NCBI GenBank assembly: GCA_013820875.1
Contig: JACDHS010000017.1
Coordinates: 1 to 50,220 of the forward strand
From: Verrucomicrobiota bacterium
GTDB taxonomy: Bacteria; Verrucomicrobiota; Verrucomicrobiia; Limisphaerales; JACDHS01
Reading direction: 5' to 3'
Length of the DNA: 50,220 nucleotides
The translations under genes were made by a program, and so were the position numbers. Numbering within the stretch: the stretch's first letter is position 1; each line of letters starts with the position of its first letter. Shown here one piece after another: positions 1-50,220 of this stretch. The notes under the pieces were generated by a model. The model was not told the origin of the DNA. It saw nothing but the letters and a program-made list of their open reading frames with translations, and made no database searches.

Positions 1-142
1 AAACGTAACCGAGAGGGAAATGCGCGGAAAGTTGCCTCGGTAAACGTAACCGAGAGGGAAATGCGCGGAAAATTGCCTCTGTAAACGTAACCGAGAGGGA
101 AATGCGGGGAAAGTTGTCTCTGTAAACGTAACCGAGAGGGCA
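1..142. repeat. 41-bp tandem repeat array A (three full units plus a partial)
   Basis: Units begin at 1, 42, 83 and 124, an exact 41-bp period. Each starts AAACGTAACCGAGAGG and contains GCGCGGAAA or a near variant. The last copy breaks off near 142. The array starts at the window edge and probably extends further left. There are no unique spacers, so it is not a CRISPR. Read from GTAAACGT, the unit shares two blocks in register with the reverse complement of the array at 12195-12506. Confidence 0.9.
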
Positions 143-845
143 TTTTTGCCGATTGGAAGGTTTCCCGGAGGGATGAACAAACGTTAAGTGACGCCACCCA
201 AATGCACCGCTTTCGCACAAGCGACCAATAGTCCGCCCACCACACCGACACACCATCACCCTTATCGCGGCTACCTTGTCCGCCAGGCAGTCGGAAGTTT
301 GAACGGATTCCAGACTGCTCCCCCTCCGAACGTGTTCACTTTTTCTCCCGTGCTGTGAAACGAGCTAACTCATCACGTTGGAGGAGGTTGTTGGCCATTT
401 TCGCGATCATACAGATACGCTTTTTCCTCACAAGAGTTTTACTTGCTCAAAACTTCTGTCGGAATTCTAGTGGTTTAGGCAGTGCGTGGCCGAGATAGAT
501 GCCGCACCCACTAGAGGGCAGAAAATTCAAACTAAGTTCCGACTAGAGAGTATCGCAGTGTGCTCCTCCTCCCGTTCCATCTCTTGATTGTCTCGGGATG
601 ATATTTGAGGAGCCCAGTAATTCATCGAACTTCGAATTCTATTTCGTGGGTGATCAGAGTTGGGAAATCTGCCACTGCCTGCCATTCTGCTCGATGGTGA
701 GGGTGCCGTAATGGCATTTCAACAGGGTGGCGGGTGTTCCTTCCGCTAATTCTTTGCCCACCAATAGGAACGTATCGGGTTGCGGAGCGTCACTTGGTGG
801 CCAATCCGAAGTTGTTTGTAGCGGTAGAACGCACTCACTCGGCAC
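143..845. other. Intergenic stretch without a recognisable gene
   Basis: No reading frame here looks like a known protein. A minus-strand frame of 92 codons (932 down to 654) has a plausible-looking C-terminal half, with a segment DTFLLVGKELAEGTPATLLK near its end. Its N-terminal part is encoded by the palindromic repeat at 846-985, so at best it is a gene remnant fused to repeat sequence. No promoter, terminator or RNA gene is evident. Confidence 0.4.
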
Positions 846-985
846 TTGTAGCGCGGACTTTCCAGTCTGCTGTATCGCGGATTTTCTAATCCGCCGGACG
901 TGGGATACGCCGAGCACGTCAGAACTCCTCACGGCATGCCGATTGGAAAAACGGCGATACAGCAGATCGCTACATCTGCCGCGCT
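846..985. repeat. REP-like palindromic element
   Basis: A 13-bp perfect inverted repeat, TCTGCTGTATCGC at 866-878 and its complement at 954-966, brackets a smaller hairpin CGGATT-TTCT-AATCCG. The outer parts also pair: TGTAGCG near 847 with CGCTACA near 969. A related half-copy starting GTAGCGCGGACTTT lies at 49664. The element has the look of a dispersed intergenic REP/MITE-like sequence. No transposase is adjacent. Confidence 0.75.
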
Positions 986-1327
986 GTGCCTATGGTGAAT
1001 TCCGCCTCCCGTGGAGGGTCTGCGCACCGGCAGAAAAGGGATTTGGGGAGTCAGCAAGGGTTGTTGGGTGTCGAAAATTCCTTTTTTCTTCATTTTGCGC
1101 CTAAACTCGCGGTTTTGCTCCAATTGAATGCTGCAAAAAGATGAACAATGGGCGCTCCGGAAAGCCCAAAGTGCGTGGAACACTTTTGGGAGGCTCCGTG
1201 GTCGGTCTGGTCAAAGGAGAATGAAGATCACGATGACGCTCCGCAATGTCACAGGTATTGAGGGTCATGGACGATTGCGCTGGGGACGCTTTTTGAATTT
1301 CTTTGAGGTTTACAACAAAGCGAGGGA

Positions 1328-3487
1328 ATGGATACTCATCAGACCTCAATGATGTTCCCCATTCGCCTTTTTTGTTTGACGGCTTGGATACTGATGTTGA
1401 CTGACGTCCGGGGCGCGACCCTGCATGTCGCTGTCAATGGGAACGACAGCAATCCGGGCACTCAGAAGAAGCCTTTCGCCAGCCTGGATCGGGCACAGGA
1501 TGCGATTCGTAAACTCAAAAAGGGAAAGCCGCTACGTGATCCGGTCACCATTATTGTCCATGGCGGCACCTATCAGCAGGCCTCAACTTTGGAACTCACG
1601 ACCGAGGATTCCGGCACGGTGAAGAATCCAGTGCTATGGCAGGCGGCAACTGGAGAAGAAGTCCGTTTAACCGGTGGACCGGTTCTATCCGCCAACTCAT
1701 TTAAACCGGTAACCGATGAAACCATTCTGGCGCGCCTCGATTCGACAGCGCACGAAAAAGTATTCCAATTGAACCTGAGCCAATTTATTTCGACGGATCT
1801 GCCCGAGTTTCCAAAAACATTTCGCGGCGTGCCCGCGGCCCCGGAACTGTTCTTTCAAAATCAACGGATGTCACTGGCGCACTGGCCGAACAAAGTCCGC
1901 ACTAAAGAGTCGATGCCCGCCCCGGGGACTGGTTGGGCCACTATTTCTAAAATTATTGCGCAGGGTTCGGTTCCCCGCGAGGGCGACAAAGCGGGGATCC
2001 CCGGTGTCTTCGAATACAGTGATGCTCGCCCGGATCGTTGGAATGTCGAACAGGGCGTCTGGTTGCAGGGTTACTGGTGTTACGACTGGTATGAGGAATC
2101 GATTCGTGTGCAATCGATCGATCGCGAAAAGAATCAGATCACTTTGGCGGCGCCGGCACTCTACGGGGTGCGGCAAGGCAATCCTTCACCACGCCGTTTC
2201 CGGGCATTGAACCTTCTCGAAGAGCTTGATGAACCGGGCGAGTTCTACATCGATCGCCTGGCCGGGATTCTTTATTTCTGGCCACCTGCGCCTTTGGAAG
2301 GAGCACATATTGCGTTGTCGGTTCTCGATGCGCCCCTGCTCCTCCTCACGAATGCCGAACACGTGACGTTCAAGGGATTTCTCTTTGAAGCTTCGCTCGG
2401 CAACGGCATTGAAATTTCCGGAGGCAAAAGTAATCGCATTGAGAACTGCACCATCCGGAACACACGCCTGCTCGGCATCCGCGTGGTGGGAGGCGCGGGA
2501 CATCGGGTGGAGAGTTGCAACATTCATGATACGGGCACGGGCGGACTTGTCCTGGAAGGGGGTGACCGCAAAACGTTGACCCCTGCCCATCACGCCGCTT
2601 TGAACAATCACATCTGGCAGTTCTCGCGGCATCAGTTGACCGCGGCTTACGGACTGACGCTCGCCGGTGTGGGCAATCGCGCCGCCCACAATGTCCTGCA
2701 TGACGCGCCGCACCAGGCGATTTTTATTAACGGGAACGATCACCTCTTCGAATTCAACAGCGTAAGCAATGTCGTAATGGAGACCGATGATGCCGGCGCA
2801 CTCTACAAAGGTCGTAATCCATCCTGTCGCGGCAATATCATCCGCTATAACTTTTGGCGCGACATCGGGAGTCCCATGGGACACGGCACGGCCGCGATCT
2901 ACTTCGACGACGGTGACGGCGGCGACCTGGTGTTCGGGAATATCTTTCAGAGGTGCGGCTACCCGGGCGGCGGCAGTTTTGGAACCATCTTTTCGCATGG
3001 CGGCCATGACAACCGGGCAGAGAACAATATTTTCATCGATTGCGGGCGCGCCCTTGGTTCAGCCCCATGGGGTGACCAACTCTGGAAAGAAACCGTTGAT
3101 GGCGGCCACGATTGTCATTTTCAAGTGAAACTGTTGCAGGAGGTGGACATCACGAAGCCTCCCTACACGACGCGTTATCCCGAATTGGTGGGTTTAATGA
3201 ATCCGCAACCAGGCCAGGCGCGAAATAACTTCGCAACAAACAACATTTTCATCCGCTCGCGGGAGATCAGCAGTGGGAATTGGAACTATGCCGCTGAGAA
3301 GATGTGGTCTACGGAAGGGGATCCAGGGTTTGTGAATTTTGACGCTGGCCAATTTCAACTGCGCTCCGACGCCGAAGCCTTCAAACGGTTGCCCGGGTTT
3401 GTATCCATACCGTTTGAGAGGATTGGATTTGAAAAAGGACATGAACCTCCTGGTTCTTCAAGGTCTGCCTCAACGAGCGGCAAGTAA
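1328..3487 (+). CDS. Secreted right-handed parallel beta-helix protein
   Basis: A protein of about 719 residues with an N-terminal hydrophobic signal (MFPIRLFCLTAWILMLTDV, ending near RGA) and then the motif HVAVNGNDSNPGTQKKPFAS. That motif typically opens pectate-lyase-like and DUF1565 beta-helix proteins. The middle (roughly residues 330-560) has repeated short strands with N and G turns, such as NRIENCTIRNTRLLGIRV and AENNIFIDCGRA, as expected of parallel beta-helix coils. It probably binds or cleaves an acidic polysaccharide outside the cytoplasm. No catalytic residues can be assigned by eye, so the substrate is unknown. The start is uncertain: ATG 1328 has purines directly against it, and the paired ATGs at 1349 and 1352 give a cleaner signal peptide. 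It appears to be a single-gene unit. Confidence 0.85.
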   Translation: MDTHQTSMMFPIRLFCLTAWILMLTDVRGATLHVAVNGNDSNPGTQKKPFASLDRAQDAIRKLKKGKPLRDPVTIIVHGGTYQQASTLELTTEDSGTVKNPVLWQAATGEEVRLTGGPVLSANSFKPVTDETILARLDSTAHEKVFQLNLSQFISTDLPEFPKTFRGVPAAPELFFQNQRMSLAHWPNKVRTKESMPAPGTGWATISKIIAQGSVPREGDKAGIPGVFEYSDARPDRWNVEQGVWLQGYWCYDWYEESIRVQSIDREKNQITLAAPALYGVRQGNPSPRRFRALNLLEELDEPGEFYIDRLAGILYFWPPAPLEGAHIALSVLDAPLLLLTNAEHVTFKGFLFEASLGNGIEISGGKSNRIENCTIRNTRLLGIRVVGGAGHRVESCNIHDTGTGGLVLEGGDRKTLTPAHHAALNNHIWQFSRHQLTAAYGLTLAGVGNRAAHNVLHDAPHQAIFINGNDHLFEFNSVSNVVMETDDAGALYKGRNPSCRGNIIRYNFWRDIGSPMGHGTAAIYFDDGDGGDLVFGNIFQRCGYPGGGSFGTIFSHGGHDNRAENNIFIDCGRALGSAPWGDQLWKETVDGGHDCHFQVKLLQEVDITKPPYTTRYPELVGLMNPQPGQARNNFATNNIFIRSREISSGNWNYAAEKMWSTEGDPGFVNFDAGQFQLRSDAEAFKRLPGFVSIPFERIGFEKGHEPPGSSRSASTSGK

Positions 3488-3529
3488 TGGATAGAGCTTG
3501 AACAAAAGATATCAGCTCCACAGGTTCAT

Positions 3530-3932
3530 TTAGCGAAGGGGTTTGTCGGCGAGGTCTTTAGCGATCAGATCTGTTTGGAGTGGGTTCCGGGGGGTCACAT
3601 GCAACCAGCACGTGCCGTCATCACCGATCACTTCGCCAGAAACCTTTTAATATTTTGCTCAGACCAAAACGAGCGCAATAATGAGGTGTGACCATGTAGG
3701 TTTTGCCTTCCATCTCAAATCTGCAAAGCAATCGGAATCCGCAATGTCGGCCTACACCAGCAATTTCCTTGTCCACACAAACAGCTTTTACGCGCAACCA
3801 CCCGCGCCTGTGGGTCTTGGCGACAAACAGGATGCCTAACAAAAAAAGGAATGTAGATAACTCGGAGTGAAGCGGGAGTGAGGGTTGGGATAATCGAGAG
3901 ACTTGACCCGCTTCACTTCGGGTTATTTGCAT
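3530..3932 (-). pseudogene. DUF3592-type membrane protein gene, frameshifted
   Basis: From ATG 3932 the minus strand reads a short polar stretch, one hydrophobic segment (FLFLLGILFVA) and then GWLRVKAVCVDKEIAG and CRFEMEGKTYMVTP, the pattern of DUF3592 proteins. The frame stops at 3621 after GLSKILKGFW. Skipping one base near 3634-3638 continues into another frame with VIGDDGTCWLHVTPRNPLQ and TDLIAKDLADKPLR, stopping at 3530-3532. That is the expected family C-terminus, so one extra base breaks the gene. The N-terminus and membrane segment are encoded inside a large inverted repeat (3835-3948), so the true start may have been altered. Function is unknown. Confidence 0.6.
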
Positions 3933-3948
3933 TCCTTTTTTTGTTGGG
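3835..3948. repeat. Large imperfect inverted repeat (42-nt arms, 30-nt loop)
   Basis: The left arm 3835-3876 and right arm 3907-3948 are reverse complements apart from about five differences. Both carry A7GGAATG and GAAGTGAAGCGGG. The 30-nt loop is 3877-3906. It lies between the DUF1080 gene and the DUF3592 remnant and supplies the remnant's N-terminal codons. The structure could act as a terminator for the DUF1080 transcript, since a T7 tract lies in one arm, but the stem is far longer than a normal terminator. Confidence 0.75.
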
Positions 3949-3960
3949 TAAAGTCGCGAA

Positions 3961-5283
3961 TCAATCCAACTTGCGGACGAAAATATTCGCGAACTGGATG
4001 GGTGCGCCGTGATGTTGGAGGGCGATGCGCCCTTTGGCTGGAACGCCGGGCAATTGTGCATTCTCGATTACCGTTTTGCCATTCAACACAACGGTCAAAC
4101 GATCTCCGCGCATCGTGATGATGAAACGATTCCACTGCCCTATGGGATGATCGGCTTTCACGCGAGGGGTCACGGCAGCGCGAACTTCCGCCGAGACCTC
4201 CTTGTCATCGCGATAACCATACACTTCCCCTGAACCAATCGGATAACACCAGATATTCACCTGGCTCTTATCATTGCCGCGCAGGTAAATCCCGCTGTCC
4301 CCGGCCGAAGGCGCTTTCTCTTTCTTTATAGCACCGTCCGCATCACGCGCGATGGTTCCGTCCGGCAGAATAATGGGAAAGTCATTCGTCGTCGGTTTGT
4401 TCACCCAGCGCCAATCAGCAACGAGAATGAAATCTCCATATTCCTCTTCCGACCAGAGATGCGGATCCTCTTCACCCTCACTGCGCTTGCCATCATGTTC
4501 CAGTATCCAATCTTTAGCCTGCCAACGCTTTTGAATCTCCGGGGTGACCTGCCAACCGCTTAAATCAATGCCGGTATACAGAGACTGAAAGCCTTCGTCC
4601 GGCTTGGCAATATGCTCCGGCGCGATCGCTTCTTTGACGGGCAACTCTTTGATTCGTAAATTTCGAAATTCAATCGGTGAACCTTCCGACTCAAGGCAGA
4701 TATAACCTTTACGTGGCGAAGCGCTGTGTCCTTGCGTGACGACCTTCCCATTGACCGCGAGTGAAATTGCGCCATCCACACATTCAATGCGGTAATGATT
4801 CCACTCGGGCGACGGCTTGGAACGTTTTTCTGTCGGGTAGGCGCGATCGCCGCCCCGTCCGTTCACCGGAATCATTTTCGCGCCGTGAATTGGAAAAATA
4901 TCTCCATCTGAAGTGTACCAATCGCTTTCGCGTCCATCCAAAATCTGCACTTCGATGCCGCGAATGAACGGTTGCCCCGGCGCGGTCAACGCATCGGCCC
5001 AGACGAAAATCCCGGCATTCCCCTTGGGTTTCAAATGACGCCATTCCGCTTCCAGAATAAAATTCTGGTACATCCGCGTGGTGCGCAGTTCGCCAATCGG
5101 TGCGCCGGTGCAGTAGATGAGGCCGTTGGTGGCGGTCCATGTGTTGGACGCGCAATTTACATTCGTCCACCCGGTTAGATCTTTGCCGTTGAACAGAGGA
5201 ACGAAGCCGTCTTCGGCAGTGAGACTTGCGACAAAGCCGAACAGGACAAGAGCGTGCAGAATCATTTTCATAGGTGGGAACAT
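3961..5283 (-). CDS. Secreted two-domain DUF1080 (3-keto-disaccharide hydrolase-like) protein
   Basis: About 440 residues. A signal peptide (MKMILHALVLFGFVASLTA) is followed by two tandem copies of the DUF1080/LamG-like jelly-roll fold. Copy one begins GFVPLFNGKDLTGW, the family hallmark. Copy two, from about residue 220, begins GFQSLYTGIDLSGW and carries GDSGIYLRG. Each copy ends with a short strand of the type IEFRNLRIKEL or IQFANIFVRKLD. Family members hydrolyse 3-keto-glycosides or bind sugars in the periplasm. Which applies here cannot be told from sequence. The start at 5283 is chosen because GAGGTG lies about 11 nt upstream; the next ATG is 5271. An upstream extension would be cytoplasmic-looking and is unlikely. 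Confidence 0.88.
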   Translation of the reverse strand: MFPPMKMILHALVLFGFVASLTAEDGFVPLFNGKDLTGWTNVNCASNTWTATNGLIYCTGAPIGELRTTRMYQNFILEAEWRHLKPKGNAGIFVWADALTAPGQPFIRGIEVQILDGRESDWYTSDGDIFPIHGAKMIPVNGRGGDRAYPTEKRSKPSPEWNHYRIECVDGAISLAVNGKVVTQGHSASPRKGYICLESEGSPIEFRNLRIKELPVKEAIAPEHIAKPDEGFQSLYTGIDLSGWQVTPEIQKRWQAKDWILEHDGKRSEGEEDPHLWSEEEYGDFILVADWRWVNKPTTNDFPIILPDGTIARDADGAIKKEKAPSAGDSGIYLRGNDKSQVNIWCYPIGSGEVYGYRDDKEVSAEVRAAVTPRVKADHPIGQWNRFIITMRGDRLTVVLNGKTVIENAQLPGVPAKGRIALQHHGAPIQFANIFVRKLD

Positions 5284-5365
5284 TCGTTGGATTTCACCTC
5301 GTTTTGTTGAGATGAGCAATTTCATATTTTCGCATCCAGCAAAATCGTGCCATGCCAGCAACCGA

Positions 5366-5914
5366 TTACCCCTTCGACCGAAACTGATCCTCTTCGTTCT
5401 TGAAGAATATGTTGAACGTCGTCATCGAGCCGTAGCATTTGGAGATGTATTGCTGCATGTCGAATTTCTCGGCATCACTGAGCTGCGAGTGGGCATTCAC
5501 CTTTTGTTCCAGCACGCGAAGATTGTTGCGCATCATTACGATTTTATGGAAGAAAGTTTCGAGCGGCACTTCCTTGGCCTGGAGAGAAGCATCGGCTGGT
5601 TTGATGATGAAGGTGCCGTTGCGCCAGCGGGTGCCGAGTTGTTCGACCACTTCCATTTCACTTTCGCGCTCCAGCTTTAATTCTTTGGACAACCGATGCA
5701 CCGTTTCCGCGATCAATGTGCTTAACGGCATACTCAAGCCGGTGATCTCCGCTTGCGGTTCCGCTGATTCGACACCGCTGTGCTCCGGGTGAAGCGTGCG
5801 TTGCTGATCGTCAAAGCGGATTTCTGCCGCATGCTCGGAAATAGATCGCACGGTTCCAACGCCGTATTCTGGATGTCTGATTTTCATCCCCACATGTAAC
5901 GCCTCAAGTTTCAT
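5366..5914 (-). CDS. Uncharacterised protein with CarD/KOW-like N-terminus
   Basis: 182 residues, no signal peptide or membrane segment, so cytoplasmic. Residues 5-45 (GMKIRHPEYGVGTVRSI, then AAEIRFDDQQRTL) form the small beta-barrel pattern seen in CarD, UvrD/PcrA C-terminal and KOW/Tudor-like domains that touch RNA polymerase or nucleic acid. Residues 60-180 are predicted helical and charged (TVHRLSKELKLERESEMEVVEQL, split by loops) with no family I recognise. It is divergently arranged with the HTH-MBL gene at 6011, sharing about 100 bp of upstream DNA. A role in transcription is only inference from the barrel. Confidence 0.7.
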   Translation of the reverse strand: MKLEALHVGMKIRHPEYGVGTVRSISEHAAEIRFDDQQRTLHPEHSGVESAEPQAEITGLSMPLSTLIAETVHRLSKELKLERESEMEVVEQLGTRWRNGTFIIKPADASLQAKEVPLETFFHKIVMMRNNLRVLEQKVNAHSQLSDAEKFDMQQYISKCYGSMTTFNIFFKNEEDQFRSKG

Positions 5915-6010
5915 GGCAAAACTCTAGGTCGTAACTTGAAAATAGAAAAGAATTCTCCCCTGAAACACAAAAGCTTGCGGCAACCGTCGATCCCGTTAAC
6001 TTCTCGCACC

Positions 6011-6832
6011 ATGACTCTGGAAGACCACGTTGGTGATATCATCCGCAAAGCGCGTTTAATGACGAATGTTTCCGCAGCAGATGCCGCAAGTGCCGCCGGT
6101 TTGAGCGAAGCTGAACTGAACACGCTGGAAGAATCGGGAAAGATTTCGAAACAACCCAACTTCTCTGCCTTGGCCCAAAAGATCGGCCTGAACGGCGCGA
6201 AGCTCGAGAAGATTGCGAACGGCTGGACACCCGCAGAACCGGACTTGAGTGCGTGGCGCGAAATCCGCCGCATCACCACCACCGCCAATGATCTCACGGT
6301 AAATTGTTACCTGGTCTGGGATGAAGTTTCACGGGAAGCAGCCGTGTTCGACACTGGATGGGATGCCGCACCCATTCTGAAAATCGTCGAAGAAGAAGGC
6401 CTGGACCTCAAACACATTTTCATCACGCACACCCACGAAGATCACATCGCCGCAATGGGAGCGCTCCGCGAAAAATTTCCAACGGTCAAGATCCGTACTA
6501 ATTCCCAGGCGTCCCCGCCACAACATCGGAACCGCGCCAATGATTGTACGCATCTCGGCAGCTTGCGTATTACCAACCGCGAAACAACCGGCCATGCGGA
6601 AGATGGAGTGAGTTACATCGTCGGCAATTTCTCGGAAGATGTCCCGCATGTGGCATTTGTCGGCGACGCTATTTTCGCCGGTTCCATCGGACGCGGAAAT
6701 CAATCCTGGGATCTGGCCCGTCAAAAGGTGCGCGAACAGATTTTCACTTTGCCTGTGGACACCCTGCTCTGCCCCGGCCATGGGCCCTTCAGCACGGTAA
6801 AGGAAGAGAAAGAGAACAATCCGTTCTTTTGA
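6011..6832 (+). CDS. HTH domain-metallo-beta-lactamase fold hydrolase fusion
   Basis: 273 residues. The first 75 or so resemble an XRE-type helix-turn-helix (DIIRKARLMTNVSAADAA, GLSEAELNTLEESG, PNFSALAQKIGL). The rest is a metallo-beta-lactamase fold of the glyoxalase II/YcbL type. The dinuclear metal motif HTHEDH is at residues 140-145, with later ligands in TTGHAED, FVGDAIFAGSIGR and the C-terminal GHGP. The GDxxFxGSIGR segment is typical of hydroxyacylglutathione hydrolase relatives, so thioester hydrolysis is likely. ATG 6011 is preferred: the frame is open back to 5936, but that part reads as low-complexity upstream sequence. The gene at 6850 follows after 17 bp, suggesting an operon. 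Confidence 0.85.
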   Translation: MTLEDHVGDIIRKARLMTNVSAADAASAAGLSEAELNTLEESGKISKQPNFSALAQKIGLNGAKLEKIANGWTPAEPDLSAWREIRRITTTANDLTVNCYLVWDEVSREAAVFDTGWDAAPILKIVEEEGLDLKHIFITHTHEDHIAAMGALREKFPTVKIRTNSQASPPQHRNRANDCTHLGSLRITNRETTGHAEDGVSYIVGNFSEDVPHVAFVGDAIFAGSIGRGNQSWDLARQKVREQIFTLPVDTLLCPGHGPFSTVKEEKENNPFF

Positions 6833-6849
6833 AGAACGGTGACTTAAGT

Positions 6850-7842
6850 ATGTGGTCCTGCGATTATTGCGGCAACAGCAACGAGGAACTCTGGACGCAT
6901 TGCGGAGGCTGCGGACAGGATGCATCGGAAGTGCGTGTCGCTGCCGTCTCCCAGAAGTCGCGCATCCTGCCGCCCACGCAAACGCCGATATTAAACCAAA
7001 CTTCAGAAACTACTTCCCGCATGCCGTCGACAGTCCCGGCTGATATGAGAATTGCACGGGAGTGGCTGATCGCTGTGCGAAGCGAGATGGGAGGTAATTA
7101 TCAAGTATCTGAATCTGAAACTGTTCTTCTCCTTTCAGGTCAAGGGGAGAGCAATGATAAGGAGTGGCTGAGTTTCTGTGAAAGGAACATCAAATCCATT
7201 CGAACAAGGCTGGGAATCAAAACCGATAATGAGCGTAAAACTCTTATTATGTTGTTCACCGAAGTGGATGATTACTATTTCCACATCTCGCGTTTCAATT
7301 CAGATGGTGAACACCCCTTGACCAGTGGCCTTTGCATTCGCATGGGGAAGTTCGATCACGTGGTAATGCCCTATCAGGATCGTGTGACAACCAGTCAGGT
7401 TCTGGCACACGAATTAACCCACGCTTGTGTTTCCCACCTTCCTCTCCCGTGCTGGTTGAATGAAAATTTGGCTATGACTTTTGAACGAAATGTTTCACGG
7501 CAGGGCTTCCAATTAGATCGTGAAATTGCGGACCGACATTATGAGCACTGGAGAAAGACAAGCATTCAGCGATTCTGGAGCGGAGAGGCATTCCACATTC
7601 CCAGTGAAACCGAAATGGCTTACGGATTAGCGGAAATCCTTGGATGCATTCTAACTGAACGTGCAGGACCACAAGCCTTCCAACAGTTCATCGACCATGC
7701 AGACTATAAAGACGCAGGGCAAAACGCCGCATTGAACTATCTCGGATTGAGCTTGGACGAGGTCTTGCAAGGCTTTCTTGGCGACGGTGATTGGCACCCC
7801 TCGCCGGGGCAAATCTCGGAGTATTACAATCGAGTTCGGTAA
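6850..7842 (+). CDS. Zinc-ribbon protein with gluzincin-like peptidase domain
   Basis: 330 residues. The N-terminus has a zinc ribbon (Cys4, Cys7, Cys18, Cys21: CDYCG and HCGGCG), then a Pro/Thr-rich linker to about residue 65. The C-terminal 250 residues contain HELTH at 187-191 and a glutamate at 205 in LNENLAM. That is the HExxH plus downstream Glu arrangement of gluzincin/peptidase-MA families. No signal peptide or membrane helix is seen, so it is probably cytoplasmic. It probably forms an operon with the HTH-MBL gene just upstream. The start is set by the ribbon beginning at the first methionine after the upstream stop. The open frame further upstream overlaps the MBL gene and is not coding. 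Confidence 0.75.
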   Translation: MWSCDYCGNSNEELWTHCGGCGQDASEVRVAAVSQKSRILPPTQTPILNQTSETTSRMPSTVPADMRIAREWLIAVRSEMGGNYQVSESETVLLLSGQGESNDKEWLSFCERNIKSIRTRLGIKTDNERKTLIMLFTEVDDYYFHISRFNSDGEHPLTSGLCIRMGKFDHVVMPYQDRVTTSQVLAHELTHACVSHLPLPCWLNENLAMTFERNVSRQGFQLDREIADRHYEHWRKTSIQRFWSGEAFHIPSETEMAYGLAEILGCILTERAGPQAFQQFIDHADYKDAGQNAALNYLGLSLDEVLQGFLGDGDWHPSPGQISEYYNRVR

Positions 7843-7863
7843 CAACGAACAACCCACACCGCA

Positions 7864-8190
7864 TCAATAACGCGGCACCGCTTTATCCACATCCGTTGAC
7901 CAGCGATCAATGCCCCCAGCCAGATTCCGTAATTTGGTAAAACCGAAATGCCGCAATTGCCCGATGGCGTTCAGGCTGCGGATGCCGTGATGACAGTAAA
8001 CGACGATGTCGTCGTCTTTCCATTCATCAAGTTCATCCACGCGGAGAGCGATCTCGCCCAGCGGAATCAATGTAGAATTCGGCAGTGCGGCGAAAGCGTT
8101 CTCTTCCACTTCGCGCACATCCAGGAGATGAGGCGGGTTGGGCGAACGCAATTGTTCCGCCAACTCTTCCGCGGTGATTTGCAGATTCAT
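7864..8190 (-). CDS. Rhodanese-like domain protein
   Basis: 108 residues, a single rhodanese domain. It carries the CH2A-like LLDVRE near residue 22 and the active loop CHHGIRS with catalytic Cys66, followed by LAGGIDRW, the usual C-terminal signature. Such proteins carry sulfur as a cysteine persulfide or act in thiol redox. The start codon overlaps the stop of trxB (TAATG arrangement), so the two are translationally coupled and probably functionally linked in thiol chemistry. It converges with the peptidase gene, with only about 21 bp between stops. Confidence 0.92.
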   Translation of the reverse strand: MNLQITAEELAEQLRSPNPPHLLDVREVEENAFAALPNSTLIPLGEIALRVDELDEWKDDDIVVYCHHGIRSLNAIGQLRHFGFTKLRNLAGGIDRWSTDVDKAVPRY

Positions 8191-9119
8191 TATTGGTTCA
8201 GGCTGGCCAGATACCGCTCAGCATCGATTGCGGCGGCGCAACCCATTCCGGCTGCGGTGATCGCCTGACGATAAACATGGTCCGAACAATCGCCCGCCAC
8301 GAAGACTCCGGGGACATTAGTTTCCGAGCCGCCCTTCCGGGTGATATAACCGTTTTCGTCCATGTCTATTTTGCCAGCGAAGATCTGGGTGTTGGGCACG
8401 TGACCGATAGCTACAAAGAGACCGGCACAATCGATCAGCGTTTCCTCACAAGTCTTGATGTTTTTAACGCGAACACCTGTGACCTTGTCCTGGGCGACAT
8501 CGAGTACTTCAGTCACGACCGAGTCCCAGATCGGCTTAATCTTGGGATTGTTGAGAGTGCGTTCCGCCATGATTTGGGAAGCACGCAGGCTGTCACGACG
8601 ATGAATCAGGTAAACGACGGAACCGAAGCGGGTCAGGTAAGTGGCTTCTTCACATGCCGAATCGCCGCCGCCGACGACGACGAGCGGTTGATTGCGGAAC
8701 ATCGGAAACGCCCCATCACAGGTCGCACAATAAGTAACACCTTTCCTTTCCAACTTGGCTTCGCTGTCCAACCCGAGATGGCGATGCCCTGCTCCGCTGG
8801 CAATGATAATCGTTTCCGCTTCCACCGGCTCGCCATCCACAGTCAGCACATGTGGCTTTTTAGAAAAATCAACGGCATCCACTGTGCCGAACTTGATGCG
8901 GGCACCGAAACGCTCCGCCTGCTTCTGCATGCGCATCATTAATTCGGTACCATCGATGCCTTCTGGAAAGCCGGGAAAATTTTCAACAATACTGGTTGTC
9001 GTCAAAAGTCCACCGGGGCTCACGCCGGTAAGGACGAGCGGATTGAGGTTGGCGCGGGCAGTGTAGAGGGCGGCGGTTAAACCGGCGCAACCGGTTCCGA
9101 TGATGACGACTTTTTCCAT
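8190..9119 (-). CDS. trxB: Thioredoxin reductase
   Basis: 309 residues, the usual size for bacterial low-molecular-weight TrxB. FAD-binding GTGCAG is at residues 8-13 and GGLLTTT near 36. The redox-active pair CATC is at 131-134 within YCATCDGAFP. The NADPH-binding motif GGGDSACEEA follows, and the C-terminal FAD motif GVFVAGDCSD completes the family pattern. It reduces thioredoxin with NADPH in the cytoplasm. The coupled downstream rhodanese suggests a combined thiol/persulfide role. The promoter probably lies within the 85 bp before the small membrane protein gene or further upstream. Confidence 0.96.
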   Translation of the reverse strand: MEKVVIIGTGCAGLTAALYTARANLNPLVLTGVSPGGLLTTTSIVENFPGFPEGIDGTELMMRMQKQAERFGARIKFGTVDAVDFSKKPHVLTVDGEPVEAETIIIASGAGHRHLGLDSEAKLERKGVTYCATCDGAFPMFRNQPLVVVGGGDSACEEATYLTRFGSVVYLIHRRDSLRASQIMAERTLNNPKIKPIWDSVVTEVLDVAQDKVTGVRVKNIKTCEETLIDCAGLFVAIGHVPNTQIFAGKIDMDENGYITRKGGSETNVPGVFVAGDCSDHVYRQAITAAGMGCAAAIDAERYLASLNQ

Positions 9120-9203
9120 TAGGCGCGAAAGTTAATTTTTGCCCGCGACGTTGGCAAGTGCAGCGTGGATTAAAAACGAGGCAAACGCATCAGGACAAAT
9201 GCC

Positions 9204-9584
9204 TCAGGCAGGGATGCCTGCGTCCACTTTTGCCCGGCCTTTTCGCCAACGGCTCACCCGAAAATACATGACGCCGAAGAACAAAGCGCCACAGGCATTC
9301 ACACCCACGGTGTAACCGAGCTTGTAGGTGCGGCCGGTATTGGTGTCCGCATAAATGGAAACATCATTTCCCACCAAGAGATTAGGCAATGCCAGCGGCA
9401 TCAAAGCGCCATGCAACATCCCATGCACAAAACCAGCCGGTTTATCCGAAGCATGCAAATGCGCCTCGATCTTATGCAGCGTCCACCCGATGCAGACCGC
9501 TATCAGGCAGAGTGTTACCACACGACGCAATAAACCCAAAAGTGACCGTATTCGCGCAGGTCTGGTGGTGCTCAAGGAAGTCAT
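9204..9584 (-). CDS. Small membrane protein of unknown function
   Basis: 126 residues with two hydrophobic segments, about 22-40 (VVTLCLIAVCIGWTL) and 92-108 (ACGALFFGVMYF), and a loop containing HLHASDKPAGFVHGMLHGAL. I do not recognise a family. Its start overlaps the stop of the glycosyltransferase gene by 4 bp, so the two are one operon; it may assist or anchor that enzyme. The last residues, DAGIPA, are encoded by a small hairpin (CAGGCA at 9205 and TGCCTG at 9215) of a kind common in intergenic DNA. A repeat has probably replaced the original C-terminus. Confidence 0.7.
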   Translation of the reverse strand: MTSLSTTRPARIRSLLGLLRRVVTLCLIAVCIGWTLHKIEAHLHASDKPAGFVHGMLHGALMPLALPNLLVGNDVSIYADTNTGRTYKLGYTVGVNACGALFFGVMYFRVSRWRKGRAKVDAGIPA

Positions 9585-10312
9585 CGAACTGTCTGAAGAT
9601 TTTTATTTTTGATCGCCGCATGTTTCTGGCGGGACTGAGAATTGAATCTCCGTTTCGCCCGCAAAAACCAGCGCAACCAACGAATCGTGTCCGAGAAAGG
9701 ACGAATTTTACTCTTCTCGTTCCTGTAGATGGTTTGGACAGGAACGAATTTGACATGGCATCCAGCCGCCAGGAAAGCCAGCACCATCTCGGATTCCATC
9801 TCAAACTGCCGGGTTTCAAATCGCAACCGGTTCCAAACTGAAAGGTTCGCCAAACGAAACCCGCATTGCGTGTCAGGCAAATGAACACCGGCGAGATTGG
9901 AAATCCGATCACTCATCCAGCAATTTACAGTTTTGCGCAGCCAGGGCATCCGCTTTTCGTCGTGCATGCGATTTCCAATGACCAATGGATAATTCCCATC
10001 CGCGTGGAGAAAATTCAAAATATCGGCAGGAGCATGCTGACCGTCACCATCCATCAAGAGTGCCCAATCGAATCCGCGGGCGAGTGCAATTTTTAAACCG
10101 CGCAACATGGAGGCGCCTTTGCCAAGTCGCTTTTCGTTGGAAAAGACATCGGCGCCAGCAGCTTGCGCGAGTTCAGCCGTTCGATCAGTGGAACCGTCAT
10201 CAATGACGAACACATGCGGGACAATCTTCCTTGCCTCCTGGACAAGCGTCGAGATTTCGTCCGCTTCATTAAAGCACGGAATGACGATGGCGACTTTGTC
10301 GGGTGACAACAC
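9581..10312 (-). CDS. Family 2 glycosyltransferase (dolichol-phosphate-mannose-synthase-like)
   Basis: 243 residues of GT-A fold. VAIVIPCFNEADEI opens the nucleotide-sugar domain, FVIDDGSTDRTAELA follows, and the metal-binding DGDGQH has the DxD at residues 88-90. The later GFRLANLSVW and FEMESEMVLAF match the DPM1-like subgroup, which transfers a sugar to a lipid phosphate carrier. There is no C-terminal membrane helix, but the 4-bp-overlapping membrane protein gene could provide the anchor. It is divergent from the amidohydrolase gene at 10435. Confidence 0.88.
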   Translation of the reverse strand: MLSPDKVAIVIPCFNEADEISTLVQEARKIVPHVFVIDDGSTDRTAELAQAAGADVFSNEKRLGKGASMLRGLKIALARGFDWALLMDGDGQHAPADILNFLHADGNYPLVIGNRMHDEKRMPWLRKTVNCWMSDRISNLAGVHLPDTQCGFRLANLSVWNRLRFETRQFEMESEMVLAFLAAGCHVKFVPVQTIYRNEKSKIRPFSDTIRWLRWFLRAKRRFNSQSRQKHAAIKNKNLQTVR

Positions 10313-10434
10313 TTGAGTAAAATCTAGTGGAACGAATCGGCGCGTCCAAATCTTTTCGCGTGGTGACTTGCAGGTTTTTGCGAATAAACCCTGCTCTATT
10401 TGCCAAACGGTCTTTTATTTGGTTTAACCCTCTC

Positions 10435-12201
10435 ATGCGATTCGTCTGTTTGGCTGCCATTCTCCTTTTGCTCTCGCCTGCTGGTTCCTTTGCCCAATCC
10501 ACGGCGCAGGCGGATTTTGTCATCACCAATGCCAACGTAATCACAGTGAACCCGCAGCAGAAGTCGGCCCAGGCAGTGGCCATCCAGGGAAACAAAATTC
10601 TTTTCGTCGGGAACAATGCAGAGACTGCCAGACTGATCTCGCCAAAGACCCGGGTTCTGGATGCCAAAGGCAAAACGGTCATGCCAGGAATCTACGACGG
10701 TCACGTTCATTCTTACCGGGCATCCGTGAGTGAATCAGGTGGTGGTGCTCCGCTGATCCATTCCATTGCGGAAGCGCAGAGTTGGATTCGCAAACAGGCC
10801 GCGATGAAACCCGAAGGGAGCTGGATCATTTTGGAACGGGTTTACGCCTCTCGTTTGCAGGAACAACGGCTTCCAACAAGAAAGGAGTTGGACGAAGCCG
10901 CACCAAACAACCCGGTCCACTGGAATTCAGGCCCGGTTTCAGTAGCGAATTCAAAAGCGCTGGAGATTTCTGGAATTACCCGGGACACGCCCCAACCTGC
11001 TCCCGGTGAAATTGTTAAAAATGCCGACGGAGAGCCGACAGGGCTTTTACGCAACGCTGCGCATTTATTAAAGGGAGCGGTTTCGTCCTATCGCCCCAGT
11101 GCAGAAGAACACCGCACCGCCCTTAAGAAACTTCATTCACTCTACAACCAGCAAGGCATCACCAGCATTGGAGAACGACGCACCGACCCGGAAGCAATTG
11201 ATTTATTTCGTGACCTCGCCAAATCGGGAGAGTTGAGCGTCCGGGTCAATTGCACGCGCCTTGTGGAATCACCGCCCAAAACAGCCGATGAAGCCATCAA
11301 GCGACTGCCTGGAATCACCAATGCCGCGCCCGGTAAACTTGCCTATGGTCCCACGGGAGTGGGTGATGATTGGGTCCGAATGGGGCCGCTCAAACTATTT
11401 CTCGATGGTGGAATGTTGATTGGCACAGCCTATATGCGCGAGCCCTGGGGGGTGTCGGATATGTATCAGATCACAGATCCGGAATATCGCGGCGTCTTGA
11501 ATGTGAAACCCGAGGTGCTGAATCCTCTCTACCTGGAAGCTGCGAAACAAGGTTGGCAATTGACCGCTCATTGCACTGGCGACGCTTCCCCCGGTGTTTT
11601 ACTCGATTGCTATGAACACATCGCCAAAGAACTTGGCCTGGAGACGGTTCGCAACCGCCGTTTTCAAATCACGCACGCTAACTTCATGGACCGTGAGAAT
11701 TTCGAACGTTGCCGCCGCATGAAGATTGGGGCCGATATTCAACCTGCCTGGCTTTACAAGGATGGGGCCACGTTGCTGAAGGTCCTTGGAGAAAAGCGCA
11801 TGGAACAGTTTCAACCGCTCAGAATGTGGTTCCGACAAGGGTTATATATCGGTGGAGGCAGCGATCACATGGTGCAATTGGATTCCATCGAAAGCACCAA
11901 CCCATGGAATCCATGGCTTGGAATGTGGATTGCGCTGAGCCGGCAAACCGAGCGGGGCGGCATTCTCGGCAGACGACAACGAATCATGCGGGAACAGGCC
12001 ATCCGATTTTACACAATCAACAACGCCTATCTGAACCACGAAGAAAAAGTGAAAGGCTCCCTGGAACCGGGCAAACTGGCCGACCTCATCGTCATTGATC
12101 GCGACATCCTAAACTGTCGAGTGGAAGACGTTCGCCATACCAAAGTGCTTATGACCATGGTAGATGGAAAAATAGTTTGGCAGGCTGAAAGCACGGAGTG
12201 A
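10435..12201 (+). CDS. Secreted amidohydrolase (YtcJ-like, amidohydrolase 3 family)
   Basis: 588 residues from ATG 10435, which opens a clear signal peptide (MRFVCLAAILLLLSPAGSFA). The body starts ADFVITNANVITVNP, the beta-sandwich entry of the family. The metal-binding GIYDGHVHS gives the HxH on strand one. LTAHCTGD and ITHANFMD supply the following histidines, and GGGSDHM the late aspartate. The C-terminus KGSLEPGKLADLIVIDRD is the returning sandwich. YtcJ-like enzymes hydrolyse N-acyl or related amide bonds; the substrate here is unknown. The reading frame extends upstream to 10327, but that part lacks protein character. Repeat array B begins 4 nt before the stop codon. Confidence 0.88.
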   Translation: MRFVCLAAILLLLSPAGSFAQSTAQADFVITNANVITVNPQQKSAQAVAIQGNKILFVGNNAETARLISPKTRVLDAKGKTVMPGIYDGHVHSYRASVSESGGGAPLIHSIAEAQSWIRKQAAMKPEGSWIILERVYASRLQEQRLPTRKELDEAAPNNPVHWNSGPVSVANSKALEISGITRDTPQPAPGEIVKNADGEPTGLLRNAAHLLKGAVSSYRPSAEEHRTALKKLHSLYNQQGITSIGERRTDPEAIDLFRDLAKSGELSVRVNCTRLVESPPKTADEAIKRLPGITNAAPGKLAYGPTGVGDDWVRMGPLKLFLDGGMLIGTAYMREPWGVSDMYQITDPEYRGVLNVKPEVLNPLYLEAAKQGWQLTAHCTGDASPGVLLDCYEHIAKELGLETVRNRRFQITHANFMDRENFERCRRMKIGADIQPAWLYKDGATLLKVLGEKRMEQFQPLRMWFRQGLYIGGGSDHMVQLDSIESTNPWNPWLGMWIALSRQTERGGILGRRQRIMREQAIRFYTINNAYLNHEEKVKGSLEPGKLADLIVIDRDILNCRVEDVRHTKVLMTMVDGKIVWQAESTE

Positions 12202-12506
12202 AAATTCCGTAATTCACATAAACATAGACGTTTACGGAACAAAAATTCCGCGGTTCACGTGAATATAGACATTTACGGAACGAAAATTCCGCGGTTCACG
12301 TGAATATAGATGTTTACGGAACGAAAATTCCGTGGTTCACGTAAATATAGACGTTTACGGAACAAAAATTCCGTGGTTCACGTGAATATAGACGTTTACG
12401 GAACGAAAATTCCGCGGTTCACGTAAATATAGACGTTTATGGAACGAAAATTCCGTGGTTTACGTAAATATCGGCGGTTGCGGAGCGGAATATTCGTGAT
12501 TCACGT
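12195..12506. repeat. 41-bp tandem repeat array B (about 7.5 units)
   Basis: Units start at 12195, 12236, 12277, 12318, 12359, 12400 and 12441, with a decayed partial at 12482. The typical unit starts GGAACGAAAATTCCG and ends ACGTTTAC, with the perfect palindrome TTCACGTGAA in the middle of several copies. Units 2-6 are nearly identical and the outer units have drifted. It fills the gap between two convergent genes, so it could affect termination or simply be tolerated there. About 60 bp after the array (12507-12568) shows nothing further. Confidence 0.95.
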
Positions 12507-12568
12507 TAAACCACGACAGTTTTCCCCAAAAATCTCCTACTCGTGTAGTTTAGCGCCTCGTGATGCGT

Positions 12569-15500
12569 TTACTCTTCAGCGTACCGTAGAGACGGCAAGG
12601 TAAACTTGTCGTGGGCGGTTGCCGGGAGGGAAAACCGATCGGTCAATCGAATTTCGTCTTCATCAACCTGGAGTAATGGAAAGCCGGTGTCGTAATTCCC
12701 ATCGTTGATCAACAGCCAGTTTTGGCACCCTTCGGCAAGCGCAGAAAACCCTTTGGGCATGGAAACAGCGGAATGAATTCGATTGCTTTCGATTCGCGTG
12801 GATCCTCCCTGCCACCTGGCTGTTTGATTGCTGAAACCAAGATCGCCGCGTTGCAGGGTGGTAGCGCCGCTCGCGGCAAACCATTTCTTCCCATCGGCAG
12901 CCTGGCCAATCACGCCGACTTTTCCCTGGAAACGCGTATTGAGAATCTCCGTTTCCTGTTCGAACTCGCTGAGAACGAGATAATCGCCCCAAACAGTTTT
13001 GATTTCGAGGGCCACCGCGTCCGCCCCGGCTTTTGGAACGTCCAACCGCCGCGCCGACCGGATCGGCCAAATGCCATCGCTGCTGTTTGGTTCGTGAATC
13101 GCGACAAAAACGCTTTCCAACTCTTTACCCTCACGGATCACATCCACAACTCGCACGCGACGTCCCGGTGGGTTGTGCGACTGTTGTCCGGGACCATTGC
13201 TGGCATGAACGGCATCGGCTGAGGTAAAATTCCAGAACCGAAACGCTCGGCCATCTTCAATCCATTTCGCCTGCCAACTGTTTGTTGGATTTTGAATGAC
13301 GCGTGTGTCACGCAAACCATAGATGTCTTCCCGCTTCAAGCTTGCGCCCACCTTCGGAAGCGGTGGTTCCGCAGGCATTGCAACTCCGTTAAATTCGAGT
13401 CCTGCATTTTTACCCCAACTCGAAGCGAGTTCGCTCCAGACGCGATAGGCATGATTGCTCCCGCCCTTCACACGAAAAAGATCCACGAGAACGGTCCGTC
13501 CTTCCGGCCCTTTGAGCAGGACGATCTCGCGGCGATAATCGCGGCATTGCGCATAGGCATCACTGGATGCCTCCACCGCGGAAACGCGCGGCGTGGTAAA
13601 CATCATCTCCAAGCGCGGCCGGCGTGGATTATTGCGCACTCGAAAACGTTGCTCACTATCATCAACAACGACGAGGTTATGGCTCCTGGTTGATTTGATC
13701 CACGACAAGTGTGGTGTATCGGAAACGTAGCCAAGATCGCCCAGTATTCTTTCGCCACCATCCATGTACCACAAAGCGAGATTATCCGCGTGACGATGGC
13801 CGCCATCCGGGGAGAAATTCAGTGCCGCAAGAGAAGCAGTCGGACCCGCGCCGTTGCGCAACAGCGCAGTCATCCATCCCGGAAAATAGATTTCAGGCAG
13901 TGGCGGCTGGTTTGTCCCTTTGAGATCAGCAGCATCCAGATTGAACAATGCCCAGGCGCTTGGCGTTTTTCCCATCAACGTTTCCGCCATGCCCCGGAAC
14001 ATTTCCGGATACCGTTTCAAACCAAATTCAAGATAGTCGCGCGATGGCCCGCTGCTTTGGGTGCTGTCTTCGAAAGGAATGTATTTCAACTTTGGGGTTA
14101 AGTGATCGAGCGGCGCCTGGTAAATGGCTTTCAGTTTGGGATCGCTCCGATAGGGATCGTCCATGCCGTGATGCGGCGAATTCTCCGGCCATTTGTAGCC
14201 GTGCAATCGTTCGACGATCGGCAACGTCTGCTCCATATACATCGCCGTGTAGGTGGCAGACTCTTCACTGAAACCGTCATAACCAAATGCGTGGTCGCGC
14301 AATGCTTCATAACCAGCCATTGCCACTTCGCAATACTCCGGCAACCCAAGAACGCGCCCAACCGCAGCCATGGCATGGTAAATACGAGGAACTTTGTTGT
14401 TGTGGAGGTCGGATTTGCCTGGTCCGCCGAGATACGTCTCGCCAGTGAAAATCCATTCCAGAAACAGATCGCGCTCTACTTTCGTTCGCTTTTCCTGCGT
14501 CCAAAGAGGACGACCATCCGCTCCGGTCGCGTTATAGGTCAAGTCGTATCCGATGGCTGCGCTGGTCACCAACCACATGGCATCTGTGCTGGGAAAAAGT
14601 CGGCCAGCCCCCCAAAAGGTTTGCAACATCCGAGCTTTCTCCAGGGTGTCTCTCTTGTAGTTATCCGCAGACAAATTGCGCTTGAATTCGAGGGGCAAAT
14701 TCATGTCGTTCACCGCGGCGTAAAGCGGATCGCAGTCGGCAACCGTGTTCCAATAATCATGGTAAAGCCAATTGCGATAGCAGTGCGCAAACCGGTCCAT
14801 GATTTCGACGACACTGGCGGCGTAACGAGGTTCGCCGGTCAACAGGTAGGTGTAGGCAAGATCTTCTACCGCACCCAGCATGAAGGCAGCTTTCGATTGC
14901 CGCACCATGCCGCTGAAACTCATGTTCATCGGCCGGGTGCCGATCCATTGATACGCCAGTTTGCCGCTGCGATCCATTGGGTTTGCCCGCTCGCGTTCGT
15001 TAAAATAAAGGGAGAATTTCTGGCCCATTCGCGGCGCATTGAGCATGGCTGTTTCTGGATAGGCTTCGCTCGGGTAAACCTGGCGGCAAACTCCGCATGA
15101 GATTTGTTCGGGCTTACGATAATCCCAATTGGCACTCCGACCGCTGCCTTCCTGGGTGAGGCGATCAACGCAATGGGGACAAGTGAAACCGTAACCGTAC
15201 CACGGCGTAAGCTCTTCGATCATTTGTGCGACATACCCGTCCGGTTGGTCCACGATATGATCCGCAATGGTGCGCCAGCGGTTGGTCAGATGCCTCGCCC
15301 CTTCTGCGTTTTCGACATTTTCCAACAAACGTCTCCGGGCTTCCGAATCGAACAATGCGGGGTGTTGGATTTGCGGACGGCCTTTCAGCAGGGTCGTTTT
15401 GCGCTCTTCAATCCTTTGGCGGAATTCAATTTCCTCGCGGGTCAGTCCCGACTTTTGCCACGGCAACAAACCGACTCCGTCCCCGCGCGTGATCGCCGCG

Positions 15501-15610
15501 ATGTATTCTTTTCGTTTCGCCTCGTTGCTTCCTGGTTCAATTGACAGGGCGTCCCCAGCCATCCCGCAGAGCCACACGGCGCATAAAAGACATCGAATAA
15601 AACTGCTCAT
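12569..15610 (-). CDS. Secreted heparinase II/III-like polysaccharide lyase
   Basis: 1013 residues with a signal peptide (MSSFIRCLLCAVWLCGMAG). Residues 60-560 have the alpha/alpha-toroid pattern of uronic-acid lyases, including NKVPRIYHAMAAVGRVLG and SEESATYTAMYMEQ. From about residue 590 comes the heparinase II/III beta-sheet domain, with SPDGGHRHADNLALWYMDGG, GDLGYVSDTP and KSTRSHNLVVVDD. The HRHADN histidine near residue 605 is a likely metal or catalytic residue. A four-Cys cluster (CPHC near 136 and CGVC near 170) suggests bound zinc. It probably cleaves an acidic, perhaps sulfated, polysaccharide in the periplasm. It is larger than simple heparinases (about 770 residues). It converges on the amidohydrolase. 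Confidence 0.88.
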   Translation of the reverse strand: MSSFIRCLLCAVWLCGMAGDALSIEPGSNEAKRKEYIAAITRGDGVGLLPWQKSGLTREEIEFRQRIEERKTTLLKGRPQIQHPALFDSEARRRLLENVENAEGARHLTNRWRTIADHIVDQPDGYVAQMIEELTPWYGYGFTCPHCVDRLTQEGSGRSANWDYRKPEQISCGVCRQVYPSEAYPETAMLNAPRMGQKFSLYFNERERANPMDRSGKLAYQWIGTRPMNMSFSGMVRQSKAAFMLGAVEDLAYTYLLTGEPRYAASVVEIMDRFAHCYRNWLYHDYWNTVADCDPLYAAVNDMNLPLEFKRNLSADNYKRDTLEKARMLQTFWGAGRLFPSTDAMWLVTSAAIGYDLTYNATGADGRPLWTQEKRTKVERDLFLEWIFTGETYLGGPGKSDLHNNKVPRIYHAMAAVGRVLGLPEYCEVAMAGYEALRDHAFGYDGFSEESATYTAMYMEQTLPIVERLHGYKWPENSPHHGMDDPYRSDPKLKAIYQAPLDHLTPKLKYIPFEDSTQSSGPSRDYLEFGLKRYPEMFRGMAETLMGKTPSAWALFNLDAADLKGTNQPPLPEIYFPGWMTALLRNGAGPTASLAALNFSPDGGHRHADNLALWYMDGGERILGDLGYVSDTPHLSWIKSTRSHNLVVVDDSEQRFRVRNNPRRPRLEMMFTTPRVSAVEASSDAYAQCRDYRREIVLLKGPEGRTVLVDLFRVKGGSNHAYRVWSELASSWGKNAGLEFNGVAMPAEPPLPKVGASLKREDIYGLRDTRVIQNPTNSWQAKWIEDGRAFRFWNFTSADAVHASNGPGQQSHNPPGRRVRVVDVIREGKELESVFVAIHEPNSSDGIWPIRSARRLDVPKAGADAVALEIKTVWGDYLVLSEFEQETEILNTRFQGKVGVIGQAADGKKWFAASGATTLQRGDLGFSNQTARWQGGSTRIESNRIHSAVSMPKGFSALAEGCQNWLLINDGNYDTGFPLLQVDEDEIRLTDRFSLPATAHDKFTLPSLRYAEE

Positions 15611-15837
15611 CTCGAATTGTTTTGATTAGTCCAATCGCATCCAGGATTGAACAATCTCCATCAAAGGACGTAAATGGGCGGAGCGACATTCAGAATGAGA
15701 TATGTCTCTTCGTGAATTTTGCATCACGCTATTGCACGCCGTGATTTACAAGTTACATTTGAGGGAGCACTATCGCATTGCCTACGGAGAAAATTACATG
15801 CCGCAGGCTAGTAAATCAGTAGAGTAAAAATAACGTT
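15611..15837. other. Upstream region shared by heparinase (-) and small basic protein (+)
   Basis: This 227-bp divergent gap should hold the promoters of both flanking genes. No clear -35/-10 pair or operator stands out to me. ATG 15838 has no strong Shine-Dalgarno sequence (GTAGAGTAAAAATAACGTT precedes it). Confidence 0.4.
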
Positions 15838-15963
15838 ATGGGCGATAAATCCCCGAAGTCTAATCAGAAGAAATCATCACAGAAGCAGGCCGCTTCCAGC
15901 AGCGCCACAAACAAGAAGAATGCTGCTACCGCCAGCAAGCAGGCTGCCGGCAAGAAGAAGTAA
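15838..15963 (+). CDS. Tiny Lys/Ser/Ala-rich basic protein (MGDKSPK family)
   Basis: 41 residues, opening MGDKSPKSNQKKSSQKQAAS and closing QAAGKKK, with no hydrophobic segment. From memory, very similar short basic proteins starting MGDKSPK occur widely in Verrucomicrobiota and related phyla. Their function is unknown; the composition suits binding to nucleic acid or ribosomes. A strong intrinsic terminator begins 20 bp after the stop, which supports an independently transcribed gene. The absence of a clear ribosome-binding site lowers confidence slightly. Confidence 0.75.
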   Translation: MGDKSPKSNQKKSSQKQAASSSATNKKNAATASKQAAGKKK

Positions 15964-15982
15964 GAACTGTCCGTCATCCATT

Positions 15983-16024
15983 CCGTCTCTCCTGGAGTCA
16001 CGTCCGGAGAGACGGATTTTTTTT
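15983..16024 (+). terminator. Intrinsic terminator of the small basic protein gene
   Basis: CCGTCTCTCC (15983-15992) and GGAGAGACGG (16006-16015) form a perfect 10-bp stem with a 13-nt loop. An eight-T run (16017-16024) follows one base after the stem. It is correctly oriented and placed to end transcription of the 41-residue gene. The convergent helicase gene ends just to its right. Confidence 0.9.
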
Positions 16025-16058
16025 CGTTAGCGTCCTCACTACATCGACAGGTCTGGAG

Positions 16059-17372
16059 TTACCAACGCCCGCGCTGCTGTCCACTCGATTGACCGCTCCT
16101 GCCCCGGTTCCCGCCACTGCGGTTGCCGGAGGAACTGGATCGTTGCGGTTGAACCTGGGGTTGTCGCCTTTGACTGTTTGGATTTCGTTGCTGCTGAGAA
16201 CGAGGTGTTCTCTCTGGCTGATAATCTGCCGGCACCCCTGCGGCATAGTTGAATCCTTCCGCCTTTCTTCGGACGATGCCGCGTCCAATAAACCGTTCGA
16301 GGGAACGCAATTCGCCATGATCATCTGGTGTCACGAAGCTGATCGCATCACCCACTGCATTGGCGCGCCCGGTGCGACCGATACGATGGACGTAATCTTC
16401 CGCATGCATCGGGAAATCGTAGTTCACCACGTGTGAAATACCGTCCACGTCAATGCCGCGCGCCGCGATATCCGTCGCCACCAACACACGCACTGCGCCG
16501 GATTTGAAATCTTTCAACGCCTTCAACCGCTGGTTCTGCGAACGGTTGGAATGCAGCGTCGCTGTCCGGATGCCTTTTTGCTCCAGGGCCTTCGCAATGC
16601 GATCAGCACTATGCTTCATCCGCGAGAAAACCAGCACCATATCCATTGAAGGATCGCGCAGAAGATGGTGCAGCAACGCTGGCTTCAAATGCTTCGGCAC
16701 TTCATAAACCAACTGCGTGACCGTTTCCGCAGGATTGGCGCGGCGTCCGATTTGCACCGTCTTCGGCGACTTTTGAAATTCATGGGTGAGCGCTTCAATC
16801 TCCTTGGACAACGTCGCGGAAAACAGAAGCGTTTGCCGTTGTTTCGTGAGTGGTTGCACGATGCGGCGGATCGAAGGGAGGAACCCCATATCAAGCATCC
16901 GGTCGGCTTCATCCAGCACAAGGAATTTCAACTGCGAAAAGTCCGTGCACCGCTGGCCCATCAAATCCAGCAATCGGCCCGGACATGCAACGATTACATC
17001 CGCTCCCGCCCGCAATGCGCGGATTTGCGGTTGTTCGCCCACGCCGCCGAAAACTGTGGCGACCGTCAACGGCAGATGCTTGGCGTAAGCCTTTATGTTT
17101 TCTTCAATTTGCACGACGAGTTCGCGCGTCGGTGCGAGCACGAGTACACGTGTAGCGCGACGCTGGCCGGGAGGCTGTTCGGCGAGCTTCGTGAGAATAG
17201 GCAGCGTGAAGGCCGCGGTCTTGCCGGTGCCGGTCTGAGCGATACCAATAAGGTCGTGCCCGGCAATAATGGGTGGAATGGCGGCAGTCTGGATCGGAGT
17301 CGGTTCAGTATAACCGGCTTCCTTTACCGCCTGCAAAATCTTGGCATCTAGGCCAAGTGGTTGAAATGACAT
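16059..17372 (-). CDS. DEAD-box RNA helicase (RhlE-like)
   Basis: 437 residues with the full motif set. The Q motif is PTPIQTAAIPPI, motif I AQTGTGKT has Lys51, and Ia is PTREL. Motif II LDEAD is at 153-157, III is FSATLS, V is TDIAARGIDV and VI is HRIGRTGR. The two RecA domains end near residue 375, followed by a basic Arg/Gln/Ser/Gly-rich tail (RSQQQRNPNSQRRQ and SGNRSGGNRGRSG) that probably binds RNA. This layout matches RhlE-type helicases in ribosome assembly, RNA decay or cold adaptation. It is a cytoplasmic, single-gene unit. Confidence 0.95.
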   Translation of the reverse strand: MSFQPLGLDAKILQAVKEAGYTEPTPIQTAAIPPIIAGHDLIGIAQTGTGKTAAFTLPILTKLAEQPPGQRRATRVLVLAPTRELVVQIEENIKAYAKHLPLTVATVFGGVGEQPQIRALRAGADVIVACPGRLLDLMGQRCTDFSQLKFLVLDEADRMLDMGFLPSIRRIVQPLTKQRQTLLFSATLSKEIEALTHEFQKSPKTVQIGRRANPAETVTQLVYEVPKHLKPALLHHLLRDPSMDMVLVFSRMKHSADRIAKALEQKGIRTATLHSNRSQNQRLKALKDFKSGAVRVLVATDIAARGIDVDGISHVVNYDFPMHAEDYVHRIGRTGRANAVGDAISFVTPDDHGELRSLERFIGRGIVRRKAEGFNYAAGVPADYQPERTPRSQQQRNPNSQRRQPQVQPQRSSSSGNRSGGNRGRSGQSSGQQRGRW

Positions 17373-17629
17373 GAGCGGCGAAGATAGCAGTAATTATTGC
17401 AATCGCACGTAATACTTGGTGAATCTTCACTTTCCAGCCCGAGGTAATGTTCGATATGAATCTGCATTTTCTCGGCACGACTGCGCTCGCCCATCTGGCA
17501 TGGTCCAACTCTGTTGCCTATCGTCTATCCACTATCGGCTATTTCCTCGGCAGCGTTCACCCGGATGGAACGATTCACCCAAATGCACGGTTGAGTTCCA
17601 ACGAGGAGTAGGACTACCTTCCCTTCTTT

Positions 17630-17956
17630 ATGAGCAAACCTGCCTGTCCGATGTGCGAAATGACCGAACTATTGGAACACGCTGACCGTTGGGAATGCGT
17701 TACCTGTGGTCATGAATGGGAACGTGAACCTGAACCGGAGAAAGCGCGCGTCGTCAAGGATGCCAACGGCAATGTTCTCGCCGACGGCGATTGCGTCATG
17801 TTGATCAAAGATTTGCCGTTAAAGGGTTCGTCACAGGGCCTGAAGGTGGGCACGAAGTCAAAACCCATCAAACTGGTGGATGGCGATCACGAGATCTCGT
17901 GCAGGATGGATGGCATCGCAGTCGGCCTGAAAGCCTGCTTTGTTAAGAAGGCGTGA
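17630..17956 (+). CDS. yjdM: PhnA/YjdM zinc-ribbon protein
   Basis: 108 residues. The N-terminal zinc ribbon has CPMC and CVTCGHEW pairs about 18 residues apart. The C-terminal PhnA domain includes DANGNVLADGDCVMLIKDL, LKGSSQGLKVGTKSKPI and ISCRMDGIAVGLKACFVKK. Length and order match E. coli YjdM/PhnA. Despite the name, the family is not a demonstrated phosphonate hydrolase, and its biochemical role is unclear. It stands alone between unrelated genes. The 256-bp stretch upstream (17373-17629) shows no further gene. Confidence 0.93.
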   Translation: MSKPACPMCEMTELLEHADRWECVTCGHEWEREPEPEKARVVKDANGNVLADGDCVMLIKDLPLKGSSQGLKVGTKSKPIKLVDGDHEISCRMDGIAVGLKACFVKKA

Positions 17957-18020
17957 AGAGACCCCCATTGGATTTATGCGGCCGTGCAAGTGTTGCAGCA
18001 TGGCGAGATAAGCAACGCAT

Positions 18021-20390
18021 CTACCGACCCGTCACAGATTCAATCTCGAGTGGAACGGTGACCGTTGGCATCGTAATCCCGTTGAGAGTTGAATTGGTAT
18101 TCGAATAATAGAACCGCTGCTGATAGGTTAAGCGGTATTTCCCCGGCGCCTTGATTTTGAAATAGTCCTGCAGCTTGAATCTCTCACACGAGACAATATC
18201 TTTTTTCGGGACATAGACATATCGCCAACGTCGCCGGGGACTGCTTCCGACGCCTACAGTCGCTGCGATTTTATCCACCCATCCGCGTTCTTGGGGATTT
18301 TGTCCATCCCACGATAATGGCTGGCCAGAGCGTTTACCCAGGTCCGTCTTTGGGACTGCTTTTCCTGCGGAGTCGTAGAGCGCGATCGCGAACTCCTCGC
18401 CCGGATGGGGCATCAACAACCTTCCATGTGGATAATCATGGTTACTACTGTTTCGGAGAAAAATCGTAATCTCGATGCCGACACCTGAGTGCCTGCTGTT
18501 GGTTTCGTGCGCCACACCAACAGACAATGAATTTGTTTCCGCACCCCAAACCAATTTGCCCTGCCTTCGAAGCTCATTCAGGAAAAAAGCAATTTGGGAA
18601 TCCTGATCGCGGATTTGAACGGTGGTTTCAACGGGAGGAAATTCATATGGAACCAAGCGCCCATCTTCTTCAATTTTCAATAGCCGAGGCGCCATCCTGA
18701 GTCGATATTCACCAGTTGGTGGTAATCGCAAATATTGATCAAGGTTTACGGTTGCGATGCTGAGCGTGGAGTTCGTGAAAAAGTCAACAACGCCGTCAAT
18801 CTGTTCCAAGTCATTCTTCCCGAGCCGATGGATATTCAAACCGATCGGCAAAGGCTGGCCACTTTTCTTTAGCGGCGACGCGTTGGTAATCTCCCTGTTT
18901 TCCTTGTCATAAAGATGCAACGCAAATCTTGCTTCTTCACGCGGGAGCACCCACTTTCTGCGAATATCGCCGCCGGAGAGATTCGTCAGCCCCAAATAAA
19001 CAGTGTAATGGTTGTATTGATTCGTGCTCGCCGGCGGGATGGAAATACCTGCGGCTAATGTCTCCTTCGCCGGACCAAAAACTGTGGGGAGCCAGGAGTT
19101 CGTCCATGAGGAATTGTCGTCGTCACAATCCGTTGTGATGTTGAAATTCGCTGTCCCGCCATTGGGCGATTTGACTGGAACATTTTTAGCAAACCAATGG
19201 CCGTCCGGCTTCACCTCTGCTTTTACGCCGTTCACGAAAACGCCGCAGTTCGTGTTCGAAGAGAACCCCGTTACATCGATTTTTGATTGCCATAACTTCT
19301 TAGGATCAGCAACCGGGTCCATATACAACTCAGCGTCAGTCTTGCGGACAACCAGATTACTGACGCTGGAATTTCCGGCGGCATCTCTGGCGACAACAGT
19401 GACGTGGTGCTTGCCCGTGACACCTAAAGGAATATGTTCAACCCAGAGATAACCATTTCGCTCGCAAGCACCATTAAGCCTTGCGGTCTTGCCTCGATCA
19501 TCGGTGATCAATGCTGTTATTTTTGCGGTTGGATCATCACTCGGTCCGCGCAAAGTAAACTTTGAACCGCTCACAGTCATTCCATCCGTTGGCCAGTCCA
19601 ATTTGAAGTTTGGCGGATTGGTGTCGCCCATCGTAGTGAAGACAATAACAAAATTAGTGGTCGCTGCATTCCCCGTTGTATCTTGGCACTCAATGACAAA
19701 CGTGTTTGTGCCCGGGCTCAAATCGACGTCATAGCAGGTAAAATAATTCGTTGTGCTCAGCCATAAACTTCTATCGAAATATACATCGTTCACCAATCCT
19801 TCACCCTGGGCTGTTTTGACTCCGTTTTCGTTGAACAGTCTATACCGGATATTTATCGCATCGTGGTTGACGAATCCCCGGAACTGAACCATCGGCTGGG
19901 ACGTGATGTGTTCCTTGGGATTGGTAATGACAATAAATGGCTTACCGGTTCGAACCACCACACTGCTCCCGTGCCAATTCAGGCAATTCGTCTCTGCTTG
20001 ATATTTGAAGCCAAACATGAGCTCGCGCCTGCCGTCGCCCGGTCCCAAATCGACCACCATGTTCGTGGCAAACGGCAACCATTTGGCGCCGCTAAAGTCA
20101 TTCAGAGGAAGTTGTTTATACACCGGTTTGAAATGGGAATTTGTTTCCCGCTCCATCTGCCACTTCCTTATAGCTTCCCTGCGAGCCTTGATATGAGCAT
20201 CGATATCTAGGTCAGGCCTATTCGCCTGCACGACCGCCGCCATCCATTGAGGAACATCTCCGACCGGTACCAATGTTACGGTGACACTGTTACTGCTTAC
20301 TGTATCAGGGAAGTCCGTCTCCACGCGGCGTGCGTGCGAAACGGCCGTAGCGAAGAAAACGACCAAGATTGCCGCAATTAATTTTTTCAT
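18021..20390 (-). CDS. Large secreted protein with Ig-like repeats
   Basis: 789 residues from ATG 20390, which opens a signal peptide (MKKLIAAILVVFFATAVSHA). Residues 25-160 are a region I do not recognise. About 160-370 contains at least two bacterial Ig-like/glucodextranase-B-like modules, with TNTFVIECQDTTGNAATTNF and HHVTVVARDAAGNSSVSN. The C-terminal half has further beta-rich repeats such as YRLRMAPRLLKIEEDG and a closing YRLTYQQRFYYSNTN. There are no catalytic motifs, membrane anchor or PEP-CTERM tail. It is probably a periplasmic or surface binding protein. ATG 20417 upstream is less likely because it would add nine basic residues before the leader. Confidence 0.75.
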   Translation of the reverse strand: MKKLIAAILVVFFATAVSHARRVETDFPDTVSSNSVTVTLVPVGDVPQWMAAVVQANRPDLDIDAHIKARREAIRKWQMERETNSHFKPVYKQLPLNDFSGAKWLPFATNMVVDLGPGDGRRELMFGFKYQAETNCLNWHGSSVVVRTGKPFIVITNPKEHITSQPMVQFRGFVNHDAINIRYRLFNENGVKTAQGEGLVNDVYFDRSLWLSTTNYFTCYDVDLSPGTNTFVIECQDTTGNAATTNFVIVFTTMGDTNPPNFKLDWPTDGMTVSGSKFTLRGPSDDPTAKITALITDDRGKTARLNGACERNGYLWVEHIPLGVTGKHHVTVVARDAAGNSSVSNLVVRKTDAELYMDPVADPKKLWQSKIDVTGFSSNTNCGVFVNGVKAEVKPDGHWFAKNVPVKSPNGGTANFNITTDCDDDNSSWTNSWLPTVFGPAKETLAAGISIPPASTNQYNHYTVYLGLTNLSGGDIRRKWVLPREEARFALHLYDKENREITNASPLKKSGQPLPIGLNIHRLGKNDLEQIDGVVDFFTNSTLSIATVNLDQYLRLPPTGEYRLRMAPRLLKIEEDGRLVPYEFPPVETTVQIRDQDSQIAFFLNELRRQGKLVWGAETNSLSVGVAHETNSRHSGVGIEITIFLRNSSNHDYPHGRLLMPHPGEEFAIALYDSAGKAVPKTDLGKRSGQPLSWDGQNPQERGWVDKIAATVGVGSSPRRRWRYVYVPKKDIVSCERFKLQDYFKIKAPGKYRLTYQQRFYYSNTNSTLNGITMPTVTVPLEIESVTGR

Positions 20391-20413
20391 AGTCCGCTTG
20401 CGATTCTTTGCCG

Positions 20414-20638
20414 TCATTTTGTGATTGAGTTACAAATGTCCTGCCACGTGACTTCCAGAAAATTCGTGGGATGAAAGGAGTAAATAATGCTCACAAATCC
20501 GTAGCCCTGATTACCGGCAATCTCCAACCCATCAGAGACCAGCGGCCTGAGAACGTCTTCCGGAAACGCAAACGACACAGCCAACACTTTCGTGAAGTGG
20601 GCGAGCACGGGAAAATGATGCCGTTTGAGCAAGTTCAA
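20414..20638 (-). pseudogene. Truncated DUF2071 protein gene
   Basis: 74 codons opening MNLLKRHHFPVLAHFTKVLA, then FPEDVLRPLVSDGLEIAGNQGYGFVSI. This matches the N-terminal 55-60 residues of DUF2071 proteins, whose full length is over 200 residues. After NFLEV the similarity stops and the frame ends at 20414, where the secreted Ig-like gene's leader region begins. The remaining two thirds of the family are absent, so this looks like a gene cut by a deletion or rearrangement. Whether it is still translated is unknown. Confidence 0.55.
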
Positions 20639-20826
20639 TGCGGTAAACTATTTATTGGAGAAGGCTCCGAAGGAAGAATTAGCATTTCATCCGGAGTAGA
20701 CGAGGATTTTCCAATCTTGAATCGAGAATAGAGCCAACGCTTCGCTGAACGCACACGAATTCCCGATACAAAAAATGTCCTTATCCGGTCACTCTGTTCG
20801 TTGGAATAATGAAAACGAAATAAAGT

Positions 20827-21288
20827 ATGACTACAAACAATACAAACACCGTGCGGCTTCATCGAGTGCTCCGCGCGACACCGGAGCGAGTTTATCGCGC
20901 GTTCCTGGATGCAGACGCCATGGCGAAGTGGCTTCCACCCAACGGCTTCACAGGCAAGGTTTACCAGATGGACGCCAAGGTCGGCGGCAGCTACAAGATG
21001 TCGTTCACCAACTTTACCACCGGCAAGAGCCACTCCTTTGGCGGAACTTATGTTGAACTCAAGCCGAACGAATGCATTCGTTACACGGACAAGTTCGACG
21101 ATCCGAACCTGCCGGGCGAAATGCAGACGACGATCACGCTGAAGCAGGTATCCTGCGGCGTGGAATTGAACGTCACGCAAGAGGGCATCCCGGCGATGAT
21201 TCCCGCCGAGGCATGCTATCTCGGCTGGCAGGAATCGCTGATCCTGTTGGCAAAACTGGTTGAGGCCGAAATCCCTGATGAGCCGTGA
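20827..21288 (+). CDS. SRPBCC/AHSA1-type lipid- or ligand-binding protein
   Basis: 153 residues, a single START/SRPBCC helix-grip domain of the activator-of-Hsp90-ATPase-like (AHSA1) subgroup. Diagnostic stretches are LRATPERVYRAFLDADAMAK, MDAKVGGSYKMSF and the final GWQESLILLAKLVEA. Such proteins bind small hydrophobic ligands. Many are paired with ArsR regulators, but none is present here. No signal peptide. The gene is followed 20 bp later by a palindromic repeat that may end the transcript. Confidence 0.9.
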   Translation: MTTNNTNTVRLHRVLRATPERVYRAFLDADAMAKWLPPNGFTGKVYQMDAKVGGSYKMSFTNFTTGKSHSFGGTYVELKPNECIRYTDKFDDPNLPGEMQTTITLKQVSCGVELNVTQEGIPAMIPAEACYLGWQESLILLAKLVEAEIPDEP

Positions 21289-21309
21289 CGCGGAACGGTG
21301 ACCATCATG

Positions 21310-21428
21310 GGTAGCGTAGCCGTCTCGGCTGCGAGTTCGGGCACCGTCCCGGTGCCAGTTCATTCACGGAAAGAGGTGAATACTGGGCGAGACGCCCAGT
21401 GAACTCGCAACCGGGACGGTCGCGCTAC
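21310..21428. repeat. REP-like inverted repeat (GTAGCG family)
   Basis: The outer arms of about 28 bp (21311-21338 and 21401-21428) pair with about five mismatches; both arms contain GTAGCG and GCGAGTTC (or complement). Inside are two further hairpins: GGCACCG-TCC-CGGTGCC and CTGGGCG-AGA-CGCCCAG. The element sits between the SRPBCC and sulfatase genes, both on the plus strand. Confidence 0.8.
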
Positions 21429-21558
21429 ACAGCTTTATGACAAGTCTTCCCTTTGTGCGCGGCGTTCGTCACGCCGATCCCCCCATCGGAGCGAAGCCTG
21501 ATAGCGCCGGAAAAATTGATGATGCATCCAGGAATATCTTCGTTGTAGAATCCGAAGG

Positions 21559-23376
21559 ATGGTTTCTCCGAACAGAAAGATGTTTCTATTCAGGCCCTCA
21601 AACGGATTCCTTCTCCTGCCTGCGCTCGTCGCACTGTTAATTATTTTCGCATTGGACCAAACCGCCTCCGCAGCCGCACGTAAACCCAACGTTGTTGTCA
21701 TTCTCACCGATGACCAGGGTTTTGCTGAACTTGGAGTAACGGGCAATCCGGTCATCCGCACACCGCATATTGATCGTCTCGCTGCCGGTAGCGCTTCGCT
21801 CGCCAACTTTCATGTCATGCCAGTGTGCTCACCCACGCGCGCTGGTTTTTTGACCGGTCGCTATTCATATCGCACCGGTGTTACCGATACGTGGATGGGG
21901 CGTTCATTGATTGATCCTGACGAAACCACACTGGCTGAAATGTTGCGGAAGGGCGGTTATCGCACTGGGATTTTCGGCAAATGGCATTTGGGCGACAACT
22001 ACCCGCGACGCGCGATGGACCAGGGCTTCGAGGAATCGTTGGTTCTGAATGGCGGAGGTTTGGCCCAACCGGGCGACCCACCTGATCCCGTGGATGAACG
22101 GGGAGCTTATTTCAACGCCACGTTGTCGCACAATGGCAACTGGGTGAAAACCAAAGGTTACGTCAGTGATGTCATTACCGATGCGGCCATCGAATTTATC
22201 GAGAAGCATCGGAAGAAACCGTTCTTCGTTTATCTGCCTTTCAATTGCCCGCACTCGCCATTCCAGGTTCCGGACGAATATCGCCAGCATTACCCGCCGC
22301 AGGTTTTCAACCCAACCAATTTCCCGGCACAAGGTCACCCGATGCCCGCAGAGAATAAGCCGGACGTCCTCGCACGTGTTTATGGCATGGTGGAAAACAT
22401 CGATGACAACGTCGGCCGCCTGCTCGCAAAACTCAACGCACTCAAACTCGCGGACGACACGATCGTCGTGTTCTTCTCAGACAACGGCGCAACGAGACAC
22501 AATGGCTTCAATGGCGGTTTGCGCGCATGGAAAGGAACGCCCTACCAAGGTGGGATTCATCAATTCTGTTTCATCCGATGGCCGGCGCAACTGAAGGCCG
22601 GCCTCGAGGTGGATCGAATCTCATCCCACATTGATCTCACCCCCACATTGCTCGACTTCTGCAACATACCGAAACCACGTCGGGTGAAGTTTGACGGTCG
22701 CAGTCTCGCGCCATTGTTACGAGGCAAGGCAGTCAACTGGCCCGACCGGATGCTGGTTACCCAATGGCATCGAGGTGACGTTCCCGATCGCTACCGGCAC
22801 TTCGCCGTACGTTCCCAGGATTGGAAACTAGTCCAACCGCTCGGTCGCGAAGAACCGTGGGATGGCAAAACCGAATTTCAACTTTACGATATGGTCCGTG
22901 ACTCGTTTGAGATGCACGACGTCGCAGCGCAGCATCCAGAGCGTGTCGTCGAACTCAAGGCCACATATGACCGATGGTTCGACGATGTGACCGGGGGACG
23001 CGATTTCAACAAACCCCAACGTATCCACGTGGGCGCGAAGCAAGAGAACCCAGTGCTATTGACCCGTCAGGATTGGCGCGGCCCCAATGCAAGTTGGACG
23101 CCCGAAGGCATCGGCTACTGGGATCTGAACATCGTCACTCGCGCCAGGTATGACATCCAAGTGCGATTCGATTCGGCAAAAGCCGACCGCACATTAACCC
23201 TCAAGTGCGCCGGGATCTCAGCGCAACAAACGATCAAGGCCGGAACGGAGGAATATCTGTTTAAGAACGTTCGGCTACCCGCCGGTCCGGCTCGACTTGA
23301 AGCAACGGTCGCCGTCCACAAGGACCAGGAAGGCACGACCGAGCGCGGCGTAAAATTTGTCGAGATCAGCCGGTGA
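21559..23376 (+). CDS. Secreted sulfatase (formylglycine-dependent)
   Basis: 605 residues. The signal peptide is within residues 8-40 (FLLLPALVALLIIFALDQTA), followed by KPNVVVILTDDQG with metal-binding Asp51 and Asp52. The sulfatase signature CSPTRAGFLTGRYSYRTG starts at Cys90, the residue converted to formylglycine. GIFGKWHLGD, NCPHSPF, VFFSDNGATRHNG and the lysine in WKGTPYQGG complete the active site. Residues 500-605 form an extra beta-rich domain (YWDLNIVTRARYDIQVRF) often seen in Verrucomicrobia and Planctomycetes sulfatases. It removes sulfate from polysaccharides in the periplasm. No maturation enzyme (anSME) lies nearby. ATG 21580 is an alternative start. Confidence 0.92.
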   Translation: MVSPNRKMFLFRPSNGFLLLPALVALLIIFALDQTASAAARKPNVVVILTDDQGFAELGVTGNPVIRTPHIDRLAAGSASLANFHVMPVCSPTRAGFLTGRYSYRTGVTDTWMGRSLIDPDETTLAEMLRKGGYRTGIFGKWHLGDNYPRRAMDQGFEESLVLNGGGLAQPGDPPDPVDERGAYFNATLSHNGNWVKTKGYVSDVITDAAIEFIEKHRKKPFFVYLPFNCPHSPFQVPDEYRQHYPPQVFNPTNFPAQGHPMPAENKPDVLARVYGMVENIDDNVGRLLAKLNALKLADDTIVVFFSDNGATRHNGFNGGLRAWKGTPYQGGIHQFCFIRWPAQLKAGLEVDRISSHIDLTPTLLDFCNIPKPRRVKFDGRSLAPLLRGKAVNWPDRMLVTQWHRGDVPDRYRHFAVRSQDWKLVQPLGREEPWDGKTEFQLYDMVRDSFEMHDVAAQHPERVVELKATYDRWFDDVTGGRDFNKPQRIHVGAKQENPVLLTRQDWRGPNASWTPEGIGYWDLNIVTRARYDIQVRFDSAKADRTLTLKCAGISAQQTIKAGTEEYLFKNVRLPAGPARLEATVAVHKDQEGTTERGVKFVEISR

Positions 23377-23466
23377 CATGACAGCAAATTTTGGGTAGGG
23401 CAGCGCTCTGCTCTGGTGAGAACGCGGCAAAGACTCGTTCCACGTTTGCCGATGGGGCAGAAGCAT

Positions 23467-24033
23467 TCAGATTTTGAGCGAGCCACGGAAAGCCCGTGCG
23501 CTATAGTACGATTGAGCCCCATTGTGCCCGACAAAGACGCGGCCATAGCGGCGCTCACCATAGAGTGCGCCCCCGAGTTTTCTGATATCAGCCGGGGCGC
23601 GTACCCAACTCGATGTCTTCCTGTCGAACTCTCCCAATTTCTGGAGCTCCAGATATTGTAATTCCGTCAAAAGCTCAATGCCCATGTCCGTGGCCATGTC
23701 CATCGCAGTATCTTTCGGTCTATGCTCTTTCCGTGATTCCCACCCTTCCCGGTCGTAACAAACGCTCACGCGGCCTTTAGGACTTTCCGCCGAACAATCA
23801 TAAAAAACGTATTCGCCCGTTTTTTTATCCAGACCCACGACATCCGGTTCGCCGCCACTGCTTTCCATCTCATTGAGCGACCACAGTTTCTCACTGTTGG
23901 CTTCCAACCTTGCCTGGACTTTAGCCCAATCCAGACCTGGATGGCGGTTCATGTTTTTCTCAAAACGGGTTTTTAATGTTGTGAGAAGTTCTTCGCGTTG
24001 TTTTGAAGACAACTCTTTTTTCATGGTCTTCAT
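23467..24033 (-). CDS. DUF4256 family protein
   Basis: 188 residues with family-typical stretches: KQREELLTTLKTRFEKN, GGEPDVVGLDKKTGEYVFYD, SPKGRVSVCYDREG, GIELLTELQYLELQKLG and RVFVGHNGAQSYYSARAFRG. It is cytoplasmic, with no recognised catalytic motif and no known function. It starts 36 bp after the stop of the broken DUF4091 gene on the same strand, so it may once have been co-transcribed. ATG 24024 is an equally possible start. Confidence 0.85.
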   Translation of the reverse strand: MKTMKKELSSKQREELLTTLKTRFEKNMNRHPGLDWAKVQARLEANSEKLWSLNEMESSGGEPDVVGLDKKTGEYVFYDCSAESPKGRVSVCYDREGWESRKEHRPKDTAMDMATDMGIELLTELQYLELQKLGEFDRKTSSWVRAPADIRKLGGALYGERRYGRVFVGHNGAQSYYSARAFRGSLKI

Positions 24034-24069
24034 ATTGCGCCTGGTTTGTGCCAGTTTAGCCGAACGAAT

Positions 24070-25834
24070 TTATGAAAGGATTTTTGCGCGGGCGTCCACG
24101 AGCCATTTTTCGCTCTTGGGAAAACTTTGATAATCCAAAAGCGATTCGAGCATTGGGGCGTTCGGTTTGATTCCGGCGCTCTGCAGCAACGCGTAATCCT
24201 GCAAACTTTCGGCGAACACTTCCCAGCGAATCGAATCAATTGGCCCGTCAGTTCCAGGATAAACAACAAACGGATCCCCGTAAGGCAAACCGGGCCACGC
24301 GCCGACGGAAGCATCCATAAACGGATCGGAAATTTGCGCGGTGCAAAAGACAAACCAGTAATTGTAACCCCAGTGCAAAAATCCTTTTGCGCCCAATTTG
24401 TAAAAAAGCCAGCCGGCCATGCGGATCTTTGGCAGCGGCGTATCCAGCAATCGTTGCAAATAACTATGGCGCGGGCCGCAACAAAAATAAACCCACGCCG
24501 GGCAATTCGCTTTGGCGAATTCCGGCGGTGACGATGCTCGGGATCGGCATGTCGGAAAGTCTTTCGGTAGCGAAACGCGGTTCGCTCATCGCGTCCATTA
24601 CTTGCATCCACGGCGCGAGTTCCTTGAGCAACGCGCGGGCTTTGCGGTAATCGGCCATTTGCACGTCGCCGTCCGGTTCATCCGCGCAATGAAAAAAAGA
24701 TTTCTCGAGGATCTTTTCCTCTTCCATGAATTGTTTGAACTGCGGAATGAACTGTTTGAGAAAACTCTTATACGTGTCCCCCGTCGCGCTGATTTCTGGC
24801 GCCCAAAGCATCGCGCCGATACTTTTAGCGTCGCGTTCGAAGATCCGTTGTGGATATCTACCGCTGGTCGGGGCTGGTGTGAAGAAGTGAGGAAACTCGA
24901 TGTGATTCGCTCCGTGCCTGAGTGCGATTCTTACCCAACGGCGAACATCCGTGAAATCGAATTCATATTGGTCCGGGGCGGTGCGCTTGACGCGAAGCAA
25001 CTGCGCGGGACGCACCAGAATCTCATGCCGGTTATTAAACATCGGCGTGTAAATCACGTCGTGGCCGTGTGTCACGAGGTTCGCGATGTAACCGTCGGCC
25101 AGTTGCCAGAAGCGTTCGCTGCACGGCTCGGTTTTGTAATGTTCCCAGATGGAATCGGCGGAAATCCAGTTCGTTACCGGAAAATTCTCGCGCGGTTTCA
25201 ACACGAGCGGACGCACTTCCAGCGGAACGGTCATCTCCACCGACCACGGTTTAGGGCGAACGAAATCGACGTAGCTAAACTCGTTTTCCAGCGTCATGCG
25301 AACGGTGATTTCGCGTCGGCCGATTTTCGCTTCGGCGGGAACGAATAGAGAAATCCAGAACACGCCGTTCGCGTGTGGCCCGACGTGCGCCGTGCTTTCA
25401 GGAAACAATGGATCCGGGCAAAGTCCTGGAATAAAACCGATGCCTTCCACTTCTTCGGTAGGCACATAGGTATTGATGTTGCGCATCGGAACGAAACCGA
25501 CGCGCCGGATGACAGGCTTCAAATCGTCCGCGCCGACGACTTCGCATTTTACAATCGCCGAATTAATTTTCTCGTTACGAAAACAGGCTTGGAACGAAAG
25601 CTTCGCGGCGCGTGCGGTCAGCAAGGGCGCGAGTTGCGAACTGCCGGCAGGAGACGTCGGATAGACCCGTTTGAGCGACGTCTCGAGCCAGAACTTCATT
25701 TCATTCTGCTCAATTGCTTTGCTCGCAGGATTTTCTCTGGAAGCGACGGGCGTTTCTCCTTGGGTGGCTCCAATGGATAAAGCACTCAACGCTCCAGCGC
25801 CAGTGATGGTTTTGATTGCTTCTCGTCGGTTCAT
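24070..25834 (-). pseudogene. Tat-exported DUF4091 (glycoside-hydrolase-like) gene with one frameshift
   Basis: The first frame starts MNRREAIKTITGAGALSALS, a twin-arginine leader. It continues through a beta-rich N-domain and a TIM-barrel-like region (YTPMFNNRHEILV, HIEFPHFFTPAP, SFFHCADEPDGD), then stops at 24464 after TAGIRQSELPG. Dropping one base in the GCCGGG run (24497-24502) restores AWVYFCCGPRHSYLQRLLDT and the DUF4091 tail, including KGFLHWGYNYW and PIDSIRWEVFAESLQDYALL, ending at 24070-24072. The repaired product is about 588 residues, a normal length for the family. DUF4091 proteins are probable secreted glycosidases. This could be a recent inactivation or a sequence error in a G/C run. 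Confidence 0.8.
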
Positions 25835-25913
25835 TTTGGTCAGTCTATTGTTTCAGAGTGATTCACCTAATGCATTTGCGAAATGGCGGACGGGAGTGCC
25901 ATCCCGGGCAGTG

Positions 25914-26420
25914 CTAGGTCAGAAGGAAGTCTTTGAGCTTTTTGAAACCTCTGTTGAAGGATTGTGATTGCATTGCTTGCTCAAAATGAAATTCACCTGT
26001 CATCCTCGGTTGGTGTTCAGGCTCATTGTAAGGAACAGGCATCTTATTACTCAACCAACCTATTGCATCGCGAATGCTTTCTGGATTGGAAGGTGCGCAA
26101 AGATCACTCGGAAGACCACAAACGCCTCGCAAGGAATCAGCGGCAGACAAAAACCAAGTTTCATATTCTCTGTAAGCCAAAATCACCATGGATGTTATGT
26201 CAGACCTACAACCCGATGCACGTCTACAATTTTTGGACCAAGCTCTGCTGGACAGAAACCTCGCAATCCAAGAGAATCAACACACACGATTTCGGCCACC
26301 CCGTTGCTTTTCGGGACGCAAGTTCGATGTATTTTTCAAAATATTTCCCATCCTTTTCACTCAAAAAGGAGCCAACTTCTGCCGCGCCGTAAAACACGCA
26401 CGCCTGCCCCCCATGAGTAG
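25914..26420 (-). pseudogene. DUF4276 gene remnant, N-terminally truncated and frameshifted
   Basis: The downstream frame contains MVILAYREYETWFLSAADSL, then NPESIRDAIGWLS and the tail, the well-known C-terminal half of DUF4276 proteins. The preceding part, SFLSEKDGKYFEKYIELASR and KSCVLILLDCE, is in another frame and stops at 26224. Skipping one base at the AAAAATT run (about 26230) joins the two smoothly. The first 50-60 residues of the family are missing and replaced by repeat and foreign sequence. DUF4276 proteins often accompany OLD/AAA ATPases in defence-like gene pairs; no such partner remains here. Confidence 0.7.
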
Positions 26421-26421
26421 G

Positions 26422-26442
26422 GCGCGAACGCGTTGTTCGCGC
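26422..26442. repeat. Perfect palindrome at the chimera junction
   Basis: GCGCGAAC (26422-26429) and GTTCGCGC (26435-26442) enclose a 5-nt loop. It lies exactly between the two gene fragments of the DUF4276 chimera and so marks the rearrangement point. Confidence 0.75.
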
Positions 26443-26607
26443 ATCGAAGAAAGGACTTTGCGTATCGGGTTCGGGATCAAGTGAGCCTCCGAGCGCGAGA
26501 TAGGTTTGCCAGAGCTTCTCGCTTTCCAGCCAGCGCTGAACAGGCGTGAGCCGATACCATTCGGCCCATTCTTCGCCAACTAATTCTTCCGGCTGAATCA
26601 TGGACAA
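26430..26607 (-). pseudogene. 5' fragment of a small protein gene fused onto the DUF4276 remnant
   Basis: Opens MSMIQPEELVGEEWAEWYRL, then TPVQRWLESEKLWQTYLALG, GSLDPEPDTQSPFFDA. From memory, this resembles the short protein encoded before nucleotidyltransferase-type (AbiEii-like) partners in many Verrucomicrobia. After FFDA the frame runs through a palindrome (26422-26442) and into DUF4276 sequence, giving a chimera. The start is only 13 bp after the thiC stop on the same strand. The partner gene is missing, so this is probably a decayed toxin-antitoxin or defence remnant. Confidence 0.5.
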
Positions 26608-26619
26608 TTGATATCACAT

Positions 26620-28712
<2,093 letters not shown>

Positions 28713-28798
28713 GTCGCGATACAATGAAGTTGCTCCTGAGCAGTGTCAAGACACGCTCGTTCAGGGTGTGATCCCAACTGGCGCTCAGGCACACTCGT

Positions 28799-28949
28799 CC
28801 TGGCGGAGCACTCATCAATTTGCGCCAGCGTCATGGATGCCGTAGTCCTTTACCGCTTTTCGCGAAAGACGTATGGAGATAACCATATTGCACCCAACGA
28901 AAAGCGGCACAGGACTACAGGACTGCCGCAGTCCATGACCTGGCGGAGC
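28799..28949. repeat. REP-like inverted repeat with flanking direct repeats
   Basis: The arms 28830-28862 and 28898-28939 are complementary over TAGTCC and CCGCTTTTCG blocks and over GTCATGGA at the base. The element is bounded by two copies of CCTGGCGGAGC at 28799-28809 and 28939-28949. It lies upstream of the thiC riboswitch in a non-coding gap. Confidence 0.7.
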
Positions 28950-29125
28950 CTTCATGCACCAAAACAACGTTTCAGCGTCCTGGACCAATTGCTTGCCAGT
29001 TGGAATCACAGGTCGTTCAAGATAGGTGCGGGAAATAATTTCCAAAATCGAGAAGGTCGGCCATGAGACCCAAAAGGAGCGCGGAGGCATTCGAGTTTCC
29101 GTTGCTTTGCAGGGTGCCCATTCCT

Positions 29126-29229
29126 CGGGGGATGGTTCCCTTGCGAGCTTCGCAGGGCATCCATCCCCGGGAAATACAAGCCTCGCGCTTCTTGCATCGC
29201 CCCTTGTTCCCGAGAGATACAAGCCTCGC
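29126..29229. repeat. Hairpin followed by a 16-bp direct repeat
   Basis: GGGGATGG (29128-29135) pairs with CCATCCCC (29161-29168) around a smaller TGCGA-GCT-TCGCA hairpin. Then GAAATACAAGCCTCGC (29171) recurs as GAGATACAAGCCTCGC (29214), 43 bp apart. It is non-coding; no gene is seen from 28950 to 29365. Confidence 0.6.
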
Positions 29230-29365
29230 CATTCCGACATGCCAAACAAAAGGAGAAGATTGGATAAGGTAACTTTTTTGCTTTCACCCGCTGAATGAAA
29301 GTAAAAGTGCATCCGTTTCAGCCATAGGTTCAACCTTCCCTTGGCGCGCTATCCGGTGGTTTTAA

Positions 29366-29743
29366 GATCATCCGGAGGTGGGCTGGAGACCATCCAGGCC
29401 GTTTTCGGATGATCCGGAAGTGGGCTTGAGACCGTCCAGGCCGTTTTCGGATGATCCGGAAGTGGGCTGGAGACCGTCCAGACGGTTTTCGGATGATCCG
29501 GAAGTGGGCTTGAGACCATCCAGGCCGTTTCCGGATGATCCGGAAGTGGCCTTGAGACCATCCAGACGGTTTCGGGATGATCCGGAAGTGGGCTGGAGAC
29601 CATCCAGGCCGTTTCCGGATGATCCGGAAGTGGGCTTGAGACCGTCCAGGCCGTTTCCGGATGATCCGGAAGTGGGCTTGAGACCATCCAGACGGTTTCC
29701 GGATGATCTGGAAGTGGGCTGGAGACCGTCCAGCCCACGTTCC
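29366..29743. repeat. 42-bp tandem repeat array D (nine units)
   Basis: Nine contiguous 42-bp units start at 29366, 29408, 29450, 29492, 29534, 29576, 29618, 29660 and 29702. Each starts GATGATCCGGAAGTGGG with few variants. Because 42 is a multiple of three and the unit lacks stops in some frames, both strands show open 14-residue repeat frames. Neither strand has a convincing start signal or known protein, so I treat it as non-coding. It lies in the divergent gap between thiC (minus) and the ExeA-like gene (plus). Confidence 0.93.
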
Positions 29744-29847
29744 GGGCGTCTCTAAGCAGAAAACCCCTTATTTTTCGATAGTGTAGTTTTTTGACCACCT
29801 GCGATTCGAGGTTCAACTGCGGTTTTTAGGTTCACACCTGCTCACCT

Positions 29848-29868
29848 GGACAGGCAAGATGCCTGTCC
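29848..29868. repeat. Small perfect hairpin (GGACAGGCA/TGCCTGTCC)
   Basis: A 9-bp stem with an AGA loop. It is the common 'GGCAxxATGCC' intergenic palindrome type, also seen in degenerate form at 9205-9220. There is no T tract, so it is unlikely to be a terminator. No gene is seen from 29744 to 30013. Confidence 0.7.
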
Positions 29869-30013
29869 TACTTCATCGCGGGCTGACTCAATCAGCGTCC
29901 ATGAACTCCTCACATTGCTGCGACTCGCAGAGTCGCGCTCCGGTTTGGGGTGTGTCAAATGCGCCAGCAGCACCTTCCAGCTTTTTCTTTCCTCGGCGGA
30001 TTCCTTCCATACT

Positions 30014-30841
30014 ATGTTCTCCGTGTATTTGGAATATTACGGCTTGAAGGAGCCGCCATTCAACATCACGCCAAATCCGCGTTTTTTGTTCTACAGCGCC
30101 AAGCATCGCGAGGCGTTCAACCATTTGCTTTATGGTATCCGCGAACGCAAAGGGTTTGTCCAACTGACGGGAGAAGTCGGCGCGGGCAAAACCACGATCT
30201 GCCGCGCGTTGCTCGAAGAACTCGATCCCAAGAAGTATTCCACCGCGCTGATCCTGAATCCGGTACTCGATGCGGATGGTTTGATGAAAGCGATTGCGAT
30301 GGAGTTCGGCCTTGAGGTGAAAGGCAAAGATCGGCTGGAAACGGTGGCTGCATTCAATGAATTTCTCTTGAACCAGGTCGAGCTGGCGAGGGATTGCGTG
30401 CTCATTATTGATGAGGCGCAGGATTTGACCAACGAACTTTTGGAACAGGTGCGACTTCTCTCAAACCTGGAAACGGATGATCGCAAGCTGTTGCAGATTG
30501 TTTTGATGGGCCAACCCGAACTGCGCACCCGGCTGAATGACTATAGCCTGCGGCAATTGCGGCAACGGATCACCGTCCGCTACCATCTTGTGCCGTTGAA
30601 GTATGCTGAAGTGGGTGAGTATATCCGGCATCGGTTGCATGTTTCAGGCGCGAATGGCTCGCCACGTTTCACCACGCCGGCACTTTGGCGCGTTTACAGC
30701 TACAGCAAGGGAATTCCGAGACTTGTGAATGCGCTCGCTGATAAATGTTTGCTGGCTGGCTATGTAAAACAGAGCGGCCAGATTGATTATGGAACGGTAG
30801 GACGCGCGATTCGGGAGTTGGAAGGAAATATTAATGTATGA
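30014..30841 (+). CDS. ExeA/GspA-like AAA ATPase
   Basis: 275 residues. It opens MFSVYLEYYGLKEPPFNITP, the standard ExeA/GspA N-terminus. Walker A TGEVGAGKTT covers residues 52-61, Walker B is VLIIDEAQDL, followed by sensor-like LLSNLETDDRKLLQIVLMGQ, and RQRITVRYHL and GIPRLVNALADKCLLAG close the AAA lid. In type II secretion, ExeA with ExeB helps insert the secretin through peptidoglycan. A related ATPase occurs in exosortase loci. The start at 30014 is fixed by family alignment. The stop overlaps the next start (ATGA), so it is coupled to the GspB-like gene, which supports the ExeAB assignment. Confidence 0.92.
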   Translation: MFSVYLEYYGLKEPPFNITPNPRFLFYSAKHREAFNHLLYGIRERKGFVQLTGEVGAGKTTICRALLEELDPKKYSTALILNPVLDADGLMKAIAMEFGLEVKGKDRLETVAAFNEFLLNQVELARDCVLIIDEAQDLTNELLEQVRLLSNLETDDRKLLQIVLMGQPELRTRLNDYSLRQLRQRITVRYHLVPLKYAEVGEYIRHRLHVSGANGSPRFTTPALWRVYSYSKGIPRLVNALADKCLLAGYVKQSGQIDYGTVGRAIRELEGNINV

Positions 30842-31485
30842 GTTTGATCAATGACGCGCTGAAACGCGCCAAAGAAGCGCAAAACGAGCCTCAATCACAG
30901 GCTCAGACGCAGCAGCGAAAAGTTTCGGAACCCGCAATGCGCCCTGTTGAAGCCAGGCCGCAACCGACTTCCTCCGCCGTTTACATTTTATCCGCCGCTC
31001 TGGTGTTCGTTTTGTTGGGTGCGGTGGCGCTGTTCTGGATGTGGAGCAATTCGCGGCAACCCGGCGTGGTGGCTCAGACCATTACACCGGTGGATCTGGC
31101 GAAAACTAACGCGACACCGTTGGTTCCCATAGCGAAACCTGTTGAAATTGCTGCTTCTGTTCCGCCCCCGGTTGCAGTCGCTTCAGCACCGGCGGTAGTC
31201 GCGAATGAAACGCCGCAACCTCCAATTGTCGCGGCTGAAAACTCACCGACGTTAATAAAGGAACCAACTCCCGCACCGGAACCTGTCGCGCCCGCAGTCC
31301 CCCAGTTTCCTACGCTAAAACTCCAAGGAATTTTTTATAATTCCGTAAAGCCTGCTGTTTTGATCAATGGCAAAACCTATTCGATTGGCGGCGTCGTTTC
31401 CGGCGTTCAGATTACCAAAATCGAGTCGGACAAAGTGACGGTGAAATGGAATGATGAAATACGTGTTTTGGAGACGGCGCAGTGA
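30838..31485 (+). CDS. GspB/ExeB-like inner membrane protein
   Basis: 215 residues. It begins MSLINDALKRAKEAQ, the cytoplasmic motif characteristic of GspB-type proteins. A membrane helix at about 43-64 (VYILSAALVFVLLGAVALFW) is followed by a long Pro/Ala/Val-rich linker. The C-terminal periplasmic domain LKLQGIFYNSVKPAVLINGK, YSIGGVVSGVQITKIESD resembles the GspB C-domain and PilP-like folds. It is translationally coupled to the ATPase, with which it should form the ExeAB complex. No other secretion genes are nearby. The stop codon is immediately followed by a heptamer repeat. Confidence 0.88.
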   Translation: MSLINDALKRAKEAQNEPQSQAQTQQRKVSEPAMRPVEARPQPTSSAVYILSAALVFVLLGAVALFWMWSNSRQPGVVAQTITPVDLAKTNATPLVPIAKPVEIAASVPPPVAVASAPAVVANETPQPPIVAAENSPTLIKEPTPAPEPVAPAVPQFPTLKLQGIFYNSVKPAVLINGKTYSIGGVVSGVQITKIESDKVTVKWNDEIRVLETAQ

Positions 31486-31549
31486 TTCTGGATTCTGGAT
31501 TCTGGATTCTGGATTCTGGATTCTGGATTCTGGATTCTGGATTCTGGAT
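31484..31549. repeat. Heptanucleotide microsatellite (GATTCTG)n
   Basis: About 9.4 uninterrupted copies of the 7-mer GATTCTG, beginning within the TGA stop of the GspB-like gene. On the minus strand it would read as repeated RIQNPES, which is a translation artefact. A gain or loss of units would not alter the upstream protein because the stop lies at the first unit. Confidence 0.95.
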
Positions 31550-31594
31550 CGGAAGCGTGAAGCGTAAATCTGAAAACTGAACACTGTCCCCCCT

Positions 31595-32299
31595 GTGACT
31601 TTCCTTCGCACGAAACTCTCCGTCCACCCGGCGCTCCCACGCGTCGCGCCTTTTATACTCTTCCTCGTTTTGACGAGTCTGCAGGGACAATTCGGCGAGG
31701 AATCGCGCTATTGGCTTTACCTGGCAAAAACGGTTCTCGCCGTTTGGATGATTTGGGTGATTCGCCCGCTGGTCTCCGAAATGAAGTGGGCTTTTAGCTG
31801 GGAAGCGGTTGTGGTGGGTGTCGGCGTCTTCGCAGTGTGGGTTGGCCTGGACGGACTCTATCCATCCTTGAATGAATTGCTCGCCAGGATCGGTTTCGAA
31901 TTGTCGAGCGAACCTGCAAAAGCCTGGAATCCGCACGTTCAGTTCGGCGAAGGTTCTACCCTTGCGCTGCTCTTCATTGTGGTACGGATCATTGGACCAG
32001 TGCTCGTAGTGCCACCGTTGGAAGAGGTTTTCTATCGGTCCTTTTTATATCGTTGGATTGTTAAACCGGATTTCGAATCCGTGCCGCTCAATCGTTTCAA
32101 CCTGAAAGCCTTTGCCTTTACCGCGCTGATCTTCGGATTCGTTCATGACCAATGGCTCGCTGGAATTCTTTGTGCAATGGCTTATCAGTTCCTCGTGATT
32201 CGTAAGAACCGCCTGGGTGACGCCATGACAGCGCACGCAATCACCAATCTGTTGCTCGGTGTTTGGGTGATCTGGCGCGGGGCTTGGAACTTCTGGTGA
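31595..32299 (+). CDS. CAAX-protease-related (CPBP) intramembrane protein
   Basis: 234 residues, mostly hydrophobic with about six to seven membrane helices. The CPBP/ABI motifs are present: Glu143-Glu144 and Arg148 in PPLEEVFYRSFLYR, His184 in FGFVHDQ and His214 in MTAHAITN. The arrangement fits the CAAX prenyl protease-related subgroup (TIGR03008-like) that often accompanies exosortase/PEP-CTERM systems. No exosortase or PEP-CTERM protein is visible in this window. The start codon is GTG at 31595. It lies downstream of the ExeAB-like pair in the same direction, separated by the heptamer repeat. Confidence 0.85.
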   Translation: MTFLRTKLSVHPALPRVAPFILFLVLTSLQGQFGEESRYWLYLAKTVLAVWMIWVIRPLVSEMKWAFSWEAVVVGVGVFAVWVGLDGLYPSLNELLARIGFELSSEPAKAWNPHVQFGEGSTLALLFIVVRIIGPVLVVPPLEEVFYRSFLYRWIVKPDFESVPLNRFNLKAFAFTALIFGFVHDQWLAGILCAMAYQFLVIRKNRLGDAMTAHAITNLLLGVWVIWRGAWNFW

Positions 32300-32380
32300 T
32301 TGGTGAGTTTAAATTAATAATAGGTGAATTTGGGCGTAGGGCGGAGGGTTGCGGTTCGTCGTTTCCATAATTCTGGTTTG

Positions 32381-32492
32381 TCCGAAGGATCAGCCGCAGC
32401 ACTCAAGGCTACAATCATAGCTTTCGGACTTCCAACATTGCTCGCATCGGCGTACGTGCTGCGGCTGATCCTTCGGACACAGCCGCGCTCCG
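32381..32492. repeat. REP-like inverted repeat, family R2 (copy 1)
   Basis: A perfect 22-bp inverted repeat: TCCGAAGGATCAGCCGCAGC plus AC at 32381-32402, with its complement at 32456-32477. ACAGCCGCGCTCCG follows the right arm. The same consensus forms a 36-bp-arm palindrome at 43066-43192 and a half copy at 49929. It sits in the 298-bp gap before parD. Confidence 0.85.
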
Positions 32493-32597
32493 TTTGCGCA
32501 CAAAGCCCCTCCTGTCTCAGTCGTTTAAAATCACGCCCTCTGTTGATGGTCGAATTCATCAATTGCGAAAAATCGTCCGCTGAGTAAACTCCTTTCC

Positions 32598-32849
32598 ATG
32601 GACATTACGCTTACCAAAGAATTGGAAAGCTTCGTCGAAGAGCAGGTGCGAACCGGACTTTACCGCGACCCCAGCGATGTAGTGCGAGATGCGCTGCGAC
32701 GCTTGCTTCGGGAATCTGAACCGCAGTGGCTTGAAGAGGAGATTCGGAAAGGTTTGGAGAGCGGTCCGGCGCAGCCACTAACCCAGGCTGACTGGAACGA
32801 CATCCGCGAACGAGGACGCCAGCGCTTGGCCGAGATTTCGAAGAAGTAA
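32598..32849 (+). CDS. parD: ParD-family antitoxin
   Basis: 83 residues. It begins MDITLTKELESFVEEQVRTG, then YRDPSDVVRDALRRLLRES, the ribbon-helix-helix DNA-binding fold of ParD/CopG antitoxins. The C-terminal half (LEEEIRKGLESGPAQPL and ADWNDIRERGR) is the partly disordered toxin-binding arm. It should bind and neutralise the ParE-like toxin encoded directly after it and repress its own operon. The stop and the toxin start are adjacent with no gap. Confidence 0.92.
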   Translation: MDITLTKELESFVEEQVRTGLYRDPSDVVRDALRRLLRESEPQWLEEEIRKGLESGPAQPLTQADWNDIRERGRQRLAEISKK

Positions 32850-33152
32850 ATGCTTCACGTCGAAAGATTTCCTCGCGCCATCCAGGATTTGGATGAAATT
32901 TTCATCTATCTCGGACAAGACAACTTAGATGCAGCAGAACGGTTTCTGACGGAGGCGGAGAAAACGATCCATTTTCTAAAAGAGAACCCAGAACTCGGTC
33001 GTCCACGATCGTTCCACGGCCAATCCGAGTTACGTTCCTGGGCGATTCGCGGATTTGAAGATTATCTGATTTTCTATCGTCCAGGCGAACGTACGTTGCA
33101 GATAATCCGCATCCTCCATGGAGCACGCGACCTGTCGCAACAATTCCGCTAA
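32850..33152 (+). CDS. parE: ParE/RelE-superfamily toxin
   Basis: 100 residues with the ParE pattern: FPRAIQDLDEIFIYLGQDN, AAERFLTEAEKTIHFL, NPELGRP and SELRSWAIRGFEDYLIFYRP, ending with IIRILHGARDLSQQF. ParE toxins usually inhibit DNA gyrase. Superfamily relatives cleave mRNA, and the target here cannot be told by sequence alone. It starts directly after the parD stop. Both genes look intact, so the module is probably functional and may stabilise this repeat-rich region. Confidence 0.92.
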   Translation: MLHVERFPRAIQDLDEIFIYLGQDNLDAAERFLTEAEKTIHFLKENPELGRPRSFHGQSELRSWAIRGFEDYLIFYRPGERTLQIIRILHGARDLSQQFR

Positions 33153-33164
33153 CTTTCAGAATAC

Positions 33165-34127
33165 TTAAAGCCGAAACAGTTTCTTCGAATTTCCGTAGAG
33201 CAACTTGCGCTCGATTTCTTTGCTCGGCGCCAGGCGGCGAATGACGGCAAGGGTTCGCGCTCCCTGGCAGCCTAGCCCGCGTCCGATGGTGTCATTGCAA
33301 TCGCTGCCGTAGAGAAGCTTGTCTTCGTGGCGTTTGAAAAATGCGCGGGTATGATCTTCGTCCCGCTCCAGGGCGCCAAGACCGGAACCAGCCGAGAGAT
33401 CACCAAACATATTCGGGTAATCGCTGAGGTAACGATCCGTGATGCCACCCGGGGTCACTTTCCCTCTTGGATAGAGAACGCGTTGATCTTTGTGATCCCG
33501 ATCGATGTTCGCCCACCATGTTTGCGCATGGCCGATGAAATTTACCTTCGGATATTTTTCGAGCATCTTGTAGAAGCGCTCGAATCCGTAGTTGTACATC
33601 TTGTGCTGCCAATGCAGCAGGATCGGAACGTTGTAGGCCTGGGCGAGCTCGTAAATTTTCTGCATGTGTTCGGAATCGCATTCCACACCGAACTTTGATT
33701 CGCCGATGCATACTGCGCCCAATTTCAAATACTTTTCGATCTCTTCGATTGCTTCGGGAATGTCCGGCACTTCGTTGGCGCCGAAGACGAATTCCTGATT
33801 GGCGGAGTGCTCTCTCGCAAACTGGTAGCATACGTCATTGCCGGTGGCTTTGGCTTGCAGCCCGTTTCCGACGCCGTTGTGAGTGGAGGGACGATTTACC
33901 GGTCGGCCGGAAGGCAGGAGAATCGTGGTGGTGATTCCCATGGCGCGTTGATGCGCGAGCAGTTGCTGGTGCTTGCGTCCGCTGTAGTCGGTGTGTTGAT
34001 GAATATCAATGACCGGTTCGCCGGATTCATTTTGCGCGGATAAGTTGAACGGCAAAGCTGAAGCTGCGAGCGCGCCAGCAGAAACGGCCAGGAAATTGCG
34101 ACGACTCAATGGACGGAGCGAATTCAT
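33165..34127 (-). CDS. Tat-exported amidohydrolase (amidohydrolase 2 family)
   Basis: 320 residues. The twin-arginine leader is LSRRNFLAVSAGALAASALP, followed by a TIM-barrel metal hydrolase. DIHQHTDYSG has the metal pair His43 and His45. VPILLHWQHK and NFIGHAQTWW supply later histidines, and LLYGSDCNDTIG the final aspartate. It belongs to the broad amidohydrolase 2 group of decarboxylases and lactonases; the substrate is unknown. It is convergent with parE (about 12 bp apart), so it is a separate unit. Confidence 0.88.
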   Translation of the reverse strand: MNSLRPLSRRNFLAVSAGALAASALPFNLSAQNESGEPVIDIHQHTDYSGRKHQQLLAHQRAMGITTTILLPSGRPVNRPSTHNGVGNGLQAKATGNDVCYQFAREHSANQEFVFGANEVPDIPEAIEEIEKYLKLGAVCIGESKFGVECDSEHMQKIYELAQAYNVPILLHWQHKMYNYGFERFYKMLEKYPKVNFIGHAQTWWANIDRDHKDQRVLYPRGKVTPGGITDRYLSDYPNMFGDLSAGSGLGALERDEDHTRAFFKRHEDKLLYGSDCNDTIGRGLGCQGARTLAVIRRLAPSKEIERKLLYGNSKKLFRL

Positions 34128-34204
34128 GATGTAGAACCTGTCTGAATGGGGCGCGTGGTTTCAATCCTTTTCTGACATACGGGAGAGGAGATGGAGCGGC
34201 CACT

Positions 34205-34516
34205 TCATTCCAATTCCGCCAGCATCTGCTCCATTTCAGCGAGGGGCCCCTCGTGATTTTGTTCGATCGCTAATTGCTTTGCGCGTTCGAAAGCGGCTTT
34301 CGCTTTAGTTTGATCGCCGAGGCTGAGGTCACATTTGCCGATCAAGATTTGCACCACCATCCATTCGGGCTTTTTGGCCAGGGCAATTTCGAACTGTTCT
34401 TTGGCATTCAGAAATTCGCCCAGGTCGAAATAAGCTTTGCCAAGACTGAAGCGCGCCAGTTCGTTGCCCGGATATTGTTCCAGCAGTTTCTTGTGACGCT
34501 CGATTGCATCGTTCAT
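34205..34516 (-). CDS. Small tetratricopeptide-repeat protein
   Basis: 103 residues from ATG 34516, made of about three TPR units: MNDAIERHKKLLEQYPGNEL, ARFSLGKAYFDLGEFLNAKE and QILIGKCDLSLGDQTKAKAA. The acidic C-terminus ends EMEQMLAELE. It has no signal peptide, so it is a cytoplasmic scaffold or adaptor. An upstream frame reaches 34579, but the extra residues do not fit the TPR pattern. The partner is unknown. It is divergent from the hybrid kinase at 34672, with 155 bp between starts. Confidence 0.82.
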   Translation of the reverse strand: MNDAIERHKKLLEQYPGNELARFSLGKAYFDLGEFLNAKEQFEIALAKKPEWMVVQILIGKCDLSLGDQTKAKAAFERAKQLAIEQNHEGPLAEMEQMLAELE

Positions 34517-34671
34517 GGCGTGAGACAAACAAAAGAGCATCCCGCCGTCAAATGCCCTTGCAGAATGTTTTCGCGGCACCCGCTTTTCCCCTACACGCTT
34601 TTTTACGCTTTGCCCTGATTGCGTCGCAATGGAAGCAGAGGATATTCTAATCTTCGTTGGGTAATGTGCTT

Positions 34672-37011
34672 ATGGCTGTCGAAGGAAAGATCAATTCATT
34701 AGAGCAACAAGGCTTCGTTTCTCAAACCGCGGGGCCGCTGGCTCATGACCTGCCTCAACGCCAGAAAAATGTCCGCATCCTGCTGCTGGAAGACATGGAG
34801 CCTGATGCGGAATTGATGCAACGTGAATTGCGCAAGGCACAGTTGCCTTTTTGTGCGCGTCGGGTGGAAACGCGGGAAGACTTTTTACGCGCACTGCAGG
34901 AGTTTCAACCGGACATCATACTCTCGGATTTTTCCATGCCGCAATTCACCGCGCTGGAGGCGTTACGATTGCTTCATGCCTCTCCCTATGATGTTCCCTT
35001 CATTCTTGTAACAGGATCGCAATCGGAAGAGGTCGCGGTGGAGTGCATGAAAGAAGGGGTGGATGACTACATCCTCAAAACAAGTCTTATCCGCCTCCCT
35101 TCGGCAGTTGGAAATGCGCTTCGGAAAAAAGAAGCCGAGCGCCAGAAGGAAAGAGCCAGTGATGCCCTGCGACAGAGCGAAGAACATTTCAGATCCCTGA
35201 TTGAAAACGCACTCGATATCATCGCGGTTCTAAATGTCGACGGCACCATTCGCTATGCCAGTCCTTCGGTAAAGGTTTTGGGTTACAGGCCGGAAGAGTT
35301 GATTTCCAAAAGCCTGATTGGATTTGTCTCACCCGATGATGCCCAGGGCACATCGAACATCTTTTATCAGATCCTGACAGAGGCCGGGCATGTGAGAAAA
35401 TTTGAGTTTCTATTCCGGCACAGGGATGGCTCGTGGCGGGTCCTTGAAGCAATTGGAAAAAGCATCCATGCGCATACCGAAAATCTGGGGCTTGTCATCA
35501 ATGCGCGGGATGTAACCGAGCGCAAAGAAGCGGAAACAGCGATCGAGAAACTGGCTGTGTTTCCGCGTTTGAATCCCAATCCAATTTTCGAACTCTCGTC
35601 GGAAAGTCGGCTGAATTATTTTAACCAGGCAGCGGCTGACATGGCGACATTACTGGGGAAAGTTCATCCATCGGAAATTTTGCCCTCTGATACCGGCGCC
35701 ATTGCGCAGGAATGCCTTGCCACTGGTAAAAGCAACCTGCGGCGGGAAACCACTGTGGGGAACCGAATTCTTTCCTGGTCATTCTTTCCGATTATTCCGC
35801 TTCAGGTGGTGCATTGCTATGCAATGGACATCACGGAACGAGTTCACCTGGAAACGCAATTGCGGCAGTCACAAAAAATGGAGTCGATCGGGCAGTTGGC
35901 AGCCGGTGTAGCGCATGATTTCAATAACATTTTGACCCTGGTCCAGGGCTATGCTGGGTTGCTGCTGGCTGAACCGGATCTCACGCCGGAAATGACGGAA
36001 TCCCTCCAGCAGATATCCACCGCTTCGGAACGCGCTGCCAATCTCACGCGGCAACTCCTGGTGTTCAGCCGCAAACAGATGATGCAGACGCAGGAGTTGG
36101 ATTTGAATGAGGTGATCAATACTGTGGCAGGTCTGTTGCGCCGATTGCTGCGTGAAGATGTGACACTGCACTTCCATTATGCGCCGGAACTTCCGCGTAT
36201 CCAGGCCGATTCCGGAATGATCGAGCAGATCCTGATGAATCTCGTGGTGAATGCCCGCGATGCAATGCCCCGCGGAGGACGCATCAGTGTCGGCACCAGC
36301 ACCGTGCAAATCAACGAAGAGCATGTTCGCGCCAATCCGGAAGCGCGGGTTGGGAAATATGTCTGTCTGCGAGTCTCGGATGTTGGCGCGGGTATTCCAC
36401 AAAAACTTCTCACCCGCATTTTTGAGCCTTTCTTTACGACAAAAGAAGTTGGGAAAGGCACGGGGCTCGGACTGGCGACGGTCTATGGAATCGTGAAACA
36501 GCACCAGGGCTGGATCGAAGTGCTGAGCCAAATGGACGAAGGAACGACCTTCCACATTTTCCTCCCTGCAATGGCGCAAGCTTCCGTCCCGGAACAACCT
36601 GCTCCCACGCCGGAAAAAATCTCAGGGGGCTCAGAGAAGATTCTTATTGTCGAAGATGAGCCGGATCTACGAGCCCTTGTCCGGGAGATTCTTAAACACT
36701 ACGGCTACGAGGTGCTGGAAGCCGGTTCTGGCCCGGAAGCACTGCCCATCTGGCAAAAGCATGCCGATGAAATTGATCTTTTGCTCACAGACCTCGTGAT
36801 GCCCGGCAATATGACGGGACGAGAACTCGCAGATAACCTTTTGAAACAGCGTCCGGAACTGAAAGTGATTTACACGAGCGGTTATAGTGTTGAAACGCTG
36901 GGCAAAGATCTTTCCATGAAACGGGGCATCAATTTCCTGCCAAAACCATATCAGCCAATTACCCTGGTAAAAATGGTTCGCGATTGTTTGGATGCCAGGC
37001 GAACGAATTGA
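34672..37011 (+). CDS. Hybrid sensor histidine kinase with receiver domains at both ends
   Basis: 779 residues, no membrane helix, so a soluble sensor. The N-terminal receiver (residues 33-150) has phospho-acceptor Asp86 in LSDFSMP. A PAS domain (about 170-290) follows, with YASPSVKVLGYRPEEL, then a second PAS-like region to about 395. HisKA has His415 in AAGVAHDFNNIL, and HATPase has NLVVNARDAMPRGG, EPFFTTKEVGKGTGLGLATV. The C-terminal receiver has Asp707 in LLTDLVMPG. There is no output domain, so signalling must pass to an unlinked partner or through phosphotransfer. ATG 34672 is preferred over the in-frame TTG at 34657. There is no cognate regulator next door. Confidence 0.92.
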   Translation: MAVEGKINSLEQQGFVSQTAGPLAHDLPQRQKNVRILLLEDMEPDAELMQRELRKAQLPFCARRVETREDFLRALQEFQPDIILSDFSMPQFTALEALRLLHASPYDVPFILVTGSQSEEVAVECMKEGVDDYILKTSLIRLPSAVGNALRKKEAERQKERASDALRQSEEHFRSLIENALDIIAVLNVDGTIRYASPSVKVLGYRPEELISKSLIGFVSPDDAQGTSNIFYQILTEAGHVRKFEFLFRHRDGSWRVLEAIGKSIHAHTENLGLVINARDVTERKEAETAIEKLAVFPRLNPNPIFELSSESRLNYFNQAAADMATLLGKVHPSEILPSDTGAIAQECLATGKSNLRRETTVGNRILSWSFFPIIPLQVVHCYAMDITERVHLETQLRQSQKMESIGQLAAGVAHDFNNILTLVQGYAGLLLAEPDLTPEMTESLQQISTASERAANLTRQLLVFSRKQMMQTQELDLNEVINTVAGLLRRLLREDVTLHFHYAPELPRIQADSGMIEQILMNLVVNARDAMPRGGRISVGTSTVQINEEHVRANPEARVGKYVCLRVSDVGAGIPQKLLTRIFEPFFTTKEVGKGTGLGLATVYGIVKQHQGWIEVLSQMDEGTTFHIFLPAMAQASVPEQPAPTPEKISGGSEKILIVEDEPDLRALVREILKHYGYEVLEAGSGPEALPIWQKHADEIDLLLTDLVMPGNMTGRELADNLLKQRPELKVIYTSGYSVETLGKDLSMKRGINFLPKPYQPITLVKMVRDCLDARRTN

Positions 37012-37174
37012 GATCAGACCAAGCGTTTCCCTCATACGCCATTCCGTCTTCCAACAGTAGCACTCCCCTCTTCCGCCGCTACAATAGTAGCTCTGCATAT
37101 ACATATCTACGCATCAGGATTAGTTGATTTATTACTGGACATGCAGGAATTATTGGACGTTTATATTTTCGGCA

Positions 37175-40100
37175 ATGAGTAAAGAAAGCACCCGGCAGTT
37201 GGAGCAACTATTACGCGAACGCATCGTCATCATTGATGGCGCCATGGGAACAACCATCCGGAGTTACGGGATGACCGAAGCCGATATGCGCGGCGAACGA
37301 TTCAAGGATGCCAAGAAGGATTTGCTCAACAATGGTGATCTTTTTTCGCTCACGCAACCGGCGATGATTTGCGATATCCACCGTCGTTTTCTGGAAGCGG
37401 GAGCGGACATTGTCGAGACGAATACCTTTTCGGCAACGAGCATCGGGCAGAGCGAATTCTTCGTGGATGATCCACGCGAACATGGAGGCCGCAAAGATCC
37501 AGCTTTCTACGAGAAAATCATTCACGATCAATTTTTGAATGACCTTGCATGGGAGATTAACGAGGTCTCGGCGCGTCAATGTCGTGAATGGGCGGATCGC
37601 GTTGCTGAGGCGACCGGTTCACCTCGTTTTGTCGCGGGGGCAATCGGGCCTCTTACAGTCTCCCTGTCGCAATCACCGAGCGTTGATGATGCTGCATTTC
37701 GCACGGTCACATTCGACCAGGTAAAACACGCTTATGTGCATCAAGTCAGGGCACTGATCGCCGGTGGGGTGGACCTTCTTTTGGTGGAGACCATTTTCGA
37801 TTCGCTGAATGCGAAGGCGGCGTTGGTCGCAATCCAGGAGGTCTTTGAAAAGGATGGGGTCACACTGCCCATTATGATTTCGGCAGCGGTTGGCCGCGGT
37901 GGCGAAACAATGATTTCAGCGCAGACGGTGGAAGCTCTCTGGCACGCTGTGCAGCATGTTAAACCTTTAGTGATTGGGTTGAACTGTTCGCTGGGGCCGG
38001 ACCTGATGCGTCCGTTTCTTGCGGAACTTGCCACCAAGACAGACGCTTACATTTCGTGTTATCCGAATGCCGGATTGCCTAATCCCCTTTCGGCGACCGG
38101 ATTCGATTTGGAACCTTGTCACATGGGCGAATATCTGCGCGAGTTTGCGGAAAGCAAATTGATTAATATCGCGGGAGGTTGTTGCGGCAACACGCCGGAA
38201 CACATTGCTGATATCGTCAAATCGGTCAAAGGGATCGTTCCACGCGTTCCGCCTGTCCTTGAACCAAGACTGCGACTCAGCGGTTCACAACCTTTCACGC
38301 ACGACGGAACCTCGTTCCTCATCGTCGGGGAACGGACCAATATTACCGGTTCACCAAAATTCTCGAAGCTCATCAAAGAAGGCAAACTCGAGGAGGCGGT
38401 TTCCGTCGCAAAACAACAGGTGGATAACGGGGCCAACATCATTGATGTGAACATGGATGAAGGGATGATCGATTCAGAAGCGATGATGACGCGATTCTTG
38501 AGTCTCATTGCTTCCGAACCTGACATCACGAAAGTGCCGGTGATGGTGGACTCGTCTAAATGGAGCGTTATTGAGGCCGGATTGAAATGCCTGCAAGGCA
38601 AAGGGGTCGTTAATTCCATTTCGCTCAAAGAAGGCGAAGAGAAGTTCAGGGAACAGGCGCGCCTGGTGCGTCGCTATGGAGCGGCCGTGGTGGTGATGGC
38701 TTTTGACGAACAGGGACAGGCTGATTCCTACGAGCGTCGCCTGGAGATCTGCCAGCGCAGTTATGACATTCTCACCAAAGAAATCGGTTTCCCGCCGGAA
38801 GACATCATTTTTGATCCGAACATCCTGACGGTTGCGACCGGCATGGACGAACACAATAACTATGCCGTTGATTTCATTCGCGCGACAAAATGGATCAAAG
38901 AGAATCTACCGCTCGCCAAGGTAAGCGGTGGCGTGAGCAACATTTCGTTTTCGTTTCGTGGAAACAATGCCGTCCGCGAAGCGATGCACGGTGCATTTCT
39001 ATATCATGCAATCAAAGCCGGGCTCGACATGGGAATCGTTAATGCCGGGATGTTGGAAGTTTACGAAGAGATTCCGAAAGACCTGCTTGAACTGGTGGAA
39101 GACGTCCTGCTGAATCGCCGCCCTGATTCGACGGAACGGCTGATCAACTTCGCCGAAGACCTAAAGAAAAAGCAAAGCGGCGCCAGCGCCACGGAAAAGG
39201 TGGATGCAGCCTGGCGCAGCGAATCGGTTGAAAAACGACTTGAGCACGCCCTTGTTAAAGGCATCACGGATCACATTGATCAGGACATCGAAGAAGCGCG
39301 CCAGAAGTATATCAAACCACTCCTCGTCATCGAAGGTCCGCTGATGAGCGGCATGAATATCGTGGGCGACCTGTTCGGCGCTGGCAAAATGTTTCTCCCC
39401 CAGGTCGTGAAGAGTGCCCGCGTGATGAAGAAAGCAGTTGCTTACCTCACACCCTTCATGGAGGCGGAAAAGGAAGCAATGGCCGCTGCCGGCCATGCTG
39501 TGCAGGCGCAAGGCAAGATTTTGATGGCCACCGTCAAAGGGGACGTCCATGACATCGGCAAAAATATCGTTGGCGTGGTGCTCGGCTGTAACAACTACGA
39601 AGTCATTGATCTGGGCGTAATGGTTTCGTGTGACAAAATTCTGCAAGCCGCCATCGAACACAAAGTGGATGTCATCGGTTTGAGTGGATTGATTACTCCA
39701 TCGCTCGATGAGATGGCGCATGTTGCCAGGGAAATGGAGCGTTTAAAGTTCAAGCTGCCGTTGTTGATCGGCGGAGCAACTACCAGCAGGGCGCATACTG
39801 CAGTGAAAATAGCGCATCATTACAGTGAACCCGTCGTCCATGTATTGGATGCATCACGCGCTGTGCCAGTAGTCAGCGCGTTGATCAGCCAGGAACAAAA
39901 GCCGCAGTTCGTTTCCAACCTTCGCTCTGATTACGAACGTCTCCGCAAGCAGCACGCCGCGCAAAAGACGAAGCTTATCTCGTTGGAAGCAGCGCGCAAA
40001 CGAACACCAACATTCGATTGGCAAAACTATAAACCGGCCAAACCGGAGTTCACAGGTATTCGCGTACTGGACGATGTCCCGATTGCTGACCTTGTTCCTT

Positions 40101-41020
40101 ACATCGATTGGTCACCCTTCTTTCACACTTGGGAATTGCGGGGGCGTTATCCCTCCATTTTGAAGCATGAAAAGTACGGTGAACAAGCCACTAAACTTTT
40201 CGAAGATGCCCAACAACTCCTCAACAAAATCGTTTGTGAAAAGTTGTTAACGGCCAAAGCGATTTACGGTTTTTTCCCGGCAAATCGGGTGGGTGACGAT
40301 GTCGAAATCTACTCGGATGAATCGCGCCAGACTGTCAGCACCACCTTCCATTTCCTGCGCCAGCAAATCGAGAAAGCCGATGGCCAGCCAAATTACAGTC
40401 TCGCTGATTTTATTGCGCCAAAAACAGGAACTTCCGGCGAGACGCCGGAATCACGTTCTTTACCTGATTACATCGGTGGGTTTGCGGTGACTTCCGGCAT
40501 TGGTCTCGACGAAATCGTTAAGAAGTTCAAAGCCGATCACGACGATTACAATGCGATCATGGCTGAAGCTTTGGCCGACCGATTGGCCGAAGCATTTGCC
40601 GAATATCTGCACAAACGTGTTCGCGACGAATGGGGTTTTGGGAAAACCGAAGGTCTTTCGTCCGAGGATATGATCGCGGAGCAATATCGTGGCATTCGAC
40701 CCGCCGCAGGTTACCCAGCCTGCCCTGATCACACGGAGAAAAAGACTCTCTGGCAGTTGTTGGATGCGGAGAAAAACACCGGGATCAAGTTGACTGAAAG
40801 CTACGCCATGTGGCCCGGCTCCAGTGTGAGCGGTTTATATTTCTCACATCCGGAATCGAAATATTTCGCCGTCAGCAAAATCGATCGCGACCAGGTGCTG
40901 GATTATCATCTGCGCAAAGGCATGACCGTGCAGGAAGTGGAACGATGGCTCGGACCGTATTTAAATTATAATCCAGGAGCATCCGTCGCCACGAGTTGTA
41001 GCTGCGGCGTTCCGCACTGA
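37175..41020 (+). CDS. metH: Cobalamin-dependent methionine synthase
   Basis: 1281 residues with all four modules. The homocysteine domain (1-350) has zinc ligands Cys271 (NCSLGP) and Cys336-Cys337 (GGCCGN). The pterin domain (360-620) has [12 protein letters not shown]. The cobalamin cap and Rossmann domains (650-880) have DVHDIGK with axial His792. The S-adenosylmethionine reactivation domain extends to the C-terminus ([20 protein letters not shown]). It methylates homocysteine from methyltetrahydrofolate. ATG 37175 fits the family start; a TTG upstream at 37124 is unlikely. No cobalamin or SAM riboswitch is recognisable in the 160 bp before it. Its stop lies 2 nt from that of the convergent deacetylase gene. 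Confidence 0.97.
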
Positions 41021-41022
41021 CT

Positions 41023-41886
41023 TCACTTTCCGTTCAGGCCTTTTAAGTACGCCAGAATCAATTCTGGAAGCGCTTTGCTGTAACCACCTTCCAACAAGCT
41101 GAACGTCGGCGTTTTCAAAGCGTTAATCTGTTTTCCAATCCAATTAAAATCTTCCAGGTCCATGTTCTGGTTACACAACATGTCGCCTTTGTAGGAATCA
41201 AATCCGGCCGATACAGCAATTAAATCAGGTTTGAACTCCTTCAACTTTGCCAATGCCCTGGAGCAAGCATCACGATAAGCCGCCGCCGGCATGTCTGGTT
41301 CAACTGTGTGGTTGAAGCAATTGTCGCCACGATGCGCAAGTCCAGTTCCAGGATAGGCCGGGGATTGGTGGACCGAGAAAAAGGCGCAGTCAGGGCGATT
41401 CAGCAGAATATCTTCCGTGCCGTTTCCGTGGTGAACATCAAAATCGAACACAGCCACACGTTTGCTTCCGCTTGCCTGGGCTTCCAATACCGCAATCGCA
41501 ATATTGTTCAGAAAACAAAATCCCATCGGTTGATTTTTGGTAGCGTGATGGCCAGGAGGACGCATCAGGCTGAAAGCGATTTCACCGGCACGACACAATT
41601 TCAGCGCATGCAATGCCGCGCCAACCGACCTTCGAGCATGGGCAATGATCTCCGGGTAGGCGGGTGTATCGGCATCGAAATCCACATCACCATTCAATGA
41701 CTCAAGGTGCTGCCTGGAATGCGCCCGTAAAATTTGTTTATCGGTGGGAATCAGCGGCTCCAGCCAATCAATCTGCAGATCGGTTTGGGCCTTAAGCTTT
41801 TCAACACTGCGTTGCACCCGTTGCGGACGTTCTGGATGACCTGGTTTATGATATTCGGTGCAACGTGAATCGGTGATAATTTTCAT
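41023..41886 (-). CDS. Histone-deacetylase-family hydrolase
   Basis: 287 residues of arginase/deacetylase fold. Motifs are GHPERPQRV near 16-24, RPPGHHATKNQP with His113 and His114, zinc-binding FDFDVHHGNGTEDI (Asp150, His152), VSAGFDSYKGD with the third zinc aspartate, and LLEGGYS near the end. Bacterial members deacetylate acetyl-polyamines, acetoin-pathway proteins or other acetyl-lysine/amine substrates; the substrate here is open. It is last in a minus-strand run after tsaB and converges on metH with 2 nt between stops. Confidence 0.93.
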   Translation of the reverse strand: MKIITDSRCTEYHKPGHPERPQRVQRSVEKLKAQTDLQIDWLEPLIPTDKQILRAHSRQHLESLNGDVDFDADTPAYPEIIAHARRSVGAALHALKLCRAGEIAFSLMRPPGHHATKNQPMGFCFLNNIAIAVLEAQASGSKRVAVFDFDVHHGNGTEDILLNRPDCAFFSVHQSPAYPGTGLAHRGDNCFNHTVEPDMPAAAYRDACSRALAKLKEFKPDLIAVSAGFDSYKGDMLCNQNMDLEDFNWIGKQINALKTPTFSLLEGGYSKALPELILAYLKGLNGK

Positions 41887-41920
41887 TTTCTAAATCTCCA
41901 ATAATTTACTGCGCTCTTCT

Positions 41921-42577
41921 TCAAGAAATCAGGCGCGGCGGAGGCGCTTTTACAAAATTTGTTTCTCGCAGGTAAATTGGTTCCAGTTCGGTCGCTGATA
42001 TAAAATCCGATCGAGAACAGGCGAGCCGAACAATGGCTTCCGCAGCCGGAAACAAGACCCTCCCTTTTGCAAATCGACCTGCATCCGGTCCAAAAACCAG
42101 TTCATCCGCGGCGATCCGTCCCTCAACTTCAGCCATGGAAGTAAGATGTAGTTTCATCACTTCAGAGAATCCGTTTTCTGAAAGATCATACCCAGCGAGG
42201 TAAAATTCATTCTTCTGCGCATCGATAACGATGTTAATTTTTCCGCGCAACCCCTGCTCATGGACCTGGGAAGCGAGCGCTCCCGCACTGCTGATTCCCA
42301 GTACTTTGATCTCGGTTGCGAGTTGCCAACCCTGCACGAGCGCGATGGCCGCGCGAATTCCCGTATAAGAACCGGGGCCAATGCCCACCGCGATGCAGCC
42401 AATCTCTTCCCGCTCCAGTTTTGACTCGGCGAGCGCCCTTTCAATCAGCGACACCGCGCGTGTGGAGCGGCCGCCTGTTTCCGATACAGAACCCAAAACG
42501 GTGCATTGACCGTTCTCAATGGATGCGATCGCCACGCTCCGTTGTTCGGAGGAAAATTCAAGCGCCAAAATCTTCAT
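41921..42577 (-). CDS. tsaB: tRNA t6A threonylcarbamoyl complex subunit TsaB
   Basis: 218 residues. The ASKHA-fold N-domain MKILALEFSSEQRSVAIASI and AVGIGPGSYTGIRAAIALVQ are clear family markers, followed by EFYLAGYDLS. TsaB is the non-catalytic partner of TsaD in forming N6-threonylcarbamoyladenosine at position 37 of ANN-decoding tRNAs. ATG 42577 is chosen because the ASKHA domain starts there. It overlaps the end of tsaE by 20 bp on the same strand, so the two are one operon. Confidence 0.95.
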   Translation of the reverse strand: MKILALEFSSEQRSVAIASIENGQCTVLGSVSETGGRSTRAVSLIERALAESKLEREEIGCIAVGIGPGSYTGIRAAIALVQGWQLATEIKVLGISSAGALASQVHEQGLRGKINIVIDAQKNEFYLAGYDLSENGFSEVMKLHLTSMAEVEGRIAADELVFGPDAGRFAKGRVLFPAAEAIVRLACSRSDFISATELEPIYLRETNFVKAPPPRLIS

Positions 42578-43016
42578 AGCTGATGCGGCGCTCCGTCTCG
42601 CTGAGTTGTTCAATCTTCACCATCCGAAAATTCGAGCCGGATGAAACAAGAGAACCGGGCTCTGTTCCCAACCAGCGTTCGATCCATTCGATCACTGCCA
42701 CTCCGGGCGGGTCATAGAAATATTCCTCCAAACCTGCCCCAACGATCTCTTTACGTGATTCCAGGCGATAAAGATCGATGTGAAAGATCGGCAATCGTCC
42801 TCCGTCGTATTCATTGATCAAAGCAAACGTCGGCGATTGCACTTTGTTAAAAAAGCCGAGGCCGCAAGCGATACCTTTGACCAGTTGCGTTTTGCCTGCG
42901 CCAAGATCGCCGCTAAGTCCAAAGACCCATCCCAACTGAGCTTCACGCCCCCACCCTTCCCCTAGCGCCTGAGTCTCTTCCGGACTGCGTGAAATGAAGC
43001 TCGTAGGGTTCATCAT
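42558..43016 (-). CDS. tsaE: tRNA t6A complex ATPase TsaE
   Basis: 152 residues from ATG 43016 (43013 also possible; an in-frame TTG at 43046 adds only repeat-region residues). P-loop SGDLGAGKT is at 35-43, followed by SPTFALINEYDGG, IFHIDLYRLES and VAVIEWIERW. TsaE hydrolyses ATP to reset the TsaBD complex during t6A synthesis. It sits directly before tsaB, which fits shared function. A large palindromic repeat begins 50 bp upstream of the start and may separate this operon from thiL. Confidence 0.95.
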   Translation of the reverse strand: MMNPTSFISRSPEETQALGEGWGREAQLGWVFGLSGDLGAGKTQLVKGIACGLGFFNKVQSPTFALINEYDGGRLPIFHIDLYRLESRKEIVGAGLEEYFYDPPGVAVIEWIERWLGTEPGSLVSSGSNFRMVKIEQLSETERRISYEDFGA

Positions 43017-43065
43017 TGGAAAAAAGTTAACCACGGATGAACCCAAGGACGGCGAAGCGGCAAAA

Positions 43066-43192
43066 CGGAGCGCGGCTGTGTCCGAAGGATCAGCCGCAGC
43101 GCGTGATATTGTTCAAGCGGTTTTGGAAACCTGAACGCTGCACCCACAGCCGTACCCGCTGCGGCTGATGCTTCGCACACAGCCGCGCTCCG
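43066..43192. repeat. REP-like inverted repeat, family R2 (copy 2)
   Basis: 36-bp arms at 43066-43101 and 43157-43192 match at 34 of 36 positions. Each contains CGGAGCGCGGCTGTGT and CAGCCGCAGCG. The core is the same as at 32381-32477, but here the arms are longer. It lies in the 295-bp gap between thiL and tsaE. No gene is visible in that gap. Confidence 0.9.
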
Positions 43193-43311
43193 AAATCTCG
43201 TTATAGTCGCACGACGCTCGAACATATTACTCCCGTTCATAGCAGAACAAGACTCACTATTTTGTGACGATGCATTCTGTTTGGAACATCTGTTTTCATC
43301 CGTGTTAGAAT

Positions 43312-44262
43312 TCAAGTCTTCTTAAGTTCTTTATCAAAATGCGTGTAACCCTTTGCGCCCAGGTCTCGCACGCCCTCTTTGGTGCGGAGTTTCAATCCGG
43401 GCGTTTTAACGATCTTCCCGATGCAACTGAGTTTTACTTTTGGGAATTCCTTCTTCCATCCATCGAGCAACGCCACCGCATCGCCACTCCGCACGGTAAA
43501 TAGAAGCTCAAAATCCTCACCATCAGTCAATGCCGCGAGCAAAGGCGGTTTGGAAGATGATTCTGCGCGCGACTGGAGTTTGGCCGCGCGACTAATGGGG
43601 ATCGCCGCCGCGAGCAGTTCTGCGCCAACTTTGCTTGCCTGCAAAATGTGACGTAAATCACCCGCCAAACCGTCACTCAGATCGATCATCGAATGAATCT
43701 CGAAATTTCCAGCCAGCCATTCCGCTTCCACAAGGCGCGGTTCGAACTCCAGGTGCCGCCCCGACAGCGACCCACCCAGGTTTCCTGTTACAAATATGGC
43801 ATCGCCCGCCTTTGCGCCGGAACGAGTCGGGCATTTGCCTTTGCGAACGGTGCCAAGCAAGGCAATTGAAATAAAGATTCGCTCCGGGTTCGTCGTCGTT
43901 TCTCCGCCAACGATGGCAACGTTGTATTTCTGCGCCACCTCGCCGAGGCCGGAGTAAATGCGCTTCACGAAATCAGCATCGAAATTCTTTGGCAACCCGA
44001 TCGTGATTAGCGCATGCGTCGGGGTGCCAGCCATTGCCGCAATGTCGCTCAGGCAACGCGCCAACGCTTTGTAACCGATCCGTTCCGGTTCAGCCGTTGT
44101 GAGAAAATGAATGCCTTCGACGACAGCATCCGTTTTGAACAGTAGAAATCGATCGGGAAGCCCGAGATCCAGCACGGCGCAATCATCGCCCGTGCCGGTC
44201 ACCACAGAGTCGTTTGTCGGCAAATTCCGAGTAAGCTGTTCGATCAGTTGAAATTCGTTCAT
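43312..44262 (-). CDS. thiL: Thiamine-monophosphate kinase
   Basis: 316 residues with the PurM/ThiL fold: MNEFQLIEQLTRNLP, GTGDDCAVLDLG (metal and ATP binding), KTDAVVEGIHF, GYKALARCLSDIAAMAGTP, VGGETTTNPE, MIDLSDGLAGDLRHIL and LTDGEDFELLFTV. It phosphorylates thiamine monophosphate to the active diphosphate, the last step of the pathway that ThiC (same window) feeds. The start overlaps the stop of the CPBP protease gene (ATGA), so it is translationally coupled. No TPP riboswitch is seen before this operon. Confidence 0.96.
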   Translation of the reverse strand: MNEFQLIEQLTRNLPTNDSVVTGTGDDCAVLDLGLPDRFLLFKTDAVVEGIHFLTTAEPERIGYKALARCLSDIAAMAGTPTHALITIGLPKNFDADFVKRIYSGLGEVAQKYNVAIVGGETTTNPERIFISIALLGTVRKGKCPTRSGAKAGDAIFVTGNLGGSLSGRHLEFEPRLVEAEWLAGNFEIHSMIDLSDGLAGDLRHILQASKVGAELLAAAIPISRAAKLQSRAESSSKPPLLAALTDGEDFELLFTVRSGDAVALLDGWKKEFPKVKLSCIGKIVKTPGLKLRTKEGVRDLGAKGYTHFDKELKKT

Positions 44263-45020
44263 GAACGGAAAAGGAACTTGTTGATAGGCACTTCAAACAA
44301 CATGTAGAGGAAGTTCGCTGTATTAAAGAGGCTGTGAACCAAAATGGGCGCGAGCAGGTTGTCCGTTTCCTCGTAAACCTTCACCAGGACAATCCCGAGA
44401 AAAATAAAAGGAATCATCCCCGCCATATTCTGGTGCATGAGCGCAAACACGATCGCACTTGTCCAAAGGGCCACCTTCGGGAAACCAAAATTTTTAATGG
44501 TCGGATAAAGTATGCCGCGGAACAGAAGTTCCTCCGAGATCGGCGCCAGCACGATGACGGAAATGCCGAACGCAATCTGCTGACGCAACAATTCAGGATC
44601 TGATGCGGCTTTCGCGCTTTGCTGAAAAGTCCTGACGAGCTCCTGCGATTGCGGGCTCCAGTTGAACAAATTCAGTAGTTGGACGGAAACGATCTGTAGC
44701 GTCCACGCGATCGGCACGACGCAGACGCCAGCCAGCACCCCGAAGAGCAAAGCACGCGGCACAGTCGGCAGGCTGAATCCAAAAGCGGTCCTGAACGTAA
44801 GCTTCTCTTCGCGCAAAAAGTTAAAAATCCAGAGCAACGCCACTCCCTGAAAGATCAACGCGCCGACGATGATATCGAACAGAGTTTTGTGCTCAGAAGA
44901 AATATCTCCCGTGACCTGGCGAAGGGCGCCAGCGAGCAGCATCAGGCAAAAGGCGGTGACAATCAGCCCGATCAACATCCGGGCCACTCCTTCTACTCGC
45001 CATGTGCGTTCCGACAACAT
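44259..45020 (-). CDS. CPBP-family intramembrane metalloprotease
   Basis: 253 residues from ATG 45020 (TTG 45026 also in frame), with six to eight membrane helices. CPBP motif one is APISEELLFRGILYP with Glu163 and Glu164, motif two is FALMHQN, and motif three is LVHSLFNTANF. Family members are membrane proteases or protease-like proteins of varied roles. It is coupled to thiL by a 4-bp overlap, although no functional link is known. It is divergent from the spermidine-synthase-like gene across about 140 bp. Confidence 0.88.
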   Translation of the reverse strand: MLSERTWRVEGVARMLIGLIVTAFCLMLLAGALRQVTGDISSEHKTLFDIIVGALIFQGVALLWIFNFLREEKLTFRTAFGFSLPTVPRALLFGVLAGVCVVPIAWTLQIVSVQLLNLFNWSPQSQELVRTFQQSAKAASDPELLRQQIAFGISVIVLAPISEELLFRGILYPTIKNFGFPKVALWTSAIVFALMHQNMAGMIPFIFLGIVLVKVYEETDNLLAPILVHSLFNTANFLYMLFEVPINKFLFRS

Positions 45021-45161
45021 GCGCAAAACCTATGGAGCAATACAGAAACATCAAAGCGTAAATATTATTCTATCGGATGCATTCACCTCATTTTCTTCAA
45101 AATGGGTTTGCCAATGGCCTTTTCACTTTGGAAACTCCACGCGTCTTCCCCACGCGCTGTT

Positions 45162-48089
45162 ATGAATCGTTTGCTCACGCTTTTATTCTTTTGTTCCGGC
45201 GCCACGGCGCTGGTTTACGAGGTGGTCTGGTCCAAATATCTCGCTCTCATGTTCGGCAGCACAGTGCAGGCGCAAACTGTCGTGCTGGCAGTTTTCATGG
45301 GTGGACTGGCGCTTGGAAACCGACTCTTCGGAAAACGCTCTGATCTGCTCGAGAAACCGGTGATGGTTTACGGGTTTATTGAAATTGCCATCGGCATATT
45401 TGCGCTGCTCTTCCATTTTCTTTTCTCGTTCGCCGATGCGATGTTCGTAAAGTTCGGCTCACCCCTGCTCGAATCGAGCGGACAATTGCTGTTTTTAAAA
45501 GGAACTATCAGCGTGGGATTGCTGCTGGTGCCGACCGTCTTGATGGGCGGAACATTGCCGCTGGTGGCGGCCTGGTTGCAAAAACGTTCCACAGATGCCG
45601 GCAAAGGTTCTGCCAAATTTTACGCAATCAACACATTCGGCGCGGTCTTCGGCGCTGGGTTGGCCGGTTTCTTTCTCGTGCGGCAATTCGGTTTGCCGAC
45701 TACTCTGCAAATTGCAGGCGTGGCGAATCTGCTGATCGGCGTGGTAGCCATTGCCCTTTCAAAAAAGGAGGTTCTCGCAGCAAACATTGCAACGAAAGTT
45801 GCCACAACAGTCGCAGCGCAAAACTCACCAGCATGGCTCGGATTCAGTCATCAGACGTTTATTTGCTTTTTAGTTTTTTTTACCGGCGCAGTTTCGTTGG
45901 GATTGGAAGTGTTGGCCTCCCGTTCGCTTTCGATGATTTTCGGCGCTTCCCTGCAGGCCTTCTCAGTGATGTTGATGGCGTTCATCCTGGGAGTGGGTGG
46001 CGGCGGACTCTGGGTCGCTTCGTTGCGGAAACCCAGGTTCCTCCAGGAATCGGCCATGTCTATTCCCCTCCTTATTGCGGCAGGTTTGATTGGGCTGTTT
46101 CTCCTCACGATTGAACAATGGGCGCTTCTCTATCTAAAACTACGTCACAGCTCGGGCATGACAGACAAGTTCCTCTATCACCAGGTGATCAGCACCCTCA
46201 TTTCGCTGGTCATCATCGGTATTCCAGCCGCATTGATCGGATCGGTGCTGCCGTTGGGTATGAGAATCCTTTCACGTGGTTCAACCAATTTTGGCGAGCA
46301 AGTCGGGAAACTTCTGACGTTCAATACGCTGGGTGCGGTTTTCGGCGCCTTGATTACCGGGTTCGTGTTGATGCCGCTGCTGGGGTTGAGAACGGCGATT
46401 GGGTTAATCAGCGTTTTGCTCGCATTAGCAGCACTTGTCATCGCGCTGAAGAATAAACAATCGAAGCTGATCACGACAGCGTCCGTGACAGCAGGGGTGT
46501 TGCTGCTCGTCAGTTTCCTGGGGCGAGAAAGTTGGCAATATACACTCAGCTCCGGAATCTTTCGCCTGAGTGCCGACGAAGTGACGAGCGACTATTTCTC
46601 AAAGCTCAGGGAACGCGACCAACTGCTTTACTACCGCGATGGCACCGATGCAACGGTCGCCGTGGTGACGGATCGCCAGCCGCGTTCGACCTCAGAACGG
46701 GTTCTCTCCATCAACGGCAAACCAGACGGTTCGATCATCGGCGACCTTTCCACCGAATACCTTCTGGCGCATCTCCCCATGTTGTCGCGTCCGCAGAGCA
46801 AAGACATTTTTGTGCTCGGCTTCGGCACGGGCATCACGGCAGGCGCTTTGCTCGGGCATCCGATCGAGTCCATCACCGTCGCGGAGAATTGCGCCCCGGT
46901 CCTCGAAGCCGCCATTCATTTCGAGCCATGGAATCGAGGCGTGTTAACGAATAAACTTACACGGCTGTATCGGGAGGATGCGCGCACTGTTCTCAAGCTG
47001 AGCGACAAAAAATACGACATCATCATCAGTGAACCATCCAATCCGTGGACCTCGGGAATTGGCAGCGTCTTCACTCGCGAATTTTATCAGTTGGCGGCCT
47101 CCCGCTTGAATGAAGGCGGCATCGTCGCGCAATGGTTTCACATCTATGAGATGAACGATGACGTGGTGGAACTCGTCCTGCGAACGTTTGGTTCCGTGTT
47201 CCCGGTTTCAGAAATCTGGGAAACGCGCAACGGCGACCTGATTTTGCTCGGCGCAAAATCACCGTGGGAATCGTCGCCTACAGTCTTTGCTGAAGTGTTC
47301 ACACGTCCGGAGCCGCGAAAAGATCTGGAGAAGATTGACCTGCGTTCACCGGAATCGGTTCTGGCGCGGCAGGTTTGTTCCCAGAAAACCGCCTTTGCAG
47401 TTCCTGGAGATGGTCCGCTGCAATCCGATGCACTGCCGATACTCGAGTATGAAGCGCCCAAGGCATTTTACCAGGGTGGCGCGGCTTACCGTTTATTTCT
47501 CGCCGATGAACGGACCTATCAAGCAGCCTTTGCATCGGAAGCAAAACGAAATGCTTTGTCGAACTTTAGTGATGAGCAGGTCGTGGATGTCTTTCGCCGC
47601 TACGGATCCGCGAACCTGGCATTGATGGAGTATGTTTCATGGCGGGCAAATACCCGGGGCCTGTCCCGGATGCGCGAGGTTTATCACGGCGGCCCTTTCG
47701 TGGATTTAATCTTCCGCCTGCCGCAAACGTTCCCGACACGAGCGGATGTGCCACCGGATGCCACCGGCCTCCTCACACAATTCCTCCATGCGGAAGCATT
47801 GATTCACCAACCGGCCACTCGCACCGAAGGAGCCGAAAAGATGGAAGCGTTGCTCCGGAGTTTCAACCATCAGTTGATTGATGATGATCGCAGCAACCCA
47901 AGCATTGAATGGTATGCAACCAAAGCGGCCCAGGGACATTTTCTCGAAGGCAATCTCGCGCGTGCTTTGGAATGTGTGGAGCTGGGCCTGCGCCATTTCC
48001 CTGGAGACTCGCAGCTTTTATTTATGAAACGACTTCTGCAAGCGGAACCGGCCAAGGCATTGCGAACCGCGGAATTATCGAACTGGTGA
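45162..48089 (+). CDS. Membrane transporter-like/spermidine-synthase-like fusion protein
   Basis: 975 residues from ATG 45162 (45102 also possible). The first 420 or so residues hold about a dozen membrane helices, starting LLTLLFFCSGATALVYEVVW, with GGLALGNRLFGKR-type loops and a repeat of the same pattern near residue 210 (FFTGAVSLGLEVLASRSLSM). Then comes a SpeE-type Rossmann domain with FVLGFGTGITAGALLGHP, the DIIISEPSNPWTSGIGSVFT stretch and GGIVAQWFHIYEMND. The last 300 residues are helical. Such fusions occur across Verrucomicrobia and other environmental phyla. The usual spermidine-synthase catalytic residues are not clearly kept, so a polyamine role is not certain. Confidence 0.85.
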   Translation: MNRLLTLLFFCSGATALVYEVVWSKYLALMFGSTVQAQTVVLAVFMGGLALGNRLFGKRSDLLEKPVMVYGFIEIAIGIFALLFHFLFSFADAMFVKFGSPLLESSGQLLFLKGTISVGLLLVPTVLMGGTLPLVAAWLQKRSTDAGKGSAKFYAINTFGAVFGAGLAGFFLVRQFGLPTTLQIAGVANLLIGVVAIALSKKEVLAANIATKVATTVAAQNSPAWLGFSHQTFICFLVFFTGAVSLGLEVLASRSLSMIFGASLQAFSVMLMAFILGVGGGGLWVASLRKPRFLQESAMSIPLLIAAGLIGLFLLTIEQWALLYLKLRHSSGMTDKFLYHQVISTLISLVIIGIPAALIGSVLPLGMRILSRGSTNFGEQVGKLLTFNTLGAVFGALITGFVLMPLLGLRTAIGLISVLLALAALVIALKNKQSKLITTASVTAGVLLLVSFLGRESWQYTLSSGIFRLSADEVTSDYFSKLRERDQLLYYRDGTDATVAVVTDRQPRSTSERVLSINGKPDGSIIGDLSTEYLLAHLPMLSRPQSKDIFVLGFGTGITAGALLGHPIESITVAENCAPVLEAAIHFEPWNRGVLTNKLTRLYREDARTVLKLSDKKYDIIISEPSNPWTSGIGSVFTREFYQLAASRLNEGGIVAQWFHIYEMNDDVVELVLRTFGSVFPVSEIWETRNGDLILLGAKSPWESSPTVFAEVFTRPEPRKDLEKIDLRSPESVLARQVCSQKTAFAVPGDGPLQSDALPILEYEAPKAFYQGGAAYRLFLADERTYQAAFASEAKRNALSNFSDEQVVDVFRRYGSANLALMEYVSWRANTRGLSRMREVYHGGPFVDLIFRLPQTFPTRADVPPDATGLLTQFLHAEALIHQPATRTEGAEKMEALLRSFNHQLIDDDRSNPSIEWYATKAAQGHFLEGNLARALECVELGLRHFPGDSQLLFMKRLLQAEPAKALRTAELSNW

Positions 48090-48101
48090 TGCTTGCGGAA
48101 A

Positions 48102-49025
48102 TCAGGTCTCGGATGACCCCGTCTTTAGCACCACCACCGCGCTGCGCAGACTTTCGCCGCCCTCATTCACGGCCGATATCGCGACCTCCACTTCAGCGTT
48201 CTTTGGCAGGTCTTCCATGGAAAAATCGCAGTCTGCCGGACGTCCCACCGGCCTTGCCTCCTCATCCACGCCGATCACCTTCACCCACACACGATAATGC
48301 TCCGCGCGCGGTGAAGGATCCCAATCCGCCATTGCCGCATCCTCTTCAACCAACGTCACGGAAACATTCTCAGGCGCCGGGGGAGCCTGCTTAAGCCCCG
48401 GTTGATTCAACCCAAACGATTCCCAGCGTCCATCCACCGGACCGATCACCCGCTTGAGCTCTTCCACCACCCCGCGAATCCGCAAATGCATCGTTTTCGC
48501 CGCCTTTTTCCGTGCGCTCAACAAATTCCTGACCGCCCCTTTACGCACTGTCATGGCAGTATTGGCCGTTGTCAGAGCCGCCATCGCGCTCGCCGCTATC
48601 GCAGCCGTGGCCACCGTTGGCACCTCCAGCGCGGGATGATCGGCCAAATAATTCCCGAACGAACGCAGCACATATTCCAACGCTGCCACCGAACGGGGCA
48701 CCTTCAAAGAACCACGCAAACCGGTTCCTTCCCATGCGACAGAATATTTCCGACCGAGCGACCGCTTCAGCGTATCACGAATGCTATGAGCCACCTCATA
48801 AGCCTCCGTCAGCTTCACCTCAAGCGTTCGTCGGCAGACCCGCAAGGCGTCCCGTCCCTGGCGATAAGCATCGGTCGCCACCGTCAATCCATTTAGATCA
48901 CTATCCACCGCCGACTTAGCCCCGACCAACAACCCCATGTTCGTCGCGTGCAAGGCAGCTCCCGCCCTCAGTTTTGTGCCTCCCTGGATCAATCCCGCCA
49001 CTGTCTTATGAAACTTCTGTTGCAT
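48102..49025 (-). CDS. Fibronectin type III domain protein of unknown function
   Basis: 307 residues from ATG 49025. The N-terminal 190 residues are helical, with KLTEAYEVAHSIRDTLKRSL and a hydrophobic Ala-rich patch near residues 136-160 (VATAAIAASAMAALTTANT). Residues 215-305 form an FN3 domain: APENVSVTLVEEDAAMADWD, AEHYRVWVKVIG and VEVAISAVNEGGESLRSAV. No signal peptide. From memory, similar helical-plus-FN3 proteins recur in several copies in Verrucomicrobia; their role is unknown. It is convergent with the fusion gene at 45162 (12 bp between stops). Confidence 0.75.
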   Translation of the reverse strand: MQQKFHKTVAGLIQGGTKLRAGAALHATNMGLLVGAKSAVDSDLNGLTVATDAYRQGRDALRVCRRTLEVKLTEAYEVAHSIRDTLKRSLGRKYSVAWEGTGLRGSLKVPRSVAALEYVLRSFGNYLADHPALEVPTVATAAIAASAMAALTTANTAMTVRKGAVRNLLSARKKAAKTMHLRIRGVVEELKRVIGPVDGRWESFGLNQPGLKQAPPAPENVSVTLVEEDAAMADWDPSPRAEHYRVWVKVIGVDEEARPVGRPADCDFSMEDLPKNAEVEVAISAVNEGGESLRSAVVVLKTGSSET

Positions 49026-49286
49026 CGTGTTGAATGTTCCATCCAGAAAGGCCGCACCGTTTCTTCCGCTACGACACAAGGTGTGTTTTCCACCCGCGTT
49101 TCAGTCGCTCATGAATCGAACATTCGGTTTATGACACAAGCGCCATGCCCCGCATAGGCCAAAAGTTGCGACAAATTCCGGCCTCCCCATTTGGCCTTGG
49201 AGTGACAATAGTTTACACAACTAAAATAATCTCATTTCCAGGGCTGTTTTTTCGATTTTCGCCTTCTAAATCCATCGGAAAAAGTC
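49026..49286. other. Upstream region of the FN3 gene; no gene seen
   Basis: No reading frame with protein character. It should contain the FN3 gene promoter, which I could not identify. It leads into array C on the right, and the last 15 bp (CCATCGGAAAAAGTC) already resemble array C unit ends. Confidence 0.4.
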
Positions 49287-49630
49287 GTGGGAAATATTTC
49301 AGCGACTCCCAACCACTGGAAAACATTGTCAGAAATATTTCCCACTTTGTTACCTATTGAAAAAAGTCGTGAGAAATAGTTTCAACCTCTTCACCCACTC
49401 GAAAAAATCGTGAGAAACTTTTCTTACCATGCCATCCAACGAACTGAGTTGTGAGAAACTTTTCTTACGATGTCATCCAATGAATCGAGTTGTGAGAAAA
49501 CTTTCACACTACTCCGCTCATAGAAAACCACTGTGGAAAAAAAAATCTCTCACCACTGCGCGTTGAAAAATTCGGTAGGAAATAATTCTTCCCTTAATGC
49601 CCACAGGAGGAGTTTTCGGAAAACATTGCG
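49287..49630. repeat. 41-bp-period degenerate tandem array C (about eight units)
   Basis: Units begin at 49287, 49329, 49370, 49411, 49452, 49493, 49533 and 49575, spacings of 42, 41, 41, 41, 41, 40 and 42 bp. Most start GTGAGAAA or GTGGGAAA followed by a T-rich stretch. The central pair (49411 and 49452) is nearly identical and the outer units have drifted widely. No spacers and no coding potential. Confidence 0.88.
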
Positions 49631-49663
49631 CGAAGCCTGCCGACGCTGTTCGTTCTACAACCA

Positions 49664-49725
49664 CCGTAGCGCGGACTTTAGTCTTAATCCGGCAGTTGGA
49701 ATTCAACGCAGAGGCGTAGCGGATT
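49664..49725. repeat. Half copy of the GTAGCGCGGACTTT palindromic element
   Basis: GTAGCGCGGACTTTAGTCTTAATCCGGC here matches the left half of the element at 846-985, and GCGTAGCGGATTTA follows on the right. No intact palindrome remains. Confidence 0.6.
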
Positions 49726-49928
49726 TATGCTTTTTGCCTTCTTATAACACCTCATCTAAAAGGTGAGTGCCCGGAAGACTTGGAAAAGCTTCATATCTCT
49801 CCTCTCTCTGCGCCTTTGCTTCTCTGTGTCTCTGCGTTAACTGCCGTTTTTAGGTTTATGTAAAGAATATCAGCGCACAGGGGTGGAACGTCGCGCGGCA
49901 GGGCTTATGACGCTCGAACAATCTCACG

Positions 49929-49951
49929 CGCTGCGGCTGATGCTTCGCACA
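49929..49951. repeat. REP-like family R2, half copy
   Basis: CGCTGCGGCTGATGCTTCGC at 49929 is identical to the right arm of the palindrome at 43157-43176. It is preceded by ACGCTCGAACA, which also occurs near 43215. The left arm is missing. Confidence 0.7.
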
Positions 49952-50030
49952 AATCAGAACTATAACGGTTTGCCAAAAGTAATTTCCGGATAGGTCCTGA
50001 ATCGAGTTATTCTAAAGGAGTAGGAATAAA

Positions 50031-50152
50031 CGATATCGCACAGCTTCGGTGCATCTGGCCGGAGGCCCAAAGGGCCGGCAATCCCTCAGCCCAGCCCACC
50101 GGGCTGGGTAAACGGTTTTACCACATTTGCGGCCTGAAGGGCCGCGATATCC
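50031..50152. repeat. Composite element with three consecutive hairpins
   Basis: Terminal GATATCGC (50032) and GCGATATC (near 50144) are inverted repeats. Between them are three strong hairpins: GGCCGGAGGCCCAAAGGGCC near 50058, CCAGCCC/GGGCTGG near 50091-50107 and GCGGCC/GGCCGC near 50129-50145. From memory it resembles repeats common in Planctomycetes and Verrucomicrobia that may be mobilised by REP-associated tyrosine transposases; none is present here. No gene is seen from 50153 to the window end. Confidence 0.7.
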
Positions 50153-50220
50153 GGGCTCTTAATCCCCCAACGTAGCATTCCAACAAACGCAATACCTACT
50201 GGAGGATGCTGAATACTGAA

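Follow-up and report, generated by a model that had tools for sequence, protein, structure and literature searches.

Tandem Arrays of Many Unrelated Sequences Share a 41–43-bp Unit in a Verrucomicrobiota Genome

Introduction

A repeat family is ordinarily recognized by its sequence. The window analyzed here, a 50,220-nt stretch that is the whole of contig G000:C217 in a Verrucomicrobiota draft genome (assembly of 5.70 Mb in 239 contigs, 99% complete), contains four tandem arrays, A to D, that an earlier note on this DNA had described as near-equal in period and different in sequence; the note went on to suggest that the period itself is constrained. The description was accurate, the periods being 41, 41, 41, and 42 bp and the sequences falling into four separate families by blastn grouping (no strand is assigned to any of the four). 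The question that this locus raises is whether a repeat unit can be held to a given length while its letters change and, if so, what would do the holding.

Four Arrays in One Window

Array A (positions 1–140; period 41, 3.4 copies) is truncated by the contig start and belongs to the same sequence family as L020, L024, L056, L193, and L206. Array B (12193–12506; period 41, 7.7 copies) is flanked by convergent genes, an amidohydrolase gene with its stop at 12201 and a heparinase-like gene from 12569, and has relatives on contigs C193, C75, and C36 of the same genome (G000) as well as in a sister genus, G001. Array D (29366–29743) had been credited with a period of exactly 42 bp over nine units, and so it proves: Tandem Repeats Finder (TRF) reports 29366–29733 at 8.8 copies, with 91% matches and no indels, and the ninth unit extends to 29743. 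It lies between divergent genes, thiC (26620–28587, minus strand) and an AAA ATPase gene (from ~30014, plus strand), is palindromic (self reverse-complement z of 4.5), and is related to L197.

Array C (49285–49640; period 41) consists of about eight units, and because these are diverged TRF catches just part of it, 2.3 units at 49410–49504. Self-comparison of 49285–49640 gives a top lag of 41 at 54% identity, with 34% at lag 40 and 37% at lag 42, where 5000 first-order Markov simulations, maximized over lags 20–99, reach 33% on average and 39% at most. A repeat search places seven in-register copies exactly 41 bp apart at 49244–49540. The spacing first claimed for this array, ~41 bp over some eight heavily diverged units, is therefore borne out, while its extent needs slight revision, the array being a little longer than originally described, with degenerate units at both ends. 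Its sequence, which had been called unrelated, does differ in family from A, B, and D, but it is a diverged relative of four other arrays of this genome, L022, L025, L041, and L054. Array C is also palindromic, weakly but significantly so (z 3.8, p 0.007).

The window holds, in addition, a collapsed one-unit copy of a dispersed element found at L048 and L199 (1000–1121, plus strand), in which head and tail are present and the tandem body is absent. GTAG-tagged palindromes of classical look (GTAGCGCGGACTTT..) were picked out by eye at ~846–868 and 49666–49690; the second sits ~26 bp past array C and is distinct from the array units. A perfect heptamer run, GATTCTG repeated 9.4 times (31484–31549), found where a predicted reading frame (30838–31485) ends, is possibly a slippage switch.

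The Distribution of Periods

A constrained period should appear as a sharp peak, and an unconstrained one as a broad distribution, across the genome; we examined ~18% of this one draft genome in two parts. In the first sample, the window plus 40 stretches (744,494 bp), TRF yields 45 arrays with a period of at least 20, and 36 of these have a unit of 41–43 bp (22 at 41, eight at 42, five at 43, and one called as 82, which is also 41). The other nine comprise four pieces of one CRISPR region (61, 122), one array of 33 bp, and four of 21–22 bp. The hold-out, 20 previously unseen contigs (264,589 bp) searched for arrays of period at least 20 and length at least 60 bp, places 14 of 16 arrays at 41–43, the remaining two being 21 and 141 bp. 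A lag count that dispenses with TRF (lags 24–59, N runs left out) finds 24 loci at lag 41, 9 at 42, and 6 at 43 in the first sample; the hold-out has 6, 7, and 2 at these lags. Neither sample has any at 40 or 44, and matches elsewhere are sparse, one or two each, at 24, 28, 32, 35, and 49. A broad distribution is thus excluded within the sampled 1.0 Mb.

In total there are 50 arrays of unit 41–43 per 1,009,083 bp, or about one per 20 kb and 1.2% of the sequence, which extrapolates to ~280 arrays in the whole genome; the median length of the 43 complete arrays is likewise ~280 bp. Arrays of this kind also explain assembly breaks, being found at 8 of 44 contig starts and 2 of 25 contig ends against their 1.2% of the sequence, and because the assembly breaks within arrays, very uniform or long ones are under-counted. 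Together with six arrays of the sister genus, the 50 form 26 sequence families (blastn, E 1e-4). If unit length were uniform on 20–60 bp, the chance of all 26 families falling at 41–43 would be ~1e-30, a figure to be read as a yardstick only. In the sister genus itself, 6 of 7 arrays with a period of at least 20 are at 41–43 (101,551 bp). With a spike common to 26 unrelated families and repeated in a second genus, the suggestion that the period itself is constrained is supported.

Could a single ancestral array instead have handed down its period without any selection? Unit length is indeed mostly uniform inside a family, and distant links join some families, B with L034 and G001, and C with the four relatives named above. 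On the other hand, the 26 families lack similarity at E 1e-4 and still show no main unit of 40, 44, or beyond; an unselected length should spread as the sequence does; and the values 41, 42, and 43 demonstrate that length can shift, only inside that range. Common descent on its own strikes us as very improbable.

The spike is absent from the samples taken in other families. Across 15 other families of the order (30 stretches, 557,203 bp), none of the 16 arrays with a period of at least 20 is at 41–43, and the two lag-42 matches are both heptamer runs. These families were sampled at ~13–80 kb each, which together excludes a density like that of G000, and rare arrays could escape. The family-1 element, discussed below, has no match in the 292 other genomes of the order that were searched. 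Among named genomes, the top protein matches of one gene in the window come from metagenome-assembled Verrucomicrobiota of the Pedosphaera type. As far as sampled, then, the arrays are specific to a Pedosphaera-like family of Verrucomicrobiota, and our search of the open-access literature found nothing on 41–43-bp intergenic arrays in this phylum.

Length Kept, Sequence Lost

The constraint can also be followed inside individual arrays. A banded self-alignment, applied to 42 arrays with an aligner whose gap penalty favors few gaps, gives a local period of 41–43 for 97.7% of the aligned bases; there are 81 gap events, 74 of them ±1, against 1960 mismatches. The scarcity of indels is by itself a weak contrast, since the tails of one element's copies likewise rarely differ by indels. 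The same self-alignment counts give a mean period of ~41.6 bp, which corresponds to 10.4 bp per turn over four helical turns.

The array at L142 (L142:945–1280), which adjoins a gene for a REP-associated tyrosine transposase (RAYT), illustrates how far letters and length can part company. Over its eight units at 42 bp, a 20-column block has a mean pair identity of 0.83, while the other 22 columns stand at 0.35. A dispersed copy on contig C93, 94% identical over 549 bp, has the same spacers, and in one of these apparent –1/+1 indels, read by eye, leave the period at 42. Array C is of the L142 type with a weaker contrast, its best-conserved 20-column block having a mean pair identity of 60% and its other columns 40%. 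The 41–43-bp unit is held regardless of sequence. Helical phasing of A-tracts was considered as a basis and set aside as not specific, because although the fourth harmonic of the A/T spectrum (10.3 bp) is raised, the third is raised equally.

Symmetry of the Unit

Of 36 arrays measured against column-permuted copies, 23 have a significant self reverse-complement match (p < 0.05), with a mean z of 4.3; the other 13, array B included, have no significant dyad symmetry by these controls. A similar test, run on the consensus units of 30 arrays, gives 12 at p < 0.05 and a mean z of 2.4, as compared with 0.4 for a mirror (non-complement) control. The presence of two dyad axes is not independent evidence, since one axis in a periodic sequence forces a second half a period off. 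In five strongly diverged arrays (L031, L032, L022, L148, and L027), half-units resemble each other at 0.63–0.65 across orientations and 0.63–0.68 within one, with a control reading of 0.31–0.40. Half-units being equally alike either way, the basic piece of these five arrays is a half-unit of 20.5–21.5 bp that alternates in orientation. Many units are double dyads, built from two inverted half-units of this length.

Units of this kind fold, which brings in the reading that the element is a structured RNA, a transcribed chain of ~20-nt hairpins. One locus argues for it directly: at L055:13589–13834, six units at 41 bp, the central 7-bp stem lies between fixed flanks and has two-sided changes at 5 of its 7 pairs, and its cells are paired at 81%, versus 61% when shuffled (0 of 500) and 21–45% when slid. 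The ends of the L048/L199 element, whose sequences are complementary beside the array, pair around it, and G·T and A·C mismatches are unequal in some arrays, a comparison that is overdispersed and treats the units of one array as independent. The wider evidence runs the other way. Complementarity internal to hairpins, beyond that across units, reaches p < 0.05 in just 1 of 43 arrays, with a slightly negative mean, which counts against hairpin covariation as a general property, although this test passed over the L055 stem by picking a different axis. There is no Rfam match in the window or four further loci, the orientation of elements relative to genes looks random, the two strands fold with about the same stability, and a chain of hairpins gives no grounds for a period kept to ±1 bp. 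The general RNA-hairpin reading is therefore the weaker one, and we consider it improbable; L055 is a real exception, and some elements may have an RNA role.

Dispersed Elements and Their Setting

The arrays are the bodies of non-coding elements that are dispersed between genes and copied with their flanks. Copies of family 1 (L050), some complete and some partial, occur at a dozen further loci, with 82–92% identity among the longer ones; the left flank is conserved, and several copies also have a tail, which reaches ~180 bp at the longest. The L048/L199 element is ~372 bp long, and its head or tail finds matches on ~15 other contigs. L038 and L193 have 552 bp in common at 93% identity, the array occupying 249–519 of L038. 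Where dispersed copies differ in copy number, the difference amounts to one or two whole units, 43 bp for L038/L195 and 83 bp for L019/L211. The homologous blocks of L142/C93 and L038/L193 stop at short REP-like palindromes, and no target-site duplication was seen at the inspected ends of complete element pairs.

None of the 24 arrays with both neighbors called by our home-made gene caller lies inside a predicted gene, and the orientation of neighboring genes looks random in the two families examined. A tie to one kind of gene was rejected, the 20 neighbors scanned being of all sorts (DnaB, RecA, PGK, transketolase, FeoB, sulfatase, and others). An amidohydrolase gene is followed by an array both in this genome and in G001; the next gene differs, and chance could explain the coincidence. 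A phage, plasmid, or viral origin was likewise rejected: the L048 element has no match in phages and the family-1 element none in plasmids, and a lone exact 19-mer in a viral contig, which sits in an array-free phage coding region, looks like chance.

Several of these observations would sit comfortably with a constraint that lies in the amplification process only, with hairpin-templated slippage, or an enzyme measuring ~42 nt, amplifying any palindromic seed and the arrays going unread afterwards. Dyads do co-occur with tandem repetition, array ends are degenerate, copy number shifts by whole units, the window has its one-unit copy of the L048 element, and neighboring genes are unrelated. Left unexplained are the long-diverged arrays, L142, C, L043, and L096, which keep their period after the sequence has been lost, and the near-exclusive restriction of indels to ±1. 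Nor does loss of SbcCD serve as a lineage-specific cause, since SbcD, which usually keeps palindromes in check, clears its cut-off in just 1 of the 30 genomes examined from the order, and its absence is not specific to the family. A process acting alone is, in our judgment, a doubtful explanation.

The genome encodes a REP-associated tyrosine transposase (NF047646). The RAYT at L142, the one inspected in detail, is flanked by its own, different palindromes (L142:1346–1402), with the array ~60 bp beyond them. An array lies within ~2–3 kb of 2 of the 7 Y1 loci, which is near the expectation from array density alone. A separate curiosity is found at L144:1–3204 (G000:C66, ~11971–15174), where an alanyl-tRNA synthetase frame (PF01411, PF07973) contains an in-frame Y1 insert, with PF01797 at residues 501–567 (20.1 bits, slightly below cut-off); a REP-like translated stretch precedes the Y1 domain, and the 1068-aa frame is fully open.

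Discussion

The reading that we prefer, with a probability of roughly 0.5, is that these are mobile palindromic elements resembling REP/BIMEs, and that some factor acting on the DNA keeps their unit at four helical turns. We infer both that the elements are mobile and that a protein reads them. Spread would proceed via a hairpin substrate, and the enzyme handling it may be an IS200/RAYT-type tyrosine transposase. With one half-unit per two turns, all sites would come to lie on the same DNA face, and the recognizer of such helically phased sites would be the enzyme that copies the element or a host protein that coats it, both putative. Letters would then drift freely because it is spacing and dyad symmetry that are recognized, and the unit would stay at four turns because the recognizer acts on phased sites. 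The ±1 tolerance, the free spacers, and the mean of ~41.6 bp fit sites confined to one face, and the fixed length of those otherwise free spacers, taken with the ±1 indels and a value of about four turns, leads us to favor a DNA-level constraint over a mere habit of amplification. In a variant that we regard as rather unlikely, a DNA-coating or filament-forming protein of this family, with a four-turn (~42 bp) repeat of its own, would select arrays of two-turn half-sites from unrelated intergenic sequence at one place after another. The arrays would then be a bacterial counterpart of nucleosome-length satellites, recognized by spacing and symmetry and not by their letters.

The trait common to 26 unrelated families is a length, which points to the recognition of DNA geometry. 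If the preferred reading is true, a spacing rule can govern how REP-like elements evolve, with entire arrays as the evolving objects, and arrays defined by spacing would offer a clean, testable system for the effects of half-turn changes.

Comparison with Known Systems

Ordinary bacterial VNTRs have a wide range of periods. The present arrays resemble these minisatellites in being non-coding tandem direct repeats with a unit in the 10–100-bp range and copy number that changes by whole units (here between dispersed copies), and differ from them in the period spike, the dyad symmetry, and the dispersal of whole elements. The comparison with MITEs turns on the ends: no target-site duplication at those inspected, complementary sequences beside the array in L048/L199, and REP-like palindromes at some ends.

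CRISPR comes to mind for arrays of the L142 type, which alternate a conserved block of ~20–22 nt with unlike stretches of ~20 nt at a fixed period. However, the L142 spacers recur in the dispersed copy C93, unlike spacers acquired uniquely one by one, and arrays not of the L142 type have no unlike spacers. The same genome has an ordinary CRISPR at L054 (G000:C160), 14242–16532, with a period of 61 bp and a repeat of ~29 bp (CGGACCATCCCCACGTGTGTGGGGAGAAC).

A close likeness is to the REP, BIME, and REPIN elements and their RAYT enzymes, characterized as short imperfect palindromes that are extragenic and dispersed, arranged in inverted pairs and sometimes in tandem clusters (Di Nocera 2013, PMC3733652; Bertels and Rainey 2011, PMC3116915). 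Palindromic units (23 of 36 arrays), extragenic position, and dispersal are all found here. REPs bear a GTAG or CGTC tag at one foot of the palindrome; the GTAG-tagged palindromes seen in the window stand apart from the array units. REPINs form a small number of families in each genome; their sequences are fixed, and their inter-REP spacings are commonly 71 or 110 bp (PMC3116915), whereas here one genome has many unrelated sequences, all at 41–43 bp and tiled as arrays of ~280 bp. A RAYT gene in such systems is flanked by the element's own palindromes; the RAYT at L142 is flanked by palindromes unlike the array units, with an array a short way beyond them.

For unrelated sequences that share a unit length, the parallel is with the nucleosomal-length satellites of eukaryotes, in which the common length has been attributed to DNA packaging (PMC8122249). 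Packaging by histones was rejected for the present case, PF00808 being found in 0 of 30 genomes. The arrays described here are instead bacterial and dispersed, ~280 bp in length, and measured out in units of four helical turns.
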